The notes under the pieces: generated by a model
What the model was told of the DNA's origin: nothing
What the model saw: only the letters and a program-made list of their open reading frames with translations
Databases searched by the model: none
In this document: positions 1 through 64,000 of the stretch, one piece after another
Layout: each line of letters begins with the position of its first letter
How positions within the stretch are numbered: the first letter of the stretch is position 1
Translations under genes and position numbers: made by a program
From: Candidatus Hydrogenedentota bacterium
Lineage (GTDB): Bacteria; Hydrogenedentota; Hydrogenedentia; Hydrogenedentales; CAITNO01
Direction: 5' to 3'
DNA: 64,000 nt
Assembly (NCBI GenBank): GCA_012730045.1
Contig: JAAYBR010000091.1
Span: forward strand, 1-64,000

Positions 1-314
1 CGGGGTTCTTGAAAAAATGGGAGGGGGGCCTGCTGTCCGGTGGTATCGCTGACGCTCAACCACCGGCTAATGTCTTGCATCCCTCCGGGATGCCCAAGAC
101 TTTCGCTTTCGGCCATTTCCACGTGTGACAGAGAGCAACCGGCAGCTTGGGGCGCGAAAGAATACGTCCACTTCATTAGCAGCGAAGCGAAGCCATCTCT
201 TGCCCGCCACGGCCCGCCGCCAGCATGTCATGGCGAGCGAAGCGAAGCCATCTCTTGCCCGCCAACGCCTGATTCGCGCGGCATCTTGCCCCCCCGTCTC
301 ACGCCCCCCGCGCG
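1..314. other. Non-coding left edge with dispersed repeats
   Basis: No gene is supported here. Long reading frames run through it on both strands, but they have no ribosome binding site and their translation is low-complexity text produced by the repeats and by high GC. The stretch holds the directly repeated motif annotated at 181-264 and lies upstream of the iolD promoter. The first hundred bases may be the end of another dispersed element, but there is no second copy in this window to confirm it. Confidence 0.55.
181..264. repeat. Two direct copies of a dispersed intergenic repeat motif
   Basis: A 29-base motif beginning AGCGAAGCGAAGCCATCTCT occurs at 181-209 and again at 236-264, a 55-base period. 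Related text (TTCATTAGCAGCGAAGCGA, then CCATCTC) recurs near 44350. It belongs with the inverted repeats near 5.2, 13.7, 44.1 and 47.5 kb. Copies of this kind give misleading translated frames on both strands. Confidence 0.75.
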
Positions 315-345
315 TTGCCGGTTTCCGTTTCCGATCTGCTATCAT
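315..345 (+). promoter_or_regulatory. Putative promoter of the inositol cluster
   Basis: TTGCCG at 315-320 and TATCAT at 340-345 are 19 bases apart, about 63 bases upstream of the iolD start codon. The -10 box fits the pattern found before other leading genes in the window. The long spacer lowers confidence. Confidence 0.4.
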
Positions 346-408
346 GGCGGGCGTTGTGTCCGGTGTCTGTTTGCGAGGGCGTGTTTTCAACCCATTGGAG
401 GTCGTGCC

Positions 409-2277
<1,869 letters not shown>

Positions 2278-2301
2278 CCAAAGCCTTAGGCGGGAGTGGT
2301 C

Positions 2302-3774
<1,473 letters not shown>

Positions 3775-3838
3775 AGGAAGAGCATCCGACCGATCCGACG
3801 GATTGGACGTCCGAAACAAGAGAAAGAGGTTCTGCGGT

Positions 3839-4768
3839 ATGGCGGAGATTCGCGTCGGCAACGCCCCCTGTTCCTGGGGCAGTCTGGAGTTTGAGGGCCT
3901 CGGCGGCCAGCCGCTTACCTGCGAGCGCATGCTCGACGAGCTGGTGGAGACGGGCTACTGCGGCACGGAGCTGGGCGACTGGGGCTTCATGCCCACCGAG
4001 CCCGCCGCGCTGCGCGCCGTGCTGGAGGCGCGCGGCGTCGTGATGGTCGGCGCGTTTGTGCCCGTGCGCTTCGCCGACGAAAGCGCCCACGCCGCGGGCG
4101 CGGAGGCCGCCATGCGCGTGGCGCGCCTGCTGGCCGGGGCCGCCGCGCCGGACCACGCGCCGATGGTCATCCTCGCCGACGACAACGGGAGCGTCCCGGC
4201 GCGCACGGCGAACGCCGGCCGCGTGACGCCCGCCCTGGGCCTCGACGACGCCGGGTGGGCCGTGTTCTGCCGGGGCGTGGAGGCCGTGTCCCGCGCCGTC
4301 CGCGACGCCACCAGGCTGCCGGTCGGCTTCCACCACCACTGCGCGGGCTATGTCGAGACGCCCGGCGAGATCGCCGCGCTCCTGCGCGGGACCAGCCCCG
4401 AACTCCTCGGACTGGTCTTCGACACGGGGCATTACGCCTTCGGCGCGGGCGACCGCGACGGCGCCGCCACCCGCGCCGGGCTGGACCGCTTCGCCGGCCG
4501 CATCACCCACATGCACTACAAGGACTGCGAACCGGAAGTGGCGGCCCGCGCCGCCGCCGAAGGCTGGGACTACTTCCAGTCCGTGGGCAACGGCGTCTTC
4601 TGCGAGCTGGGAAAGGGCTGCGTGGACTTCCCCGCCACCACCGAGGAACTCCGCCGCCGCGGCTACACCGGATTCATCACCGTCGAGCAGGACGTCCTGC
4701 CGGGCATGGGCGCCCCCAAAGAAAGCGCCCGTAGAAACCGCGAATATCTTAAGACATTGGGACTGTAA
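3839..4768 (+). CDS. iolE: Inosose dehydratase-like TIM-barrel protein (IolE family)
   Basis: A 309-residue member of the xylose-isomerase-like TIM-barrel family. In inositol catabolism IolE dehydrates scyllo-inosose to the diketone used by IolD. The N-terminus VGNAPCSWG and the metal-ligand segments are visible: ELGDWGF, HHHCAGYVET, FDTGHYAFGAGD, THMHYKDC and the late glutamate in TVEQDV. AGAGG at 3825-3829 sets the ATG at 3839. The frame is open back to 3731, inside iolA. It lies 64 bases after iolA and is followed by a toxin-antitoxin remnant. Other isomerase or epimerase activities (for example IolI- or IolH-like) cannot be excluded from sequence alone, so the symbol rests partly on context. 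Confidence 0.78.
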   Translation: MAEIRVGNAPCSWGSLEFEGLGGQPLTCERMLDELVETGYCGTELGDWGFMPTEPAALRAVLEARGVVMVGAFVPVRFADESAHAAGAEAAMRVARLLAGAAAPDHAPMVILADDNGSVPARTANAGRVTPALGLDDAGWAVFCRGVEAVSRAVRDATRLPVGFHHHCAGYVETPGEIAALLRGTSPELLGLVFDTGHYAFGAGDRDGAATRAGLDRFAGRITHMHYKDCEPEVAARAAAEGWDYFQSVGNGVFCELGKGCVDFPATTEELRRRGYTGFITVEQDVLPGMGAPKESARRNREYLKTLGL

Positions 4769-4835
4769 GGCGCCCCGGCGGCGTGGTATCATCCTACTGA
4801 CGGAGACACCGAACCGAAAACGGGACACGGGAAAC

Positions 4836-5054
4836 ATGGACACCCTGCTGGAAGAACTCGAAAAGCTTCCCCTCGCCGAGCGCATGCAGCTCGTGGAGGA
4901 CCTGTGGGACAGCATCGCCCGAAGCCGCGCCGAAATGCCCATCCCCCAGTGGCAGAAGGACGCGCTGGAGGAACGCAAGCGGGCGTTTCTACAGCACCCG
5001 GACGCCGGACAGTCCTGGGAAGAGGCCAAAGAAGACATCCTCCGCACCCCATGA
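4836..5054 (+). CDS. Addiction-module antitoxin-like protein (TIGR02574 type)
   Basis: This is a 72-residue acidic, helical protein. Its N-terminus reads LEELEKLPLAERMQLVEDLW, followed by DSIARS and a C-terminal half rich in W, E and K. That pattern is characteristic of the small 'putative addiction module component' family, which pairs with RelE/ParE-type toxins. The next gene starts in an ATGA overlap with its stop codon, the usual arrangement for such pairs. It sits inside the inositol cluster between the iolE-like gene and iolG, which is not a known functional association. Since the toxin partner is damaged, the antitoxin may be an orphan. Confidence 0.75.
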   Translation: MDTLLEELEKLPLAERMQLVEDLWDSIARSRAEMPIPQWQKDALEERKRAFLQHPDAGQSWEEAKEDILRTP

Positions 5055-5362
5055 AGGCAAAGGCTTCTCTGGTTCTCGCCCCCGAAGCCAAGGGGGATGT
5101 CGGGGAGGCGTACCGCTGGTACGAAACCCAGTCCACCGGTCTGGGATTGGATTATTTTCGCTGCATTGACCCCAATTTCCGGATAAGAGATCGCGCGAGT
5201 TTGGGACATTCCGCGAACGAGATTGCCGCAGTCGCTGCGCTCCTTCGCAATGACGGGCGTTTCCGCGTCATTGCGAGTCGGCCGCCCCGGCCGACGCGGC
5301 AATCTCTTGTCGGAACGACCCAGAACCTCAAAAAGTGGCGCGGCCAGCCCCACCAACCATGA
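5051..5362 (+). pseudogene. ParE/RelE-type toxin, 3' part replaced by a dispersed repeat
   Basis: The first ~36 residues (LAPEAKGDVGEAYRWYETQ, then STGLGLDYFRCID) match the N-terminal helices of plasmid-stabilisation (ParE/RelE superfamily) toxins, normally about 95-100 residues. From roughly codon 38 onward the frame is encoded by the dispersed repeat at about 5180-5325. The expected beta-sheet core and the closing arginine/histidine region are absent. The frame stays open by chance for 103 codons. The ATGA junction with the antitoxin shows it was once a functional pair. I infer loss of toxin activity by insertion or replacement. A shortened but functional product seems unlikely. Confidence 0.72.
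5180..5325. repeat. Dispersed intergenic repeat copy inside the toxin gene
   Basis: Bases 5215-5255 match 44086-44126 at 40 of 41 positions (GAACGAGATTGCCGCAGTCG, then the CTCCTTCGCAATGACG end). The GCGTCATTGCGAG near 5265 is the inverted return arm, and AATCTCTTGTCGGAACG at about 5302-5318 matches text near 44412-44430. The element therefore has two half-arms around a short spacer, like the perfect palindrome at 13672-13745. Confidence 0.8.
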
Positions 5363-5374
5363 CGGAGTAATGAA

Positions 5375-6397
5375 ATGGACAAGAGCCTTCTCAACATCGG
5401 CCTCATCGGCGTGGGGCGCATCGGCAAGGTGCATGCGGAGCATCTGGCGTACCGGATTCCGCGGGCGCGGCTGGCGGCGGTTTCGGACGTGAACCTCGAG
5501 GCGGCCGCGGCGCTGGGCGCGAAGCTGGGCGTGGGGCGCGTGGAGGCGGACCACCGGGCGCTGCTGGCGGACCCCGCGCTGGACGCCGTGGTGATCTGCT
5601 CGCCGACGGACCTGCACGCGCCCATGATCGAAGAGTCGGCGGCGGCGGGCAAGCACATCTTCTGCGAGAAGCCCGTCGCGCGGACGCTGGGGGAGATTGA
5701 CCGGGCACTGGACGCCGTGGCGCGCGCAGGGGTGAAACTCCAGATCGGGTTCAACCGGCGCTTCGACGCGAACTTCGCGCGGGTGCGCCGGGCGATCTCG
5801 TCCGGCGAGATCGGCGAGCCGCACCTGCTGCACATCGTCAGCCGCGACCCGGGCCCGCCGCCCATCGAGTATGTCCGCGTGTCGGGCGGCATGTTCCTCG
5901 ACATGACGATCCACGACTTTGACATGGCCCGCTTCCTCATCGGGGAGGAGGTGGAGGAGGTCTTCGCCGCGGGGGCGGTCCGCGTGGACCCCGCCATCGG
6001 CGAGGCGGGCGACCTGGACACGGCGCTGGTCACGCTGAAGTTCGCCGGCGGCGCGCTGGGCGTCATTGACAACAGCCGCCGCGCGGTCTACGGCTACGAC
6101 CAGCGCGTGGAGGTGCTCGGCAGCGCGGGCGGCGCGGCCGTCGCCAACAACCACCCGAACACGGCGGTCATCAGCGACGCCGCCAGCGTCCACCGCGACC
6201 TGCCGCTCAACTTCTTCATGGACCGCTACCTCGACAGTTTCCTGACCGAGATGGCCGCCTTCGTGGACGCCGTGCTCGACGGCGCGCCCATCCCCGTGAC
6301 CGGCGAAGACGGCCGCGCCGCCGTGGCCCTCGGCATCGCCGCCCGCCGCTCCCACGATGAAAACCGCCCCGTGCGCCTGGACGAGATCAAGGCGTAG
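5375..6397 (+). CDS. iolG: Inositol 2-dehydrogenase (IolG), Gfo/Idh/MocA family
   Basis: A 340-residue NAD-dependent dehydrogenase that oxidises myo-inositol to scyllo-inosose, the first step of the pathway encoded around it. The Rossmann motif GLIGVGRIGKVHAEHL is at residues 9-24. FCEKPVA carries the conserved lysine of the EKP motif. GGMFLDMTIHDFDMARFL carries the catalytic Asp/His pair typical of inositol dehydrogenases. The GGAG at 5363-5366 sets the ATG at 5375. It follows the damaged toxin gene by 12 bases. Other Gfo/Idh/MocA enzymes act on related polyols, so specificity for myo-inositol relies on the neighbouring iol genes. Confidence 0.88.
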   Translation: MDKSLLNIGLIGVGRIGKVHAEHLAYRIPRARLAAVSDVNLEAAAALGAKLGVGRVEADHRALLADPALDAVVICSPTDLHAPMIEESAAAGKHIFCEKPVARTLGEIDRALDAVARAGVKLQIGFNRRFDANFARVRRAISSGEIGEPHLLHIVSRDPGPPPIEYVRVSGGMFLDMTIHDFDMARFLIGEEVEEVFAAGAVRVDPAIGEAGDLDTALVTLKFAGGALGVIDNSRRAVYGYDQRVEVLGSAGGAAVANNHPNTAVISDAASVHRDLPLNFFMDRYLDSFLTEMAAFVDAVLDGAPIPVTGEDGRAAVALGIAARRSHDENRPVRLDEIKA

Positions 6398-6443
6398 CGG
6401 GAAGTTGGGGAGGACGGACATCCCGGAAAAGGAGGAGGGCCTT

Positions 6444-7058
6444 GTGACTGCGGAAGCGATGACCAAGGAAAACCGGCCGGGCGTTTTTCTCCGTTGGATC
6501 GTTCCCGCAATCTACGCGTTTTGTCTGGCGCTGGTGCTTATGAATACCGTGACCGACTACCGGCGTATCGTCCTGGCGGAGGACATTGCGGAGGCCCTAC
6601 GCCGCGAACCCCCGCAGACCCTGCCGGAGCTTCGCGACTTGCTTGGTCCCCATCTGCGCGGGGTGTACAAGAGGTCGGCAGGTATCGGGGTTCCCGAGCA
6701 CGATGTCGTCTGGCTCAGCCTCAAACCGCGCGTGTGGATGCGCGTGGTGGCGGAATGCACCCCCGGCACGGAAACGCTCCAGGCGGTGCGCCTCATCTAT
6801 GCCTCCTCGGAGGAGGTGTCCCTGGACAACCCGCGCGAACGCCTGCCCTCCATCACGCTGCCGGGGGTGATCCTGTTCGGGGTAATTCCAGTTCTGCTCA
6901 GCCTCCTATTCAGCCGCCTCTGGCTTTGGGCCTCTCGGCCTGCGGTTCCGCGACCCGTTCACCTTCTCGCCGGTGCGGTGGCTGCGGTGCCCCTGCTGGC
7001 GGTAGTCCCCATTGGTGCCCTTTTCGCTGTGCGTCTGGTACTCTGCTGGGCCCCGTAG
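6444..7058 (+). CDS. Membrane protein of unknown function
   Basis: A 204-residue protein that I do not recognise. A hydrophobic segment follows the N-terminus (WIVPAIYAFCLALVLMNTV). A soluble region of about 100 residues then contains many charged residues and a Trp/Leu-rich stretch. Two hydrophobic segments lie near the C-terminus (around LPGVILFGVIPVLLSLLF and HLLAGAVAAVPLLAVVPIGA). GTG at 6444 is chosen because GGAGGAGG lies at 6431-6438. An ATG at 6459 is the alternative. It may be co-transcribed with iolG (46-base gap) and is followed by a hairpin with a T-run. The short cytoplasmic C-terminus ends in WAP. Confidence 0.62.
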   Translation: MTAEAMTKENRPGVFLRWIVPAIYAFCLALVLMNTVTDYRRIVLAEDIAEALRREPPQTLPELRDLLGPHLRGVYKRSAGIGVPEHDVVWLSLKPRVWMRVVAECTPGTETLQAVRLIYASSEEVSLDNPRERLPSITLPGVILFGVIPVLLSLLFSRLWLWASRPAVPRPVHLLAGAVAAVPLLAVVPIGALFAVRLVLCWAP

Positions 7059-7178
7059 CGCGCGGCAGGCGGGATTCACGACCGACGGTGGGCGCGTGTG
7101 CCGAAAAGGACCGACTTTCCCTCCGGGGACATTTCACGCGCGGGCGCAGCGGGGATGGAGATACAAGCGAAAAGACGA

Positions 7179-7275
7179 GGCAGGCGTGACGCCTGCGCTA
7201 CGGAAGACGGGGCAGGCGTGACGCCTGCGCTACGGAAGACGGGGCAGGCGGGACGCCTGCGCTACAGCATTGGCC
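7179..7275. repeat. Three tandem 32-bp units, each a small hairpin
   Basis: Units start at 7179, 7211 and 7243. Each contains GGCAGGCGTGACGCCTGC or a one-base variant, whose arms GCAGGCGT and ACGCCTGC pair, followed by GCTACGGAAGACG. The tail GCTACGGAAG is shared with the palindromic element at 7285-7312 (opposite strand) and at 31206-31233. The array lies in the 270-base gap between two convergent genes and contains no coding signal. Confidence 0.85.
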
Positions 7276-7294
7276 GGCGGGCGGCTTCCGTAGC

Positions 7295-7325
7295 GCCGCC
7301 GTCCCGGCGGCCTTGTCTTTTTTTT
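7295..7325 (+). terminator. Hairpin plus T-run, probable rho-independent terminator
   Basis: GCCGCCG (7295-7301) pairs perfectly with CGGCGGC (7305-7311) around a TCC loop. An eight-base T-run follows at 7318-7325. It sits after the plus-strand membrane-protein gene and just beyond the stop codon of the convergent minus-strand gene. The stem is itself a copy of the palindrome found at 31206-31233, so the terminator may be built from a repeat. Confidence 0.6.
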
Positions 7326-7328
7326 CGC

Positions 7329-10300
7329 CTACGCCCCCGGCTGCAACCTGACAAAATGGCGTGTGACGGTGCCTGCGGCGAGCTCTCTGGCCTCGATGGT
7401 CCAAACCCCGGGCACGTCGTTTGCGGCGAAGGCCACCCGGAGGTCGAGGACGCCGCCCGGCGCGGCGTGGAAACCGCTGAACTCGGCGCGGCGTCCGTCG
7501 GGGTCGAGGATGCGCAGCTCCAGCGGGATCACCGCGTCCACCGGGTTCCCCTCCCTGTCCGTGACGACCACCCGGGCCTCCATCTCCTGTCCGCAGACCG
7601 CCGTCCTCGGCGCCTGCACCGCAACGGTCTCCACCGGAGTGCCGGTGATGAGGAAGAGCCTGCCGCCGCCCGGTTCCAGTTCGACGGGGATGCTGAGGGT
7701 GCCGCTTTCGGAGGTCGCGGCGACTTCGCGGTGCTCCACGAGGTCATAGACCCGGCCGCCGTTCCTGCGCAGGGTGACCCTTGATGCCACGAACATCCCC
7801 TGTTCCATGACGAGGCCGTGGCGGCCGACGTAGTTCCCAAACTCGCGGCAGTCGTTGACAACAAAGACGTAGTCGGAGCTTCCGTACCGGCGCAGATAGG
7901 GGAGGACGTCGGCGGGGTAAGCGGCCACGGGCGCGCGGTAGCGCCCCTCCAGGGCGGCGGACAGCGTCCCGGCGCGGGCCACGAGGGCCTGCTTGTCCTC
8001 GTCGGCCTTTTTGGTGCGGGTGTACGGCTCCAGCAGGATGTCCGGCTTCACGGCGGGGCACAGGCGGTCGTCGCCCACGAGCAGCCCCCCGGCGGCCTGG
8101 AAGGCGTTGACCTTCTCCACCACCGACGCGGACAGGACATCACAGTCCGCGAGGACCAGCACCTTGTACCCGTCCAGCCCGTGCTTCAGGATCGTCTCCT
8201 CGTACACGATCTCCGGCTGGAGGTGGGCGTACAGCAGGACATGGTAGGCGTCGCCGCCCCACGAGCCGCCCCAGCCGTAGGTGCCCCGGCCCGCGAACAT
8301 GGCGGACGAAAAGCTCTCCAGGAACGCGACATCGGACCGCACGGCGGGCACCTGGAGCAGCGTCGGTCCCAGCGGCTCCACGACCGTGCGCGTGAGCTCC
8401 CGAAGGGCGTTCTGAGTTTCGGGGTGCGTGTACCGGTAGGCGGACGGCCCCTCCGTGGGCACCAGCGACTGCCAGCCGTGGTACATGATGCCGCGCACGG
8501 GCCGCGCGATCTTGGTCCAGAACGCCTCGCGCAGGTGGGCGGGCGCGATGGTGATGTAGTTCGCGCCCGGGTCGTAGTCCTCCCAGGGCGACCGGGGCGC
8601 GGCGGTCTCCGGCACGTCCTCCTGCGGGGCGGTCTGCGACCGGTACCAGATGATCTGCGTCATCTTCATCACGTCCTGGCCCTCCGGGCCGCCCCTGGCC
8701 ATGGCGAAAAGCTCGTCCGTGGCGAGGCCCATGCGGAGCGGGTCCGGGTAGCTGTAGGTCCAGTGCGAGAGGAAGTCCACGCTGCCGCCGCTGCCCCACA
8801 GCGCGGGCACGCGCACCGCCGGGTCGAAGAAGGACCACAGGTCTTTCCGGTCCGTGGACTTCAGCCCCTCGTTCACGGCGGAGTGGAGGCCGTTCCACCC
8901 GTCGCCCTCGCGCCAGAACCACTGGTAGAACCGGAGCAGCGGGTCGTCGTCCGGCACCACGCGGTTCTCCGGGAACCCGGGGAGGTTCGTCCACGAGACA
9001 CCGTTCTTCCCGCCGATGTTCTCCGGGTAGTCGGCCCCCGTCGCCGCGCGGCACAGCGCGCGGTCGTGCTCGTGGAAGCAGATCTGTGTGCCGTCGCGCA
9101 CCTCCGTGTGGATGAGCGCGGCCTCGAAGGCCGGGAAGTCCCCGTAGGTCTGCGCGAGGGACGCGCCCACGTTCCGCGCGAAGTCGCGCACCCCCGGCGC
9201 GTTGCAGCAGAGGTTGGGGCGGTCGTAGGCCTGCCCCGGAGGCGCGGTCCGCAGGAGGTCGGCCTTCTCCTCCAGCCACGAACCCGGGCTGACGCTGACC
9301 ACGATGCCCAGGTCGTTGGCCAGCGCGCGGTCGAGCATCCTGCGGCTCTCGGCCAGGGCCGCCTCGTCCACCGCGGGCGCGGGCGCGCCGGCGTCCCATA
9401 TCCGGCCAAAGTCGCAGCGGAGGCCGAGGCAGTGCGTGAACCCAAGGTCCCGCAGGGTGTCCAAGTTCTCCAGCACCCCCTCCGTGCCCCCGATGCCCCA
9501 CATGACCACCGGCATGCGCGGCGGCCTGCGGCCCACCAGCTCCACGGGGAAGGTTTCGGCGCCGCTGTGGGTCTGGTCGTCGTCGGTGAACGCGAAGCCG
9601 ACGGACACGGCGTACACATCCGGGCGCAGGCCGGTGTCCAGGGCGCACTCGACGGTGTGGGCGGCCCCCGGCGCGATCTCGGCCACGGGGAAGGACTGCG
9701 CGGGCGCGCCGGGAACGGTGACGGTCGCCGTCAGGCCCGTGACCGGTGTGCGGCGGTGGTTGGTCAGGCGGAACCGCAGCAGGGGGGAGGGCTCCATCCG
9801 CCGGTAGACCGTCCGGACGTGCTCCGCCGCCACGGTCACAGGGCGGAACTCGCGCGCCCCGGCGGTGATGCGGATTTCATCCAGGCGACCGGGGAAGCCG
9901 TGGTAATAGCTGCCCACCCGGTCGCCCAGCGAGAGGTCATGCGCCCCCGGAAACACGGGCCCCCGCGGCTTGGTCGCGCTGCCCAGAGAGCGTCCGTCCT
10001 GGGAGAAGGTCACGGTTCCCGCGCCGTCGTAGGCCAGGGCCAGGTGCGACCAGACGCCTTTCTTGAGGACCGCCGGTTCCGACGAATACCACGTCTCAGA
10101 CGATTCCCCGAACCCCAGCACGGCCCGCATGCGCTGGCCGCCCTGCTTGTCCGGCGCGTCCAGGATCCACTGGTAGTCCGCGTGGGCCACGTATTTTTTG
10201 TCCATCAGGAACGACTCCCCGTAGCCCTCGGGGAGTTCGTCCGGACACACCCACATCTCCAGCGTGAACGCCCCGGGGGGCGACAGCTCCGGCGCGTCAC

Positions 10301-10601
10301 GCACGACCGCCGCGTGCCGCGTGTCCTCCACGGGCCACCCGGGCAACGACGCCATCGCCCCGCCGAAGCGGCCCTCCGTGGAACGGACCGCGCCCGCCAG
10401 CGTGCCGTCATGGCCCTTCCCCGACGCGTCGGCCACGGTCTCCGTGCCGCCGTCGTCAAAGTTCCACAGGGCGATGACATGCTCCCCCGTGGCGTCGTCG
10501 CCGGTGTAGGCCGCTTCCCAGGGCTCGGCGGTCTGGGCGAACAGGGGGGCGCAAAAGGCGGTGACCAGCGCCAGAATCGGGACGAAGGCGGCAGTGCGCA
10601 T
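7329..10601 (-). CDS. Secreted LamG / glycoside-hydrolase-like multidomain protein
   Basis: A 1090-residue exported protein. A signal peptide (residues 1-23, ending LFAQ) is followed by a LamG-type beta-sandwich (about 40-245; NFDDG near the start, then WVCP and SHLALAYDGAG). A NEW3-like Ig segment follows. Next comes a TIM-barrel-like region beginning VVMWGIGGTEG and containing HTEVRDG and WYRSQTAP. A Rossmann-like segment (DGYKVLVLADCDVLSASVVE, then AAGGLLVGDDR) resembles the trimerisation domain of GH42-type enzymes. A C-terminal Ig-like domain closes the protein. AAGGAG precedes the ATG by 7 bases. It lies 44 bases downstream of the GH2 gene on the same strand, so the pair is probably an operon for polysaccharide breakdown. 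Catalytic residues cannot be assigned with confidence. Confidence 0.7.
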   Translation of the reverse strand: MRTAAFVPILALVTAFCAPLFAQTAEPWEAAYTGDDATGEHVIALWNFDDGGTETVADASGKGHDGTLAGAVRSTEGRFGGAMASLPGWPVEDTRHAAVVRDAPELSPPGAFTLEMWVCPDELPEGYGESFLMDKKYVAHADYQWILDAPDKQGGQRMRAVLGFGESSETWYSSEPAVLKKGVWSHLALAYDGAGTVTFSQDGRSLGSATKPRGPVFPGAHDLSLGDRVGSYYHGFPGRLDEIRITAGAREFRPVTVAAEHVRTVYRRMEPSPLLRFRLTNHRRTPVTGLTATVTVPGAPAQSFPVAEIAPGAAHTVECALDTGLRPDVYAVSVGFAFTDDDQTHSGAETFPVELVGRRPPRMPVVMWGIGGTEGVLENLDTLRDLGFTHCLGLRCDFGRIWDAGAPAPAVDEAALAESRRMLDRALANDLGIVVSVSPGSWLEEKADLLRTAPPGQAYDRPNLCCNAPGVRDFARNVGASLAQTYGDFPAFEAALIHTEVRDGTQICFHEHDRALCRAATGADYPENIGGKNGVSWTNLPGFPENRVVPDDDPLLRFYQWFWREGDGWNGLHSAVNEGLKSTDRKDLWSFFDPAVRVPALWGSGGSVDFLSHWTYSYPDPLRMGLATDELFAMARGGPEGQDVMKMTQIIWYRSQTAPQEDVPETAAPRSPWEDYDPGANYITIAPAHLREAFWTKIARPVRGIMYHGWQSLVPTEGPSAYRYTHPETQNALRELTRTVVEPLGPTLLQVPAVRSDVAFLESFSSAMFAGRGTYGWGGSWGGDAYHVLLYAHLQPEIVYEETILKHGLDGYKVLVLADCDVLSASVVEKVNAFQAAGGLLVGDDRLCPAVKPDILLEPYTRTKKADEDKQALVARAGTLSAALEGRYRAPVAAYPADVLPYLRRYGSSDYVFVVNDCREFGNYVGRHGLVMEQGMFVASRVTLRRNGGRVYDLVEHREVAATSESGTLSIPVELEPGGGRLFLITGTPVETVAVQAPRTAVCGQEMEARVVVTDREGNPVDAVIPLELRILDPDGRRAEFSGFHAAPGGVLDLRVAFAANDVPGVWTIEARELAAGTVTRHFVRLQPGA

Positions 10602-10645
10602 GTTCTTCTCCTTCGGGGCGGTCGCGGCGGCCGCGGTCTCCCGGG

Positions 10646-13450
10646 TTAGTTCACCGGCGTCTCGTCGAGAAACGCGTCGCTCAGGACATAGTCAACCATG
10701 GCGTCCAGCAGGCAGGCCGCCTCCGGCGTGTCCGCCAGCAGGTCCACCCCCTGCGAAATCAGCAGGCGCTCCCCGTCCGGCCCCGTCTTCTGGGTGAGGT
10801 ATGCGAAGTACTGCGACTGGCCCTCGCCGACGGCGAAATGACGGAAGGTGCCGTACTGCGGGTCGAGCGGCAGCGGGAGCCCCCGCTTGATCAGCCGGAA
10901 CCACAGGGCGGACAGTTTTCCGTTGTGCGGAAACGCGCCGAAGACGGGATGGCGGGCGAAGGCCGTGCCGATCTGGTCGCCCAGGGACCACCAGCCGAGG
11001 GTCACATTCGGCTCGCCGTCGGCGGGGCCGATCATGATGCCGCGCGCGCCCTTGCGGTTTGCTTCGACAAGGGCGGGATGGTCCCAGGACCCCAGCACCA
11101 GCCGGGCGTCCGCCGCCTCCGGGCTGCCCGCCTTCGCAATGCCGGGATACCGCTGTGCGAGGGTGTCAAAGAGGTCCTCCGTGGCGGCGAGGCCGGCGCC
11201 CTGCCGTTCCGGGCGCTTCGGGAAGAGCCAGAAGTCCCAGGCGTTGGCCACGTCCGTGCCGTCCAGCCGCGCCTCCAGCGCCGCGTGCGCGGGTGCCGCA
11301 AGCTCCGGCACCGTGAACACGCATTCCCCGACCTGTTTCACCTCGCCCGCCGCCGCGTCGAAGGGGCCGAGGACGCCCTCCGCGAGGACACGGTCCTCCG
11401 CCTTCAGGGTCCATGAAACCCGCGCCCCCTGCAACGGCTCCCCGCCGAACGGGGATATCCAGAGGGCGACCCGCCGCGTGTCGCCCGTCACGGCGATGGC
11501 GTCGCTCACCTCCACCCGCGCCAGCAGCGCCGTCGGCCCGTTGAAGCGCCGGAACTGGTCCAGTGTCAGCCCGCCGGGCTTCTCCTCCCAGAACGCGTTC
11601 AGGAAGCCCTGGCCCGTGTAGGTGCCCGCCTGGGCCACCATGACATCCACAATGGTCCAGTAAGAGTACCCGTCGCACGCCGGGTCGAGCCGCGCCTGCT
11701 CAATGCCCCGCTTCTGGTAATACCCCTGGAGCGCGTGGGCCGCGTCGAGGCAGGCGTCGCCCCAGGCGCGGTCGAGTCCCGCCGCCGCCAGGGACGCCTT
11801 GTAGTCCTCCAGGCTCCGCGGCGCGGGGATCGCCCCGGTGAACTTCGGCGCGAGGCGCGGGTCCATCTTGATGCCCAGGTTCAGGTACTCGTGGGCGACA
11901 AAGGGCACCGTCACCTCGTCGAACGCGCCCGGCTCCCATGGCACGATGGAGGTCGGCAGCCCGTAGCCGTTGGGCGTGAAGAAGTCCGCGTTTTCCAGGG
12001 TGTTGCAGCCGCCGTCCTGGTGCTGCATGATCCGGTCCGGGTCCGTCGCCTTGACCCACTCGTAGAGCTCGCGGTCCAGCGGGCTGCCGAGGTGCCCCTC
12101 GTTGCCCGTTGAATACGCCGCGAAGGACACATGCCGCCGGTAATGCCGCCACAGTTCCCGGAGGTCGCGGAAGGGGTCAAAAGGAAAGCCCTCCGGCGTG
12201 ATGTCGTGGTAGTAGGGGAGTTCCGGCTGGATGAGGATGCCCGCCTCGTCGGCCGCCTCGAAGTACTCCGGGTTCTCGCAGTGCGTGTGGAGGCGCACGA
12301 AGTTGAACCCCGCCCGGCGCGCGGTTTGCAGGTGCTCGAGATGACACTTCCGGTTCGCCGGGGACACCAGCGTCAGCGGATAGATGTAGTCGTCGCCGAA
12401 GCCCCGCACGAGGAAGGGCGCGCCGTTCAGGAAGAACCGGCCGTCGCGCGCCTCCAGTTTGCGCACGCCGAACCGCTCATGCCATCCGTGGACCGGTGTG
12501 TCCCCGTCGAGCAGCGTCACCTCCGCCGTGTACAGGCTGGGCGTCTCCGGGGTCCACGGGCGGAACACGGCCAGCGGGACCTCGCACACTGTGTCGGCGT
12601 TGCCGTCCGCGTCGGGGGACAGTGGCTGGCGGTGTTTCCCCGCCTCCTGTCCGTCGGCGGTGCGGACGACCACCTCCACCGCCGGGGCCGCCGGCGCGCC
12701 GCCCGCGCCGCGCACGCTCACGTTCACCAGCGCCGCGCGCCTGTCGAAGTCCCCGCGCACCCAGACATCGTCCAGCCAGGTTGTCGGCGTGCCCTCCAGC
12801 TCAATGTCCCGGTAAAAGCCGCCGAACCGGTGGAAAGCCGCCATGACGCCCTTGCGGCTGGGCGTGTCGTTCCGCACGGTGGCCACAATCTCCGCCGTCT
12901 GGCCGGGGGTCACGAAATCGGTGATGTCGTATTTGTAGCTGCCGCAGTACGTGTTCAGGTGGGCCACCCGCTGCTGGTTCACCCAGAACCACGCCTCCGT
13001 CCGCACGCCGCCCACCTTGAGCCACACGCGCTTCCCGGCCCAGCCGGCCGGAATCTCCACCGCACGGCGGTAGCGCGCCGTGCCCATGTACACATGGTTC
13101 AGCGGACGGGGGATGCAGTCAAAGGGCAGCCCCCAGTCCACGCTCATGCCCGGCTCGCCCACCCCCTGCGCCTCCCAGCAGCCGGGAACCCCGATGGGGC
13201 GCGCGCCCGTCCAGTCCGGCTCGTTCCAGGCCGGGCCCTTGCCCATGCGGTGGCGCCCCATGAGCCGGGGGTCCGTCGCAAAGTCCCACGCGCCCCGCAG
13301 CAACATAATCTCCTGGAGCGGCGACACCGCCGCCGGATGGACCACGGCGGGCGTGGCGGGGCAGGGCCCCCAGGGGTCCGCAGGCTCCTCGCCCAACAGC
13401 AGCGGCGAAACCAGCACCGCCGCAAACAGCAGTCCCGTCAAACGACTCAT
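10646..13450 (-). CDS. Secreted glycoside hydrolase family 2 protein
   Basis: A 934-residue exported enzyme of the beta-galactosidase/beta-glucuronidase superfamily. A signal peptide (LTGLLFAAVLVSPLLLGEEP) precedes the GH2 sugar-binding jelly-roll (YMGTARYRRAVEIP, then FWVNQQRVAHLNTYCGSYKY). An Ig-like domain and the TIM barrel follow. The acid/base glutamate is visible in AAYSTGNEGHLGSP (about residue 449). The nucleophile is less obvious, with the glutamate of VAHEYLN a candidate. GGGAG lies 7-8 bases before ATG 13450. The frame extends upstream to 13738 only through an inverted repeat. It is the first gene of a two-gene minus-strand unit with the LamG/hydrolase gene. Substrate is unknown. 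Confidence 0.82.
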   Translation of the reverse strand: MSRLTGLLFAAVLVSPLLLGEEPADPWGPCPATPAVVHPAAVSPLQEIMLLRGAWDFATDPRLMGRHRMGKGPAWNEPDWTGARPIGVPGCWEAQGVGEPGMSVDWGLPFDCIPRPLNHVYMGTARYRRAVEIPAGWAGKRVWLKVGGVRTEAWFWVNQQRVAHLNTYCGSYKYDITDFVTPGQTAEIVATVRNDTPSRKGVMAAFHRFGGFYRDIELEGTPTTWLDDVWVRGDFDRRAALVNVSVRGAGGAPAAPAVEVVVRTADGQEAGKHRQPLSPDADGNADTVCEVPLAVFRPWTPETPSLYTAEVTLLDGDTPVHGWHERFGVRKLEARDGRFFLNGAPFLVRGFGDDYIYPLTLVSPANRKCHLEHLQTARRAGFNFVRLHTHCENPEYFEAADEAGILIQPELPYYHDITPEGFPFDPFRDLRELWRHYRRHVSFAAYSTGNEGHLGSPLDRELYEWVKATDPDRIMQHQDGGCNTLENADFFTPNGYGLPTSIVPWEPGAFDEVTVPFVAHEYLNLGIKMDPRLAPKFTGAIPAPRSLEDYKASLAAAGLDRAWGDACLDAAHALQGYYQKRGIEQARLDPACDGYSYWTIVDVMVAQAGTYTGQGFLNAFWEEKPGGLTLDQFRRFNGPTALLARVEVSDAIAVTGDTRRVALWISPFGGEPLQGARVSWTLKAEDRVLAEGVLGPFDAAAGEVKQVGECVFTVPELAAPAHAALEARLDGTDVANAWDFWLFPKRPERQGAGLAATEDLFDTLAQRYPGIAKAGSPEAADARLVLGSWDHPALVEANRKGARGIMIGPADGEPNVTLGWWSLGDQIGTAFARHPVFGAFPHNGKLSALWFRLIKRGLPLPLDPQYGTFRHFAVGEGQSQYFAYLTQKTGPDGERLLISQGVDLLADTPEAACLLDAMVDYVLSDAFLDETPVN

Positions 13451-13839
13451 GGCGCATCTCCCTCGAAGGCCGGCCCGGCACTTCCGCGAGCCGGAACGGT
13501 ACCAAGATACTCCCCGCGGAAAAAGCATGCAAGGCGGCCCGAATCGCTGGATAAGGAATGGCCGTTGATTCACTTGGGGGAAAAGGTGCCTTGCGAGTAC
13601 GCGCTGAATGAATCTGGGACGGCGAACACACCCGTTCACCCACGAGATGCGACAGAATGGGGGCGTTCTGACAAGCGATTGCTTCACTTCGTTCGCAATG
13701 ACGTGCGCTTCCGCGTCATTGCGAACGAAGTGAAGCAATCGCTTGCCCGCCGCGGCTTCGGCCCATGCTCATCTTATCCGGTGATCAGGGGGCGGTGAAT
13801 CCGTCACCCCTGTTCCCGCAGTGCTTCGCCGCCCGCCTC
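13451..13839. other. Divergent intergenic region with a large inverted repeat
   Basis: No gene is supported in this stretch between the minus-strand GH2 gene and the promoter of the plus-strand dihaem gene. Its main content is the perfect inverted repeat at 13672-13745. Both flanking frames stay open through it, giving spurious N-terminal extensions. Confidence 0.6.
13672..13745. repeat. Perfect 32-bp inverted repeat with 10-nt spacer
   Basis: The left arm 13672-13703 (starting CAAGCGATTGCTTCACTTCG) is the exact reverse complement of 13714-13745. The spacer is TGCGCTTCCG. The core GCAATGACG / CGTCATTGC is shared with copies at about 5240, 44120 and 47530, which marks this as one member of the dispersed family. 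The two arms could form a long cruciform or RNA hairpin. Confidence 0.92.
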
Positions 13840-13868
13840 TTGACATTCCCGCGCCCCCCCCACATAAT
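13840..13868 (+). promoter_or_regulatory. Promoter, TTGACA-17-CATAAT
   Basis: A consensus -35 box TTGACA at 13840-13845 and CATAAT at 13863-13868 are separated by 17 bases, 60 bases before the start of the dihaem protein gene. It is the best sigma-70-type match seen in the window. Confidence 0.7.
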
Positions 13869-13928
13869 GGGCGCGCGGGCGGTTTTGGGAAAAACGGGGC
13901 CTTTCCGGGCCGAAACGCGGGTGTTCTC

Positions 13929-16900
13929 ATGCGACATGACCTGACGCGCAAACTGTGGGCGGGGGCCTTTCTTCTGGCCTGGGCGATGACGGCGGGGGCG
14001 GCCCCGCTGGAGCGGGCCTTTGTGCTGGACGACTTCGTCGCGCCGGAGGGGGTGGCGGTGGATCCGGAAACGGGAACGGCCTACGTCTCCAACATAAACT
14101 CCGCGCCGGAAACCTACTGGCAGGACACGGGGAAGGGGTTCATCTCAAGGATGGCCCCGGGGGGAAAACTGGACAGGTTGAAGTGGGTGGACAGCACACC
14201 GGAGCATGTCCTGAACCAGCCGAAGGGGATGGCCGTGATGGCCGGGTGGCTGCATGTGGCGGACAACAAGCGACTGCTTTCCTTCGCCCTCGCGGACGGG
14301 AAACCGGGCCCGGTGGTGGAGGTGCCCGGGGCGGAGCGCCTCAACGACGTGGCGGCCTGCGACGGCAAGGTCTATGTCTCCGATGTGGTCACGGGGAAGA
14401 TTTTTCGGATGGACACCAAAGCCGGAAATGCTTTGGACGTGGTCGCGGAGATTGAGGGGGTGAACGGTCTCTATGTCCATGACGGGGTGCTATTCGCCGT
14501 TTCCTGGACCCTGCACGACCTGTACACCGTGCCGCAGGACGGTTCCGGCCCGCCGAAACCCTTCCACCTGTCCAACCGGTTCAAGAACCTCGACGGCCTG
14601 CACGTCCTGCCGGACGGCACCTTTCTCGTGTCGGACTATGCGGGGGGCAAGGTCTTCGTTGTGTCGGCGAACCGCCGCCGGGCGCGGCCCGTGGCGGAGC
14701 TGTCCACGCCCGCCGACATCGGCGTGGACCCTGCGCGCGGGTGGCTCTACGTGCCGCAGTTGGAGTCGGGCAAGGTGGCCGGATACCGCCTGGGGAAACT
14801 CGCGGCGGCGGGGGAGGGGACGCCCCTCGCCCTGCTGGAGTATGACCAGCTCCGGGGCCAGATCGTGGACCGGAACAGGGGGGACAACGCCCGCCTCGCC
14901 CGCGAGGCGCACCGGCCCGAGGCGCTGATCCTGGAGACGGACCGCACGCCCGTGGACATCGTGTGGCGGCGCACGCGTGCCCTGCTTGCCCACCTGCAAA
15001 CCATGCCGGACGCGCCGGACCTGGCGCACGCGGCGGCGGCGCTGGAACGCTTGCGCCCCGATGTGGAGCGCCTCCAGCGCGAGGAAACGCCCGACCCCGC
15101 AGAACTGCGTGGGGTCTTCGGCCAAATCACGGCCCTCCGCCGCGAGATCGCCTTCGCCAACCCCCTGCTGGACTTTCAGGACATTCTCTTCCTCAAACGG
15201 CACCGGTCCATCTACGAGCACATGTGCGACCAGTATTACGGTATCACCGCCCGTCCCGGAGGCGGCCTCTTCGTGCTGGAGGACGCCTTTGGCGGCGCGC
15301 CGCGCGTGCGCGACGTGCTGGCGGAGGCCGTGGTGGGGCGGGGCCGCCTGAAGGGGGAGGCCCTGCGCGGTGGCGTGTCGCCCGCAGTGCTTTCCTACGA
15401 CGGCGAGGGCCTTCTGACGCAGGAGGGCGACCCCGGCGGCGGCGCGTTCCTCTCCCCGGAGCTGTCCTACGACGGGAAACAGGTGCTGTTCTCCTACGTC
15501 GAGTGCCGCGGCGATCCCCGCCACAACTTCCGCAGGGAGGAGCCCGGCAACTACTGGGAGAACCCGTGGGACCCCGGCCGCGCCTATCATGTCTTCAAGG
15601 TGAACATGGACGGCACGGGGCTGGAGCAGCTCACCGACGGCCCGTGGAACGACATCCATCCCTGCTGGATGCCCGACGGGCGGGTGGTGTTCGTCTCCGA
15701 GCGGCGGGGCGGCTTCCTGCGCTGCGGGCGCGTGTGCCCGACCTACACGCTCTACCAGATGAACGCGGACGGCGGCTTCGTCCGCCCCTTCAGCTACCAC
15801 GAGACCCACGAGTGGCTGCCCAGCGTGGACCACAACGGCATGGTCGCCTACACGCGCTGGGACTACGTGGACCGCGACAGCGACATCGCCCACCACCTCT
15901 GGCTGGCCTATCCCGACGGCCGCAACCCCCGCAGCCCCCACGGCAACTACCCCCGCGTGCGCGAGTCCCGGCCGTGGATGGAGATGTCCATCCGAGCCAT
16001 CCCCGGGTCGCACAAGTACATCGCCACGGCGGCCACGCACCACGGCCAGCACTTCGGCTCCCTCATCACCATTGACCCGCGCATCGAGGACGACCATTCC
16101 GCCGGCCAGCTCCGGCGCATCACCCCCGAGGCGATGTTCCCCGAAGCCGAGGAGGCACCCGGCGTTCCCCGGAAGCCCCGCGGCGGCGGCGGCAAGGGCC
16201 AGGTCTACGGCACCCCGTGGCCGCTGAATGAGGATTTCTATCTCGCCGTGTACGACCCCGGCGAGAGGCATTACGGCATCTATCTTGTGGACGGGTTCGG
16301 CAACCGGGAACTGGTCCACCGCGACCCGGACATCGCCTGCTCCAACCCCATCCCCCTGAAACCGCGCCCCACGCCGCCGGTGATTCCCGTGCAGACCAAG
16401 TACGCCGAGCGCCCGGAGGACCAGCCGAAAACCGGCACCGTCTCCGTGATGAACGTCTACGACTCCCGGCGTCCCTTTTCCGGGGGCACGAGGATTAAAG
16501 AACTGCGCGTGATCCAGCTCTTCGCCAAGTCCACCCCCGCGCCCGGCGCGCCGAACATTGGAAAGGGCGACGAGTCCATCGCGCGCGGGTCTCTCGGCAC
16601 GGTGCCCGTGGAGGAGGACGGCAGCGTCCATTTCGAGGCCCCCGCCGGGGTGTCCTTCTACTTCCAGGCGCTGGACGAGAACGGGGTGGCCGTGCAGACC
16701 ATGCGCTCCGCCACCTATGTGCATCCCGGCGAGCGCCTCTCCTGTGTCGGCTGCCATGAGCACCGGCAGGGCGCCCCCGTCACGCCGCAGACCCAGCCGC
16801 TCGCCCTGCGAAAGCCCCCCGCCCGGCTAAAGCCGGAGCCGGAGGGCTCCTTCCCCCTCCAATTCTCCCGGCTGGTCCAACCGGTGATTGACGCCAAATG

Positions 16901-17261
16901 CGCCGAATGCCACCGCACGGAAAAGAACGCCCCCGACCTGTCCGGGGACACCTTCGGCGAGCACGGCTGGTCCCAGGCCTTCCTTTCCCTCGTTTCCCAC
17001 GCCTGGGCCAAGCACGGCGGAAACGGCACGGGGCTGGAGCGCAACAAAACCTCGTACTCCATCCCCGGCGAGGTCGGCGCGCGCGCCTCGAAGCTCTACC
17101 CCATGCTGCAGGCCGGGCACCACGGCGTCGAACTCACGCCGGAGGAAATGCGCCGGTTCAGCCTCTGGCTCGACGCCAACAGCGTCTTCTATGGCGCCTA
17201 TCACGACACCCTCGCCCAGGCGAAGGGGGAGGTGGTTATCCCCCATTTGGACATGAAATGA
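13929..17261 (+). CDS. Exported beta-propeller / hydrazine-synthase-alpha-like dihaem protein
   Basis: A 1110-residue exported protein. After a signal peptide (residues ~1-24) an NHL/SMP-30-like propeller runs to about residue 300 (PEGVAVDPETGTAYVSN, DGTFLVSDYAGGKVFV). A linker is followed by a region with PD40/TolB-like blades (SYDGKQVLFSYVECRGD, MDGTGLEQLTDGPW, CWMPDGRVVFVSERRGG). The C-terminal part resembles the HZS-alpha family and holds two c-type haem motifs, CVGCH at 939-943 and CAECH at 991-995. The start at 13929 is the ATG just before the signal peptide; the ribosome binding site is weak. Members of this family outside anammox bacteria are not thought to make hydrazine. A periplasmic redox or binding role is inferred. 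It has its own promoter and ends 15 bases from a convergent gene. Confidence 0.75.
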   Translation: MRHDLTRKLWAGAFLLAWAMTAGAAPLERAFVLDDFVAPEGVAVDPETGTAYVSNINSAPETYWQDTGKGFISRMAPGGKLDRLKWVDSTPEHVLNQPKGMAVMAGWLHVADNKRLLSFALADGKPGPVVEVPGAERLNDVAACDGKVYVSDVVTGKIFRMDTKAGNALDVVAEIEGVNGLYVHDGVLFAVSWTLHDLYTVPQDGSGPPKPFHLSNRFKNLDGLHVLPDGTFLVSDYAGGKVFVVSANRRRARPVAELSTPADIGVDPARGWLYVPQLESGKVAGYRLGKLAAAGEGTPLALLEYDQLRGQIVDRNRGDNARLAREAHRPEALILETDRTPVDIVWRRTRALLAHLQTMPDAPDLAHAAAALERLRPDVERLQREETPDPAELRGVFGQITALRREIAFANPLLDFQDILFLKRHRSIYEHMCDQYYGITARPGGGLFVLEDAFGGAPRVRDVLAEAVVGRGRLKGEALRGGVSPAVLSYDGEGLLTQEGDPGGGAFLSPELSYDGKQVLFSYVECRGDPRHNFRREEPGNYWENPWDPGRAYHVFKVNMDGTGLEQLTDGPWNDIHPCWMPDGRVVFVSERRGGFLRCGRVCPTYTLYQMNADGGFVRPFSYHETHEWLPSVDHNGMVAYTRWDYVDRDSDIAHHLWLAYPDGRNPRSPHGNYPRVRESRPWMEMSIRAIPGSHKYIATAATHHGQHFGSLITIDPRIEDDHSAGQLRRITPEAMFPEAEEAPGVPRKPRGGGGKGQVYGTPWPLNEDFYLAVYDPGERHYGIYLVDGFGNRELVHRDPDIACSNPIPLKPRPTPPVIPVQTKYAERPEDQPKTGTVSVMNVYDSRRPFSGGTRIKELRVIQLFAKSTPAPGAPNIGKGDESIARGSLGTVPVEEDGSVHFEAPAGVSFYFQALDENGVAVQTMRSATYVHPGERLSCVGCHEHRQGAPVTPQTQPLALRKPPARLKPEPEGSFPLQFSRLVQPVIDAKCAECHRTEKNAPDLSGDTFGEHGWSQAFLSLVSHAWAKHGGNGTGLERNKTSYSIPGEVGARASKLYPMLQAGHHGVELTPEEMRRFSLWLDANSVFYGAYHDTLAQAKGEVVIPHLDMK

Positions 17262-17276
17262 GGCCGAAGACGTGCC

Positions 17277-17996
17277 CTACTTGGGCGACACGGCCACCAC
17301 GGTGACCAGGACGGCAAAGCCCAAGGCCAGAAGCACCTGCCAGACGGTCGCCCCAAACCCGTCCGACATCTCGTGAAAGCGCCGGATTTCCACGGTCCGG
17401 GGCACCACGGTGAACAGGTCGGCGAAGCGGAAACGGGTCTCGTCCCCCAGGGTCATCCAGAATTTCCCGGAACCGCCCTCGGGCAGGAAGCCCACCAGAA
17501 AGGCGCGGCCGGCGGAAACCGGGGCGAGTGCGTCCGCGGTAAACATCCAGCTCTGGGTGCCGGTGAACCCGTCTTTCCCGTCGGCCACCGCCTGGTCCGC
17601 CGAATTGTAGACAATGGCCCCATAGCCCGGGGGAATGGGGAAGGGGAGGGGGGGCTCGGGCTGGGGCAGGCCCGGCGCGACCAGGGCCGCGCAGGGGCGC
17701 AGCAGGCGGTAGGGCTCCAGCTTGGGCACTCCCATGCGGACCGTCAGGGGTTTCTGATAGCTTCCCTCAAAGGCAAACCACAGGGCGGGCGCCGCCGCCG
17801 TCGCGTTGTGGTAGCCGATTTGCGTCCGGTCCGTGTCGGCAATCTCGTGGGGAGTGGTGAGGGAAGTCTCCCCGCCGTTCACCACAACCACGCGGTGGGT
17901 CCACGGGGAGGGAGCCTTCTCCTGCTCCTGGGCTCTGGCGCCTGCGCAGACAAAAACAATCAAAAACGCAAAACATGAGGCTAAAAACCCCTTCAT
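17277..17996 (-). CDS. Secreted, C-terminally membrane-anchored protein of unknown function
   Basis: A 239-residue protein that I do not recognise. It has an N-terminal signal peptide (LASCFAFLIVFVCAGARAQ) and a single C-terminal hydrophobic segment (VWQVLLALGFAVLVTVVAV) ending in a short basic tail. Most of the chain should therefore be outside the cytoplasmic membrane. The middle has an Ala/Pro-rich stretch (PGLPQPEPPLPFPIPPG) and a region around GRAFLVGFLPEGGSGKFWMT. AAGGAG lies 6-7 bases before ATG 17996. It follows the Trx/TPR/CsgG-like gene by 64 bases on the same strand, so it may be the last member of the protease-kinase cluster. The gene order supports this link; homology does not. 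Confidence 0.6.
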   Translation of the reverse strand: MKGFLASCFAFLIVFVCAGARAQEQEKAPSPWTHRVVVVNGGETSLTTPHEIADTDRTQIGYHNATAAAPALWFAFEGSYQKPLTVRMGVPKLEPYRLLRPCAALVAPGLPQPEPPLPFPIPPGYGAIVYNSADQAVADGKDGFTGTQSWMFTADALAPVSAGRAFLVGFLPEGGSGKFWMTLGDETRFRFADLFTVVPRTVEIRRFHEMSDGFGATVWQVLLALGFAVLVTVVAVSPK

Positions 17997-18060
17997 TCAT
18001 CACTCCTTCCGTTGGCTCTCGCGCGGGGATCGGCGCAAAAACGATAGAGACGCCCCCGAA

Positions 18061-19986
18061 TCAGGTGCCCGCTTCGGGGGGAAGTCCCTTGATTTTCATT
18101 TCCTTCTCAAACACGGCGCCTTCCTGCCGCGCCGTTACCTTGCACACCGCGTACTCGTCATTCACTTCCGTCACCGTCAGTTTCCCCACCGGCACCTGCC
18201 GCCGCGCGATCACGCGGCCGCCGACTTCCACAGGCGCGCCCTCTTTGAGCACGCTGAACCCGTCCCCAACAGCCACGCCGTGGCGGGAACCGAGATTCAC
18301 AATCACGGCGGCATCACTAGATGCATCCGCAATCAGCCCTTTCAGTTCCCGTTTTTCGGCAAAATCGCCGACAATTTTCGCCGTCAGCGCGGCAATGGCC
18401 GGGCCGGGGTCGTTTTCTTGGAGGATTTCCGACGCCTGCAGGGCGATCTCGGTGGTTTCCGTGTCCACCATCCGCAGGTAGGCGGTCACCTGGGCCCCCG
18501 TCCGGACAAACGAGACAAACCCCAGCGCGCCGGCGGACAGCACGCGGCCCAGCCGCCGCTGAACATCGCCGGAGGTCAGGTCGGAGCTGCCAAGGTCCAG
18601 TTCCTGAAGGAGCTGGTCGAGCATCGCCCGCTCCACCACCGTGGCCTTGCCGGAAGCCTGAACCCCCGCCTCCAGCTCGTGAATCACCAGGCGGTCCATT
18701 CCGGAACGGTCAAAGACCATCGCACCCCCCTCGCCGGTGGGGAGGAAGGCCAGCACGAGCGGGGCCGTGGACCAGGCATCGCGCGCGTCCAGGGCGCCGC
18801 TCTCCTTCATCTGGCGGTAACGCGCGCCCAAATCCGCAATCTGCGACTGGATCAGTTCGCCCCGTTTCGTGTCGTTGGCGGCGGCCAGTTCCGCAGCCAC
18901 CTGCTTGAGCAGCAGGGCGGCTGTCGGATCACCCCCCGACGTCTCAACCGCCTTCTCAAGGGCCTGTTTCGCCTCTTCGAGGTTGCCGGTGGCGCGCAGG
19001 GCGGCGCCCTCGTTGCTCAGGGCCACAACGTTGTACGGGTCCAACGCGACCGCCTCCCGGTACTGTCCCGCGGCCTCCTCAGGCTTTCCGGCCGTCTCGG
19101 CCACCCGCCCCTTGAGGTTGGCCACTTCGGACTGCTGCCACGCCGGCACCGTGCCCGCGTCGGCGGGCAGGGCCGCAACGGCCTCGTCTACCTTGCCGTC
19201 CCGGGCCAGCGCGGCGGATTTCAGGGCCGCCGCATAGGGGTCGCCCGCCGCCTTGTCGGCGTTCTCAACGGCGGCCTTCGTGTCGCCGCGCTCCAGGGAG
19301 ACCCGGGCGAGGCCCGTCGCACTGGCGATTTCCCCAAACTCGCTCTCGGCGGCGTCGAGTTTCCCCTGCGACAGCAGGACATAGCCCTTCAACTCGCGGG
19401 TTTCCCTGTCGCCGGACGCCGCCACGGCCTCCTCCACAATCGGCAGGGCCTCGGCCTTGCGCTTCCGGAACAGGTTCTCCGCGAGGGAGGCCATCAGTTT
19501 CGCGGTCGAACTGCCGCCCCCGGAGAGCACCTGCTCCACCATCCGGTCCTCGTCCGCCCGCACGAAAACGGTCATGGGCAGGGTCTTCGCGGCCTCCAGC
19601 ACGGAACGGTCCTCCAGCGAGGCGGGGTCCATCACGTGGTAGGTGATCCCCATGCGGGCCGCGAAGTCCGCCAGTTCCTGCTTTTCCTCGGCGAGGCCGA
19701 GGGCGATGATGCGGAACTTGTCCGCCCCGTGCGTGGCCTGGAGGTACTGGAGCTTCGCGGCGATGTCCTCGCCCGTGTTCTTGGAGAAGAAATAGAGGAT
19801 GACGAGGTAGGGGTTCTCCTTCACCACCGAGGAGAGCCGCACCGCCTGCCCGGAAAGGTCCAGCCCGGCGATTTCAGGCGCCGGACTTCCCTTGACAAAC
19901 TCGGCCGCACCGGCGGATATGCCGCCCGCCACGGCGAGGACGGCCAGGGCCGCCGCGAGAACGCGGAAAAACATGACTGTTTTCAC
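18061..19986 (-). CDS. Exported Cys-less thioredoxin-fold / TPR / CsgG-like protein
   Basis: A 641-residue protein with a signal peptide (VLAAALAVLAVAGGISAGA). An AhpC/TSA-type thioredoxin fold follows at about residues 30-165 (PAPEIAGLDLSGQAVRLSSV). Where the CxxC should be, the sequence reads FFSKNTGED, so it cannot do thiol chemistry, although the cis-proline (TLPMTVFV) is kept. TPR-like helices run to about residue 400. A CsgG/FlgO-like alpha/beta domain follows (VFDRSGMDRLVIHELEAGVQ, VVERAMLDQLLQEL). The GTG at 19986 is preferred because AGGAGG ends 6 bases upstream; the ATG at 19974 is the alternative. It is 93 bases downstream of the kinase gene. It may be a periplasmic or outer-membrane scaffold. 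Confidence 0.68.
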   Translation of the reverse strand: MKTVMFFRVLAAALAVLAVAGGISAGAAEFVKGSPAPEIAGLDLSGQAVRLSSVVKENPYLVILYFFSKNTGEDIAAKLQYLQATHGADKFRIIALGLAEEKQELADFAARMGITYHVMDPASLEDRSVLEAAKTLPMTVFVRADEDRMVEQVLSGGGSSTAKLMASLAENLFRKRKAEALPIVEEAVAASGDRETRELKGYVLLSQGKLDAAESEFGEIASATGLARVSLERGDTKAAVENADKAAGDPYAAALKSAALARDGKVDEAVAALPADAGTVPAWQQSEVANLKGRVAETAGKPEEAAGQYREAVALDPYNVVALSNEGAALRATGNLEEAKQALEKAVETSGGDPTAALLLKQVAAELAAANDTKRGELIQSQIADLGARYRQMKESGALDARDAWSTAPLVLAFLPTGEGGAMVFDRSGMDRLVIHELEAGVQASGKATVVERAMLDQLLQELDLGSSDLTSGDVQRRLGRVLSAGALGFVSFVRTGAQVTAYLRMVDTETTEIALQASEILQENDPGPAIAALTAKIVGDFAEKRELKGLIADASSDAAVIVNLGSRHGVAVGDGFSVLKEGAPVEVGGRVIARRQVPVGKLTVTEVNDEYAVCKVTARQEGAVFEKEMKIKGLPPEAGT

Positions 19987-20079
19987 TTGGGACCTCCTCG
20001 CTGCTTCCAGAGGGCGCGCCGCGCCCCGTTTTCTCAATTATAGCACCTGGCGCGGCGGCGCGAAGGGGCGCGCGGCCCG

Positions 20080-21678
20080 TCATTCCCCGAAGAGGAGAAA
20101 AAGCTGCGCGTTCTTCCATTCCGGGAAGGACTGGGTTTTGTCCGCCAAGGGCTCGCTCTCGCTGCTTTCCCGTATTTGGAAACGGACGCTTTCGGCGGAC
20201 TCGGGAATCCGGAGCTGGACATAGCCGTTGTCCGCGAGCGGCTCCGTGGCGTACTGGATGGTTTCGTCGTCCCCGCCAGAAGCGCTTACCACGACCTCGC
20301 GGCCTTGCAGAAACTCGATCTTTCCCTCCGCCATCCCCGCCTGGATGAAGGCTTGGCGGGTCAGGTCTGTTGCCAGATTCTCAAATTCAATTGCCAGCTC
20401 GCGGTCCTGCGTGGTGTACACATAGACCGTCACCTTGACCTCCCGTGCCGGGGCGGGGGACGCGGACGCGCTGTCGGTGACGGAAGGGGGGGCGGATGGA
20501 GCGGACTTGTCGGAGAAAAGCAGCGTCCCCCCTGCCGCCAGCAGAAGGGCGGCCACGATTCCCGCAAACAGGAGGAACTTGTTCTTGCCCGGGGCGGGGG
20601 AGGGGCGAACGCCGGGTTCTGACGCCCCCTCGGGCGGCGGACCGGCGAGGGTCTGCACTGTGGCCGCCTGCCCCGGCGGGGGCGGTCCGGCCACTGTGGC
20701 CTCCATGCCGCCGCCTGCGGCGGGCGGGGGCGTCGCCGTCCCCGTGGCACCGGGGTCCGTCACCCCTGCCGGGGGCTGTCCGACCAGGGTGCTCTCCAGC
20801 GCGCGGCCCTCCTCTAGAAGCACGGCCTCGTCCGGCTGGGGCTTGAGCGACTCGCGCAGCGCGGCGGCGAGAGCCCTTCCGGAGGAATACCGGTCATTCG
20901 GCGCCTTGGCGAGGACCTTGAGGGCCACCCTGCCCAGCGCGGCGCCAACGGAGAAATTCAGCTCGTTCGGGGCGACGGGGGCGCTCTTCAGCACGTGGTG
21001 CATGATGGTGCCGAAGGCCTCCCCCGGGAAGGGGCGCTCCCCCGTGAGCAGCTCGTAAAGAATGATGCCCAGCGAAAAGAGGTCCGACCGTCCGTCCACG
21101 CCATGGCCCATGAACTGTTCGGGTGACATGTAGGACGGCGTTCCTATCAGCACCCCCTCCTGGGTGAGGGAGGAGTCCTTGGTGCGGGCGATGCCGAAAT
21201 CGGCCACCTTGGGCGGGCCGTTCCGGGGCAGCATGATGTTCGCGGGCTTGATGTCCCGGTGGACGATGCCCTGGTCATGCGCGCAGGCGAGGCCCTCGGC
21301 GATCTGGGCGACAAGCTCCACCGACTCGGCCAGGGGAAAGCGGCGGCGGGAGGCAATGTGCTCCTCCAGGCTCTGCCCCTCGACGAATTCCATGGCGATG
21401 AAGGCCGTGCCGTCCTCCTCGCCCACATCATAGATCGTGATGATGTTCGGGTGGTTCAGAATGCCGGCGGCGCGGGCCTCGCGGAGAAAGCGCTCCATCA
21501 GCTCGCCCTGGTCCTCCCGGCTGCCCAGAAGCTCCGCGCGCGCCGTCTTGATGGCCACGCGCCGCCCGATGTTCGGGTCGCGCCCCTCGTAGACAACGCC
21601 CATCGCCCCCTTGCCCAGCACGCGGACAATGGGGTAGCGGCCCAGATTCTCCGGTATTTCCCTGCTGTCTTCGGTCAC
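20080..21678 (-). CDS. Hanks-type Ser/Thr protein kinase with one transmembrane helix
   Basis: A 532-residue receptor-like kinase. The N-terminal catalytic domain has every key motif: glycine loop GKGAMGVVY, VAIK lysine, catalytic loop HRDIKPANIM, DFGIA, and GTPSYMSPEQF in the activation segment. It should be active. A Pro/Gly/Ala-rich juxtamembrane linker leads to the helix FLLFAGIVAALLLAAGGTLLF at about residues 365-385. About 145 residues with no recognised fold lie outside. Start GTG 21678 overlaps the protease stop codon as GTGA, so translation is probably coupled. No PASTA repeats are present. Neighbouring proteins with TPRs, a thioredoxin fold and a protease are likely partners or substrates. 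Confidence 0.88.
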   Translation of the reverse strand: MTEDSREIPENLGRYPIVRVLGKGAMGVVYEGRDPNIGRRVAIKTARAELLGSREDQGELMERFLREARAAGILNHPNIITIYDVGEEDGTAFIAMEFVEGQSLEEHIASRRRFPLAESVELVAQIAEGLACAHDQGIVHRDIKPANIMLPRNGPPKVADFGIARTKDSSLTQEGVLIGTPSYMSPEQFMGHGVDGRSDLFSLGIILYELLTGERPFPGEAFGTIMHHVLKSAPVAPNELNFSVGAALGRVALKVLAKAPNDRYSSGRALAAALRESLKPQPDEAVLLEEGRALESTLVGQPPAGVTDPGATGTATPPPAAGGGMEATVAGPPPPGQAATVQTLAGPPPEGASEPGVRPSPAPGKNKFLLFAGIVAALLLAAGGTLLFSDKSAPSAPPSVTDSASASPAPAREVKVTVYVYTTQDRELAIEFENLATDLTRQAFIQAGMAEGKIEFLQGREVVVSASGGDDETIQYATEPLADNGYVQLRIPESAESVRFQIRESSESEPLADKTQSFPEWKNAQLFLLFGE

Positions 21679-22991
21679 TGGTGCTGTTCCTGGTTTCCGG
21701 GGCCGGCCCCGGAAAGCGCCCTGATACTGTCCGCCTCCGGCGCGTCCGGAAACCGTTCCAGATACGCCGCAAAGGCGCGGCGCGCCGCCTCCTCCTGCCC
21801 GTCGGCGAGCAGCGACACGGCGAGATTATACATCGCCGGGGGGTGTCCGGGGGCGATCCGCAGGGACTCCCGGAAGGCGTCGGCGGCCTCCGCGTGGCGC
21901 TCCGCCCGCTGGAGGGCCACCCCGAGGTCGTTCTGGACGCGGGCATCCTCCGGCGCCAGGCGCGCGGCCTCGCCGAAGCATTCCAGCGCGCCGCCGGGGT
22001 CGCCGGCCTCCAGACGGAGCAGTCCCAGATTGCGCAGCGGGGCGAGGGCCTCCGGCCGCAACTTTCGCGCGCTTTCATAGGCCGCCGCGGCCCCCTCCCG
22101 GTCGCCGCAGCCCGCGCGCGCCAGGCCGAGATTAAACCACGCCTCAAAAAAGGCCGGCAGCAGTTGCACGGCCCTCTCATACATCCGCGCCTTGTCGGCG
22201 CACGCGGCGGCGCGCACGCCCGCGTTGTAGGCCTCCAGCGCCCACAGCTCCATCTCTGTGATGCCGGGCTCCGGCGCCAGCTCCGCGTCCTCCTGCGCCG
22301 CCGCCGGGGGCCGGGGCCGCGCCACGCCCAGGCGGTCCAGCCCCGCGTGCATGCGGTCCACGGGAAGCACCACGGTCATCCAGGGCTGGTCGTTCAGCCG
22401 CCCGAGAACGATGCCGACCAGGTCGCCGCGCGCGTCAAAGACCGGCGCGCCGCTGGAACCCGGACTGGTGTTCATCTCCGCCTGGAAGACGGGCACGGAG
22501 CGGTAGGTGCGGTCCAGGCTGGACACCAGCCCCGAGACCAGGGAGAACTCCAGGTTCAGGGGGGTCGAGAGGGAGACCAGGGGCGCGCCGACCCGGAGCG
22601 ACGCGCTGCTCCCGACGGACACGGCGCCGTCAAAGCGGGCATCGGCCCGCAGGAGGGAGAAGTCCAGCGCCTCGTCCACCACCTCCGGGGTGAGGGCAAA
22701 GGCGCGGCCGTCCGCCGTCTTTCCCCGGAGGTCGTCCACGCCGCCGATCTGGTGCGCCGTGGTCAGCACAATCCCGCGCGCGTCCACCACGCAGCCGCTG
22801 CTCTGCACCGGCGCGCCCGAGTCCCGGCGCGTGCCGAAAATCACAACCGCGAGGGGGAGGTTTGCCGCGGCGATCCGCTCGGCCGGGCCGCCCGGCTCCG
22901 CGGCCGCAGACGGCGAAACGGCGGCAAACAGGACACACAGCGCGCCGGCAAGGCGCGCCGCTCTGTGCGCTGCGGTCCAAAGTCTTTCCAA
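21675..22991 (-). CDS. Exported trypsin-like serine protease with TPR repeats
   Basis: A signal peptide is followed by an HtrA/trypsin-like domain. Its triad is visible as His in LTTAHQIG, Asp in ALDFSLLRAD and Ser in NTSPGSSGAPVFD. No PDZ domain follows. The C-terminal ~170 residues are TPRs (AYNAGVRAAACADKARMYE, FFEAWFNLGLARAGCGDREG, VQNDLGVALQRAERHAEAAD). The start is uncertain. TTG at 22991 has AGGAG 7 bases upstream and gives 438 residues beginning LERLWTAAHRAARLAG, directly at the signal peptide. ATG at 23030 gives a longer, less hydrophobic N-terminus. Its stop codon overlaps the kinase start. A stress-signalling pair of protease and kinase is a reasonable inference. Confidence 0.82.
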   Translation of the reverse strand: MERLWTAAHRAARLAGALCVLFAAVSPSAAAEPGGPAERIAAANLPLAVVIFGTRRDSGAPVQSSGCVVDARGIVLTTAHQIGGVDDLRGKTADGRAFALTPEVVDEALDFSLLRADARFDGAVSVGSSASLRVGAPLVSLSTPLNLEFSLVSGLVSSLDRTYRSVPVFQAEMNTSPGSSGAPVFDARGDLVGIVLGRLNDQPWMTVVLPVDRMHAGLDRLGVARPRPPAAAQEDAELAPEPGITEMELWALEAYNAGVRAAACADKARMYERAVQLLPAFFEAWFNLGLARAGCGDREGAAAAYESARKLRPEALAPLRNLGLLRLEAGDPGGALECFGEAARLAPEDARVQNDLGVALQRAERHAEAADAFRESLRIAPGHPPAMYNLAVSLLADGQEEAARRAFAAYLERFPDAPEADSIRALSGAGPGNQEQHQ

Positions 22992-23146
22992 ATCCGGCAC
23001 TCCTGGGCGCTTTCCCACAGCGCCAATCATACTACACGAAACGCCGGAAGGTTGAATCCCCGTCCGGCGGACAGGTGGCATTGGGGCATGCCCTGTGCTA
23101 GAGTATGGCGGCTGGAAAAGGGTCCGGCCCCGGAGAAGCGCAGGCA

Positions 23147-23914
23147 ATGAAGAATTGGACAGTGCTGGTGGTTGTGCTGGCGGTCGCCGCGGGGGTTTGC
23201 CTTCCCGCCGCCGGGCAGGGCGTGCTTGGCGACATCATGTCGGGGGCTCTGGTCAACCCGGAGCCCGGGGTGTTCGCGTGGTATGACGTGACGGACAAGG
23301 CGACGGGGCGCCAGTTTTTCCTGCGGCAGGCCCTGGTGGGGGAGGAGAAGGTCAAGGGGAAGACCGGCTACTGGCTGGAGACGGAAATCATCCCGCAGGT
23401 GGGCTATCCCATGATCTGCAAGATGCTCCTCACGGGGCCGGCGTCCGACCCGGCCAACATCCACCGGGTGTTTCTGCGCGACGGCGCGGAGCCCGCCGAG
23501 GAGGTGAAGCCGGAGGACGCCCGGTGGGGCGGGGGCGGCGCCATGGCCTCCGGCACCCGCAGCGTGGCGGGGGAGGAGGAGCTCACCACGGCGCAGGGTC
23601 CGTTGAAGACGGAGCATGTGGTGTTTGAGCGGGAGGGGGACCGCACGGAGGTGTGGACCAGCGACCAGGCGCGGCCCATGGGCATTGTGCGCCTGGTGTC
23701 CAAGGAGGGCGAGCTGATGCTCCGCACGACGGGAAAAGGGGGCCCCGACGCGGAAAGCGCGCTGGACCGCACCTATCCCGCCCCCCCCGGAAGCGACGAC
23801 ACAAAGGTGCAGGTGCAGGTGAGGGGGCAGGAGAAATCCGACCCGCCCGCCGCCGGCGCGCCGCCTGTGCAGAAGAATTTCGGACGCAAAGGCGGGACTT
23901 CCCCGGAGAACTGA
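23147..23914 (+). CDS. Secreted protein of unknown function
   Basis: A 255-residue protein with a clear signal peptide (NWTVLVVVLAVAAGVCLPAAG). The mature part includes a segment like proteins that report on a matrix or metal state (FAWYDVTDKATGRQFFLRQA, GYWLETEIIPQVGYPMICKM), a glycine-rich loop, and a strand-rich C-terminal half (EHVVFEREGDRTEVWTSDQA). It loosely resembles periplasmic DUF4412/LolA-like beta proteins, but I cannot place it firmly. The ATG at 23147 starts the signal peptide. The frame opens at 23105 without a ribosome binding site. It is divergent from the protease gene and 116 bases ahead of the acyl-CoA synthetase. Confidence 0.6.
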   Translation: MKNWTVLVVVLAVAAGVCLPAAGQGVLGDIMSGALVNPEPGVFAWYDVTDKATGRQFFLRQALVGEEKVKGKTGYWLETEIIPQVGYPMICKMLLTGPASDPANIHRVFLRDGAEPAEEVKPEDARWGGGGAMASGTRSVAGEEELTTAQGPLKTEHVVFEREGDRTEVWTSDQARPMGIVRLVSKEGELMLRTTGKGGPDAESALDRTYPAPPGSDDTKVQVQVRGQEKSDPPAAGAPPVQKNFGRKGGTSPEN

Positions 23915-24030
23915 ACACCCCTCCGGCGCGGCGCAACCGGGTCCGTGTCCGGCGCAGGGGACACGCAGTATGCCAGCACCCCAACGGCCGCAACGCCTCC
24001 GCCGCGGCCCAACAGAAGGAATGGCCGCCC

Positions 24031-25569
24031 ATGCTGAACCTCGCGCATTTCCTGGACGTCGCCGCGAAGCGCCACGGGGACAGGACGGCGGTCCTGCTGG
24101 ACCAGATCCGCCTTTCCTATGCGGAGCTGGCGGCGCTCGCCCGGAAGACCGCGTGCATCCTGGGGGATTTCGGCGTGGGCCGGGGGGACCGCGTGGCCAT
24201 GATGATCCCGAACACCCCGCATTTCCCGGTCATTTACTACGGCATCCTGCGCCGGGGGGCGGTGGTCGTTCCGGTCAATGTGCTTTTTCAGGAGGAGGAA
24301 ATCCTCCACTATCTCAACGATTCCGGCGCGAAGGTGCTGTTCGCCTTCAAGATGTTCGAGGAACCGGCGCGGAGGGCCTTCGCGCGGGCGCCGGGCTGCG
24401 GGCGGCTGGTGATCGTGTCCACGCCCGACGATCTTGCCAAGCCGGAGGTCGGCGACAACTTCATGACCCTGCTGGGCGCCGCGGACGGCCGCTGTGACAT
24501 CGAGCAGACCATGCCGGACGACACGGCGGTGATCCTGTACACCTCCGGGACCACCGGCTCGCCCAAGGGGGCGGAGCTGACCCACTTCAACATGTTCTTC
24601 AACGCCTACCTCGCGTCGCGGGAGATTGTCCGCTGCATGCCCGAGGACGTGTTTCTGGCGGTGCTGCCCCTGTTCCATTCCTTCGGCCAGACCTGCGTCA
24701 TGAACGCGGCCATCCTGTCCGGGGCGGCGGTGACCATGCTGCCCCGCTTCGAGACGGGCAGGGCGCTGGAGGTCATCGCCCGCGACCGGGTCACCGTGCT
24801 GGCCATGGTCCCGACCATGTACTTCTTCCTGCTGAACCTGCCGCAATGGGCGGACTACGACCTGTCCAGCGTGCGCATCGCCATTTCCGGCGGCGCTGCG
24901 CTGCCGGAGGACGTCCACCGCCAGTTCCGGGAGCGCTACGGCATCACGCTGCAGGAGGGCTACGGCCTCTCCGAGACCAGTCCCGTCGCGTCGTTCACCT
25001 CGGCGGACGAGGCCGTGCGGGTGGGGTCCATCGGGCGGCCCGTCTGGGGCGTGGAGATGGGCATCATGCTTGACGAGGGCGGCCTCGCCAAAGCGGGGGA
25101 GACCGGGGAGATCGTCATCCGCGGGCACAACGTCATGAAAGGCTACCTGAACAGCCCCAAGGCGACCGCCGCAGCCATCGTGGACGGGTGGTTCCACACG
25201 GGGGACATCGGCCGGCAGGACGCCGACGGCTTCTTCTACATCCTCGACCGCAAGAAGGACCTGATCATCCGCGGGGGCATGAACATTTACCCGCGCGAGA
25301 TCGAGGAGGTCCTCTACCAGCACCCGGCCGTGCGCGAGGCCTCCGTGGTGGGCATTCCCGACCGCATCCGCGGCGAGGAGGTCAAGGTCTATGTTTCCGC
25401 CAAAGAAGGGGAGACGCTTTCGCCCGGGGAAATCCGGGCGTTTCTGGAGAAGCGCATCGCCCGGTACAAGTGGCCGAGGGAGGTGGAGGTGCTGGAGGAC
25501 CTGCCCAAGGGCCCCACGGGCAAGATTCTCAAGCGCGAGCTCAAACAGCGCGGGGCGGAGCAGGACTGA
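24031..25569 (+). CDS. Acyl-CoA synthetase (long-chain fatty acid-CoA ligase type)
   Basis: A 512-residue AMP-forming ligase of the ANL superfamily that activates a carboxylic acid, most likely a fatty acid, to its CoA ester. Visible motifs are the P-loop YTSGTTGSPKGAELTH (about residues 170-185), GYGLSETSPV, the ribose-binding DGWFHTGDIG, the hinge KKDLIIRGGMNIYPREIEE, and the C-terminal catalytic lysine in PTGKILKREL. AAGGA lies 11 bases before ATG 24031. The same frame runs upstream inside the previous gene without a start signal. The next gene is convergent and shares a long hairpin. Chain-length preference cannot be read from the sequence. Confidence 0.88.
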   Translation: MLNLAHFLDVAAKRHGDRTAVLLDQIRLSYAELAALARKTACILGDFGVGRGDRVAMMIPNTPHFPVIYYGILRRGAVVVPVNVLFQEEEILHYLNDSGAKVLFAFKMFEEPARRAFARAPGCGRLVIVSTPDDLAKPEVGDNFMTLLGAADGRCDIEQTMPDDTAVILYTSGTTGSPKGAELTHFNMFFNAYLASREIVRCMPEDVFLAVLPLFHSFGQTCVMNAAILSGAAVTMLPRFETGRALEVIARDRVTVLAMVPTMYFFLLNLPQWADYDLSSVRIAISGGAALPEDVHRQFRERYGITLQEGYGLSETSPVASFTSADEAVRVGSIGRPVWGVEMGIMLDEGGLAKAGETGEIVIRGHNVMKGYLNSPKATAAAIVDGWFHTGDIGRQDADGFFYILDRKKDLIIRGGMNIYPREIEEVLYQHPAVREASVVGIPDRIRGEEVKVYVSAKEGETLSPGEIRAFLEKRIARYKWPREVEVLEDLPKGPTGKILKRELKQRGAEQD

Positions 25570-25575
25570 GTCGTC

Positions 25576-25615
25576 AAAAACACGCGGGGCGCCGGAAGAG
25601 TCTTCCGGCGCCCCG
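25576..25615 (-). terminator. 15-bp-arm hairpin between convergent genes
   Basis: CGGGGCGCCGGAAGA (25585-25599) and its reverse complement (25601-25615) are separated by one base, so the real loop is 3-5 bases. On the minus strand the stem is followed by a five-base T-run (25580-25576), giving a terminator for the leftward gene. It may also stop rightward transcription from the acyl-CoA synthetase gene. Confidence 0.65.
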
Positions 25616-25631
25616 CCTCGTTAACCAGTCA

Positions 25632-27113
25632 TCAGACGGCGCCGGACACCCACTCGGCGATGCCCTTCATGTCGCCGGGCACGCTCACGCGCAGCTCGTT
25701 CCAGGGGCCCTTGCCGCCCAAAGTCACCTCGGCGTTGACCTCGGACAGGTCCACCGTGGCGGGCAGGGGCAGCGCGGCCGCGGCCTCGGGGGAAACCTTG
25801 CCGCCATTAATGGCGATAAAGCCGTTGTTGCCCCGGTCCAGGGTCTTCTGGGCGACCGGCGTCGCGGAGGCCCCCGCGTCCAGCTTCTCCAGCGAGGCTT
25901 TGAGCGCGTCCATGTTGGTCGTGGCGATGACGGAGGTCTCCTTCGTCGCCAGGAAGACGCTCAGCCCCTCTCGGATGTTCTCAAACGCGTAGATGTCCGC
26001 GCCGTTGATCTGCTCCTTGGGGCCGTCCTTCGCGCCCGCCATGCCCATCAGCATCTTGATGCTTTCCGGCTTGGCGACGTCCATGGCCAGCATCCCGTCC
26101 GGCATGCCGTTGTTGACGCCCGTGAGCGCCAGGCCCACCTCCTTGCCGATCATGCCGGAAATCAGGCTGATGTACATGCCCACCTGGGCCGCCTGCGGGC
26201 TCGCCATGATCAGCGGGCGGACCGCCTGCATGAAGGCGGCGTCGTTGCGCAGGTTGAGGACCACCGGCGAGTTCTCCGGGAAGAGCGTGTGCATCTTCAG
26301 GGCCTCCGCCGGGGGCGTCACCGCGCCGGACGGCGCGGCCATCGCCAGGCGGACGTAGGACTCGCCCTGCGCCTCGCCCGCCGCCAGGACCACCTCGCCC
26401 ATGATGCCCTTGAGGTAGTCATAGACCGAGGCCAGCGGCTGGCCGTTCGGCGCGGTGGCGGGGAACACGCCCGCGTCCTGCAGCCGCGTGACGGAGGTGA
26501 CCAGCGCGATCTCGGCGCCCGTCTCGTAGGGGGACTGGTAGGGGGCCGCGGCGCGGGCGGCCATGCCTTTAATCATGTCCGTGGTGGAGCCCAGGAGCAC
26601 CTTGTCCGCCAGGATGGCAAACCCGAGCTTCTGGGTGTCGTTGAAGAAGCCCTTCGCGTCGCCCTCGGCGTACTCGGCGGGGTCGCTGTCGAAGATGCTC
26701 TTCATCTTGTCCGCGGCCGCCTCGGCGCTGGCCACGGGGATCAGCGCGCCGTACTCGTCCATACCCGCCCCAGGCTTCTTCAGGAAAAGGGCGGCCGGCT
26801 TCGAGGTGTCCAGCCCGGCGGCCTTGAAAACCTCCGACAACGGCGCTCCGGGGGCCACGCCGAGTTTCGCGGGCAGGTCGCCCAGCATGCCGGTCAGTTC
26901 GCCCACGGCATCGAAGCCCGCGGCCTCCGCCACCGGGGCGGCCTTCTGCTCCAGGAAGTCAATCGAGGGCAGGTAGAGCGCGGCCGTGGCGCCCTCCGGG
27001 AAATATCCCAGCGGGTTCTGGGCCTGGGCTGTCACGGCCCCCGCGCACACCGCCAGTGCGGCCAAGAGCAGGCCGGTCACGCCCTTCAATACCCGTTTGT
27101 CGCGCTTCATCAT
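25632..27113 (-). CDS. Large secreted protein of unknown function (DUF3352-like)
   Basis: A 493-residue exported protein. A signal peptide (GVTGLLLAALAVCAGAVTAQAQ) precedes a mature part with two similar halves. Each has a strand with a hydrophobic 'alanine-rich helix' pattern (YFPEGATAALYLPSIDFLEQ; LFPENSPVVLNLRNDAAFM) and a late statement-like strand (ILADKVLLGSTTDMIKGMAA; LATKETSVIATTNMDALKAS). This duplicated layout resembles DUF3352-type secreted proteins, but the match is only by eye. ATG at 27113 is immediately followed by a second ATG (27110); the latter has better spacing to GAGG. It is convergent with the acyl-CoA synthetase and divergent from the DtxR-like regulator, which might control it. 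Confidence 0.62.
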   Translation of the reverse strand: MMKRDKRVLKGVTGLLLAALAVCAGAVTAQAQNPLGYFPEGATAALYLPSIDFLEQKAAPVAEAAGFDAVGELTGMLGDLPAKLGVAPGAPLSEVFKAAGLDTSKPAALFLKKPGAGMDEYGALIPVASAEAAADKMKSIFDSDPAEYAEGDAKGFFNDTQKLGFAILADKVLLGSTTDMIKGMAARAAAPYQSPYETGAEIALVTSVTRLQDAGVFPATAPNGQPLASVYDYLKGIMGEVVLAAGEAQGESYVRLAMAAPSGAVTPPAEALKMHTLFPENSPVVLNLRNDAAFMQAVRPLIMASPQAAQVGMYISLISGMIGKEVGLALTGVNNGMPDGMLAMDVAKPESIKMLMGMAGAKDGPKEQINGADIYAFENIREGLSVFLATKETSVIATTNMDALKASLEKLDAGASATPVAQKTLDRGNNGFIAINGGKVSPEAAAALPLPATVDLSEVNAEVTLGGKGPWNELRVSVPGDMKGIAEWVSGAV

Positions 27114-27291
27114 GATCCTCGTTCCTCTCGTGTGAATGGTTGTTCTCGGGGCGGTTCCCCTTGTGGGGATCTTTCCGCCGCTGTGTTGGACCCGTCCGGA
27201 CACCCCCGGGTTTCCCCGGCGGAGCGGAGACTCTGCCAGAAAGGGGCGGGAAAAGGCAACCTGCCCCGCCGTTTGCCGCGCCCTGCCGAAG

Positions 27292-27322
27292 TTGCGCCCC
27301 CTGTCGGGGAATTCAGTATAAT
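27292..27322 (+). promoter_or_regulatory. Putative promoter of the DtxR-type regulator
   Basis: TTGCGC at 27292-27297 and a consensus TATAAT at 27317-27322 are 19 bases apart in the 300-base divergent region 27114-27413, which has no other clear feature. The spacer is long; the -10 is convincing. Confidence 0.45.
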
Positions 27323-27413
27323 GTCCATCCGTTAGGCGCGGCGACGGGTTGTTTTCATGCGGGCACCGGTGCGCGGCCCCGCCCCGGCGCGCGCAGGCAT
27401 GGAGAACACCGCC

Positions 27414-27956
27414 ATGACAGGCTCCCCGCGGCAGCAGGACAAACGGCCCCCCGCAAAGGCGGGCGCCAAGGGCGCAAAGGCCGGACGCCGCCGCGACACG
27501 GGGCACGACACCCTCTCGCACTCGCGCGCCCATTACCTGATGGCCATAGACACGCTGCGGTCCAGCCTGGGCTACGCGCGCACCACCGACGTCGCCGAGA
27601 TGCTGGAGGTGTCCCGGGGCGCTGCGTCCATGGCCCTCGCGCAGCTCAAGAAACGGGGCTGGGTGGCCGAGGACCCGAACCGCTTCCTGCTGCTCACGGA
27701 GGAGGGCCGCCAGATCACCGAGCTGGTCTCCGAGAACTTCGCCATTCTTTCCCGCTTCCTGGAGGTTGTCCTGGGCGTGGCCAAAGACCGCGCCACCGCC
27801 GACGCCTGCAAGATGGAGCACCTCGTCAGCCTGGAGACCAGCCGCCGCCTCCAATGGCTCACGCAGTACGTCGAGGGCGACGGCGCGGCCCCCCTGCGCA
27901 AGCACATGAAAGAGTTCAAGGCCGGCGCCGCCGGCGTGGACCTGGAGAACCTGTAG
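27414..27956 (+). CDS. DtxR/MntR-type transcriptional regulator with partial metal site
   Basis: A 180-residue DNA-binding protein. After a basic, Lys/Ala-rich N-terminus the winged helix-turn-helix runs from about residue 38 to 100 (DVAEMLEVSRGAASMALAQL, then KKRGWVAED). The dimerisation region contains ACKMEHLVS (C132, E135, H136), which matches the metal-site segment of DtxR and MntR. The other ligand positions appear changed: the His expected in the preceding helix is Phe/Asn (SENFAILSRFL) and the N-terminal Glu is replaced in HYLMAI. No SH3-like domain follows. ATG 27414 is chosen for GGAG at 27401-27404; ATGs at 27399 and 27357 are alternatives. The effector is unknown. Confidence 0.75.
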   Translation: MTGSPRQQDKRPPAKAGAKGAKAGRRRDTGHDTLSHSRAHYLMAIDTLRSSLGYARTTDVAEMLEVSRGAASMALAQLKKRGWVAEDPNRFLLLTEEGRQITELVSENFAILSRFLEVVLGVAKDRATADACKMEHLVSLETSRRLQWLTQYVEGDGAAPLRKHMKEFKAGAAGVDLENL

Positions 27957-28034
27957 GGCAGTCCCGGGGTCGTATGCGGCATTTTCAAGAGGGGAGCCGT
28001 CCCATTCGGAGAGACGGAGGGGAACAAGGGCAGA

Positions 28035-28175
28035 CCAAAGCGCTGGAAGCGCGGCATTCAACAGCCCGGGGCGTGAGCCCCGGGAAGAAAGCGCCCCCCA
28101 CCCCAGTCCCGGGAGCCCCGAAGGGGCGGCACAAAGACCTTCCGCGCTTGTGCCGCGCCTTCGGCGCTTCGGAAC
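28035..28175. repeat. Cluster of short palindromes
   Basis: Several hairpins lie in tandem: CCCGGGGC (28065-28072) pairs with GCCCCGGG (28077-28084) around GTGA, and GCGCCTTCGGCGC-type stems follow near 28155-28170. The text is repetitive and GC-rich and gives false open frames on both strands. No second copy is present in the window, so its status as a dispersed element is inferred. Confidence 0.5.
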
Positions 28176-28239
28176 GTGGTGTGGACAGCTGCTCCTCGGC
28201 GGTTGGAGTTCCAGCCCGTGTCCCCTCAAAAAGGGCTTC

Positions 28240-28265
28240 CGCCGCTACTTGACCAGGATACGGGC
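28240..28265. repeat. 26-bp direct repeat, left copy
   Basis: Bases 28240-28265 (beginning CGCCGCTACTTGACCAGG) are identical to 31296-31321. Read on the minus strand the copy encodes ARILVK and a TAG stop, the exact end of the hydrolase at 31301-33259. The copies bracket the restriction-modification gene. Confidence 0.95.
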
Positions 28266-28303
28266 GTTGTCCGAAAAGGGGCAGGGGGTTTCCAGACCGC
28301 GCC

Positions 28304-31117
28304 CTATTTCTCCCGGGGGCGGCGCTTCTTCTTCGTCTCAGCAAGCGCGAGCGGGGCGGTCAACTGCTCATACAACTGAAACAGATACTCGACCCGTTCC
28401 CGCTCGCTGTTGAATGGCGCGGCCCGGTAGCACCGGTCCACCGCCCGGTCCAGAGCCTGATGCGCTTTGAGCAGTGGCGCAGGCATGGTAAGAGGATCAT
28501 AGAGGTCCGCCAGTGTCGCGCCTTTGTCTATGAACCCAGCACGGACATCCAACACCTTATGGGCGCAGTCGGCGATCTGTGTTAGCAGTGTTGTCGTGGC
28601 GATCTCGGGCCAAGGGAAGTTGTTGTAAACAAGGGAATTGGAGTAGCTATAGTCCGACTTCAACCGTCCGCACACCTGCCTCATCCAAGCCATGTGCATC
28701 AGGCTGGTGAGGATGCCAAAGTGGAAGACGGTTGCATCCGGCACAAATTGGATTTTGTTGCTGCAGATGACATCGTTGGACAGGTAGGCCATGGGGACAT
28801 AAAGGCGGCGTTCCGAGGATACTTCCGGGATGGCCAGATACGGCGAATCCGGTTGGGCAATCTGCCGGAAAAGGGTCGGAAAGTCAGCATACCGGCGGGT
28901 GGAGGCTGCCTTGCTGGCCAACCGGAACGCGCGCACGCGCTTTATGCGCTCCGTCACCAAGGGGAGTGTGGCCAGTTCCTGCGGGGCTGCATCCTTGAGC
29001 CAAAGGCAGTAACGCTCCCGTTCGTTGATGAAGTCCCCGCCACTCATGTAGCGGCGAACAAACTTGGCCGCCCCGGGCTCCTTTCGGAGCAGTTCGTCCC
29101 GCTCCTCCGGGGAAAGGATCAGGTGCCCCCCGTCGGTTGGTTTGTTGCCCCACAACATGCGGGGAACGCGGCACAGGGGGGCGGTCCGGTTGGTGACGGC
29201 CAGATCGGCCCCCTCGATCAGGTACGGGCTGATATTCGAGACAACCTCCTCCTGTGCCTCTCCGCCAATGTCCTGATAGTCAAAAAGCCGTTTCGGGCCG
29301 CGCTCGAGAACCCCAAAACCGATAATGACCACATGGACGTGGGCACGTCCTCTGGCCTCGCTCTGCCAGGCAAAGGTGCGGTGGGCAAACAGGATTTTGA
29401 GCTGGTAGCGGTTGAAGAGCTCCGACCACAAAATGCCGACCTGCTCTCCCTGCGTGATGGAATTCGTCGAGACAAACGCGCAGGGAGTGGGGCGTTCCTT
29501 GATGTATTCGGCGGCCTTTACATACCAGTTGCAGACATAATCAAGGACTCCCCGGGCGCCAACATTGGCCAAGACCGTTTGCTGGTCCTCTTTTTGTTCC
29601 TCGGTCTGGTAGTGATGCCCGACAAAAGGCGGATTCCCGAGAACAAACGAGCATTCCTCCGCAGGGAGAAGGTCGTTCCAGTCCATGCGGAGGGCGTTGG
29701 CGCAGCGAATGTGGGGGGTGGCCTTGAGGGGAATGCGCTGGAACATGACGCCGGTACTGAGGCTGAGTTCCACGTTCATCTGGTGGTCGGTGAGCCAGAG
29801 GGCGGTTTCGGCGATGCGGGCGGGCCATTCCCCGATCTCAATGCCGTAGAACTGGTTGACATCGGTTTTTGCCCAATGCCCACCCTCGCCCAGGTTTATT
29901 TCCTGCGCGCGGTTGCTGAAATCGTACAGGGCATCGAGGGCGCGGTGTTCGAGACGGCGCAGTTCCCGGTAGGCGATGACGAGGAAGTTGCCGCACCCGC
30001 AGGCGGGGTCGAGGAAGCGGAGCCCGGCGAGCTTGTCGCGGAAGGCCTCCAGCCGTTTGTTGCGGTGCCCCGGGCGGTTGTCCTTTCTGATCTGCTCAAA
30101 CTCCGCGTGGAGTTCATCCAGAAAGAGGGGGCGTATGAGCTTGAGAATGTCGCGCTCGGAGGTGTAGTGGGCGCCGATCTGACGGCGCTCCCGGCCGTCC
30201 ATGATGCCCTGAAACAGGGAGCCGAAGACGGCGGGGGAGATGCGCGACCAGTCAAACCGGCAGGCGGCGATCAGGCTGTTGCGCATGTCGCGGTTGAAAC
30301 TGGCGGTGTGGAGGGGATTGGCGAAGAGGTCCCCGTTGATGTAGGGGAATTCGGCCAGGTCCTCGTCCAGGTGGGAACCTCTCTTCTCCAGCGGCGTGTC
30401 GAGCACCTCGAAGAGGTGGTTGAGCTGCGCGCCCAGGTCGGAGCCGTCCTCGCGGGTCCGGTTCTGGAGGAACAGGTCAAACTGGTTGGTGTCAAAGATG
30501 CCGGTGTCGTCGGCAAAGAGGCAGAAGAGCAGCCGCACCAGCAGCCGCTCCAGTTCCGGCCCCGTGTAGTTGCCCGCCTCGATGGTGTCGTGAAGCCGCG
30601 CCATGATGGCGGCGGCCTCAAGATTCGCGGGGTCCTCCTCGCCGAAGGTGTGCGTCTTCTGTCCGAGGAAGAAGGCAAAATGCTTGATGTGCTTGTGGAG
30701 ATTCTGAAGGCGAAACTCGAATCCCCCATCCCCCTCTTCCCCCTCCAGATCATAGAGAACCATGCGGGCGAAGTCGGAGACGATGACATAGCGGGGGATT
30801 TCGCTTTCCCGGCCCGAGGAGGCCAGTTCCCCGATATAGGCGAAGGCCTGGGACTCCGCTTTGTCCAGGGGCTGTCCGGCGCTCTTGTGCTCCGCCAGCA
30901 AAGTGCCCGGCCAGAAAAGGTCAATGCGGTGATGGGTGTTCTTGAGGCTCTTGACCCGTTCCTCGAACGAAGCCACCAGCCTGCGCTTCTTTCCGAAGAC
31001 GGTGAAGAACTCGTTCCAGAAGGTCTGCGCCTCGGCGCGCTCATCCCCGGCGCCCTTCCAGTCCCTTGAGAACGTGATGGCACGCGACCGTATCTCGTTC
31101 CAGGAAAGGCTCTGCAT
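28304..31117 (-). CDS. MmeI-like type IIL restriction-modification enzyme
   Basis: A 937-residue single-chain enzyme that should both methylate DNA and cut it. The N-terminus carries a PD-(D/E)xK nuclease site, with D66 in HRIDLFW, E76 and K78 in LLAEHKSAG. A helical spacer leads to the adenine-methyltransferase core: motif I FLDPACGCGNFLVIAY (about residue 367) and motif IV NPPFVGHH (about 495). A target-recognition region follows, and a basic tail KKKRRPREK ends the protein. ATG 31117 follows GGAGGAG by 7 bases. Length and order match MmeI-family enzymes. The 3' half is visibly lower in GC than its surroundings. It is bracketed by 26-bp direct repeats, which points to acquisition. No separate integrase is present. 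Confidence 0.88.
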   Translation of the reverse strand: MQSLSWNEIRSRAITFSRDWKGAGDERAEAQTFWNEFFTVFGKKRRLVASFEERVKSLKNTHHRIDLFWPGTLLAEHKSAGQPLDKAESQAFAYIGELASSGRESEIPRYVIVSDFARMVLYDLEGEEGDGGFEFRLQNLHKHIKHFAFFLGQKTHTFGEEDPANLEAAAIMARLHDTIEAGNYTGPELERLLVRLLFCLFADDTGIFDTNQFDLFLQNRTREDGSDLGAQLNHLFEVLDTPLEKRGSHLDEDLAEFPYINGDLFANPLHTASFNRDMRNSLIAACRFDWSRISPAVFGSLFQGIMDGRERRQIGAHYTSERDILKLIRPLFLDELHAEFEQIRKDNRPGHRNKRLEAFRDKLAGLRFLDPACGCGNFLVIAYRELRRLEHRALDALYDFSNRAQEINLGEGGHWAKTDVNQFYGIEIGEWPARIAETALWLTDHQMNVELSLSTGVMFQRIPLKATPHIRCANALRMDWNDLLPAEECSFVLGNPPFVGHHYQTEEQKEDQQTVLANVGARGVLDYVCNWYVKAAEYIKERPTPCAFVSTNSITQGEQVGILWSELFNRYQLKILFAHRTFAWQSEARGRAHVHVVIIGFGVLERGPKRLFDYQDIGGEAQEEVVSNISPYLIEGADLAVTNRTAPLCRVPRMLWGNKPTDGGHLILSPEERDELLRKEPGAAKFVRRYMSGGDFINERERYCLWLKDAAPQELATLPLVTERIKRVRAFRLASKAASTRRYADFPTLFRQIAQPDSPYLAIPEVSSERRLYVPMAYLSNDVICSNKIQFVPDATVFHFGILTSLMHMAWMRQVCGRLKSDYSYSNSLVYNNFPWPEIATTTLLTQIADCAHKVLDVRAGFIDKGATLADLYDPLTMPAPLLKAHQALDRAVDRCYRAAPFNSERERVEYLFQLYEQLTAPLALAETKKKRRPREK

Positions 31118-31205
31118 GCGCTGTCTCCTCCCGACCCTGCCGGTTCATACCCAACAACGATTTGCTGTGTGCGGATGCCCTCCGGTGTGTGTCCCGGCGT
31201 GGAAA

Positions 31206-31233
31206 GGCCGCCGGGACGGCGGCGCTACGGAAG
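31206..31233 (+). repeat. 28-bp palindromic element, second copy
   Basis: This 28-base stretch (GGCCGCCGGGACGGCGGCGC, then TACGGAAG) is identical to the reverse complement of 7285-7312. GCCGCCG and CGGCGGC form a short stem. It lies between the restriction-modification gene and the right-hand 26-bp repeat. Confidence 0.88.
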
Positions 31234-31295
31234 ACAGGCGCTTCACGAGCCCATTATCCCTGTTCGCATTGATGGGGTCAAGATTGACGCAAAGG

Positions 31296-31321
31296 CGCCG
31301 CTACTTGACCAGGATACGGGC
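31296..31321. repeat. 26-bp direct repeat, right copy (3' end of hydrolase gene)
   Basis: Identical to 28240-28265 over 26 bases, with mismatches immediately outside on both sides. It covers the last six codons and the stop codon of the minus-strand hydrolase gene. Gene 3' ends are common integration sites, so this could be the attachment or target sequence of a small 3.06-kb island. Confidence 0.95.
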
Positions 31322-33259
31322 TGCGACCGTGGGGCCTTGGGGGATTCCGGCGCGGAGTTTTACCCAGTGGCCGCCTTCGGGCTCTTCGATCGGGGCTTCG
31401 GGGAGGGTTAGGGTGGCATCGAGGGGGACGCGCCCGCCGGGGGCCACGCGCAGGGGGAGGGTGTCCGGCGTGAGGGTCCAGCCTTCGGGGAGGGACTCGG
31501 CGCGGAGTTCGCCCTCGAAGCCGGAGTCGCCGAAATTGTAGGCGTACATGCGGACGGGGGCGGGCTTTCCGGCGGGGAGGGCGTAGTCGTGCTCGTCGGT
31601 CCAGCCAATGGTGTTGCGGACCACTTCCGCGCCGGGGAAACTGAGCTGCAGCACGACGGGCAGGGGCTCCCCTTCGCGTCGGGGTACCGCGGGCGGCGGG
31701 GTGAGCGGAAGGGCGTCCGCCGCACCGCGCGGGCAGGTTAAGAAGACAGGGGCGGACACGGCCCTGTCGGGCCGTTGCACGGCGCGGCCGAGGCAGTCAT
31801 GGCAGACCGCACCGGGGGCGAAATCGGCGGGCAGGGGCCAGGGGGCCTCGCACTTGCCGCGTTCGGCCCAGTCCACGGGGCGCTCGGCCCAGACCACCAC
31901 GACATCGCGGGCGTCGGCGCCCTCCGGTGACCGGAACGCCACCACGCGGGTGTCGGGCTGGCCGGGCGGGGTCCACGCGCCGAGGCAGCGGGTGCCCGCG
32001 AGGCGCCGGCCAAGATTGGCCAGAGCCACATAGCCCGGCCGGGGCGTCATGTCCTCGCGGAGGAGGCCGAACTGGATGCGGTTGCCGCCGTGCTCCTCCT
32101 TGTACTGGCCGAGGATGAAGTGAAAGCACTTCTCCGCGCCTGCGGCGAGGGCCTGGGCGTACTCCTGGGCGACGAACTGCGCCTTGAGCGCGGCGTCGGC
32201 GGGGGGCAGGTCGAGGTGGGGCATGCCGGGCGGCGAGGCGATGCCCCGGTCGCTTTCGGTGACCCAGACCGGGCGTCCGGACGCGGCGTCGCGGGCCCCG
32301 GCCCACAGGCGGTCGTAGTCATGGCACCAGTCGTAGGAGTGCATGGCGTAGACGTCGAAGTAGGGCCAGGTCTCATTTTCCAGCACACTGCGGACGAGGC
32401 CGGGGGTGTTGACTCCGGCAATGGGCTGCCAGAAGACCAGGGTTTCGGGCCGGCCTGCCTTGAACCCCAGGCAGGCGGCCTTCTGCCACGCGCAGATGTC
32501 CGACCCCGGCCACCCGCCGAAGGATTTGGCATTGGCCTCATTCCAGGGCTCCCACGCGGGAACCCGCGCGCCGAAACGGGCCGACGCCAACCGGCAGAAG
32601 GCGTGCAGTCTCCGGAGGTCCGGAACGCCGTCCGCGTCGCGGACGCGCGGGGGCATGTCGTGGAACACCTGGAGCAGTTTCAGCCCCGCCCCGCTCTGGA
32701 GGTCGGCGGTCGCGTCGTAGCGCGTGGACTCCGCGGGGCGGCCCTCCTCCGGCTCCACCTCGCGCCAGCGCAGGCGGTCGCGCACCCAGCGCACCCCCGC
32801 GAGGGCGGCGATGTGCGTCATGGCCCGCCAGGCCTCCGGCGAGTCCGGGGCCACCCACGACAGGGCGACATCCAGCGCCACGGGGGAGTCTTCCGGCAAC
32901 GGCACCGGCAGGATATCCAGCACGGCGGCGGTGGTCCAGCCGAGGGGCTGCCCGTCGGCGGCGCGGAAGACCACCTGATACCAGCCGACCCCAGGGGCCG
33001 GTTCCGGCGTCAGCACGCCCTCCGTGACTGTTCCCGTCGCCACCTCGCGGCCCGCGTCATCCAGCAGGACGGCGTCAGCGGCGCCCGCCACGGCGGCGGG
33101 CACGGGGATGCGGACAGAGACCCCGGTCAGGAAGACATTGCCCGGCGCGGGCAGGCACACCGTCTCCTCCAGGGTGTAGGCCACGGGCGGGGGCGTCTGC
33201 GCGGCGGCGGGCACCAGGGGGCACAGCAACAGGGCGAGGGCCAGAAAACGCGCGGGCAT
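31301..33259 (-). CDS. Secreted glycoside-hydrolase-like TIM-barrel protein
   Basis: A 652-residue exported protein. A signal peptide (FLALALLLCPLVPAAA) is followed by an Ig-like N-terminal region. A TIM barrel of the clan-A type comes next, with an acid/base glutamate in EPWNEANAKSFGGW (about residue 239) and a nucleophile candidate in VWVTESDRGIA (about 333). C-terminal Ig-like domains end in NEW3-like text (NFGDSGFEGELRAESLPEGW). The layout resembles GH39/GH5-related enzymes. The family cannot be set by eye. GGAGG lies 7 bases before ATG 33259. It starts 14 bases after the M48 protease gene on the same strand. Its last codons are duplicated at 28240-28265. Confidence 0.75.
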   Translation of the reverse strand: MPARFLALALLLCPLVPAAAQTPPPVAYTLEETVCLPAPGNVFLTGVSVRIPVPAAVAGAADAVLLDDAGREVATGTVTEGVLTPEPAPGVGWYQVVFRAADGQPLGWTTAAVLDILPVPLPEDSPVALDVALSWVAPDSPEAWRAMTHIAALAGVRWVRDRLRWREVEPEEGRPAESTRYDATADLQSGAGLKLLQVFHDMPPRVRDADGVPDLRRLHAFCRLASARFGARVPAWEPWNEANAKSFGGWPGSDICAWQKAACLGFKAGRPETLVFWQPIAGVNTPGLVRSVLENETWPYFDVYAMHSYDWCHDYDRLWAGARDAASGRPVWVTESDRGIASPPGMPHLDLPPADAALKAQFVAQEYAQALAAGAEKCFHFILGQYKEEHGGNRIQFGLLREDMTPRPGYVALANLGRRLAGTRCLGAWTPPGQPDTRVVAFRSPEGADARDVVVVWAERPVDWAERGKCEAPWPLPADFAPGAVCHDCLGRAVQRPDRAVSAPVFLTCPRGAADALPLTPPPAVPRREGEPLPVVLQLSFPGAEVVRNTIGWTDEHDYALPAGKPAPVRMYAYNFGDSGFEGELRAESLPEGWTLTPDTLPLRVAPGGRVPLDATLTLPEAPIEEPEGGHWVKLRAGIPQGPTVAARILVK

Positions 33260-33273
33260 GGGGAGTCCTCCGC

Positions 33274-34083
33274 TCAGGGCTGGCGGTAATACTGCATGGC
33301 CTCGGGGATCATCTGCTGGATGGCGGCGATGCGGTTCGCCGGGGCCGGGTGCGTGGAGAGGAACTCCGGCGGGCGCTCGCCGCCCGAGGCGTTCATGCGC
33401 TCCCAGAGGGGGACGGCGGCATGGGGGTCGTAGCCCGCCATGGCCATGAGGATGAGGCCGATGCGGTCGGCCTCGTACTCCATGTTGCGGCTGAAGGGCA
33501 GCACGACGCCCACATTGGTCACCAGCCCGGCGGACTGGAGGAAGAGGTCGCGGGTCTGCGCGGGCTTTGACGCGAGGGCGGCCGAGAGCGCCGCGCCGCC
33601 CATCTCGAGGGCGAGGGCCTGGCTCATGCGCTCCGCGCCGTGGCGCGCGATGGCGTGGGCGATCTCGTGGGCCATGATCACGGCGAGGCCGTTGTCGTCC
33701 TGCGCCACGGGGAGGATGCCGGTGTAGACGGCCACCTTGCCGCCGGGCATGCACCATGCGTTCACCGTGTCATCCTCCTGGATGACGATGAACTCCCACT
33801 GGAAACCCGACGTCCGGCCCTGCGCCGCGAGGTGCTGGTCCGCGGCGCGTGCGATGCGCGCGCCGATGTCCGTCACCCGCTGGTTGGTTCCGGCGTCCGC
33901 GCACAGCGGCTCCGTCTGCTTGACCTCCTGGAACTGCTGCACGCCGAGAGTGTTCATTTCTCCGTCGCCGACGAGCAGCAGCTGGTTGCGGCCCACAAAG
34001 GGGACGGTCTCGCAGGCCGTCGCCAGCACCAGCACCGCGCCGGCGGCGGCGGCCATCAGGCTTCTCTTCCACAAAGTGCGCAT
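33274..34083 (-). CDS. M48-family metalloprotease lipoprotein
   Basis: A 269-residue zinc protease of the outer-membrane quality-control type (BepA/LoiP-like). The lipobox LATAC puts the lipidated cysteine at residue 24. The metal site HEIAH is at 139-143, with the third ligand in MEYEADRIG at about residue 200. The C-terminal part (YDPHAAVPLWERM, STHPAPANRIAAIQQM) is typical of the family, and no TPR domain follows. AGGAG precedes ATG 34083. It is flanked by dnaE (48 bases upstream) and the glycoside hydrolase downstream, in one minus-strand run. Confidence 0.88.
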   Translation of the reverse strand: MRTLWKRSLMAAAAGAVLVLATACETVPFVGRNQLLLVGDGEMNTLGVQQFQEVKQTEPLCADAGTNQRVTDIGARIARAADQHLAAQGRTSGFQWEFIVIQEDDTVNAWCMPGGKVAVYTGILPVAQDDNGLAVIMAHEIAHAIARHGAERMSQALALEMGGAALSAALASKPAQTRDLFLQSAGLVTNVGVVLPFSRNMEYEADRIGLILMAMAGYDPHAAVPLWERMNASGGERPPEFLSTHPAPANRIAAIQQMIPEAMQYYRQP

Positions 34084-34131
34084 GGTCTTCAGTCTCCTGT
34101 TTTCCGGCGGCGTCCGCCGCGCGGGGGGTGT

Positions 34132-37100
34132 TCAGTTTCTGGCGGCGCCCTGCCGCTGCTTCCATCGGGGGAGGTCCGGCGCGGGGTCGGGCCGCCGGTG
34201 CGACGGCAGCCCCATCCCCCCGGAGAAGAACGCGGTGTCCTCGCCGAGGAGCGTCTCCAGCAGGGGGCGCAGCGCGCGGGCGTTCGACACGCGGCAGGAC
34301 TCCGGCGCATGGACCACCACCTCGTCGTCGTTCGCCATGCGGCAGTGCAGGTAGACATCGCAGGGGCCGGGATGCGCGGCCAGCGCCTCGGCGACCCTTC
34401 GGAGGGCCTCGGGGTTCTGGTGGGGGATTTCCAGCCGCACATGCAGGGCCCGGGTCAGGTTCCGCTCCGCGTCGTCAATGAGCATGATGTCCTCGACGAG
34501 GTACGAGAGGCGCTCGTTCCGGAAGTTGGCCCTGGCGCGGGCGATGACCACCATGTCCACCTCCATGAGGTGGGCCTTCTGCCGATAGATCTCCGAGAAG
34601 GCCGTCAGCTCGCAGGAGCCCCGCAGGGTCTCCAGGGTGACGAAGGCCATGGGGTCGCCCTTCTTCGTCGAGATGCGCCGGATGTTGGTGATGACGCCCG
34701 CCAGCACGCGCTCCTCGCCCTCGCGGGGTTCCCGGGCCAGCACTGCCGGCGGCGTTCCGTAATGTTCAATGATGTCCCGGTGGAGCCAGAGGGGGTGCGA
34801 GGTGATGTAGAGGCCCAGCACCTCCTTCTCCGCCTCCCAGAGCTGGTGGTCCGGCCATTCCGGGAGCGCCGGCTTCTCGTACATGCCGGCCAGCTCCTCC
34901 GCCATGCCGCCCATCTCGAAGAGGGAAGTCTGCCCCGCCAGCTGGTCCCGCTGGAAGAGCTGGCTCTCCGAGACCGCCCTTTCCATGGCCGCCTCCACCT
35001 GGCGGCGGTTCCAGCCGGTGCCCAGAAACGCGCCCGCCTTGTTCAGGCTCTCCAGCACGCGCATGTTGGCCACCTGGGGGGTCAGGCGCTTGCAGAAGTC
35101 GTAGATGTCGCGGTAGGGGCCGTTCGTGTCGCGTTCCCGGACAATTTCCTTGCAGGGCGCCTCGCCGACGTTGCGCACGGAGCCGAGGCCGAAGCGGATG
35201 AGCCCGCTGTCCACGGTGAAGCCCTGCCTGCTCCCGTTGATGTCCGGGGGCAGTACCTCGATGCCCATGCGGCGGCATTCCTCGATGTAGACCGCCGTCT
35301 TCTCCAGGTTGCCGGTTTCGCCGGTGAGCAGTGCGCTCATGAACTCCAGGGGGTAATTGGCCTTGAGGTAGGCGGTCTGGTAGGCCACGAGGGCGTAGGC
35401 CGCGCTGTGGGACTTGTTGAACCCGTAGCCGGAGAAAGTCTCGATCTTGTTCCAGAGGGTCTCCGCGAGGGGCTTGGCGATTCCGTTCGCCACGCAGCCC
35501 CTGACGAAGCCCTCCTTTTGTCTGTCCAGCTCCTCCTGCTTCTTTTTGCTCATGGCGCGGCGCACGATGTCCGCGGCGCCCAGGGTGAATCCGGCGCAGG
35601 CCTGGGTCATCTGCATGACCTGCTCCTGGTACACCGGGATGCCGTAGGTCTCCTTGAGGACCGGCTCCAGCAGGGGGTGCTCATACTGGATTTTGGACGG
35701 GTCGAACTTGTTCGCGATGTAGTTCGGGATGAGGGCCATGGGGCCGGGGCGGTAGAGGGCGACCAGGGCGCTCATCTCCTCCAGGGACTGGAGGCCGATG
35801 TTTTTGGCCAGGTCGCGCATGCCCGGGCTTTCCAGCTGGAAGATGCCCATGGTCTGCCCGGAGCGCAGGAGGGCGTAGGTGGTGTCGTCGTCCAGGGGGA
35901 GGTTGTCCAAATCCACCTCCACGCCCCGGTTCCGCCGGATCATCTCCACGGCGTCATGGATCATGGTGAGGGTGCGCAGGCCCAGGAAGTCCATCTTCAG
36001 CAGGCCGATCTTCTCCACGCAGGACATGTCCATCTGCGTGGACACGGTTTCGGTGCTGTTGTCCTTGTAGAGGGCCACGTGGTCCGTGAGCGCGTGGTCG
36101 CAGATGACCACGCCGGCGGCGTGGGTGCCGATGGACTTGATCGTCCCCTCGAGGCGCCCGGCCAGGCGCCACAGGCGGGCCACCTGGCGGTCCTCGTCCA
36201 CGAGCCGCCGGATTTCGGCGTCGCCCTCGTAGGCCGTTTTCAGGGTGGCCTTCGGGTCGGCGGGGAGCATGCCGGCGAGGCGGTTCACGTCGTTGAGCGG
36301 CATGCCCAGCACGCGGCCCACGCTGCGCACGACGTCCTTCATCAGCATGCGGCCGAAGGTGGCGATCTGGCTGACGTTGTCCGACCCGTATTTCTCCTTC
36401 GCGTAGGCGATCATCTCCGGGCGCCTTTCGAAGCAGAAGTCAATGTCGAAGTCCGGCATGCTGACGCGCTCGGGGTTGAGGAAGCGCTCAAAGAGGAGGT
36501 TGTAGCGCATGGGGTCGAGGTTCGTGATGCGCAGGGCGTAGGCGACGATGCTGCCCGCGCCCGAGCCGCGGCCCGGCCCCACGGCGATCCCCACTTTCCG
36601 GGCGTGCCGGATCAGGTCCCAGACCACGAGGAAGTAGTCCACGAAGTTCATCTGCTCGATGACGCCGCACTCGAAGTCCGCGCGCCTCCGGTGGGTTTCC
36701 GGCGGCGGGCTGCCGTAGCGCGCCGTGAGCCCCTCCGCCACCAGGTGGCGCAGGTAGGCCGCCTTCTCCCAGCCCTCCGGCACGGTGTAGTCCGGGATGA
36801 GGCGGAGCCCTTCGGGAATCACCAGGTTGCAGCGCTCCGCCACGGCCAAAGTGTTTTCCAGCGCCTCGGGCCAGCGCGCGAAGCGGCTGCGCATCTCCTC
36901 CGGCGGGCGGAAGAAGAACTCGTCGTTCGGCAGGCGCATCCGGTCGGCGTCGTCCAGCGACTTGTGCGTCTCCAGGCACAGGAGCACGTCGTGGGCCTCG
37001 CTGTCCGCCCGGTCCGTGTAGTGGCTGTCGTTCGTGGCCACCGTCAGCAGGCCGCGCCGCGCCGCGATCTTCACCAGCTCCGCGTTGACCCGTTCCTGCT

Positions 37101-37650
37101 CCTCCATGCCGTGGTTCATCAGCTCGATGAGGAAGTTTTCCGGGCCGAACATCTCGGCGTACTTCGCCGCCGCGCGGTCCGCGGCGTCCAGGTCCCCTCC
37201 CAGGATGTGCCGGGCGATGCGGCCGCTGAGGCAGGCGGAGGAGAAGATCAGGCCCGCCCGGTGGCGGTCGAGGGTCTCATCGTCCACCCGGGGTTTGTAG
37301 TGCATGCCGTCCAGGTGCGCGATGCTGCTGAGGCGGCACAGGTTGTGCCAGCCCTCCTCGTCCCTGCACAGGGCCACCAGGTGCTCCGCCGCCGCGCGCG
37401 CGCTCTTGGCGCTCTTGTCCCCCAGGGTGGTGGGGGAGACATACAGCTCGCAGCCGATGATGGGCTTGATCCCCGCCGCCCGCGCGGTCTGGTAGAAGTC
37501 GAAGACGCCAAAGAGCACGCCGTGGTCGGTCACCGCGCACGCCGGAATGCCGTAGTCCTTGCAGCGCGCAATGATTTCCTTGGGCTTGCTCAGGCCGTCC
37601 AGCTTGCTGTAGTGCGTGTGGACGTGCAGGGGGATGTACGGTTCGGCCAT
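34132..37650 (-). CDS. dnaE: DNA polymerase III subunit alpha (DnaE)
   Basis: The replicative polymerase, 1172 residues, close to the usual DnaE1 length. The PHP domain begins at once (HVHTHYSKLDGLSKP). Palm motifs GPGRGSGAGSIVAYAL and PDFDIDFCFERRPEM (catalytic aspartates near residue 400) are intact. Fingers, a helix-hairpin-helix region (SGYGFNKSHSAAYALVAYQT), and an OB-fold (GVITNIRRISTKKGDPMAF) follow in the normal order. The last ~25 residues are Pro/Arg-rich and look non-conserved. ATG 37650 overlaps the stop codon of pncC. The position between a nucleotide amidase and a protease is unusual but not informative. Confidence 0.95.
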   Translation of the reverse strand: MAEPYIPLHVHTHYSKLDGLSKPKEIIARCKDYGIPACAVTDHGVLFGVFDFYQTARAAGIKPIIGCELYVSPTTLGDKSAKSARAAAEHLVALCRDEEGWHNLCRLSSIAHLDGMHYKPRVDDETLDRHRAGLIFSSACLSGRIARHILGGDLDAADRAAAKYAEMFGPENFLIELMNHGMEEQERVNAELVKIAARRGLLTVATNDSHYTDRADSEAHDVLLCLETHKSLDDADRMRLPNDEFFFRPPEEMRSRFARWPEALENTLAVAERCNLVIPEGLRLIPDYTVPEGWEKAAYLRHLVAEGLTARYGSPPPETHRRRADFECGVIEQMNFVDYFLVVWDLIRHARKVGIAVGPGRGSGAGSIVAYALRITNLDPMRYNLLFERFLNPERVSMPDFDIDFCFERRPEMIAYAKEKYGSDNVSQIATFGRMLMKDVVRSVGRVLGMPLNDVNRLAGMLPADPKATLKTAYEGDAEIRRLVDEDRQVARLWRLAGRLEGTIKSIGTHAAGVVICDHALTDHVALYKDNSTETVSTQMDMSCVEKIGLLKMDFLGLRTLTMIHDAVEMIRRNRGVEVDLDNLPLDDDTTYALLRSGQTMGIFQLESPGMRDLAKNIGLQSLEEMSALVALYRPGPMALIPNYIANKFDPSKIQYEHPLLEPVLKETYGIPVYQEQVMQMTQACAGFTLGAADIVRRAMSKKKQEELDRQKEGFVRGCVANGIAKPLAETLWNKIETFSGYGFNKSHSAAYALVAYQTAYLKANYPLEFMSALLTGETGNLEKTAVYIEECRRMGIEVLPPDINGSRQGFTVDSGLIRFGLGSVRNVGEAPCKEIVRERDTNGPYRDIYDFCKRLTPQVANMRVLESLNKAGAFLGTGWNRRQVEAAMERAVSESQLFQRDQLAGQTSLFEMGGMAEELAGMYEKPALPEWPDHQLWEAEKEVLGLYITSHPLWLHRDIIEHYGTPPAVLAREPREGEERVLAGVITNIRRISTKKGDPMAFVTLETLRGSCELTAFSEIYRQKAHLMEVDMVVIARARANFRNERLSYLVEDIMLIDDAERNLTRALHVRLEIPHQNPEALRRVAEALAAHPGPCDVYLHCRMANDDEVVVHAPESCRVSNARALRPLLETLLGEDTAFFSGGMGLPSHRRPDPAPDLPRWKQRQGAARN

Positions 37651-38132
37651 CAGGTGAACAACTCCAGCACCATGTCGAGCGCGGCTTCCGCGGTCCGCTT
37701 CTTGACGGCGCCGCGCGTTCCCGAGAACCGGAACTCCCGGCACGCCGTTCTGCCGTCCGGGCTGGCCGCCGCGATGTAGACCAGCCCCACGGGCTTCTCC
37801 GTCGTGCCGCCGCCGGGCCCCGCGATGCCCGTCACCGCGAGGCCGTAGTCCGCCCCGAGGCGACGGCGCACCCCCTCCGCCATGGCGGTGGCCGTCTCGG
37901 CGCTCACCGCCCCGTTCGCCGCCAGCACGTCCGGCGGCACGCCCAGGATCGTCTCCTTCACCCGGTTGCTGTACGCCACCACCCCCCCGACAAAGAAGCC
38001 GGAGGCCCCGGAGACGTTGGTGAGCAGGTGGGCGATCAGCCCGCCCGTGCAGGATTCCGCCGTCGCCAGCGTGCTGCCGGACTCCAGGAACCAGGTGACG
38101 GTCTGCTGCTCAATCGAGGATGAATCAGCCAT
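37650..38132 (-). CDS. pncC: CinA C-terminal domain protein, nicotinamide-nucleotide amidohydrolase
   Basis: A 160-residue stand-alone CinA C-terminal domain. The family deamidates nicotinamide mononucleotide to nicotinate mononucleotide in NAD recycling. The hallmarks LATAESCTGGLIAHLLTNV, GGVVAYSNRVKE and LAVTGIAGPGGGT, with EKPVGLVYIA, are all present. GGAGG lies about 9 bases before ATG 38132. Its stop overlaps the dnaE start codon, so the two are probably translated together. The frame upstream of 38132 has no start signal. The N-terminal CinA domain is absent, as in many pncC genes. Confidence 0.9.
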   Translation of the reverse strand: MADSSSIEQQTVTWFLESGSTLATAESCTGGLIAHLLTNVSGASGFFVGGVVAYSNRVKETILGVPPDVLAANGAVSAETATAMAEGVRRRLGADYGLAVTGIAGPGGGTTEKPVGLVYIAAASPDGRTACREFRFSGTRGAVKKRTAEAALDMVLELFT

Positions 38133-38248
38133 ACCCTTGTTCCTCCATGAACGCTTCCACCGGCGGCGCACGCCGCCGGCCGCGCGCGGTGTTTCAGCCC
38201 GATGGCCAGTGTAGCAAACCGGGGGGGGCTTTTCCATCCCGGGCACCG

Positions 38249-38279
38249 TTGGAAAACAGGCGTTTCCCGCGGGTATCAT
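38249..38279 (+). promoter_or_regulatory. Weak promoter candidate ahead of the DUF4405-like gene
   Basis: TTGGAA at 38249-38254 and TATCAT at 38274-38279 are 19 bases apart and end 44 bases before the start codon. The -10 fits the window's recurrent pattern, but the spacing is poor. Confidence 0.3.
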
Positions 38280-38322
38280 GGCCGGAACCGGACGGGAACG
38301 CCCGAAAGAAGGAAACCGCAAG

Positions 38323-38550
38323 ATGTTGAAGGCTAAATGGTTAAAGGTTGTGAACGTACTGCTGGCCCTGTCGTTTCTGACCCAGGCCGGCTCGGGAATC
38401 TTCAAGCACTCCCTGTCCCATGACGCCTTTGAGGCGCTGCATGAGGGCGGCGGGTGGGTGCTGGTTGCCCTGGCGGCGGCGCATGTCGTCCTGAACTGGT
38501 CGTGGATCCGCGCACAGATGCTGCCCGGAGCCCGCAAGACCGCCGCCTAA
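38323..38550 (+). CDS. Small DUF4405-like membrane protein
   Basis: A 75-residue protein with two hydrophobic helices (KVVNVLLALSFLTQAGSGIF and GGWVLVALAAAHVVLNWSWI). Histidines lie near both membrane faces (FKHSLSHDAFEALHEGGG). The arrangement matches DUF4405-type proteins, whose paired histidines suggest haem binding like cytochrome b561 relatives. AAGGA lies upstream of ATG 38323. The next gene starts 18 bases later, so the two may be co-transcribed. A function in electron transfer is only suggested by the histidines. Confidence 0.62.
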   Translation: MLKAKWLKVVNVLLALSFLTQAGSGIFKHSLSHDAFEALHEGGGWVLVALAAAHVVLNWSWIRAQMLPGARKTAA

Positions 38551-38568
38551 ACAAAGGAAAAAGCCCCC

Positions 38569-39591
38569 ATGACGGGACGGGAACGCATTCTGGCGTGCAT
38601 TGAAAACGGACGTGCGGACCGGCTGCCGTTCATGCCCATCACCATGATGTTCGCGGCGGATCTGACCGGAAAGCCCTACGGGCAGTACGCCACGGACCAC
38701 CGGGTGCTGGCGGAGGGCCAGCTCCGGGTGGCGGAGCGGTTTGGGGCGGATTTTGTCTCTACCATCTCCGACCCGGCCCGCGAGGCGGCGGACTGCGGGG
38801 CGCGGGTGGTCTTTTTTGACGACCAACCCCCGGCGCTGGATGAGGGAAACGCCCTGCTGGCGGACACGGCGGCGCTGAAGGGGCTGAAGGTGCCGGACCC
38901 GCTGGGCGGGGGGCGCATGACGGACCGTATCCAGGGCCTGGCGCTGCTGCGGGAGCGGGTGGGCCGGGACCTGCTGGTGGAGGGCTGGGTGGAGGGCCCC
39001 TGCGCGCTGGGCGCGGACCTGCGCGGCATCAACGCGATCATGATGGACTTTTTTGAGGATCCGGGGTTTGCCACGGACCTCATGACGTTCTGCGTGGAGA
39101 CGGCGCTGGGCTTCGCGCGGGAGCAGATCGCGGCGGGGGCGGACCTCATCGGCCTGGGCGACGCGGCGGCGTCGCTGGTGGGGCCTGCGGTGTATGAGGA
39201 GCATGTGTGGCCCCTGGAGAAGCGGCTGGTGGAGGGGATTCAGGCGATGGGCGGCCGGGTGCGCCTGCACATCTGCGGGAACACCAACCCCCTTCTGGAG
39301 GGCATGGGCCGGCTGGGCTGCGAGATTGTGGATTTGGACTACATGGTGTCCATGGCGGCGGCGCGCGCCGCCATGGGGCCGAAGCAGACCCTGCTGGGGA
39401 ACATCGAGCCTGCGGGCGTCCTGCGCAACGGCACCTCGGACGCGGTGCGGGCGGCGCTGGGGGCGTGTCATGGCGACTGCGGCGATCCGTATATTGTGGG
39501 GGCGGGCTGCGAAGTGGTCCGCGACACGCCCCACGTGAATCTGGACACCATGGCGGAATACGCGCGCGGGGGCGCCAAGTCGGCTTTTTAG
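38569..39591 (+). CDS. Uroporphyrinogen decarboxylase-family protein (MtaA/CmuA-like)
   Basis: A 340-residue TIM-barrel protein of the URO-D family. The zinc-ligand pattern of the methyltransferase branch is visible: HICGN at about residue 234 and a distant cysteine in GAGCEVVRDTPH at about 314. These match MtaA/MtbA/CmuA-type enzymes that move methyl groups from corrinoid proteins to coenzyme M or other thiols. True HemE lacks this cysteine set. AAAGGA lies 11 bases before ATG 38569. No corrinoid protein or methyl-CoM reductase is nearby, so the acceptor is unknown. A B12-binding radical SAM protein 5 kb away may also depend on corrinoids. Confidence 0.78.
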   Translation: MTGRERILACIENGRADRLPFMPITMMFAADLTGKPYGQYATDHRVLAEGQLRVAERFGADFVSTISDPAREAADCGARVVFFDDQPPALDEGNALLADTAALKGLKVPDPLGGGRMTDRIQGLALLRERVGRDLLVEGWVEGPCALGADLRGINAIMMDFFEDPGFATDLMTFCVETALGFAREQIAAGADLIGLGDAAASLVGPAVYEEHVWPLEKRLVEGIQAMGGRVRLHICGNTNPLLEGMGRLGCEIVDLDYMVSMAAARAAMGPKQTLLGNIEPAGVLRNGTSDAVRAALGACHGDCGDPYIVGAGCEVVRDTPHVNLDTMAEYARGGAKSAF

Positions 39592-39607
39592 CCTTATTGC
39601 GCGCCGG

Positions 39608-39637
39608 TTGACGGTTTCCGAAAACGCATGGTAAAGT
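39608..39637 (+). promoter_or_regulatory. Weak promoter candidate
   Basis: TTGACG at 39608-39613 and TAAAGT at 39632-39637 are 18 bases apart, 31 bases before the zinc-ribbon gene. Only the -35 box is a good match. Confidence 0.3.
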
Positions 39638-39668
39638 TTTTATGGTGGTGAATTAGGAAAGTTTCCCC

Positions 39669-40196
39669 ATGCTCTCGTTCCTGAAAGTCAAATGCCCGCA
39701 CTGCGGAGCCGAAGGCCATCTGGTGGCGCCGCCCGTCGGCGCCATCGTGGTCGGCGAGTGCCCGAAGTGCGCGGAGATGGTGGTCCTCTTCGGCGGGGAG
39801 GTGCTCCCCCTGGAGAAGGCCCGCATGACGCCGGGATCGGAGGAGGCGCGCCGCCACCTGATGGACGTCATCGCCCGCCGCCTGTGGGGCAGAATCAAGC
39901 AGGATTTCCCGGAAAAGGCCGCCGGGAAATCGCCGGAGCTCTCCTCTCCGCCGGGAAACGCGCCGCACTTCATGTCCGACGGACCGCCCTCCCCGGAACC
40001 CGGCGCCCATGCGCCGCGTTCGGAGCGGCCGCGCCCCGAGGCACCCCGCGCGGAGAAACGCCGCCCCGCGCCCGAGGGCGGCGGGGGCCGGTTCAAGGGC
40101 AGGGGCCTCATCACGCGGGAGGAGATGGAGCACTACGCCCGCGTGGAGCTGGACCTGCTGGACGACAAGGAGTTTTTCAAGGCGACCTTCGGCTGA
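39669..40196 (+). CDS. Zinc-ribbon protein of unknown function
   Basis: A 175-residue soluble protein. It starts with a zinc ribbon (CPHCGAEGHLVAP, then GECPKCAEM). A short helical stretch (EEARRHLMDVIARRLWGRI) is followed by a Pro/Arg-rich, probably disordered region. The C-terminal segment (LITREEMEHYARVELDLLDD) is acidic and helical. AGGAA lies 8-9 bases before ATG 39669. No function can be assigned. A role binding nucleic acid or another protein is typical of such ribbons. The gene stands alone between a URO-D gene and a convergent hydrolase. Confidence 0.65.
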   Translation: MLSFLKVKCPHCGAEGHLVAPPVGAIVVGECPKCAEMVVLFGGEVLPLEKARMTPGSEEARRHLMDVIARRLWGRIKQDFPEKAAGKSPELSSPPGNAPHFMSDGPPSPEPGAHAPRSERPRPEAPRAEKRRPAPEGGGGRFKGRGLITREEMEHYARVELDLLDDKEFFKATFG

Positions 40197-40221
40197 GTCC
40201 GGGTCTTTTCCATTCCCCTGA

Positions 40222-41580
40222 TCACGAAGAGGGCGGGGTCTGTTTCTCCGCCGGGGCGGCCTCGGGGGGGGCCTCCGCCGCGGCTTCCTGCGGGGGTTCC
40301 ACAACGGCGGGCACGGGAGGGCGGTCTTCGGGCCGCAGGAAGAGCTGCTTCAGGTCGTATTCCACAAAGTGCTGCTGCGAGGCGTCCTGCCCGTCCTTCG
40401 CGTGGGCGACCCACATCTTCAGGTTCGTGCCGTCCGTCAGCACCGCGTGCAGGTTGGTGTTGACCATGGCGGTCGCTTTCAGGATTTCCAGGGCGGCGGG
40501 GGCGTCAATCTTTCCGTACTGCTCCTTCACCCGCGTGGCGATGCCCTTGTAGCGGTGGTCGTAGGAGTTGGAGCCGTAGGGCAGGTCGGGCGCCTTCGCG
40601 CAGCGCTGGAGTGACCGCACCGTCGGGTCCATCGCCTCGTCGGCCCGGAACACGGCGTCGGGGATGCGGATGGCGTACTCCACCGTCTCCTTGGGGTCGT
40701 CGGGGCCGAAAATGGCCACCTGGTTCGCCGTGGTCTCGTAGGCGCGGGCGTCGGGCGCCTTGCCGTCGGACACCACATAGTTGTAGCCCACGGTGTGCTT
40801 CACGCTTTTGACCAGGCGGGTGACCTCGTCGAGGTTCGGGCACTCCTCCAGCATGCGGCGCATGACCAGTTCCAGAGGGAGTCCGCGCAGGGAACCGTCC
40901 GACGTTACGGCGCCGATCTGGCTGATCGTGATCTGCTCGCGGTTCATGCCGCTGAGCACGCCGATGATCCCCGCGTAGCCCGCGGAGGCGAAGGGAATCA
41001 GCCCCTCGGGCTCGTAAATCGCCAGAATCGCCGTGTCCTCCAGCCCCGCGTCCAGAATCCAGTCGAAATTCCGGCCGTGGTACAGCGCGCCGCCCACCGT
41101 GGCGCCGCCGAAGACGGCAAAGGCGCTGCACCCGCGCTCCGTGATGACAGAGATGACGCTCCCGCGGCGGATCATCTGGAGGTCGCACCCGGACGCGTCC
41201 GCCAGCCCCTCCATCTCCCGCTTGTACCGGTCGGGGATGTAGGGCGAGCAGAGCTGGTAGGTGATGTCGAGGATGAGGTTGGCCGCGAATTTCGGCAGGC
41301 CGACCTCCTGTTTCGCCCGGTCGAGCATTCCGTCAAACCGGGCCACCGTCAGCAGCACTTTCTCCTTGGCGAAATGCCCCCGCTGGTAGCCCATCTCGTA
41401 GGGCGTGCCCTTGAGATGCACGACCAGGGTGCCGTCCACCTCCTCGGACCAGCCCTTGGCCGCCGGGTCCACGGCCTCCTTCGGCCCCCGGCCCGGATGG
41501 AGCCAGAGCCAGCCGCCGGCCGCCAGAATCAGCAAGAGCCCGGCAAACCCGAGAAACAGCCGCTTGAGAAAACGCCGCAT
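40222..41580 (-). CDS. Membrane-anchored C45-type Ntn hydrolase
   Basis: A 452-residue protein of the C45 / acyltransferase-hydrolase group. An N-terminal hydrophobic helix (FLGFAGLLLILAAGGWLWL) probably anchors it with the enzyme outside the cytoplasm. The nucleophile is C151 in ERGCSAFAVFGG, followed by HGRNFDW at 168-174, the signature of these self-processing enzymes. GYNYVVSD and the Arg/Asn pattern further on fit the family. The last ~40 residues are Pro/Ala/Glu-rich. A start codon at 41580 follows an AAGGAG-type box. Known relatives hydrolyse or transfer acyl groups from amides such as penicillins or ceramides; the substrate here is unknown. Confidence 0.78.
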   Translation of the reverse strand: MRRFLKRLFLGFAGLLLILAAGGWLWLHPGRGPKEAVDPAAKGWSEEVDGTLVVHLKGTPYEMGYQRGHFAKEKVLLTVARFDGMLDRAKQEVGLPKFAANLILDITYQLCSPYIPDRYKREMEGLADASGCDLQMIRRGSVISVITERGCSAFAVFGGATVGGALYHGRNFDWILDAGLEDTAILAIYEPEGLIPFASAGYAGIIGVLSGMNREQITISQIGAVTSDGSLRGLPLELVMRRMLEECPNLDEVTRLVKSVKHTVGYNYVVSDGKAPDARAYETTANQVAIFGPDDPKETVEYAIRIPDAVFRADEAMDPTVRSLQRCAKAPDLPYGSNSYDHRYKGIATRVKEQYGKIDAPAALEILKATAMVNTNLHAVLTDGTNLKMWVAHAKDGQDASQQHFVEYDLKQLFLRPEDRPPVPAVVEPPQEAAAEAPPEAAPAEKQTPPSS

Positions 41581-41717
41581 AAAAACTCCTTTTACCGGGG
41601 CGAACCCCGTTCATCTGCAAAATATGATACCCCGCATCGTTTGACCACGCACCTTTTCCCCCGGTTTCCCGCAAATTCGCTATACTGTCGGCGAACGTGC
41701 AACGGAAAGGGCATTCC

Positions 41718-42674
41718 ATGAACAAGGGAACGGCGAATGGACTGAGCAGGCGCGGATTTTTGGCCGGGGCGGCGGGCGGGGTGCTGGCTGCTGGGATGCT
41801 GGCCGGGCGGGCGGCGGACGCAGAGGGGGGATGGGTGCGGCTGGGCGCGCCGGTGCCCCTGGAGGGGGACGATCCGGCGGCCTGGGCGAAGGCCCACCGC
41901 GCCTTGGGCTACCGGGCGGCCTACTGCCCCGACGTTCCCCTGAAGGACACGGACCGCATCCGTGCGGTGGAGAAGGCCTTTGCGGCGGAGGATGTCGTGC
42001 TGGCCGAGGTGGGCCGGTGGTGCAACCTGATGGACGCGGACCCGGAGGCGCGGAAGAAGAACCTGGAGCGGGTCACGGAGGGGCTGGCGCTGGCGGAGGC
42101 CGTCGGCGCGCGGTGCTGCGTGGACATCGCCGGATCCTTCAACAAGGAGAGCTGGTTCGGCCCCCATCCGGAAAACCTGTCCCCGGCGTTCTTCGACGCG
42201 GCGGTGGAAAACGCCCGGAAAATCCTTGACGCCGTGAAGCCGTCCCGGACGAAGTTTGCCTACGAAATGATAGGCTGGGCGCTGCCCGACAGCGCGCACA
42301 GCTATCTTGCCCTGATGAAGGCCGTGGACCGCCCGGGCTTCGGCGTCCATCTGGACCCCTGCAACGCCATCAACAGCCCGGCGCGCTATTACGGGAACAC
42401 GGCGCTGCTCAATGAGTGTTTTGACAAGCTGGGGGCGTGGATCGTGAGCTGCCATGCCAAGGACCTGACCTGGGACATTGAAATGAACGTGCATTTCCGC
42501 GAAGTGGTCCCGGGCACCGGCACGCTGGACTACGCCACCCTGCTCCGGCGGCTGGCAACCCTGCCCCAGCAGCCGCCCCTCATGCTGGAGCATCTGGCCA
42601 ACCACGAGGAATACCTGGCGGGGGCGAAGCACATTTTTGGCGTCGGCGCCGATATCGGCGTCCGGTTTGAGTGA
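41718..42674 (+). CDS. Tat-exported sugar phosphate isomerase/epimerase-like protein
   Basis: A 318-residue xylose-isomerase-like TIM-barrel protein with a twin-arginine signal (GLSRRGFLAGAAGGVLAAG). The barrel carries metal-ligand segments FAYEMIGW, HLDPCNAINS, SCHAKDL and the glutamate in MLEHLANHEEY. Secreted isomerases of this kind are common in planctomycete-like genomes. GGAAAGG lies about 7 bases before ATG 41718; the upstream ATG at 41697 lacks one. A TATACT sequence at 41681-41686 may be its -10 box. It is followed 29 bases later by a flavodiiron protein, but a shared role is not evident. Confidence 0.8.
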   Translation: MNKGTANGLSRRGFLAGAAGGVLAAGMLAGRAADAEGGWVRLGAPVPLEGDDPAAWAKAHRALGYRAAYCPDVPLKDTDRIRAVEKAFAAEDVVLAEVGRWCNLMDADPEARKKNLERVTEGLALAEAVGARCCVDIAGSFNKESWFGPHPENLSPAFFDAAVENARKILDAVKPSRTKFAYEMIGWALPDSAHSYLALMKAVDRPGFGVHLDPCNAINSPARYYGNTALLNECFDKLGAWIVSCHAKDLTWDIEMNVHFREVVPGTGTLDYATLLRRLATLPQQPPLMLEHLANHEEYLAGAKHIFGVGADIGVRFE

Positions 42675-42703
42675 ACGGTTTGGAATCAAAGGAGTGATCG
42701 GTG

Positions 42704-43900
42704 ATGCCTGTTTCGCTGTGTGACGGCGTGCTCTGGGTGGGGGTGGTGGACGCGGGGTTGCGCGATTTCCACGGGTATGAGACGGACCGGGGGACGACCT
42801 ACAACGCGTACCTCGTGCGGGACCGCGGGACGGCCCTGATTGACACGGTGAAAAAGGGTTTTGCGGGCACGCTGCTGGCCAATGTCGCCGAAATCGTCCC
42901 GCTGGACAAAGTGGACTGGGTGGTGTGCAACCACGCCGAGCCGGACCACGCCGGGTCGCTGCCGGAGGTGATGGCCGCCCTGCCCAACGCCACCCTGGTC
43001 TGCACCGAGAAATGCCGCCAGACGCTGGCCCTCTTTTTCGACATGGCCGCGTGGAAGGTCCGGATCATCGGGCCGGGCGACACGCTGGCCCTCGGCGACC
43101 GCACGCTAGAGTTCGTCCAGACCCCGCTCGCGCACTGGCCGGAATCCATGTTCACGTTCCTGCCGTCGGACGGCGTCCTGTTCTCCATGGACGCCTTCGG
43201 CCAGCACTACGGCACGCCCGAGCGCTTTGACGACGCTTCGGACCTGGACGCCGTGATGGACGAGGCCGCCGCCTACTACGCGAACATCCTGCTGCCCTTC
43301 GGCACGCCCACGGCGAAGGCCATGGCGGCGGCGGAGAAGCTGCCCGTCCGCATGATCGCACCGTCCCACGGCGTCATCTGGCGCGGGCATCTGGACATTA
43401 TCCTCGCGGGGTACAAGGCGTGGACCTCCGGCACCGTCCGCAACAAGGTGGTCGTCCTGTGCGACACCATGTGGGGCGCCACCGAGCGCATGGCGGAGGA
43501 ACTGGGCGCGGGCGCGGCGGACGCCGGGGCGGAGACCGTCCTGCTGCCCGTCCGCAAAGCCTCGCTGACCCGGATCGCCCGGGAGGTCATGGACGCCGCC
43601 GCCGTGGCCGTCGGCTCCCCCACCGTGAACGGCGGCATCATGCCGCAGATGGGCGCGGTGCTCACGCACCTCCAGGGGCTGAAACCGGCCCCCAAAGCCG
43701 CCGTCGCCTTCGGCGCCTACGGATGGGCCAAAGGCGGCGCCGAGGGCGTCCAGACCGTCCTCGAGGCCATGCGCTGGGAGATCATCGCCGAACCCCTGCG
43801 CGCCCAATACCGCCCCACGGAAGACGACCTCCGCCGCTGCCGTGAAACGGGCGCCCTGCTGGCCCAAAAAGCCGCCGAAAGGGCCAACGCGGGCAAGTAA
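42704..43900 (+). CDS. Flavodiiron protein (FprA / rubredoxin:oxygen oxidoreductase)
   Basis: A 398-residue A-type flavoprotein that reduces oxygen and/or nitric oxide without making reactive species, common in anaerobes. The metallo-beta-lactamase part binds two irons; ligands are visible in NHAEPDHAG, the His of AHWPESM, the Asp of FSMDAFGQH and the His of PSHGVIW. The C-terminal flavodoxin domain begins VVVLCDTMWGATERMAEEL and continues GSPTVNGGIMPQMG. No fused rubredoxin is present. GGAG at 42691-42694 sets ATG 42704 rather than the GTG just before it. All ligands are intact. Confidence 0.92.
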   Translation: MPVSLCDGVLWVGVVDAGLRDFHGYETDRGTTYNAYLVRDRGTALIDTVKKGFAGTLLANVAEIVPLDKVDWVVCNHAEPDHAGSLPEVMAALPNATLVCTEKCRQTLALFFDMAAWKVRIIGPGDTLALGDRTLEFVQTPLAHWPESMFTFLPSDGVLFSMDAFGQHYGTPERFDDASDLDAVMDEAAAYYANILLPFGTPTAKAMAAAEKLPVRMIAPSHGVIWRGHLDIILAGYKAWTSGTVRNKVVVLCDTMWGATERMAEELGAGAADAGAETVLLPVRKASLTRIAREVMDAAAVAVGSPTVNGGIMPQMGAVLTHLQGLKPAPKAAVAFGAYGWAKGGAEGVQTVLEAMRWEIIAEPLRAQYRPTEDDLRRCRETGALLAQKAAERANAGK

Positions 43901-43910
43901 GGCCGGAATG

Positions 43911-43974
43911 AACATGGATGGACAGGATTTGCAGGATGAGAAAAGAAATCCTGTGCATCCTGTTTATCGATGTT
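43911..43974. repeat. Imperfect inverted repeat
   Basis: AACATGGATGGACAGGAT at 43911-43928 and the reverse complement of CATCCTGTTTATCGATGTT (43956-43974) match with a few changes, and the internal GGATTTGCAGGAT / AATCCTG segments pair too. The element is unrelated to the repeat family next to it and is clearly lower in GC than its surroundings. Confidence 0.6.
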
Positions 43975-44066
43975 AACCTTTCCGGAAAATGATCCTTCCA
44001 TCCCGGGGTTCATCCCGCGTGGCGTTCTGATTCGATGGTTCCCTAGTCGCCGGGTAAGACACTGTG

Positions 44067-44127
44067 GGAACCGGAGCCGTGCCGAGAACGAGATTGCCGC
44101 AGTCGCTCCGCTCCTTCGCAATGACGT
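44067..44127. repeat. Dispersed repeat copy, inverted relative to 47527-47587
   Basis: The sequence starting GGAACCGGAGCCGTGCC and ending TCCTTCGCAATGACGT is a near match to the reverse complement of 47527-47587, and its 3' 41 bases match the copy at 5215-5255 with one change. The two facing copies enclose the radical SAM and TetR genes. Confidence 0.8.
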
Positions 44128-44258
44128 GGAAACGCCCGTCATTGCCACAGCGTGAAAACGCGCGTCATTGCCACGACGCGGAAAGGCGCGTCATGGCGAG
44201 CCCCAGACCGCCGCGGGCGGGAATTCTGCCTATGAAGTGAGGGCTGCGGGAGGGCCGG

Positions 44259-44336
44259 AAAGTAGACGCGCCATCTTGGCGCGTTCTTTGGGCCAACGAA
44301 AACCCCAAGAACGCGCCAAGATGGCGCGTCTACTTT
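44259..44336. repeat. Perfect 30-bp inverted repeat with nested hairpin arms
   Basis: Arm 44259-44288 (AAAGTAGACGCGCCATCTTG and on) is the exact reverse complement of 44307-44336, with an 18-base spacer. Each arm contains its own small palindrome GCGCCATCTTGGCGC, so the DNA or RNA could fold either as one long stem or as two short ones. Confidence 0.92.
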
Positions 44337-44472
44337 GCGGGCGTTCTCGCCGACTTACTTCATTAGCAGCGAAGCGACGCCATCTCGTTCCCGGCACCAC
44401 CCCGGCCAATACGGCAATCTCTTGTCGGAACGCCTCAGGTCCCACCCGTCTTTATGGGTGAACGCGCACCTT

Positions 44473-46239
44473 TCACCCTTCCGTCGTGCCGGCGATCTTT
44501 GGTTTCTTGAAGGGGCGCGCCTCCGCCTGGGCGGGGTCGGCGGCGATCAGGCTGTTGTGGTATTCCGTGCGGCGGCAGGGGGGCTGGCGGACGATGCCCT
44601 CGCGTCCGAGGAGTTTGGACAGGGCGATGCGGGCGAGTTCGACGCCGCCGGTCACGACGAGGACGAGGGCCGCGATGCGGTCGGCCATCCGGGGCTTCCC
44701 GAAGGCCTGGGTGTAGAGGGCCATGGCCTCGCGGGCCTTTTTCCGCGCGGCGCGGTTGGGGGCGTAGACCCATCCCGCGAGCAGGGAGGGACGGTAGATC
44801 CGGACCATCTGTTTCATCATGCGCAGGCGGGCGCGCATGAAGGTGTCCGGCGCGGCCTGGCCGTCCGCGGCGGGGGCGTAGCGGAGGGTTTCGGGGTTCC
44901 ACACCTCGCCGCGCTGCTGGCGGGCCTTGTGCTCCGCGCTCAGCCGCAGGTAGCCCCGGACGGCGGTCAGGGACATGTTGACCACCCCGGGCCCGCCCGC
45001 GCGGTACTTGGCGCGGAAGGCGTCGCGGAGGATGCGGATGTGGTCCGCCGGGTTCTTGAAATGGGGGTGGTCGAAGTTCAGCTCGCCGGCCCCGTGCTGG
45101 AAGCGCGGGGACAGGTCCTTGATCCGCCCCTGGGCGGTCAGCGTGTCGTGGAGGGTGGTGGAGGGGATGGCGATGTAGTTCATGAACTGGACCAGGTCGG
45201 AGTCGAGGCCGACGACCCAGTCAATGTCCTCGCGGATGGTGCGCTCGTCGTGGTGGTCCTGGAAGAGGATCATGGAGGCCTGCACCACGATGCCCTTTGA
45301 CCGCAGTTCGGCGATCAGGGCGCGCAGGTCTATGTCCTTCGTCTTGGGGTGCGTGTTGAATTTGGACTCCACGCCGATCCAGACCATGCGGATGCCCAGG
45401 CGGACCAGGAAGTCCACGCCGACCTTCTGGATGGTCTCGGCGGAGGAGAAGATGTCGAAGACGTAGGGCCGGTTGCGGGCCTCCATCTCCGCGAGCAGCT
45501 CCTGCGCGCGCTGCGGCTGCTTGAGGAAGTTCTCGTCCATGATGGAGAAGCCGCAGGCCCGGGCCTCCCGCTCCGTGCGCTCGCAGGCCTCGAAGACCTC
45601 CCGGCCGGTTTTCAGCAGGTGCACATACCGCTTTCCGAACTGGTGCGAGGTGATGCAGAAGGGGCAGGCGTTCTCGCAGCCCAGGCCGGTCATGAGGATG
45701 CCGCCGGTGGGTTTCCGCGAGTAGCCGTAGATGTAGTCATAGGCGGGGCCGATGAGCGCGGGGTGCCGCACGGGGGCCTCGGGGTTCTCGCCGAAATACT
45801 CGCGCAGCCAGCGGACGCCCTCGCCGCGGCAGACGGCGTCGTGGGGGACCATCTCCTGGAGATTGGGCAGGACCGTGCCGTACCCGCCAAGAATGATCTT
45901 CATCTCCGGGTGGCGCTCACGGATGTAGCGGGCCATCCGGCGGGCCTTGAACACGTTCGGCATGATGAAGCTGATGCCGATGTGCGTGTAGCCCTTTTTC
46001 AGCTCCTCCTTGAACCGCCGCCAGGAGGGGAAATCGAGGATGGTGGTGTCCACGCCGAGGTTTTCGGCCATGAGGTACAGGCCGAAACTCCAATAGGACT
46101 GGCGGGGCGAATGGACGCCCTGCTCGCGGGTGATCTGGTTGTTCAGCAGCTCCATCTGGCAGCCGACGCCCTCGGCGTACTCATCCTTGACGCCGTAGGG
46201 TCCGAACACGGAGCACAGAAGCAGTTTGGGGGCTTGCAT
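44473..46239 (-). CDS. B12-binding-domain radical SAM protein
   Basis: A 588-residue protein. The N-terminal ~160 residues form a cobalamin-binding-like Rossmann fold (YLMAENLGVDTTILDFP, HIGISFIMPNVFKARRMA, KIILGGYGTVLPNL), lacking an obvious DxHxxG. The radical SAM core follows with the cluster cysteines in GCENACPFCITSHQFG (CxxxCxxC). The barrel ends near LNFDHPHFKNPADHI. About 170 further residues include a hydrophobic stretch (ADRIAALVLVVTGGVELARI) that may touch the membrane. The family modifies lipids, tetrapyrroles or natural products. AAAGGA lies upstream of ATG 46239. It is 29 bases downstream of a TetR regulator, its probable controller. Confidence 0.85.
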   Translation of the reverse strand: MQAPKLLLCSVFGPYGVKDEYAEGVGCQMELLNNQITREQGVHSPRQSYWSFGLYLMAENLGVDTTILDFPSWRRFKEELKKGYTHIGISFIMPNVFKARRMARYIRERHPEMKIILGGYGTVLPNLQEMVPHDAVCRGEGVRWLREYFGENPEAPVRHPALIGPAYDYIYGYSRKPTGGILMTGLGCENACPFCITSHQFGKRYVHLLKTGREVFEACERTEREARACGFSIMDENFLKQPQRAQELLAEMEARNRPYVFDIFSSAETIQKVGVDFLVRLGIRMVWIGVESKFNTHPKTKDIDLRALIAELRSKGIVVQASMILFQDHHDERTIREDIDWVVGLDSDLVQFMNYIAIPSTTLHDTLTAQGRIKDLSPRFQHGAGELNFDHPHFKNPADHIRILRDAFRAKYRAGGPGVVNMSLTAVRGYLRLSAEHKARQQRGEVWNPETLRYAPAADGQAAPDTFMRARLRMMKQMVRIYRPSLLAGWVYAPNRAARKKAREAMALYTQAFGKPRMADRIAALVLVVTGGVELARIALSKLLGREGIVRQPPCRRTEYHNSLIAADPAQAEARPFKKPKIAGTTEG

Positions 46240-46268
46240 GGGACAGGTCCTTTCGCGCGGGGCGCGCG

Positions 46269-47282
46269 TTATGCCGCCGGTCCGCCGTCCGGGGCGCAGT
46301 AGGCGCCGTCGTGCCGGTGCTCATCGCGGAGCAGGCCGTTCAGCAGGGTTTCCAGAATCACGGGAATCTCGTCGCGCAGGGGGTACTCCATGTTCGAGCG
46401 GAACCACTTGTGGACCACGCCGTCAATGAAGCCCAGCACGCCGTACATCGCGGTGTAGAAGCTCAGGACTTTGAGTTCCCCGGCGGCGTTCATGGACGCG
46501 ATGCGCTCCTTGGCCATGGGGAAGTTGGTGATGAGGTACTCGTAGAAGAGGGTGCGCCGCCCGGAGTGGGCGATGATGCCCTCGGCCTGAATAAGCCGGT
46601 ACAAGGCGTGGTTCTCCTCAATGAAGCCCACCCACTCCCGGATGAAGTGCTCCACCGCCCCGCGCACGTTGTCGGACCCGGAAAAGGCGTCCGAGAACCG
46701 CTCCACGACCTTCTGGCTCGTCATGAGCAGAAGCTGGTCCAGCAGGTCCTCCTTGCTCTTGAAATGGCGGTAGACCGTGCCCTTGGCCACGCCGGCGGCG
46801 GCGGCCACCTCGTCAATGGTCGCGTTGTGGAAGCCGCGCGACGTGAAGACCTCCAGGGCGCACTCCAGAATACGGGCTTTCTTGTCGTCCGCGTCGTCCC
46901 GGCGCGTGGCCGCCTCGCGGACCTCCGGCGCGGTGGCAGCGGCCATCAGCCCGCGGAGCAGGGCCGGATCCAGCGGCACCCGCGTGATTCCCAGGGCAGC
47001 CGACTCGTCCAGGGCGGCCTCAAAGAGCTGCAGGGCCGCCGCGTCCAGCCCCTTGTCGCGCAGGTAGGACAGAATGTCCGCCAGATACTCCGAAAGCCAC
47101 TTGCCGGCGGCGTCCCCCGCATCGGGGGCCTGCATGCGGTCCCGCAGGGACTGGCGGAGGAAAACGCGGAAACGCCCGTCATTGAGCTGTCCATCGGGGG
47201 AAAAGTAGCCGCCCAACTCGGCATAGAGGGCAATGCTGCGTCCGCCGGACTTGATGTAGACGATGTCTTTCGAGCGGTCCAT
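46269..47282 (-). CDS. TetR-family regulator with a long N-terminal extension
   Basis: A 337-residue protein. The helix-turn-helix (ILECALEVFTSRGFHNATID, VAAAAGVAKGTVYRHFKSKE) lies at about residues 135-181, not at the N-terminus as is normal. The preceding ~130 residues form an extra domain of mixed helices (IALYAELGGYFSPDGQL, SEYLADILSYLRDKGLD). The C-terminal ligand domain (EWVGFIEENHALYRLIQAEG) is of ordinary size. ATG 47282 follows AAGGA by about 11 bases; a start inside the operator at 47339 is not credible. A perfect palindrome overlapping its promoter is the probable operator. It is upstream of, and likely regulates, the radical SAM gene. Confidence 0.85.
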   Translation of the reverse strand: MDRSKDIVYIKSGGRSIALYAELGGYFSPDGQLNDGRFRVFLRQSLRDRMQAPDAGDAAGKWLSEYLADILSYLRDKGLDAAALQLFEAALDESAALGITRVPLDPALLRGLMAAATAPEVREAATRRDDADDKKARILECALEVFTSRGFHNATIDEVAAAAGVAKGTVYRHFKSKEDLLDQLLLMTSQKVVERFSDAFSGSDNVRGAVEHFIREWVGFIEENHALYRLIQAEGIIAHSGRRTLFYEYLITNFPMAKERIASMNAAGELKVLSFYTAMYGVLGFIDGVVHKWFRSNMEYPLRDEIPVILETLLNGLLRDEHRHDGAYCAPDGGPAA

Positions 47283-47315
47283 GCGCTTCGGATTCCTTGG
47301 GTGCCTTCCCTCGCC

Positions 47316-47343
47316 TATAATGACTGACTGGTCAGTCATTATA
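47316..47343. promoter_or_regulatory. Probable TetR operator, perfect 13-bp inverted repeat
   Basis: TATAATGACTGAC (47316-47328) and GTCAGTCATTATA (47331-47343) are exact complements around TG. The TGACTGAC core is typical of TetR-family operators. It begins 34 bases upstream of the tetR start and its outer end is the tetR -10 box, so binding should repress the gene. Confidence 0.82.
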
Positions 47344-47366
47344 GAGATAGGGCCCGAAAGATGCAA
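47338..47366 (-). promoter_or_regulatory. tetR promoter, TTGCAT-17-TATAAT
   Basis: Read on the minus strand, TTGCAT (47366-47361) and a consensus TATAAT (47343-47338) are 17 bases apart. The -10 lies inside the operator palindrome, the expected layout for autorepression. Confidence 0.75.
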
Positions 47367-47526
47367 GTGTTTTTTTTGCTGGGGGCCAGGAGCGGGCCTT
47401 TTTTGACGGCAGACGAGGCGGTTCGGAGGCATTCTGACAAGAGACTGCCACGTCGGCCGGGGCGGCCTCCTCGCAGTGACGGCGGTGCCGGCCGGGGCGT
47501 CCTCCTCGCAGTGACGGGAAAGGGCA

Positions 47527-47587
47527 ACGTCATTGCGAAGGAACGGAGTGACGGACGCAATCTCGTTCCCGGCACGGCTCCGGTTCC
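47527..47587. repeat. Dispersed repeat copy facing 44067-44127
   Basis: AACGTCATTGCGAAGGAACG through GGCACGGCTCCGGTTCC is the reverse complement of the copy at 44067-44127 with few changes. Further half-copies of the family (GCATTCTGACAAGAGACTGC, then two TCCTCGCAGTGACGG-type units) lie at about 47430-47520. Confidence 0.8.
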
Positions 47588-47624
47588 CGAGCTGTCCTTG
47601 CGGGCGATTGTGTGGGGGCGCGGG

Positions 47625-47653
47625 TTGTGCGGCGTGGGCGGTTCTTGTACACT
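47625..47653 (+). promoter_or_regulatory. Putative promoter of the beta-helix gene
   Basis: TTGTGC at 47625-47630 and TACACT at 47648-47653 have a 17-base spacer and end 33 bases before the start codon. Confidence 0.4.
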
Positions 47654-47685
47654 GGGACTTGGGACAACCAAGAAGGGATCATGTC

Positions 47686-49716
47686 ATGCGCGCCTTTTCC
47701 TGCTTCGGTGTTGTGTTTGGGCTTGCGGTTGCCGCGGTTTTTCCGGCTTTCGCCGGAGAAGTGGCCGTCATCGCCGTGTCGCCGGAGGGCCCGGCGCTTC
47801 AGGAGGCCTTGGCGCAGGCGGGGCAGCTCCGTCAGACGGCGGGGACCGACTTGGTTTCCGTGGTGCTGTCCGGCGGGGACTATCTGCTGACGGCACCGTT
47901 GAAGGCGGAGGCGTTGGGGAAGGGGGGGGTGCCGGTGGAGATCATCGCGAAGCCCGGCGGGACGCCGGTGATCCACGGCGGCGTGCGGGTGACGGGCTGG
48001 CGGGAGGAGGGGGGGCACTGGGTGGCGGACTTTCCGGCGGGGCTTCCCGCGGGGGCCGACCTGTCGGCGCTGTGGGTGAACGGCCGCCGGGCCACGCCGG
48101 CGCGGACGCCGAACGCGGCGAACGAGGCGGGCGACTTTCCCGCAGACACGGACTTCTTCTACACGGCGGGTCCGGTGATGGCGAAGACAGCGGACGGCAA
48201 GGAGGACAAGAGCGCCACGGCCTTCCAGTACGGCGAGGGGGACTTGCAGGCGTGGCCGGGGCTGGACGAGGCGGTGTTCGTCGTGTTCCACTCCTGGGAG
48301 ACCTCCCAGCACCGGGTGGAGCGGCTGGACACGGAGAAACGGGAGGTGCATTTCAAGAAGGCGGCGGCCTGGCCCTTCACCCGCTGGCTGCCGCAGCAGT
48401 GGTACTTCGTGGAGAACCTGATGGAGGGGCTCGACCAGCCCGGCGAGTGCGTGATTTCGTCCAAGGCCGGCAAAATCCACTACCTGCCGCGTCCGGGGGA
48501 GGCTCTGGACACGGTGGACGCCTGGGTGCCTGTGGCGAAGCAATTGCTGGTGCTGGCGGACGGTGCGGGGCCCGTGGCGGATGTCACCCTGCGCGGCCTC
48601 CGGTTCGAGCACACGGGCTGGGGCGTGGGCCCGGAGGGCCACAGCGATTCCCAGGCGGCGTTCAGCGTTCCGGCGATGATTGACCTGCGCGGGGCGCACA
48701 ACTGGAAGATTCAGCAGTGCGCGCTGGCCCACGGCGGCACCTACGGCGTGTGGTTTGGGAAGGGGTCCGCCGGGAACCTGCTGGAGCAGAGCGAGATCAC
48801 CGACATGGGCGCGGGCGGGGTGCGCATCGGCGAGGGGGCCAGTCCCGAAACCCCGGAGCAGGCGGCGGACGGCAACACGGTGGACAACTGCTTCGTTCAT
48901 GATCTGGGGCGGGTGTACCGGGGGGCGGTGGGCGTGTGGATTGGCCGCAGTTCGCACAACCGGATCACGCACAACGAAATCTGCGACGTGCGCTACACGG
49001 GGGTGTCCGTGGGCTGGAGCTGGGGCTACGCGCCGAGTTCCGCGAACCACAACCTCATCGAGAACAACCACATCCACCACATCGCCAAGGGCCAGCTCAG
49101 CGACACGGGCGGGGTGTACACCCTGGGCCTGTCGCCCGGCACCGCCATCCGGGGCAATTACATCCACGACGTGCTGTCGAACCCGAAGATTTCGGGGGGC
49201 TGGGGCCTCTACACCGACGAGGGCAGCACGGACATCGTGCTGGAGAACAACGTGGTGGTGAACACCGAGACCGGCGGGTTCCACCAGCACTACGGCAAGG
49301 AGAACCGGGTCCGGAACAACATCTTCGCCTTCTCGCACCGCGAGCAGCTCATCCGGTCCCGCGAGGAGGAGCACATCTCCTTCTTCTTCGAGAACAACAT
49401 TGTCTACTACGACAACGGGCAGCTTCTGGGCAGCACCTGGAAGAACGGCAACTTCCGCATGTCCAACAACTGCTACTGGGACGCCTCGGGGAAGCAACCC
49501 GACTTCGCCGGGATGAGTCTTGAAGAGTGGCAGGCGGCGGGACACGACGCGGGGTCGGTGGCGGCGGACCCGAAGTTTGCCGACGCCGCGAACCGCGATT
49601 TCACACTGGCGGCGGATTCCCCGGTCCACGCCCTGGGGTTCACGCCCCTGGACCCGTCCAAGGCGGGGTTGTACGGTCCCGCCGACTGGACGGAGCGCGC
49701 GAAGAAGCAGCGGTAG
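47686..49716 (+). CDS. Secreted right-handed parallel beta-helix protein
   Basis: A 676-residue exported protein. A signal peptide (CFGVVFGLAVAAVFPAFA) precedes a pectate-lyase-like N-terminal cap (VVLSGGDYLLTAPLKAEALG). A long series of beta-helix coils follows, marked by asparagine-rich turns (NTVDNCFVHDLGRVYRGAVG, HNRITHNEICDVRYTGVSVG, HNLIENNHIHHIAKGQLSDT, LENNVVVNTETGGFHQHYGK). The C-terminal end (DPSKAGLYGPADW) is common in such proteins. Relatives are polysaccharide lyases, hydrolases or binding proteins. Catalytic residues cannot be set by eye. ATG 47686 starts the signal peptide. A possible promoter lies 33 bases upstream. Confidence 0.8.
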   Translation: MRAFSCFGVVFGLAVAAVFPAFAGEVAVIAVSPEGPALQEALAQAGQLRQTAGTDLVSVVLSGGDYLLTAPLKAEALGKGGVPVEIIAKPGGTPVIHGGVRVTGWREEGGHWVADFPAGLPAGADLSALWVNGRRATPARTPNAANEAGDFPADTDFFYTAGPVMAKTADGKEDKSATAFQYGEGDLQAWPGLDEAVFVVFHSWETSQHRVERLDTEKREVHFKKAAAWPFTRWLPQQWYFVENLMEGLDQPGECVISSKAGKIHYLPRPGEALDTVDAWVPVAKQLLVLADGAGPVADVTLRGLRFEHTGWGVGPEGHSDSQAAFSVPAMIDLRGAHNWKIQQCALAHGGTYGVWFGKGSAGNLLEQSEITDMGAGGVRIGEGASPETPEQAADGNTVDNCFVHDLGRVYRGAVGVWIGRSSHNRITHNEICDVRYTGVSVGWSWGYAPSSANHNLIENNHIHHIAKGQLSDTGGVYTLGLSPGTAIRGNYIHDVLSNPKISGGWGLYTDEGSTDIVLENNVVVNTETGGFHQHYGKENRVRNNIFAFSHREQLIRSREEEHISFFFENNIVYYDNGQLLGSTWKNGNFRMSNNCYWDASGKQPDFAGMSLEEWQAAGHDAGSVAADPKFADAANRDFTLAADSPVHALGFTPLDPSKAGLYGPADWTERAKKQR

Positions 49717-49719
49717 CCC

Positions 49720-50034
49720 ATGAGCGAAGACGCCGCAGTGTTTACCTTGTCCGGTGCGGACACGTTGTTCCGGGTGCGGGTGCAGCCGAAGGCCTCCCGC
49801 AACGCCCTGCTGACCGGGGACGAGGGGCGGGTGCGCGTGGCGCTGACCGCGCCGCCGGTGGAGGGGGCGGCGAACGAGGCCCTGGTGAAGTATGTGGCCG
49901 GGCTGCTGGGCATCCCCCGGCGCCGGGTCACGCTGGAAAGCGGCGCCCAGTGCCGGGAGAAGGTGCTGCGGCTTGCGGGGCTTTCCCCGGCCGAGGCCGG
50001 GCGGCTGCTGGGGATGGAACGGCCAAAGGACTGA
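49720..50034 (+). CDS. YggU-family protein (DUF167)
   Basis: A 104-residue member of the small conserved DUF167/YggU family. The motif FRVRVQPKASRNALL near the start and PPVEGAANEALVKYVAGLL, then RVTLESGAQCREKVLRL, are diagnostic. The biochemical role is unknown in general. It starts three bases after the beta-helix gene stop codon, with a weak ribosome binding site, so translation may be coupled even though the two proteins act in different places. Confidence 0.88.
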   Translation: MSEDAAVFTLSGADTLFRVRVQPKASRNALLTGDEGRVRVALTAPPVEGAANEALVKYVAGLLGIPRRRVTLESGAQCREKVLRLAGLSPAEAGRLLGMERPKD

Positions 50035-50117
50035 CAGTCAGCGAAGGGGAGTGCCAAGTGGCCCGGTGCCGGGCCGGACGGGTATAATGGCCGGAAGTAC
50101 GGGAAGGTTTTCAAAGC

Positions 50118-50936
50118 ATGGGTTTAAAGAATAATGTGGAAGAGGCGGTTGCGGCCATCCGCAGCCGTTCCGGGCTGGTCCCGCAGGTGGGCATCATTTT
50201 GGGCACGGGCCTGGGCTCCCTGGCGGAAAAGATCACCGTTGAGACATCCATCAGTTACGCGGACCTCCCCCATTTTCCCGAGCCGACGGTGGACGGGCAT
50301 GCCGGGGAGCTGATCCTGGGGCATTTGGCGGGCAAGGCCGTGGTTGCCCTGTCCGGGCGTTTCCACCGGTACGAGGGGTATTCCCTCCAGCAGGTGGCCT
50401 TCCCCGTGCGCGTGGCGCGGGCGCTGGGCGTGGGGACGCTGGTGGTGTCCAACGCGGCCGGGGGCATGAACCCGCAGTTCCAGGCGGGGGACCTCATGGT
50501 CATCACGGACCACATCAACCTGATGGGGGACAACCCCCTGATCGGCGCCAACGACGAGGCGCTGGGGCCCCGGTTTCCGGACATGTGCGAGCCCTACGCG
50601 AACGATTTGATCGCCCTGGCGGAGACGGTGGCGCTGGAGAATGGAATCAAACTGCGCCGCGGCGTGTATCTTGCGGTGACGGGCCCGTGCCTGGAGACCC
50701 GCGCCGAATACCGGTTCATGCGCATGATCGGCGGGGACGCCGTGGGCATGAGCACGGTGCCCGAGGTGATCGTGGCGGTCCAGTCGGGGCTGCGGGTGCT
50801 GGGTTTCTCGGCCATCACGGACGAGTGCCTGCCCGACGCGCTCAAGCCCGCGGACATTGAGAAGATTATCGCCGTGGCGAACGCGGTGGAGCCGAAGCTC
50901 TCCGCGCTGGTCGTGAAGTGTCTGGAGCGGATGTAG
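50118..50936 (+). CDS. Purine nucleoside phosphorylase, trimeric type
   Basis: A 272-residue enzyme that splits purine nucleosides with phosphate to base and ribose-1-phosphate. Hallmarks are VGIILGTGLGSLAEKI (phosphate site), HAGELILG, SGRFHRYEGY, VVSNAAGGMNP, DHINLMGDNPL and the nucleoside-binding MIGGDAVGMSTVPE. GGAAGG lies about 11 bases before ATG 50118, and a TATAAT (50083-50088) just upstream is a likely -10 box. It is a stand-alone gene or the first of the yacL-ispDF run 93 bases later. Confidence 0.92.
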   Translation: MGLKNNVEEAVAAIRSRSGLVPQVGIILGTGLGSLAEKITVETSISYADLPHFPEPTVDGHAGELILGHLAGKAVVALSGRFHRYEGYSLQQVAFPVRVARALGVGTLVVSNAAGGMNPQFQAGDLMVITDHINLMGDNPLIGANDEALGPRFPDMCEPYANDLIALAETVALENGIKLRRGVYLAVTGPCLETRAEYRFMRMIGGDAVGMSTVPEVIVAVQSGLRVLGFSAITDECLPDALKPADIEKIIAVANAVEPKLSALVVKCLERM

Positions 50937-51029
50937 CCGTCCGTCCGGTGGAAGAGTGTGTTTTGCGGAGGAGAGGCGGGGTGTTCCCGCGTCATTTTCA
51001 GGGGTGCATGTCTTTTTGGAGGATTTGGA

Positions 51030-52079
51030 ATGGTAGTGTACGCGCTGCGTTTGGTTTTCGTTGTCGCGAGCGGGATCATGGGATACCTGTGGGCGGACTA
51101 TTTTGTGGAGGCCGCGATCCTCAAGGGGAACGAGGCTGTCAACGTCCTCCTCTGGAAAGGGGTGGGCATCGGCATCGGCGCCGCGGTGGCCGTCGCCGTC
51201 CTGCTTGCCGTCCGCTTCATCACCCAGGAGATTTATGAGCGCCTCGCCCCCGCCGTGGTGGCCGTCGTCATCGCCATCCTGCTTGGATTCACGGTCTCGC
51301 AGTACATGCTCTACTGGTTTCCCAAGGCGGACACAACGCTCAAAGTGTTCGTGGCCGTGTCCGTTGTGCTCATGTTCGGCTATGTCGGCATTTATCTTGC
51401 CCTGAGCCGCGCGTCGAACTGGAGCTCGCTGGTCAAGGCCGTGCAGAAGCGGACGCTCCCCGTCGGCGGGGCCGGAGCCCTGAAACTGGTGGACACGAGC
51501 GTGCTCATTGACGGCCGCATTTCCGACATCTGCGGCAGCGGGTTCATCGAGGGGACGCTGCTGGTGCCGCGTTTCGTGCTCAAGGAGCTCCAGAACATCG
51601 CCGACTCCGCCGAGGTGCTGCGCCGGGCCAAGGGCCGCCGGGGCCTCGACATCCTCAAGGACCTCCAGGACCCCAAGTCCATGGTGGCCGTGGTGATCAT
51701 TGAGGAGGATCCGGTGGACGTGCGCGAGGTGGACGGCAAGCTGGTGAAGCTGGCCAAGCAGCTCGGCGCCAGGGTGCTGACCAACGACTTCAACCTGAAC
51801 AAGGTGGCCCAGATCGAGGGCGTGTCGGTGCTCAACATCAACGATCTGGCCAACGCGCTCAAGCCCGCCGTGCTTCCCGACGAGCAGATCGAGGTGAAGC
51901 TGATCAAGGAGGGCAAGGAGCCGAACCAGGGCGTGGGCTACCTTGACGACGGCACCATGATCGTCGTGGACGGCGGCCGGCACTACATGGGCAGGAATGT
52001 GGCGGCGGTGGTGACCAGCGTGCTCCAGACCGCCGCGGGCCGCATGATCTTCGCGCGCTACACCGGCGTCATCCAATGA
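51030..52079 (+). CDS. YacL-like PIN/TRAM-domain membrane protein
   Basis: A 349-residue protein. Four hydrophobic segments fill the first ~130 residues (LRLVFVVASGIMGYLWA, GIGIGAAVAVAVLLAV, AVVAVVIAILLGFTV, VFVAVSVVLMFGYVGIYLAL). The PIN nuclease domain follows, with acidic residues in VDTSVLIDGRI, LKELQNIADS and LTNDFNLNKVA. A TRAM domain (GVGYLDDGTMIVVDGGRHYM) ends the protein. GGAGG lies 7-8 bases before ATG 51030. The stop codon overlaps ispD as ATGA. In Bacillus yacL is also next to ispD-ispF, so this order is ancient. The nuclease target is unknown. Confidence 0.9.
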   Translation: MVVYALRLVFVVASGIMGYLWADYFVEAAILKGNEAVNVLLWKGVGIGIGAAVAVAVLLAVRFITQEIYERLAPAVVAVVIAILLGFTVSQYMLYWFPKADTTLKVFVAVSVVLMFGYVGIYLALSRASNWSSLVKAVQKRTLPVGGAGALKLVDTSVLIDGRISDICGSGFIEGTLLVPRFVLKELQNIADSAEVLRRAKGRRGLDILKDLQDPKSMVAVVIIEEDPVDVREVDGKLVKLAKQLGARVLTNDFNLNKVAQIEGVSVLNINDLANALKPAVLPDEQIEVKLIKEGKEPNQGVGYLDDGTMIVVDGGRHYMGRNVAAVVTSVLQTAAGRMIFARYTGVIQ

Positions 52080-52762
52080 AGTCGGCGCTCCTGGTTCCGG
52101 CCGCGGGCCTGGGCCTGCGGCTGGGATGGGACGGGCCGAAGGCCCTGGTGGACCTGGGGGGCGCGCCCATGCTGGCGGTGACCCTTTCTCGTTTCGCGGC
52201 GGCGGACCTCACGCCGCCCGCCGTGGTGACGGTGCCCCCCGGCCAGGCCGCCGGTTTCGACCGGGCGGTGTCGGCCCTTTCCCCCTTTCCCTGCGCCTTC
52301 GTGGAGGGCGGGGCGGAGCGGCAGGACTCCGTGCTGGCCGGGCTGGAGGCCCTGCCCGACTTCACGGACCTCGTGGTGATCCACGACGCGGCCCGGCCGC
52401 TGGTTTCTCCGGAGATGGTGCAGGCGGTCATGGACGCCGCGCGCGAGCACGGCGCCGCCACGGCGGCGCTGCCCGTCACCGACACCATCCTGCAGGCGGA
52501 CGCGGAGGCCTTTCTGGCGGACACGCCGGACCGATCCCTGCTGTGGGCCTGCCAGACCCCGCAGGCGTTCCGGCTGGACCTCATCCTGGAGGCGCACCGG
52601 CGCGCCCGCCGCGAGGGCTGGCGGACGACCGACGACGCGACCCTTGCCCGGCGGGCGGGGCACCCTGTCAAACTGGTGCGGGGCGCCCAGGAAAACCTCA
52701 AAGTGACAACGCCGTTTGACCTGCGGCTGGCGCTGCGGCTTCGGCGGGAGGAAAAGGCATGA
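52076..52762 (+). CDS. ispD: 2-C-methyl-D-erythritol 4-phosphate cytidylyltransferase
   Basis: A 228-residue IspD, which attaches CMP to methylerythritol phosphate in the non-mevalonate isoprenoid pathway. The nucleotide-binding start VPAAGLGLRLGWDGPKALVD, the motif VIHDAARPLVS, the CQTPQAFRLD segment and TTDDATLARRAGHPV are all in place. It overlaps yacL (ATGA) and ispF (ATGA), so the three are translationally coupled. The length is normal and nothing is missing. Confidence 0.94.
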   Translation: MKSALLVPAAGLGLRLGWDGPKALVDLGGAPMLAVTLSRFAAADLTPPAVVTVPPGQAAGFDRAVSALSPFPCAFVEGGAERQDSVLAGLEALPDFTDLVVIHDAARPLVSPEMVQAVMDAAREHGAATAALPVTDTILQADAEAFLADTPDRSLLWACQTPQAFRLDLILEAHRRARREGWRTTDDATLARRAGHPVKLVRGAQENLKVTTPFDLRLALRLRREEKA

Positions 52763-53238
52763 TCCGCGTGGGCATCGGCTATGACCTGCACCGGCTGGAA
52801 GAGGGGGCTCCCCATCTGGTTTTGGGCGGGGTGCGTGTGCCCTTCACCAAGGGGGCGGTGGCCCATTCCGACGGCGATGTCGTTGTGCACGCCCTTATTG
52901 ACGCGCTGCTCGGGGCGGCCGGGCTGGGCAACATCGGCCAGCGCTTTCCCGACACGGACCCCACCCTGAGGGGGATAGACAGCATGGCGCTGCTGGAGCG
53001 CACCGTGCGCCTGCTGGGCAGCTCCGGCTTCACGGTGGTCAACGCCGACATGGTGGTCGTGCTGGAGCAGCCGAAACTGGCGCCCCATCTGGACGCCATG
53101 CGCCAGCGGATGGCGGAATGCCTGAAGATCGAGCGGCACCGTGTCTCCGTCAAACCCAAGACCAACGAGGGCGTCGGCCCCGAGGGCCGCGGCGAGGCCG
53201 TCAGCGCCCAGGCGGTTGTGCTGGTCCAGCAGCAGTAG
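52759..53238 (+). CDS. ispF: 2-C-methyl-D-erythritol 2,4-cyclodiphosphate synthase
   Basis: A 159-residue IspF, the step after IspD and IspE. Metal ligands are visible in GYDLHRLEEG and the HSDGDVVVHALIDALLGAAG segment. The substrate site KPKTNEGVGPEGRGEA is intact. It starts inside the end of ispD (ATGA) and completes the yacL-ispD-ispF unit. The gene ends only 11 bases before the stop of the convergent mannosidase gene. IspE is not in the window. Confidence 0.94.
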   Translation: MIRVGIGYDLHRLEEGAPHLVLGGVRVPFTKGAVAHSDGDVVVHALIDALLGAAGLGNIGQRFPDTDPTLRGIDSMALLERTVRLLGSSGFTVVNADMVVVLEQPKLAPHLDAMRQRMAECLKIERHRVSVKPKTNEGVGPEGRGEAVSAQAVVLVQQQ

Positions 53239-53248
53239 CCCCGCCTTT

Positions 53249-55915
53249 TCAGCCGGCCGTCTTCCAGGTGAAGCGCACGGTGGCCAGCCCGCCCGCGGGC
53301 ACGGCGACCGAAACGGCCCCCTCCCGCACCGGCAGCTCCGCGCCGGGCTCCTCGTTCAGAGTGCACAGGAACGCCGCCGCCAGCGGGGCGGCGGTCCGGA
53401 ACCCGTCCACCACATTCTCATTGGTCGGGTTCCAGAAGCGGACCACGCCGCCGCCGCCGTTGTCGGCGGGCTTCAGCGCGGTGATCACGGCGGTGCCGCC
53501 GGTCTGCTCCAGGAGCGACCGCCGTTCGGGGGCTGCCGGGGCCGCCGCGTGGGTGAAGACGCCTGTGGCGAGCAGGTCCGCCTGCCGCAGGGCCGCGCGC
53601 GGGTCGAAGGCGCCCTCGAAGGGGTAGAGGGCGTAGGAGAACTCCAGGCGGCCCTGCAACTGCCCGTCGGGCTCCGCCGGGCGCCCGACCGTCTTGCGGA
53701 AGCTTCGGAAAAGGGTCAGGGCGAGGCAGGCCTCCGGGGTTTCCAGCGCCGCATACTCATGGAGTCCGCCCCCCGACACGACGGCCAGGCCGCCGTCGGC
53801 GTTCTTCACGCCGAAGAACGAGGTGAAGGCCGTCTCCGGGTTCACCCGCTCCTGCCAGCGGGCCGTCTCCGGGGGAACGGCAATGTCCCGCTCCACCACG
53901 GCGAAGGGGGTGTCGGCGAAGGAGGTGTCCGTCTCCATGAGGGTCGGGAAAAGCACCCGCAGCCGGTGGTCGCGGATTGTGTTGTCCACGACCGTCCGCA
54001 CCTTGAGGACCGGGCAGTCCTTCTCCACGGAGATGAAGTCGGTGACGGGGAGCGGGGTTCTCCGGTCGGCGCGCGCGCCGGTGTGCTGGTCCATCTCGTC
54101 CGGCAGCAGGAGGGTGCGCTCCACCCGGAAGACCGTCCGGAGGGGGCCGTCCTCGTCCACGGCGGTCATCACCCGGGCGCCCGGCCCGCGGTACACGATG
54201 TCATTGATGAGCGGTCCGCGCGTCCAGCCGTCGCCGCGCTCGCCGCAGTCCTCGTAGAGGAAGAGGTTGGGGAATATCTCGCCGTCGGCCTTTCGCGTGA
54301 GCGCGCCGGTGCCGTCGGGGAACAGCTCAAAGGCGAGGTGCGCGTTTTCGGCGCGCAGGGGTCCGGTGAGGAGCGACCCGAAGGTCCGCGTGGCCTCCGG
54401 GGTGGTTTCGATGCGGAACGCGGCGTGGCCGCAGGGCGGCAGGTCCAGCTCCGCGGCGATGTGGTAGAGGTCCCCCATGACGGTCTGCTCGCGTCCGAGG
54501 GAGTCCAGCCTCCGGCACTCGATGTTCCGCTCCACGCGCACATGCTGGTAGGGGATGCGGGTCCCGTCCGGGGCCACGAGGTCAAACTTGTTGTAGCGCT
54601 CGCCCCAGGCCAGGCCGTCGTGGTAGGCGTTGCCCGTCTTCTCCGCGTAGTCCGCCGGGAAATACAGGGCCAGGTCGAAGACGCCCCGGCGCGCGAAGGG
54701 CAGGGGGTTGTGCGCGGCCAGCCGGGTCCAATCCTCCGGCGCGGCGGAGGCCCCGCCGAGACGGGCGCAGGCGCGCCGGAGGATGCCGCCGGCCAGCAGG
54801 GCGGCCTGGTCGAAGCGGTAGTGCATGTCGCGGTGGACCTGGTCAATGCTGCACCCGCAGATGGAGTCGTGCGGGTGGTTGCGCAGGAGGTACTGCCAGG
54901 CCTTGTCGAGGAACCCCGGCACGGGCCTTCCGCCGTCCAGGGTCTCCATCAGCAGCAGGGGCTCGGCCCACTTTTCCAGCAGGGCCTGGCCCAGGTCGTT
55001 CTTCCGCTTGAGGTCGTAGCGCGAGCTGAGGGTGTGGACGATGAGGTACTGCCCCACCCGTTTGCTGTCGCGCGCCGGTTCGCGCAGCTCCCCGCGCCGT
55101 TCCGGCAGCTCGTCGAGGTGCGCGGCCAGGGCGCGTCCGTAGTCCTCCAGCGTTCCCCATTCGAAGGTGATCTCCGGGTGCTTCTCCCGGAGCCGCGCCA
55201 GCAGCCAGGGCATGTTGGGGTCGGGCCGCTGGTGGTCTATGGCGTCGAGCATGAGCACCAGCGGGACCGCCGAGCGGGCCGCCTCCTCCCCGAAGTAGGG
55301 GACGAAGTGGGTGTCCACGTCCTCGTCGCGGTTCCCCGCCTCCTTCACGGGGCGGCGCACGGCGAACTCGAAGGGGCTGTAGCTGCCCTTGTCGCAGAGC
55401 TTGTGGTAGGCCATCTTGCCGCCGTCGGGGCCGACCCAGGCGAAGTGGGCCGGGAAGGTCTCGTCCTGCGTGCCGCGCCAGCAGATGCCCGCGCTGAGCC
55501 CGAACCCGCGCATGATCATGGGCAGGGCGGCGACATGGCCGAACTGGTCCGGGGTGTAGGCGAAGTCGAGGGGCTCCACGCCCAGTTCGCGGCAGACGCG
55601 CAGGCCGCGCGCCAGGTTGCGGATGAAGGACTCGCCCGAGACGAGCCACTCATCGGGCAGGTTGTACCACGGCCCGGCGAGGAGGCGCCGTTCGCGGAGG
55701 AGGCGCAGCAGCTCCTCCCGCCGCTCCGGCCGGATTTCCAGATAGTCCTCCAGCACGACAGCCTGCCCGTCCAGATGGAAGCACCGGTACTCCGGGTCCT
55801 TCTCCATCAGGTCCATCAGCTCGTCCACCAGCTCCACCAGCCAGCGCCTGAACTCCTGGAAGGGTTCGTACCATTCCCGGTCCCAGTGGGTGCCCACGCA
55901 GTAATACGCCTTCAT
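53249..55915 (-). CDS. Glycoside hydrolase family 38 alpha-mannosidase
   Basis: An 888-residue enzyme that removes alpha-linked mannose. The zinc-site motif GTHWDREWYEPF is at residues 8-19 and the nucleophile is D123 in YTPDQFGHVAALP. The N-terminal catalytic barrel is followed by the helical middle domain and the large beta-sandwich C-terminal domains, in the usual order. No signal peptide is present, so it acts in the cytoplasm on imported oligosaccharides. ATG 55915 follows AGGA by 6-7 bases; the frame upstream to 56131 is antisense to the GHMP kinase. It has its own promoter with a hairpin in the leader, and is divergent from the GHMP kinase gene. Confidence 0.92.
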   Translation of the reverse strand: MKAYYCVGTHWDREWYEPFQEFRRWLVELVDELMDLMEKDPEYRCFHLDGQAVVLEDYLEIRPERREELLRLLRERRLLAGPWYNLPDEWLVSGESFIRNLARGLRVCRELGVEPLDFAYTPDQFGHVAALPMIMRGFGLSAGICWRGTQDETFPAHFAWVGPDGGKMAYHKLCDKGSYSPFEFAVRRPVKEAGNRDEDVDTHFVPYFGEEAARSAVPLVLMLDAIDHQRPDPNMPWLLARLREKHPEITFEWGTLEDYGRALAAHLDELPERRGELREPARDSKRVGQYLIVHTLSSRYDLKRKNDLGQALLEKWAEPLLLMETLDGGRPVPGFLDKAWQYLLRNHPHDSICGCSIDQVHRDMHYRFDQAALLAGGILRRACARLGGASAAPEDWTRLAAHNPLPFARRGVFDLALYFPADYAEKTGNAYHDGLAWGERYNKFDLVAPDGTRIPYQHVRVERNIECRRLDSLGREQTVMGDLYHIAAELDLPPCGHAAFRIETTPEATRTFGSLLTGPLRAENAHLAFELFPDGTGALTRKADGEIFPNLFLYEDCGERGDGWTRGPLINDIVYRGPGARVMTAVDEDGPLRTVFRVERTLLLPDEMDQHTGARADRRTPLPVTDFISVEKDCPVLKVRTVVDNTIRDHRLRVLFPTLMETDTSFADTPFAVVERDIAVPPETARWQERVNPETAFTSFFGVKNADGGLAVVSGGGLHEYAALETPEACLALTLFRSFRKTVGRPAEPDGQLQGRLEFSYALYPFEGAFDPRAALRQADLLATGVFTHAAAPAAPERRSLLEQTGGTAVITALKPADNGGGGVVRFWNPTNENVVDGFRTAAPLAAAFLCTLNEEPGAELPVREGAVSVAVPAGGLATVRFTWKTAG

Positions 55916-55943
55916 CTGTTTCCTTTCGTGGCGGGGAAAGAGA

Positions 55944-55970
55944 AAAAGGGGACCCGGTGGGCCCCCTTTT
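55944..55970 (-). promoter_or_regulatory. Leader hairpin with T-run, possible attenuator
   Basis: AAAAGGGG (55944-55951) and CCCCTTTT (55963-55970) pair, with a CCC/GGG extension, one A-C mismatch and a GGT loop. On the minus strand the stem is followed by more T. It lies between the mannosidase promoter and its start codon, right where the transcript should begin. Confidence 0.5.
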
Positions 55971-55976
55971 CCTGCT

Positions 55977-56005
55977 ATCATACCCCGCGCGGGCTGCCGT
56001 TCCAA
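55977..56005 (-). promoter_or_regulatory. Mannosidase promoter, TTGGAA-17-TATGAT
   Basis: On the minus strand TTGGAA (56005-56000) and TATGAT (55982-55977) are exactly 17 bases apart. The predicted start of transcription is near 55970, 55 bases before the mannosidase start codon. Confidence 0.6.
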
Positions 56006-56054
56006 AACGGACGCCCCCCCGGACGGCAGGCAGAACTTTGGCGGAGGACAACGG

Positions 56055-57101
56055 ATGGACGGCTCCCGCAGGCGGGTGATCAACGCGACGGCCCCGGTGC
56101 GCATCTGCGACCTGGGCGGATGGACGGACACATGGTTCGCGGGGCACGGGGCGGTCTTTAATCTGGGCGTGTACCCCTACGCGGAGGTGCAGCTCTACGT
56201 GTCGCGCGCGGCCGGCGCGTCCGCGCCGCGGGTGGTCATTCACGCGGAAAACTTTGGGGACCGCTACGAGGTGCGGAGCGCGCCGCCGGAGTACGACAAG
56301 CACCCCCTGCTTGAGGCTTGCCTCGACATCATGGACCTTCCCCCCGACCTGTCCTTCGAGGTGAACCTGTACTCCAACGCGCCCGCCGGATGCTCCACGG
56401 GCACCTCGGCGGCGGTGAGCGTCGCGCTGCTGGGGGCGCTGGACCTGCTGACGCCGGGGCGCATGACCCCCCACGAGGTGGCGGCCATGGCGCACCGGGT
56501 GGAGACGGAAAAACTCGGGCTCCAGTGCGGCATCCAGGACCAGTTGTGCTCGGCCTACGGGGGGGCCTGCTTCATCGAGATGCACGCCTACCCCCACGCG
56601 AGCGTGTCGCAGGTGCAGGTGTCCAACAGCGCCTGGTGGGAGCTGGAACGGCGGCTGGCGCTGGTGTTTCTGGGCCGGTCCCACGCGTCCAGCGAGGTGC
56701 ACGGGCGGGTCATCGCCGGGTTTGAGCGGGAAAACGCCGACACCTCGGCGCTGGCGCCCCTGCGGCAGGCGGCCCACGACGCCAAGAACGCCCTGTACGA
56801 GGGGGATTTCGCCGCTTTCGGAAAAGCCATGCTCCTGAACACCGAGGCGCAGCGCGCGCTGCACCCCGCGCTGGTTTCGGCGGAGGCGGAGGCCGTTTTC
56901 GCCCTTGCCCGCGAGCACGGCGCCATCGGGTGGAAGGTGAACGGCGCGGGTGGGGAGGGCGGTTCCGTCACCCTGCTCTTCGGCCCCGAGAGCGAAAAGA
57001 AGCGGGCTTTCCGAAAGGCGCTCCCCGCACTGAACCCGGATTTCGCCTACATCCCCATCTATCTGTCCCGTTTTGGTCTGCGCCAATGGGAGAGTGCCTG
57101 A
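56055..57101 (+). CDS. GHMP-family sugar kinase
   Basis: A 348-residue small-molecule kinase. The start INATAPVRICDLGGWTDTWF is the sugar-kinase variant of GHMP motif 1. The ATP loop reads NAPAGCSTGTSAAVSVALLG. Motif 3 (KVNGAGGEGGSVTLLF) is near the C-terminus. This set is typical of the heptose-7-phosphate / L-fucose-type kinases that phosphorylate an anomeric hydroxyl or nearby position. GGAGG lies about 6 bases before ATG 56055. It is divergent from alpha-mannosidase and may act on the released sugar. The exact substrate cannot be read from sequence. Confidence 0.85.
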   Translation: MDGSRRRVINATAPVRICDLGGWTDTWFAGHGAVFNLGVYPYAEVQLYVSRAAGASAPRVVIHAENFGDRYEVRSAPPEYDKHPLLEACLDIMDLPPDLSFEVNLYSNAPAGCSTGTSAAVSVALLGALDLLTPGRMTPHEVAAMAHRVETEKLGLQCGIQDQLCSAYGGACFIEMHAYPHASVSQVQVSNSAWWELERRLALVFLGRSHASSEVHGRVIAGFERENADTSALAPLRQAAHDAKNALYEGDFAAFGKAMLLNTEAQRALHPALVSAEAEAVFALAREHGAIGWKVNGAGGEGGSVTLLFGPESEKKRAFRKALPALNPDFAYIPIYLSRFGLRQWESA

Positions 57102-57123
57102 ACGGTTTCAGGGGACATCACAG

Positions 57124-57152
57124 TTGTTTTCTCCCTCCGGGAAGAGTATACT
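57124..57152 (+). promoter_or_regulatory. Putative promoter of pal-cpoB, TTGTTT-17-TATACT
   Basis: TTGTTT at 57124-57129 and TATACT at 57147-57152 are 17 bases apart in the 292-base gap after the GHMP kinase. The start codon of pal is 241 bases further on, so a long 5' leader is implied. Otherwise the gap holds nothing I recognise. Confidence 0.45.
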
Positions 57153-57393
57153 TTTGGCGGGTGTTAGGGGAACGGTGGAGACAAATGAGAAGTCCCGGCG
57201 CGAGACGTGTATTTCCCGGGTGGAACCTTTTTGAGCGTAACAGGATAGAGTCGTTTGACAGGCCCGCCTGCGGTGCGTTTCGGGGGCTTTGTCAGGAGCC
57301 GGTGATGATCGCAGCCCGTGTCCGCCTGTGTGGGGCGCGCCGCGGGGTGCTTGTGGACCCAATGAGCAAAGCTGGACAAGCGGAGGTTTGACG

Positions 57394-57921
57394 ATGGACA
57401 AGAAGCGTGTGTGGACAATTCTGACCGTGGTGCTGTGCATGGTGATGGTGCTGGGCGTGGCCGGCTGCAAGAAGAACAAGCCGCCGCTGACGACGGACGT
57501 GACCCCGAGCACCACGAATGAGACGACGAGCGGCGACGGCCTGCCCGGCGTGAACCAGGAAGACCTGCTGTTCGAGCCGGGCAGCAAGTACGGCCTGCAG
57601 ACGGTGCAGTTCGACTACAACAGCTCTTCGCTGCGCGCTGACTCCATGGACACCCTGCGCGGGAACGCCGAGAAGATCAAGCAGTTCCCGAACGCCTACA
57701 TCCAGATCGCCGGCCACTGCGACGAGCGCGGCACCCAGGAATACAACCTGGCCCTCGGCGAGCGCCGCGCCCTCGCGGTCCGCAACTATCTCATCCAGCT
57801 CGGCGTCTCCGGCGACCGTCTCGTGACCATCAGCTACGGCAAGGAATTCCCTGTCGTCGCCGGGAGCAACGAGGAAGCCTGGGCGCAGAACCGCCGCGCC
57901 GAGTTCAACAAGGCGAAGTAA
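57394..57921 (+). CDS. pal: Peptidoglycan-associated lipoprotein (Pal)
   Basis: A 175-residue OmpA-like lipoprotein that ties the outer membrane to peptidoglycan. The lipobox GVAGC places the lipidated cysteine at residue 25. A short Thr/Ser-rich linker follows. The OmpA domain has VQFDYNSSSLRADSMDTL and the peptidoglycan-binding Asp/Arg pair in AGHCDERGTQEYNLALGERR (D110 and an Arg near 125). GGAGG lies 7 bases before ATG 57394. It precedes the cpoB-like gene by 58 bases. TolA/Q/R/B genes are not in the window. Its presence is direct support for an outer membrane. Confidence 0.92.
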   Translation: MDKKRVWTILTVVLCMVMVLGVAGCKKNKPPLTTDVTPSTTNETTSGDGLPGVNQEDLLFEPGSKYGLQTVQFDYNSSSLRADSMDTLRGNAEKIKQFPNAYIQIAGHCDERGTQEYNLALGERRALAVRNYLIQLGVSGDRLVTISYGKEFPVVAGSNEEAWAQNRRAEFNKAK

Positions 57922-57979
57922 GCGGCCCCCCTGTCCGTTTGGGTGATCTTCGGAAAGAAAACAGCAAGGGAACCGGGCC

Positions 57980-58894
57980 ATGCGTTTCACGCACATGACA
58001 GTGCTGGCGGCGATAGCCGGCGCCGCGCTCCTCACGGGGTGCGAGACAACCGGCGGCCAGACCAAGACCACGATCTATGACATGCACCGCCGGGTGGTGA
58101 AGCTCGACAAGGATCTGGGCGAGTCCATCAACCAGCTCAACACCACGTCGGCCACGCTCAACCAGCGCGTGGACGACATGGACGGGCAGACGCGGGAACT
58201 GCGGTCGCTCCTGGAGGAGAACCAGCGCAAGCTGGACGAGATCAAGGGCGACATGACGCGGCTGTTCCGGGCGATGAACCTGTCGCAGGGCGTCACAGCC
58301 CCCACCGGAACCGTCACCCCCTCCGTGAACCCGAATGTGCAGGCGGGCACGCCGCAAATTGTGCCGCCTGCGCAGACGCCGGGCGCCGCTCCGGTGCCGG
58401 GCGCGCTGCCCACGCCGTCCGCGCAGAACGAGCTGCTGGACTCCGCGCCGGTTCCGGCCGGTGTCGGCGCCGCGGCGCCCGCCGCGGCTCCGGCCGCGCC
58501 CGCCGCGGTCGGCGACCCGAACGTGCTGTACAACCAGGCGCAGAACAGCTACAGCAGCGGGGACTACAAGACCGCGATGCAGCGGTTTGACGAGTTCCTG
58601 GGGCAGTTTCCGACCAGCGAGAACGCGCACAACGCGCTCTTCTGGAAGGCCAAGTGCCAGCTGAACCTGGGCAGCTTCGCCGACTCCGTGCAGTCGTTCG
58701 AGGGCGTGCGGTCGAGGTTCCCCAACAGCACCAAGGTGCCCTTTGCCATGCACAACCAGGCGGTGGCGCATTCGCGTCTCGGCCAGACCGACGAGGCGAT
58801 CCGGCTCATGCAGGCCGTGGTGGACCAGTTCCCCATGTCCCCTGTGGCGGAGCAGGCCAAGTCCGACCTGAAGCGGCTGAAGGGCGAGCAGTAG
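57980..58894 (+). CDS. CpoB/YbgF-like lipoprotein with coiled coil and TPRs
   Basis: A 304-residue lipoprotein. The lipobox LLTGC puts the modified cysteine at residue 21. A coiled coil follows (RRVVKLDKDLGESINQLNTT, RSLLEENQRKLDEIKGDMTR). An Ala/Pro-rich linker leads to TPRs at about residue 180 onward (VLYNQAQNSYSSGDYKTAMQ, HNALFWKAKCQLNLG, AHSRLGQTDEAIRLMQAVVD). This is the trimerising-coil/TPR layout of the Tol-Pal helper YbgF/CpoB, which usually has an ordinary signal peptide rather than a lipobox. The location after pal supports the call. Confidence 0.85.
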   Translation: MRFTHMTVLAAIAGAALLTGCETTGGQTKTTIYDMHRRVVKLDKDLGESINQLNTTSATLNQRVDDMDGQTRELRSLLEENQRKLDEIKGDMTRLFRAMNLSQGVTAPTGTVTPSVNPNVQAGTPQIVPPAQTPGAAPVPGALPTPSAQNELLDSAPVPAGVGAAAPAAAPAAPAAVGDPNVLYNQAQNSYSSGDYKTAMQRFDEFLGQFPTSENAHNALFWKAKCQLNLGSFADSVQSFEGVRSRFPNSTKVPFAMHNQAVAHSRLGQTDEAIRLMQAVVDQFPMSPVAEQAKSDLKRLKGEQ

Positions 58895-58912
58895 GCCCGG
58901 AACGTCCCGTAA

Positions 58913-58942
58913 TTGACTCTTGGAACCGGCGCGGGGTACGAT
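58913..58942 (+). promoter_or_regulatory. Putative promoter, TTGACT-18-TACGAT
   Basis: TTGACT at 58913-58918 and TACGAT at 58937-58942 are 18 bases apart, 76 bases before the start of the sugar kinase operon. Confidence 0.5.
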
Positions 58943-59018
58943 GCCCGCGCCGGTTTTTTCTCTGGGCGGGCCGGTTTTCGGGCCCCCGCAACCACACATC
59001 ACCGAAGGAAGGACACGC

Positions 59019-60029
59019 ATGCGGCATTACCTGGGACTGGACGTCGGGGCCACCAAGACTTTCTGCCTGGCAGGCGACGAGACAGGGCGGGTGCTCGGGT
59101 TCGGGCGCGCGGCCACGGGCAACTACGAGTGCTTCGGCGTGGACCCGGCGCGCGCGGAGATCACCAAGGCGGTCAACGGCGCGCTGGAGACGGCGGGCCT
59201 GACGCTGAAAGACATTGCGGGTGTGGGCATGGGCGTCGCCGGGGCCGACCTGCCGGACGACTACGTGATGCTTGACCGGGAGATTTTCACGCCCCTGTTC
59301 GGGGAGATCCCGAGGGTGTTCCGCAACGACAGCATGGGCGGCCTGCGCGGCGGCACGCGCGACCCCTTCGGCATCGTCATTGCCTGCGGCACCGCCTGCG
59401 TGTGCGCCGGGATCAACCGCGCCGGGAAAGAGGGCCGTGTGGGCGGCATCAGCGAGGACTTCGGCGACGTGGTCAGCGGGTCCAGCATCGGGACCGAGGG
59501 GGTGAAGGCCGTCTTCCGGTACCGCGACGGCATCATCCCGAAGACGCTTCTCGCCGACAAGTTTCTGGAGCGCTCTGGCTGCGCCTCGCTCGACGACCTG
59601 TTCATGAAAATGTACACCCGCGAGCTGTGGTACGGGGACCTTGAGCCCATGGCGAAGCTCGTGTTCGACGCCGCCCACGAGGGCGACGCGGCGGCCTGCG
59701 ACATCCTGGAGTGGGGCGGCAGCTACCTGGGCGACATGGTGAACGCCATGGCGCGCCAGCTCGACATGTGCCGCGACACCTTCGACGTGGTCATGACGGG
59801 CAGCGTCTTCAAGGGGGTTTCCCCCGTGCTCGCGGACGCCCTGCGCACTCGCGTCCACCGGGTGTGCCCCAACGCGCGGACTGTGCGCGCGGAGTTTGAG
59901 CCGGTCGTCGGCGCGCTGCTGCTGGGCGTAGAGCTGCACCAGCAGATGGACGGCGGCCGCTATGACGCGCTGAGCGCCTCCCTGGAGGAGGCGGAGCGCC
60001 GTTTCGGGGTCTGTTTCAAGCCGGAGTGA
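59019..60029 (+). CDS. BadF/BadG/BcrA/BcrD-type ATPase, N-acetylglucosamine kinase-like
   Basis: A 336-residue ASKHA-fold kinase. The phosphate-binding start LGLDVGATKTFCLAGDETG, the segment MGVAGADLPDDY, the catalytic-region NDSMGGLRGG and IACGTACVCAGIN fit eukaryotic-type N-acetylglucosamine kinases. VVMTGSVFKGVSP closes the adenosine site. GGAAGGA lies 6 bases before ATG 59019. The next genes follow with gaps of 5, 3 and 1 bases, so this is the head of a four-gene operon that ends in a UDP-sugar pyrophosphorylase. The pair fits amino-sugar salvage, although glucosamine or other sugars are possible substrates. Confidence 0.82.
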   Translation: MRHYLGLDVGATKTFCLAGDETGRVLGFGRAATGNYECFGVDPARAEITKAVNGALETAGLTLKDIAGVGMGVAGADLPDDYVMLDREIFTPLFGEIPRVFRNDSMGGLRGGTRDPFGIVIACGTACVCAGINRAGKEGRVGGISEDFGDVVSGSSIGTEGVKAVFRYRDGIIPKTLLADKFLERSGCASLDDLFMKMYTRELWYGDLEPMAKLVFDAAHEGDAAACDILEWGGSYLGDMVNAMARQLDMCRDTFDVVMTGSVFKGVSPVLADALRTRVHRVCPNARTVRAEFEPVVGALLLGVELHQQMDGGRYDALSASLEEAERRFGVCFKPE

Positions 60030-60034
60030 GCCAC

Positions 60035-61201
60035 ATGCGTCTGCGCGCGGGACACGTTGTCTTTGCCCTCATTGCGCTGGTCACGGCCTTCATGGTCGTG
60101 GTCACCACGCGCGTGCCCTCCGGGGACCCCGCCTCCGACGCGGGGGTGGACGCCACCCTGCCCCCGGCGGGCAGCGCCCCGGACGAGAGGGCCGTGCTGG
60201 AGATTGACCGCGAGATGGACTTCGGCATCATCTCCCGCGCGGAGCCCGCGCACCGCACCCTGCCCGTCTGCAACCGCGGGAAGCGCCCCCTTGTGATCCG
60301 GGACATCCAGACGAGCTGCGCCTGCACCCGCGGCGAGCTGCCGCCCGGGAAGAACATCATCCCCCCCGGCGGGTGCGCCGACGTGCGGGTGACCGTCTTC
60401 CCCAACCGGATTTTCGGCTTCAAGTCCGTGAAGACCCTCACCTTCATGAGCAACGACCCCGTCAACCCCTCTGTCACCGTCGACGTCGCCGCCACGGTGG
60501 ACCCCGAGTTCTCGCTGGAGCCTGAAACCCTCGACTTCGGGACCGTGGAGAAGGGGACGGAAACCCGCCGCACCCTGCGGCTGGCCACGCTCACCGAGGA
60601 GCCCGTGACGGTCACCGCCGCGGGCGACCGCATGCCCGACGCCGCCGAAACGGCCCCGCCGGGCCCCTGGCGCCACGAGATCGAGAAAGTTCCCGAGGCC
60701 GACTGGAAGGTTCCCGGCAAACCGGAATGGCTCATCCATGTCACCCTGGAGGACTGGGCCGCCCCCGGTTCCCTCGAAAGCGCGGTTTTCCTCTCCACCG
60801 ACGTCAAGCGGTTCCCCCACTTCCGCGTCCCCGTGACGGGCGAGGTGCGGGCTCCCTACACCCTCACCCCGGACATCCCCGGGGGCGTGCTGCTGCTGCC
60901 GGCGGGACAGTTTGCCGTGCTGGCGGTGCGCGCGGAGGCCCCGCTGTCCTGCGCGGGAACCGGGGAGGTGGCGGGGCTCACCGCGGCGGTGCAGCCGGAC
61001 GGGGACGGGCGGGGTTTCCAGCTGACCGTGTCAGGGTCCCCGGATTCCCCGCCGGGCCGCCACGAGGAGACGTTGCGGGTGGACATCCAGACCGGCGAAA
61101 AGACCTTTCAGGAACGGCTGCGCGTGCGGTGGTTCGGCGCGGCCAGGCCGCCGGGAGACACCCCGGAGCCCGGCCCTCCCGGGCCCGCCACGGGAGAATG
61201 A
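60035..61201 (+). CDS. DUF1573 (ASH-like) membrane-anchored protein
   Basis: A 388-residue protein with an N-terminal hydrophobic helix (HVVFALIALVTAFMVVVTT) and a periplasmic domain of DUF1573 type. The diagnostic part is DFGIISRAEPAHRTLPVCNR then VIRDIQTSCACTRGELPPGK. A second Ig-like repeat follows (LDFGTVEKGTETRRTLRLAT). The C-terminal end is Pro/Gly-rich. GGAG precedes ATG 60035. It lies 5 bases after the sugar-kinase gene. DUF1573 proteins occur in great number in PVC and Bacteroidota genomes; the function is unknown. Confidence 0.82.
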   Translation: MRLRAGHVVFALIALVTAFMVVVTTRVPSGDPASDAGVDATLPPAGSAPDERAVLEIDREMDFGIISRAEPAHRTLPVCNRGKRPLVIRDIQTSCACTRGELPPGKNIIPPGGCADVRVTVFPNRIFGFKSVKTLTFMSNDPVNPSVTVDVAATVDPEFSLEPETLDFGTVEKGTETRRTLRLATLTEEPVTVTAAGDRMPDAAETAPPGPWRHEIEKVPEADWKVPGKPEWLIHVTLEDWAAPGSLESAVFLSTDVKRFPHFRVPVTGEVRAPYTLTPDIPGGVLLLPAGQFAVLAVRAEAPLSCAGTGEVAGLTAAVQPDGDGRGFQLTVSGSPDSPPGRHEETLRVDIQTGEKTFQERLRVRWFGAARPPGDTPEPGPPGPATGE

Positions 61202-61204
61202 TTC

Positions 61205-61585
61205 ATGGGCCTTTTTGGACGCCAGGACCCCAAGCCGGACGCGGCGGGGGAGAGGGGCGAGTTTCCCCTCCCGCCCAGAAGAGCGTGGTGCGGCGCCTGC
61301 TCCAAGGAGCAGGCCCTCACCAAGGTGTGGCGCAGGAACGGCATGATGCGCCGCTGTCCCTGCTGCGGTCTGGAGTTCGAGAAGCCCGCCGAACTGTACG
61401 CCCGCGTGCAGGCGGTGTGCCCCAGGTGCGACGAGCCGCTGGAGCAGCCGGGCTTTGACTACGGCTTCTGCGACGGGTGCGGCTCGAAGTACGAGCTGTC
61501 CGAAGGGGCCAAGCCCGGCCTCATGCCCAATCTCGCCCAGCGGCGGGAACGGGACAAACACGGAAAATCAAGGAGTGTGCTGTAG
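61205..61585 (+). CDS. Small multi-zinc-ribbon protein of unknown function
   Basis: A 126-residue soluble protein with four paired-cysteine knuckles: WCGACSKEQ, RCPCCGLEF, VCPRCDEPL and FCDGCGSKY. It should bind two zinc ions. The N-terminus is Pro/Gly-rich and the C-terminus basic (NLAQRRERDKHGKSRSVL). It begins three bases after the DUF1573 gene and ends one base before the pyrophosphorylase start, so it is a firm operon member. No function is assigned. Confidence 0.75.
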   Translation: MGLFGRQDPKPDAAGERGEFPLPPRRAWCGACSKEQALTKVWRRNGMMRRCPCCGLEFEKPAELYARVQAVCPRCDEPLEQPGFDYGFCDGCGSKYELSEGAKPGLMPNLAQRRERDKHGKSRSVL

Positions 61586-61586
61586 G

Positions 61587-63038
61587 ATGGAGATGGAGAA
61601 GACGCTGAGGGGGCGCTGCGAGGCGCATGGACAGGGGCATGTGTTCCGGTTCTGGGGGACGTTGAACGCGGAGGAGCGCGGCCGCCTGCTGGAACAGCTC
61701 GCGCAGGTGGAGTTTCCGCTCATGGAGCGCCTTGCGCGGGAGTGGATCCTCGAGACGCCGCCGCCCGCCCGGTTTGAGCGCATCGAGCCTGTGCCCGTGC
61801 TGCCCGCCGCAGTCCACCGCGGCGAGGGCGCCCCGGAGGCGTGGGACGCGGGCGAGGCCGCCCTGCGCGCGGGGAAGGTTGGCCTGTTCCTGGTGGCGGG
61901 CGGCCAGGGCACGCGCCTCGGCTTTCCCGGGCCGAAAGGCTGCTACCCCATCGGGCCGCTGACGGGGAAGACGCTCTTCCAGTACCATGCGGAGAAGCTG
62001 TTGAACCTGCGCCGCCGCTTCGGCTGCGCGCTGCCATGGTACATCATGGTGAGCGCGGCCAACGAGGCCGCCACGCGCGCCTACTTCGCGGAGAACGGCC
62101 ATTTCGGCCTCGGCGCGGAGAACGTGGTGTTCCTGCGCCAGCGCATGGTGCCCTGCATGGACGGCGCGGGCCGTTTCATGCTGGAGGCCCCCGGCTCGCT
62201 GGCCATGAACCCCAACGGCCACGGCGGCTGCATCCCCGCAATGGTGGAGAACGGCGTGCTCGACGACGCGCGGGCGCGCGGCGTGGAGATGCTCAGCTAC
62301 TTCCAGGTGGACAACTGGGCGGTCAAGGTGGCCGACCCGTACTTCATCGGGTGGCACGCCCTCAAGGGCGCCGAGATGTCCTCCAAGGTCCACCGCAAGA
62401 ACACGGCCCGCGAGGCCGTCGGCGTCCACTGCCTGTGCGACGGGGTGTACCAGGTCATCGAGTATAGCGAGCTGGACATTTACCCGCAGCTGCTGGAGAC
62501 CGACGCGGCGGGCAATGTCCGCTATTTCGCCGGCAACCCCGCCATGCACATCCTGTCCGTCGAGTTCGTGCAGGGCGTCTTCAACCGCTTCGACCGGTTC
62601 CCCTGGCATCTGGCCCGCAAGAAAATCCCCTTCGTGAACGACGCCGGCGAGCTGGTGAAGCCCGACACCCCCAACGGCTGCAAGTTCGAGACCTTCGTGT
62701 TCGACGCCCTCCAGCTTGTGCGCCACGCCCCGGTGGCGGTCGAGATCGGCCGCCTCGGCGAGTACACGCCCACCAAGCAGTTCGAGGGCGACAACAGCGT
62801 GGTCGCGTCGCGCCAGTCCATGGCCGAGTGGTGGGGCGGCTGGTTCAACGCTGCGGGGGCCGCCGTGCCCCGGGACGCCGGGGGCCGTGTGGCGGTTCCC
62901 CTGGAGGTGAGCCCCCTGTTCGCGCTTACGCGCGACGAGTTTGTGGAGAAGGCCGCAGGCAGGGTCTGGGACCTGTCGCGCGGCCTCTCGGTGGACGCCG
63001 ACGGCAACACCGAAACGCCCGCCGCGCCGTCCGCCTAG
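61587..63038 (+). CDS. UDP-sugar pyrophosphorylase (UAP1/UDPGP type)
   Basis: A 483-residue nucleotidyltransferase of the eukaryotic-like UDPGP family, which makes UDP-N-acetylhexosamine or UDP-glucose from UTP and the sugar-1-phosphate. The UTP-binding motif VAGGQGTRLGFPGPKGCYPI, then GPLTGKTLFQYHAEKLL, is typical of UAP1. MNPNGHGGCIPAM, FQVDNWAVKVADPYFIGWH and the late KQFEGDNSVVASRQ complete the active site. ATG 61587 is used (GGAG 11 bases upstream); ATG 61593 is the alternative. It is the last gene of the BadF-kinase operon and a hairpin follows. Confidence 0.88.
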   Translation: MEMEKTLRGRCEAHGQGHVFRFWGTLNAEERGRLLEQLAQVEFPLMERLAREWILETPPPARFERIEPVPVLPAAVHRGEGAPEAWDAGEAALRAGKVGLFLVAGGQGTRLGFPGPKGCYPIGPLTGKTLFQYHAEKLLNLRRRFGCALPWYIMVSAANEAATRAYFAENGHFGLGAENVVFLRQRMVPCMDGAGRFMLEAPGSLAMNPNGHGGCIPAMVENGVLDDARARGVEMLSYFQVDNWAVKVADPYFIGWHALKGAEMSSKVHRKNTAREAVGVHCLCDGVYQVIEYSELDIYPQLLETDAAGNVRYFAGNPAMHILSVEFVQGVFNRFDRFPWHLARKKIPFVNDAGELVKPDTPNGCKFETFVFDALQLVRHAPVAVEIGRLGEYTPTKQFEGDNSVVASRQSMAEWWGGWFNAAGAAVPRDAGGRVAVPLEVSPLFALTRDEFVEKAAGRVWDLSRGLSVDADGNTETPAAPSA

Positions 63039-63045
63039 TCCGACG

Positions 63046-63072
63046 GGTCGGACAGGTCGGACCTGTCTGACC
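63046..63072 (+). terminator. Hairpin after the pyrophosphorylase gene
   Basis: GGTCGGACAGGT (63046-63057) pairs with ACCTGTCTGACC (63061-63072) with one G-U pair and a three-base loop. There is no T-run, so it may end transcription with factor help or protect the mRNA 3' end. Confidence 0.4.
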
Positions 63073-63094
63073 CTGACCGGCGCGGGCAGAAACC

Positions 63095-63124
63095 TTGCAT
63101 TTGGGCACAAGAATAAGGTAAGAT
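63095..63124 (+). promoter_or_regulatory. tRNA-Asp promoter candidate, TTGCAT-18-TAAGAT
   Basis: TTGCAT at 63095-63100 and TAAGAT at 63119-63124 are 18 bases apart, ending 32 bases before the tRNA 5' end. Confidence 0.5.
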
Positions 63125-63156
63125 TTCGCCGCTTTGAGGGGTTCGCCCCGCAGTGC

Positions 63157-63233
<77 letters not shown>

Positions 63234-63248
63234 TTTTTGTTTAAGCGC

Positions 63249-63286
63249 GCCCGCCATCCCCTCCGGGGACGGCGGGCTTCTGTTTT
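63249..63286 (+). terminator. Rho-independent terminator after tRNA-Asp
   Basis: A 13-bp stem (63249-63261 with 63265-63277; GCCCGCC / GGCGGGC outer arms, one A-C mismatch) has a TCC loop and is followed by TTCTGTTTT. It lies 16 bases after the tRNA. Confidence 0.75.
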
Positions 63287-63325
63287 CGGTGGCGGCGCGC
63301 GCCCCGCAGCGGGTAGAATGGGCCC

Positions 63326-64000
63326 ATGAACACTTGGCAGCTTGACGCGAAAGAGACACTGGCCAAAGGCTTCGCGCGGTTGATGCGCGCGGCCGTGGAG
63401 AACGCGGCGCGGGAGTTTTCCCGCACGGGCGAGGAGCTGGACGCGGGCGTCCACGAGGGGCGCAAGTGGCTGAAAAAGGCCCGCGCCCTGCTCAAACTGT
63501 GCCGCGCCGCCCTGGAGAAGGAGCAGTACCGCGCCTGGAACCGCAAACTCCGCGATGCGGGGCGCGCGGTTTCCGCTGTCCGCGACGACGCGGCGCTGTG
63601 CGAGACGGCGGAACGGCTGCTGGCGCGGGACGACCTGTCCCCGGCGGCGCGGCGGACGCTGGAGGCCCTGCGCGACGGCATCGCCGCGGACGACCGGGAC
63701 GAGGCGCGCAAGTGCGCGGCCCTGGCGGTCCGGCGGCTGAAACGTCTGCTCGCCGAGACGGATTTCTCCCTGCGCATTCCCTCCAGTAAGGAAGAGGGGG
63801 TGTTGAAGCGCGGGCTGAAGAGGTCGTTGAAGGGCGCGCAGGAGGCCTGCCGTGCCAGCTGGCCGCAGGACGACACGGCGGGGCTGCATGAATCGCGCAA
63901 GCGTGTCAAGGATTTGCGCTACCAGGCGGAACTGCTGGCCGGATGCTGGCCGGGCCCCGTCACCGCACTGGCGGAGGAACTTCACCGCCTGACGGACATG
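63326..64000 (+). CDS. CHAD-domain protein, cut by the window end
   Basis: The frame is open from ATG 63326 to the last base, 225 codons, with no stop, so only the N-terminal part is seen. It is a basic, helical protein with two related helix pairs: VHEGRKWLKKARALLKLCRA near residue 42 and LHESRKRVKDLRYQAELLAG near residue 188. This is the CHAD signature, a domain that binds polyphosphate through basic helix faces and often occurs alone or with a CYTH triphosphatase domain. No CYTH part precedes it here. The ribosome binding site is weak. It lies after tRNA-Asp on the same strand, separated by a terminator. Confidence 0.8.
   Translation, partial: MNTWQLDAKETLAKGFARLMRAAVENAAREFSRTGEELDAGVHEGRKWLKKARALLKLCRAALEKEQYRAWNRKLRDAGRAVSAVRDDAALCETAERLLARDDLSPAARRTLEALRDGIAADDRDEARKCAALAVRRLKRLLAETDFSLRIPSSKEEGVLKRGLKRSLKGAQEACRASWPQDDTAGLHESRKRVKDLRYQAELLAGCWPGPVTALAEELHRLTDM

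Follow-up and report, generated by a model that had tools for sequence, protein, structure and literature searches.

A conserved protease-kinase-exported protein gene cluster of Candidatus Hydrogenedentota as a probable transmembrane Ser/Thr-phosphorylation signaling module

Four co-directed genes on the minus strand (17277-22991) of a Candidatus Hydrogenedentota contig raise the question of whether an exported protease, a transmembrane kinase and two further secreted proteins work as one unit and, if they do, what that unit is for. The window (the whole 64,000-nucleotide stretch of DNA analyzed, GCA_012730045.1 JAAYBR010000091.1:1-64000) belongs to a source genome that is 97% complete. To our knowledge, it has yet to be established for most bacterial Hanks kinases what switches them on. 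The initial annotation proposed that the set senses proteins outside the cell and signals inside by phosphorylation; all four of the ORFs that it listed are present on the minus strand, in the order protease, kinase, thioredoxin (Trx)/TPR/CsgG protein and TM-anchored secreted protein. The features of the locus are:

21675..22991, minus strand: exported trypsin-like/TPR protease (Trypsin_2 and TPR_2 Pfam matches, signal peptide)
21675..21678, minus strand: GTGA overlap, in which the protease TGA stop and the kinase GTG start share bases (sequence)
20080..21678, minus strand: transmembrane Hanks-type Ser/Thr kinase (Pkinase, predicted TM)
20083..20445, minus strand: kinase extracytoplasmic domain (AlphaFold2, Foldseek, VIA-align)
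18061..19986, minus strand: exported Trx-fold/TPR/CsgG-FlgT_C protein, putative sensor or adaptor (signal peptide, domains, model)
19453..19902, minus strand: ResA/TlpA-like thioredoxin fold of the third protein, without CxxC (VIA Z, alignment columns)
18853..19452, minus strand: TPR solenoid of the third protein (Pfam TPRs in 29/29 relatives)
18085..18780, minus strand: CsgG-like (FlgT_M-like) and FlgT_C domains of the third protein (Pfam, Foldseek)
17277..17996, minus strand: secreted protein with C-terminal TM, type I anchor (signal peptide and TM)
23147..23914, plus strand: divergent exported protein, accessory or neighbor (weak DUF3108 signal, synteny)

Each of the four proposed starts is preceded by a purine-rich, Shine-Dalgarno-like sequence: AGGAG lies 8 nt upstream of the protease start (TTG 22991), AGGA precedes the kinase GTG, and GAGGAGG precedes GTG 19986, which is the more likely start of the third gene when compared with TTG 20037. 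The GTGA overlap of the protease stop and kinase start was seen as claimed (21675-21678), and translational coupling of the two genes is possible on this evidence. Scans for intrinsic terminators and sigma-70 sequences gave matches near chance.

Of 68 genomes of the phylum, 33 carry the third gene, 33 the cluster-type kinase and 26 the protease. Every protease-bearing genome (26/26) also carries the Trx/TPR protein (Fisher 1e-12, with shared ancestry ignored), and the Fisher tests for co-occurrence across the cluster give 1e-10 to 1e-14, values that are overstated for 68 related genomes; the kinase clade and the third protein, our putative sensor, coincide in 31 of the 35 genomes having either. 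Conservation of gene order had been set beforehand as a check. It extends well beyond this genome, with protease, kinase and third gene contiguous and in the same order in 20 genomes; in four more (G009, G010, G014, G060) the protease and kinase are adjacent and the third gene is elsewhere, so the separation of kinase and protease in most relatives, which would have spoken against a unit, was not found. Two genomes (G007, G028) keep the kinase and third gene with no protease match, while G015 has lost the protease and third gene and retains the kinase, fourth gene and divergent neighbor; most other incomplete loci run into contig edges. The parts do not depend strictly on each other, since the kinase persists without sensor and protease in G015 and G012, and the sensor occurs without a neighboring kinase in genera g4 and g5. 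Such separations and losses would suit a set of envelope housekeeping genes that are transcribed together but work independently, their order kept by shared expression only, but this reading is improbable in the face of near-perfect co-occurrence, an identical order in 20 genomes and in another phylum, and a PP2C partner gene in that second phylum. Judged by gene content and order, these genes truly form a conserved unit, far above what chance would give.

The protease matches Trypsin_2 (1.1e-20) and TPR_2 (1.2e-18, about four C-terminal TPRs) and has a predicted signal peptide, in clear agreement with the trypsin-like protease with TPRs first described. A trypsin-like His-Asp-Ser triad is present in the window protein (H81, D111, S181). 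His81 and Ser181 are invariant in 20 relatives, and conservation of the catalytic residues suggests that the enzyme is probably active. Of the 20 sequences, 8 have Asp and 12 have Glu at the acid position (111); Glu is uncommon in such a triad and may denote low or regulated activity. DegS and DegP (HtrA) are likewise trypsin-like envelope proteases, and DegS participates in stress signaling, but the window protease differs from them in having TPRs and no PDZ domain match in Pfam, and it scores far below the curated HtrA cut-offs (TIGR02037, TIGR02038; 63.5 bits against 416).

The kinase carries a Pkinase domain (PF00069, 6e-51; about residues 13-285), one TM helix (residues 369-387) and an outer domain (412-532). 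Its catalytic Lys, Glu, HRD Asp and DFG Asp (K44, E67, D142, D160) are invariant in 24 sequences, and the domain together with all four residues places it among the Hanks-type Ser/Thr kinases. The transmembrane Hanks kinase of the initial annotation thus holds, but its outer domain, described there as of no recognizable type, now has a confident predicted fold (AlphaFold2 pLDDT 94.8). Foldseek and VIA-align matches to transthyretin/pilin CnaB domains (Z up to 9.0) predict a transthyretin/CnaB-like beta-sandwich with a two-helix insertion, an arrangement so common that no function follows from it. Mean identity between relatives is 16% in the outer domain versus 66% in the kinase domain, which fits a conserved output and a lineage-specific input. 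Evolutionary distances of the outer domain correlate weakly with those of the sensor when the kinase domain is controlled for (best r 0.25, p 0.02, one of 8 tests). In a tree the cluster kinases form a single clade (support 100/100) apart from the other sampled kinases of the phylum. The PASTA kinases PknB and Stk1, which work with PP2C, share the Hanks domain, the single TM helix and an outer domain, and a PP2C partner also occurs in the second-phylum cluster; the window kinase differs in having exported protease and sensor partners and no PASTA repeats matched in Pfam, and it falls short of the PASTA kinase model (NF033483; 312 bits against a cut-off of 450, the match ending at residue 388).

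The PADLOC PD-T4-6 and mad6 kinase models also match this kinase, and the cluster might on that account be a phage-defense kinase system. These matches hardly extend beyond the generic kinase domain, none of the exported partner proteins belongs to a defense family, and the cluster is vertically kept and syntenic, all of which makes a defense role very improbable.

The third protein has a signal peptide, TPRs, a CsgG match just above the Pfam cut-off (1.6e-4) and an FlgT_C match (2.7e-6). The TPRs recur in 29/29 relatives and CsgG and FlgT_C each in 25/29 (Pfam); in the window copy the thioredoxin fold stays below threshold (AhpC-TSA, 0.01), but it is matched in 18/29 relatives and confirmed by the structure model (pLDDT 88), with similarity to FetE/ResA (VIA Z 16-17.6). 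The exported thioredoxin/TPR/CsgG protein proposed earlier is therefore recovered in its domains and modeled fold, but it lacks active-site cysteines and its C-terminal part is better described as an FlgT-M+C-like region. T88 and D91 (numbered from TTG 20037) occupy the thioredoxin cysteine positions, which across all 29 relatives are mostly Thr/Ser and Asp/Glu and never Cys, and this rules out a redox-active thioredoxin. The fold and cis-Pro 154 (29/29) are kept without the CxxC of ResA/TlpA thiol-disulfide oxidoreductases, a pattern that fits binding rather than redox work. The chaperedoxins CnoX/YbbN likewise combine a thioredoxin fold with following TPRs and have functional cysteines, and the E. 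coli CnoX form is without oxidoreductase activity (PMC6282202). The window protein is not a CnoX chaperedoxin: its Trx domain is free of cysteine, and it differs further in being exported and in ending with an FlgT-like region.

In Foldseek the C-terminal half matches FlgT best (PDB 3w1e, 8.4e-8), sharing its M and C domain folds; a PDB sequence search with the C-terminal region found no match, and only the fold search gave one. This likeness could point to a flagellar accessory resembling the FlgT H-ring. The third protein differs from FlgT in its added Trx and TPR parts, and no FlhA (PF00771) is found in the window genome or in several sensor-bearing relatives. The window genome, lacking FlhA, is taken to be without flagella; a flagellar role is rejected for it and as a general reading deserves next to no credence. 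Nor does the protein qualify as a CsgG secretion channel, as the CsgG match covers only profile positions 52-93 of 210 and the window copy has no lipobox.

A search with the CsgG-FlgT_C region of the third protein, TPRs left out, places this module in another setting. It matches the outer parts of transmembrane kinases (E 1e-22 to 1e-28) and of transmembrane CHAT or cyclase-CHAT proteins (1e-36 to 1e-47). In the fused Hydrogenedentota Hanks kinases (about 810-860 aa) the TM lies between the kinase and the TPR-CsgG module, and in the CHAT or cyclase-CHAT proteins of other phyla the TM lies ahead of it. These proteins thus have the same TPR-CsgG (FlgT_C) outer module as the third protein; in them it is fused to an enzyme, whereas in the cluster it is a separate exported protein. 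The fused kinases were considered as close relatives of the cluster kinases, but they form a separate clade in the tree, so that the association of the module with transmembrane kinases probably arose more than once. That the module recurs on the outer side of kinases and cyclases is our main argument that the third protein would be an input component.

The fourth protein has a predicted signal peptide and C-terminal TM, as expected for the tail-anchored secreted protein first noted. Its gene lies downstream of the third gene in 11/27 loci, and it shows a weak PPC-like beta-sandwich signal (PPC in 2/11 relatives, best 1e-5). The divergent neighbor sits beside the cluster on the opposite strand in 12/27 loci (DUF3108 in 3/12, best 0.045). 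Two genes past it, in the single locus scanned, is an AsmA/DUF748-like gene.

Profile searches covered 386 genomes, of which 68 belong to the phylum and 318 do not (the out-of-phylum searches covering <700 of 97,973 species). No protease of this family was found in the 318 genomes, which gave only partial matches to the third gene; in a wider contig scan, full-length relatives of the third gene were, among the matches listed, mainly in records labeled Hydrogenedentota. One partial match (G332) led through its small phylum (9 genomes) to G389, in which the order is PP2C phosphatase, protease (exported and trypsin-like, no TPRs), TM kinase (PEGA outer domain), exported Trx/TPR/CsgG/FlgT_C protein and a CsgG/LpoB-like lipoprotein. 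At a contig edge, G390 of the same phylum shows the terminal part of the third gene and then this lipoprotein. Identity between the G389 and Hydrogenedentota proteins (kinase domain 46%, sensor 28%) indicates, as far as sequence comparison goes, an old shared organization or an old transfer. Hanks kinases are usually partnered by a PP2C phosphatase, and in the window genome four PP2C genes are located away from the cluster.

The best rival explanation is a kinase-controlled station for outer-membrane or surface assembly, in which FlgT/CsgG/LpoB-like proteins would build a structure in the periplasm or outer membrane (related to export or peptidoglycan), the protease would serve quality control and the kinase would report on or control assembly. 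The FlgT, CsgG, LpoB and FlgO-like matches, the CsgG/LpoB-like lipoprotein added in the second phylum and the AsmA/DUF748-like gene nearby (one locus scanned) speak for it. We nevertheless hold it to be rather unlikely, as neither an export substrate nor a structural operon is encoded nearby, the same module elsewhere forms the outer part of signaling enzymes, and the window protein has only a partial CsgG profile and no lipobox.

The reading that we favor, with reasonable but not high confidence, is that the cluster is one transmembrane Ser/Thr-phosphorylation signaling module with a separate exported sensor. Its genes probably act jointly in passing information inward across the inner membrane. 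The outside-to-inside phosphorylation signaling of the initial annotation is in this respect well supported as an interpretation, through the occurrence of the module on other transmembrane kinases and cyclases and through PP2C in the second phylum; envelope stress as the signal, and the part played by the protease, are conjectural. Domain content, predicted topology, catalytic residues, gene order in two phyla, co-occurrence and module fusions were computed directly; physical contact between the proteins, the direction of signaling, the client and the protease's role are what we infer.

In the signaling module as we picture it, the Trx/TPR/FlgT-like protein would act in the periplasm as a sensor or adaptor that binds a client protein or peptide with its cysteine-free thioredoxin fold and its TPR solenoid. 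The CsgG/FlgT-like module would couple the client-bound state to the kinase, as the fused kinases and cyclases may do within one polypeptide, and the kinase would use its outer domain, a small beta-sandwich that evolves fast, to relay the signal to the cytoplasm and would phosphorylate targets there. The exported protease would trim or remove the client or the sensor, thereby setting or ending the signal. We offer tentatively, as a possibility short of probable, a more specific form, in which a redox-dead thioredoxin/TPR/FlgT-like receptor captures periplasmic proteins, these are cleared by the protease, and their load is reported to the cytoplasm by a dedicated Hanks kinase (paired with PP2C in the second phylum), a kind of pathway that would be undescribed.

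The closest working analog is PknG-GlnX-GlnH of the Actinobacteria, where a Ser/Thr kinase gene shares a conserved operon with the gene of a separate extracytoplasmic sensor; this sensor is the solute-binding lipoprotein GlnH, and genetic evidence supports its link to PknG (PMC6069109). PknG is soluble and needs the separate membrane protein GlnX, whereas the window kinase is itself transmembrane; GlnH is a solute-binding sensor with no protease in its operon, whereas the cluster sensor is Trx/TPR/FlgT-like and accompanied by a protease. A literature search, with most subscription papers outside its scope, found no description of this gene composition. A Hanks kinase with a dedicated exported sensor candidate and a protease would provide testable ligand-receptor pairs, and the recurrent sensor module may offer a way to find the sensors of other orphan kinases.

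Two plus-strand genes lie near the four minus-strand genes of the cluster:

13821-17261, +: protein of 1146 aa, encoded beyond the cluster's downstream end on the opposite strand; contains PF18582, the middle domain of hydrazine synthase alpha (5e-23)
23653-25569, +: AMP-binding (acyl-CoA synthetase-like) enzyme, adjoining the divergent neighbour, an exported protein gene conserved beside the cluster

The 1146-aa protein also has a weak match to cytochrome c. The AMP-binding enzyme gene keeps its place by the divergent neighbour in genomes G002, G007 and G015.

In the second phylum, where the protease-kinase-sensor gene order also occurs, a single gene run (L175:3583-9140) encodes a PP2C, a protease, a PEGA-kinase, a Trx/TPR/CsgG protein and a CsgG/LpoB-like lipoprotein. 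Genome G026 carries a cluster-clade kinase paralogue (L143:2560-4800), located apart from the cluster, with Lcl_C domains in place of the outer domain.

Kinases of about 810-860 aa form a separate Hydrogenedentota clade (L129, L130, L131, L133, L134, L135 and L162) in which kinase, TM and TPR-CsgG outer module follow one another in a single protein; at the examined loci with downstream room, they are followed by a lipoprotein gene with FRGRWWNYY or a near variant. In proteins from phyla other than Hydrogenedentota (L124, L125, L126 and L127), a TM helix links a CHAT protease domain with a TPR-CsgG-like outer module, and a class III cyclase is additionally present in L124, L125 and L127.

Within the protease family (21675-22991 and its relatives), the His and Ser of the catalytic triad are invariant in the 20 aligned relatives (alignment A3), and the catalytic acid is Glu in 12 and Asp in 8. 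Such Asp/Glu swapping in a protease catalytic triad is unusual.

Follow-up and report, generated by a model that had tools for sequence, protein, structure and literature searches.

An MmeI-type restriction-modification gene between 26-bp direct repeats that include the end of a hydrolase gene in a Hydrogenedentota genome

The DNA analyzed here (the window) is a stretch of 64,000 nucleotides from a Candidatus Hydrogenedentota bacterium. On its minus strand, at positions 28304 to 31117, lies an intact, full-length reading frame for an MmeI-like restriction-modification (R-M) protein of 937 amino acids (aa). The single polypeptide chain contains nuclease, helical spacer, gamma-class methyltransferase, target-recognition, and C-terminal domains. 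All five Pfam families (MmeI_N, MmeI_hel, MmeI_Mtase, MmeI_TRD, and MmeI_C) scored above their cut-offs, and the PADLOC model REase_MTase_IIG gave a score of 1182 bits. The structure of MmeI (PDB 5HR4) aligned with residues 3 to 931 of the protein (E = 4e-285); in this alignment D66, E76, and K78 correspond to D70, E80, and K82, which are the nuclease residues of MmeI (PMC4833311), and the sequence NPPF (N495 to F498) corresponds to motif IV. D66, E76, K78, and N495 to F498 are also invariant in alignment A1. Thus, although its sequence has diverged, the protein resembles MmeI (5HR4; PMC4833311) over its full length, in its five domains, in its aligned nuclease residues, and in its NPPF motif. 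Judged by its sequence, it is an MmeI-type (Type IIL) R-M enzyme. As a homologue of MmeI it should, we assume, modify its target site by methylation and cleave invading DNA that lacks this modification, about 20 bases from the site.

The value of GC3 is 0.79 in the R-M gene versus 0.89 to 0.94 in the neighboring genes. The GC content of the whole gene is 60.8%, and the lower GC of its 3′ half, pointed out in an initial annotation of this DNA, is real but modest (59.2% versus 62.5% in the 5′ half). There is no homologue of the gene in the sister species. The homologues in other relatives are 54 to 71% identical to it, and the copies in six relatives (L156 to L161) are not accompanied by the genes that neighbor it in the window. 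The same genome has a second full-length MmeI-type gene (G000:C31:125144-127906), which is 57% identical to the first and has no flanking repeats. Fragments of such genes were also found: three separate MmeI C-terminal-domain fragments fall inside 3 kb at G043:C8:72804-75571, and lone fragments of the same domain are likewise present in G003, G030, and G044.

Bracketing the R-M gene are two copies of a 26-bp direct repeat (no strand assigned), CGCCGCTACTTGACCAGGATACGGGC, one at positions 28240 to 28265, 38 bp beyond the stop codon of the R-M gene, and the other at positions 31296 to 31321, at the end of a hydrolase gene. The initial annotation had described these repeats as perfect and displaced by 3056 bases, with the right copy consisting of the last six codons and the stop of the hydrolase gene. 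Both statements proved correct: the match is exact, the spacing is 3056, and both copies are maximal, the bases flanking them being unrelated; the six codons and stop occupy positions 31301 to 31321, and on the minus strand the right copy also includes 5 bp past the end of the gene. Because the copies are in direct orientation, the minus-strand layout is hydrolase, repeat, 178 bases, R-M gene, 38 bases, repeat. The null for the repeat consisted of 1500 pairs of 400-bp flanks, placed at random in the same genome (807-kb sample) with the spacing of the locus. Among these pairs the longest exact match was 21, between tandem paralogues, and hardly any pair exceeded 13, versus 26 at the locus. A chance match of 26 bp is excluded.

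The gene to which the right copy belongs (31301 to 33259, minus strand) is intact and encodes a secreted, glycoside-hydrolase-like protein of 652 aa, recognized from its relatives and from synteny; no Pfam family matched it. The order of hydrolase, M48 peptidase, and dnaE is kept in the sister species (synteny with L020). The C-terminal ends of the hydrolases of relatives are in register, some of the proteins being a few residues longer, and the tail is poorly conserved among them. By these sequence comparisons, the right copy of the repeat is native to the hydrolase gene. In the sister species the contig that carries the hydrolase gene breaks off after residue 206, and a search of that assembly did not reveal the C-terminal part; a scan of the genome collection with the hydrolase gave no better relative than the sister species.

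The left flank carries a DtxR-like regulator (27357 to 27956, plus strand). The sister species has a carboxypeptidase-regulatory-like gene about 100 bases past its DtxR-like gene; the orthologue of this gene in the present genome is at C143:94689-90167, with 88.9% identity over 4.5 kb. Because the sister DNA beside the DtxR-like gene differs, synteny between the two species breaks at the left flank. We sought the reciprocal breakpoint in the sister genome and found nothing in that fragmented assembly. Just outside the left repeat is a dispersed palindromic element of about 140 bp (28029 to 28172, no strand assigned), further copies of which are on contigs C21, C32, C108, C130, C138, and C143. 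The copy near 21 kb on C108 is within a direct duplication with a period of about 523 bp.

Another dispersed repeat is inside the island, between the R-M gene and the hydrolase gene (31204 to 31232, plus strand). It is a hairpin with the consensus GAAGACAAG-GCCGCC-GGGAC-GGCGGC-GSTACGG, and it is genus specific, with 44 copies in this genome and 6 in the sister species but none in 18 other relatives. The stem is preceded by ACAAG or ACAGG in the other 17 copies from this genome and the 7 sister copies that were inspected; among the copies inspected, that at 31204 to 31232 alone has GAAAG at this place. Because the hairpin within the island has a broken 5′ edge, the junction between foreign and native DNA may be near 31203. 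The hairpin in the island can be read in three ways: the incoming DNA may have passed through a congener, the hairpin may be a later arrival, or foreign DNA may give way to native DNA near 31203 and not at the repeat. The window has another copy of the hairpin at 7285 to 7314, and copies are frequently in short arrays. The stems vary in matched fashion (GCCGCC, GCAGGC, and GCCAGC) around a constant GGGAC loop, which is the most enriched 5-base loop in the 807-kb sample (25 hairpins versus a mean of 1.3 per pentamer).

On balance, we favor as probable the reading that a horizontally acquired gene for a single-polypeptide MmeI-type R-M enzyme was inserted by the 3′ end of the hydrolase gene, leaving the hydrolase intact and a 26-bp partial duplication on the far side. 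The best-supported reading of these sequences, it rests on the low GC3 of the gene, its absence from the sister species, the unrelated neighborhoods of the copies in relatives, and a repeat far above chance. On the same grounds, the proposal of the initial annotation that the repeats are the footprint of integration at a gene end with duplication of the target can be retained in part, though probably not with a dedicated attachment site, the 26-mer being reused in none of the DNA searched.

Movement of R-M systems in the absence of any known element has been documented, accompanied by linked rearrangements and by target duplications that are short or about 100 bases long (PMC3874152; PMC3031569). 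As the R-M insertions of Nobusato 2000 and Furuta 2010 are outlined in PMC3874152, the window resembles them in that no known mobile element is linked and a rearranged region adjoins. It also has direct target copies on both sides of the R-M unit, a feature by which R-M insertion with target duplication is recognized. The window differs from those insertions in that the R-M system is a single-gene Type IIL enzyme, the duplicate is a gene 3′ end, and the duplication is 26 bp, whereas the long R-M target duplications measure on the order of 100 bp (PMC3874152); we counted this last difference against insertion.

By the likeliest route, incoming DNA carrying some hydrolase-end sequence would have recombined with the resident hydrolase end, either by a single crossover of a circle or by homologous recombination on one side and an illegitimate join on the other. 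Single crossovers in E. coli yield partial duplication of the homologous locus (PMC3240628), and the combination of one-sided homologous and illegitimate joining has been documented (PMC3240628; PMC5361080). As in those cases, there is at the locus a foreign gene beside a homologous anchor, no recombinase, and, as after a single crossover, a partly duplicated anchor; however, the duplications in those reports were 109 to 950 bp, and no microhomology was seen at the left join in the window. Recombination at a shared hydrolase end would explain why the repeat starts 5 bp past the stop codon, that being where the intergenic DNA would diverge, why congeneric repeat DNA is found inside the island, and why a recombinase would not be needed. 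The other end of the repeat would be the position where the nonhomologous join fell. The genus-specific hairpin between the R-M gene and the hydrolase gene is what one would expect had congeneric DNA been part of the incoming DNA or of the junction. Nearly as likely as recombination is a target duplication produced by the fill-in of a staggered break.

Four further points were counted against the insertion reading. No empty site was seen, the sister's hydrolase contig stopping within the gene and the DNA beside its left-flank gene being different. One-sided recombination usually deletes recipient DNA and involves microhomology of 3 to 10 bp (PMC3240628), and at the locus neither a deletion of recipient DNA nor microhomology at the left join was seen. 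The breakpoint follows the DtxR-like gene, so the left flank may stem from another event. Finally, if the true boundary is near 31203, the repeat would not directly bound foreign DNA on the right.

A boundary near 31203 is part of an alternative that we consider unlikely, in which the R-M gene joined native DNA at that point and no target was duplicated; the left 26 bp would then have been copied from the nearby hydrolase end during repair of the left join. It would account for the broken 5′ edge of the hairpin at 31204 to 31232, unlike that of the 17 other copies in the genome and the 7 sister copies inspected, and for the fact that the DNA between the hairpin and the right repeat is entirely missing from the left copy. 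However, the edge could instead reflect later entry of the hairpin or mutation, and an exact patch of 26 nt is less simple than an insertion duplication.

Integrative elements that use gene 3′ ends leave attL and attR as direct repeats made of the gene end, with the gene reconstituted. The window likewise has a direct repeat made of a gene end and a reconstituted gene, and a tyrosine-recombinase-type element might have integrated site specifically at the hydrolase 3′ end, its recombinase now being elsewhere or lost. The location at a gene 3′ end, the intact gene, the 26-bp identity, and the direct orientation all agree with such an event. In contrast to those elements, the locus shows neither an integrase nor reuse of the site. 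That no recombinase is inside, as the initial annotation had stated, follows from the R-M gene being the sole gene between the copies, and no recombinase domain was detected among the 21 neighboring genes scanned. Nor did a search for the 26-mer at other loci, which had been proposed as a check, reveal any: a 23-base core occurs in just two places in the 4.46-Mb genome (≤3 mismatches allowed), a 21-base core occurs in 0 of 67 other Hydrogenedentota genomes (≤2 mismatches allowed), and viral contigs gave no match to the 26-mer. That the 26-mer was reused nowhere we searched argues against a dedicated attachment site, and it is probably not one. The poor conservation of the hydrolase tail in relatives also speaks against site-specific integration, as does the host-type dispersed repeat inside, unexpected for a foreign element. 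Such an event therefore seems to us rather improbable. An IS-like or composite transposon is unsupported, there being no terminal inverted repeats common to the insert ends GTTGTCCGAAAAGGGG and CCTTTGCGTCAATC and no transposase among the neighboring genes scanned.

We consider it quite improbable that the repeat was left behind by a rearrangement of the chromosome, or by a local duplication, at the synteny breakpoint and has no causal tie to the arrival of the R-M gene. The gene after the sister's DtxR-like gene does have its orthologue on another contig here, and there are dispersed repeats on both sides; but the left copy is within 38 bp of the end of the R-M gene, and what the pair encloses is precisely the one gene that deviates in composition.

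The initial annotation had further suggested that defense cassettes consisting of cargo alone between short repeats may be a type of mobile unit. We surveyed 55 further MmeI-family loci (46 in viral contigs, 8 in other Hydrogenedentota genomes, and the second copy in this genome), comparing upstream with downstream flanks with mismatches allowed; the maximum among 1500 mismatched pairs, used as the null, was 15. The window scored 26, the phage contig L148 scored 23, L223 scored 16, and all others scored ≤15. The L223 score comes from a GC-rich stretch and is at noise level. Clear flanking repeats were found in none of the 9 other Hydrogenedentota copies and were absent from 45 of the 46 viral copies, making 2 of 56 MmeI-family loci clearly positive with the window included. 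In L148 a 38-nt direct repeat with 84% identity (3547 to 3584 and 6368 to 6405) surrounds the MmeI-family gene. The arrangement is not that of the window, because one copy belongs to the R-M gene itself, being its 3′ end; the other is upstream of the start, beside a portal-like gene. The L148 repeat would fit displacement of an older R-M copy. It is very unlikely that genes of the MmeI type are at times mobile as bare single-gene cassettes that on arrival duplicate about 25 to 40 bp of a gene 3′ end, with the window and L148 as two examples of one recombinase-free process. The positives being few and differing in kind, bounding by repeats is rare and nonuniform among MmeI-family loci, and a repeat-bounded type of mobile unit finds no support, 54 of the 55 other loci having no clear repeats and only L148 having them.

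An assembly artefact is scarcely credible: the genome, in 155 contigs, is metagenome assembled, as are its relatives, but the window has no N, and repeats of 26 bp do not normally confuse an assembly at its final k-mer sizes, being too short.

We regard the locus as the probable scar of a common horizontal gene insertion rather than as a novel class of mobile element. For an uncultured phylum it contributes one probable case of an R-M gene that entered a chromosome with a short duplication but with no mobile element in sight, a route long noted and poorly explained. With 2 of 56 loci clearly positive, the survey suggests that such scars are rare, so that flanking repeats are no general marker of R-M mobility. 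Other two-copy direct repeats of similar length in the 807-kb sample were mostly dispersed hairpin elements or paralogues. One hairpin-forming direct repeat with 57 of 58 bases matching (G000:C31:37602-37659 and 40137-40194) surrounds a single gene with a redoxin-like region.
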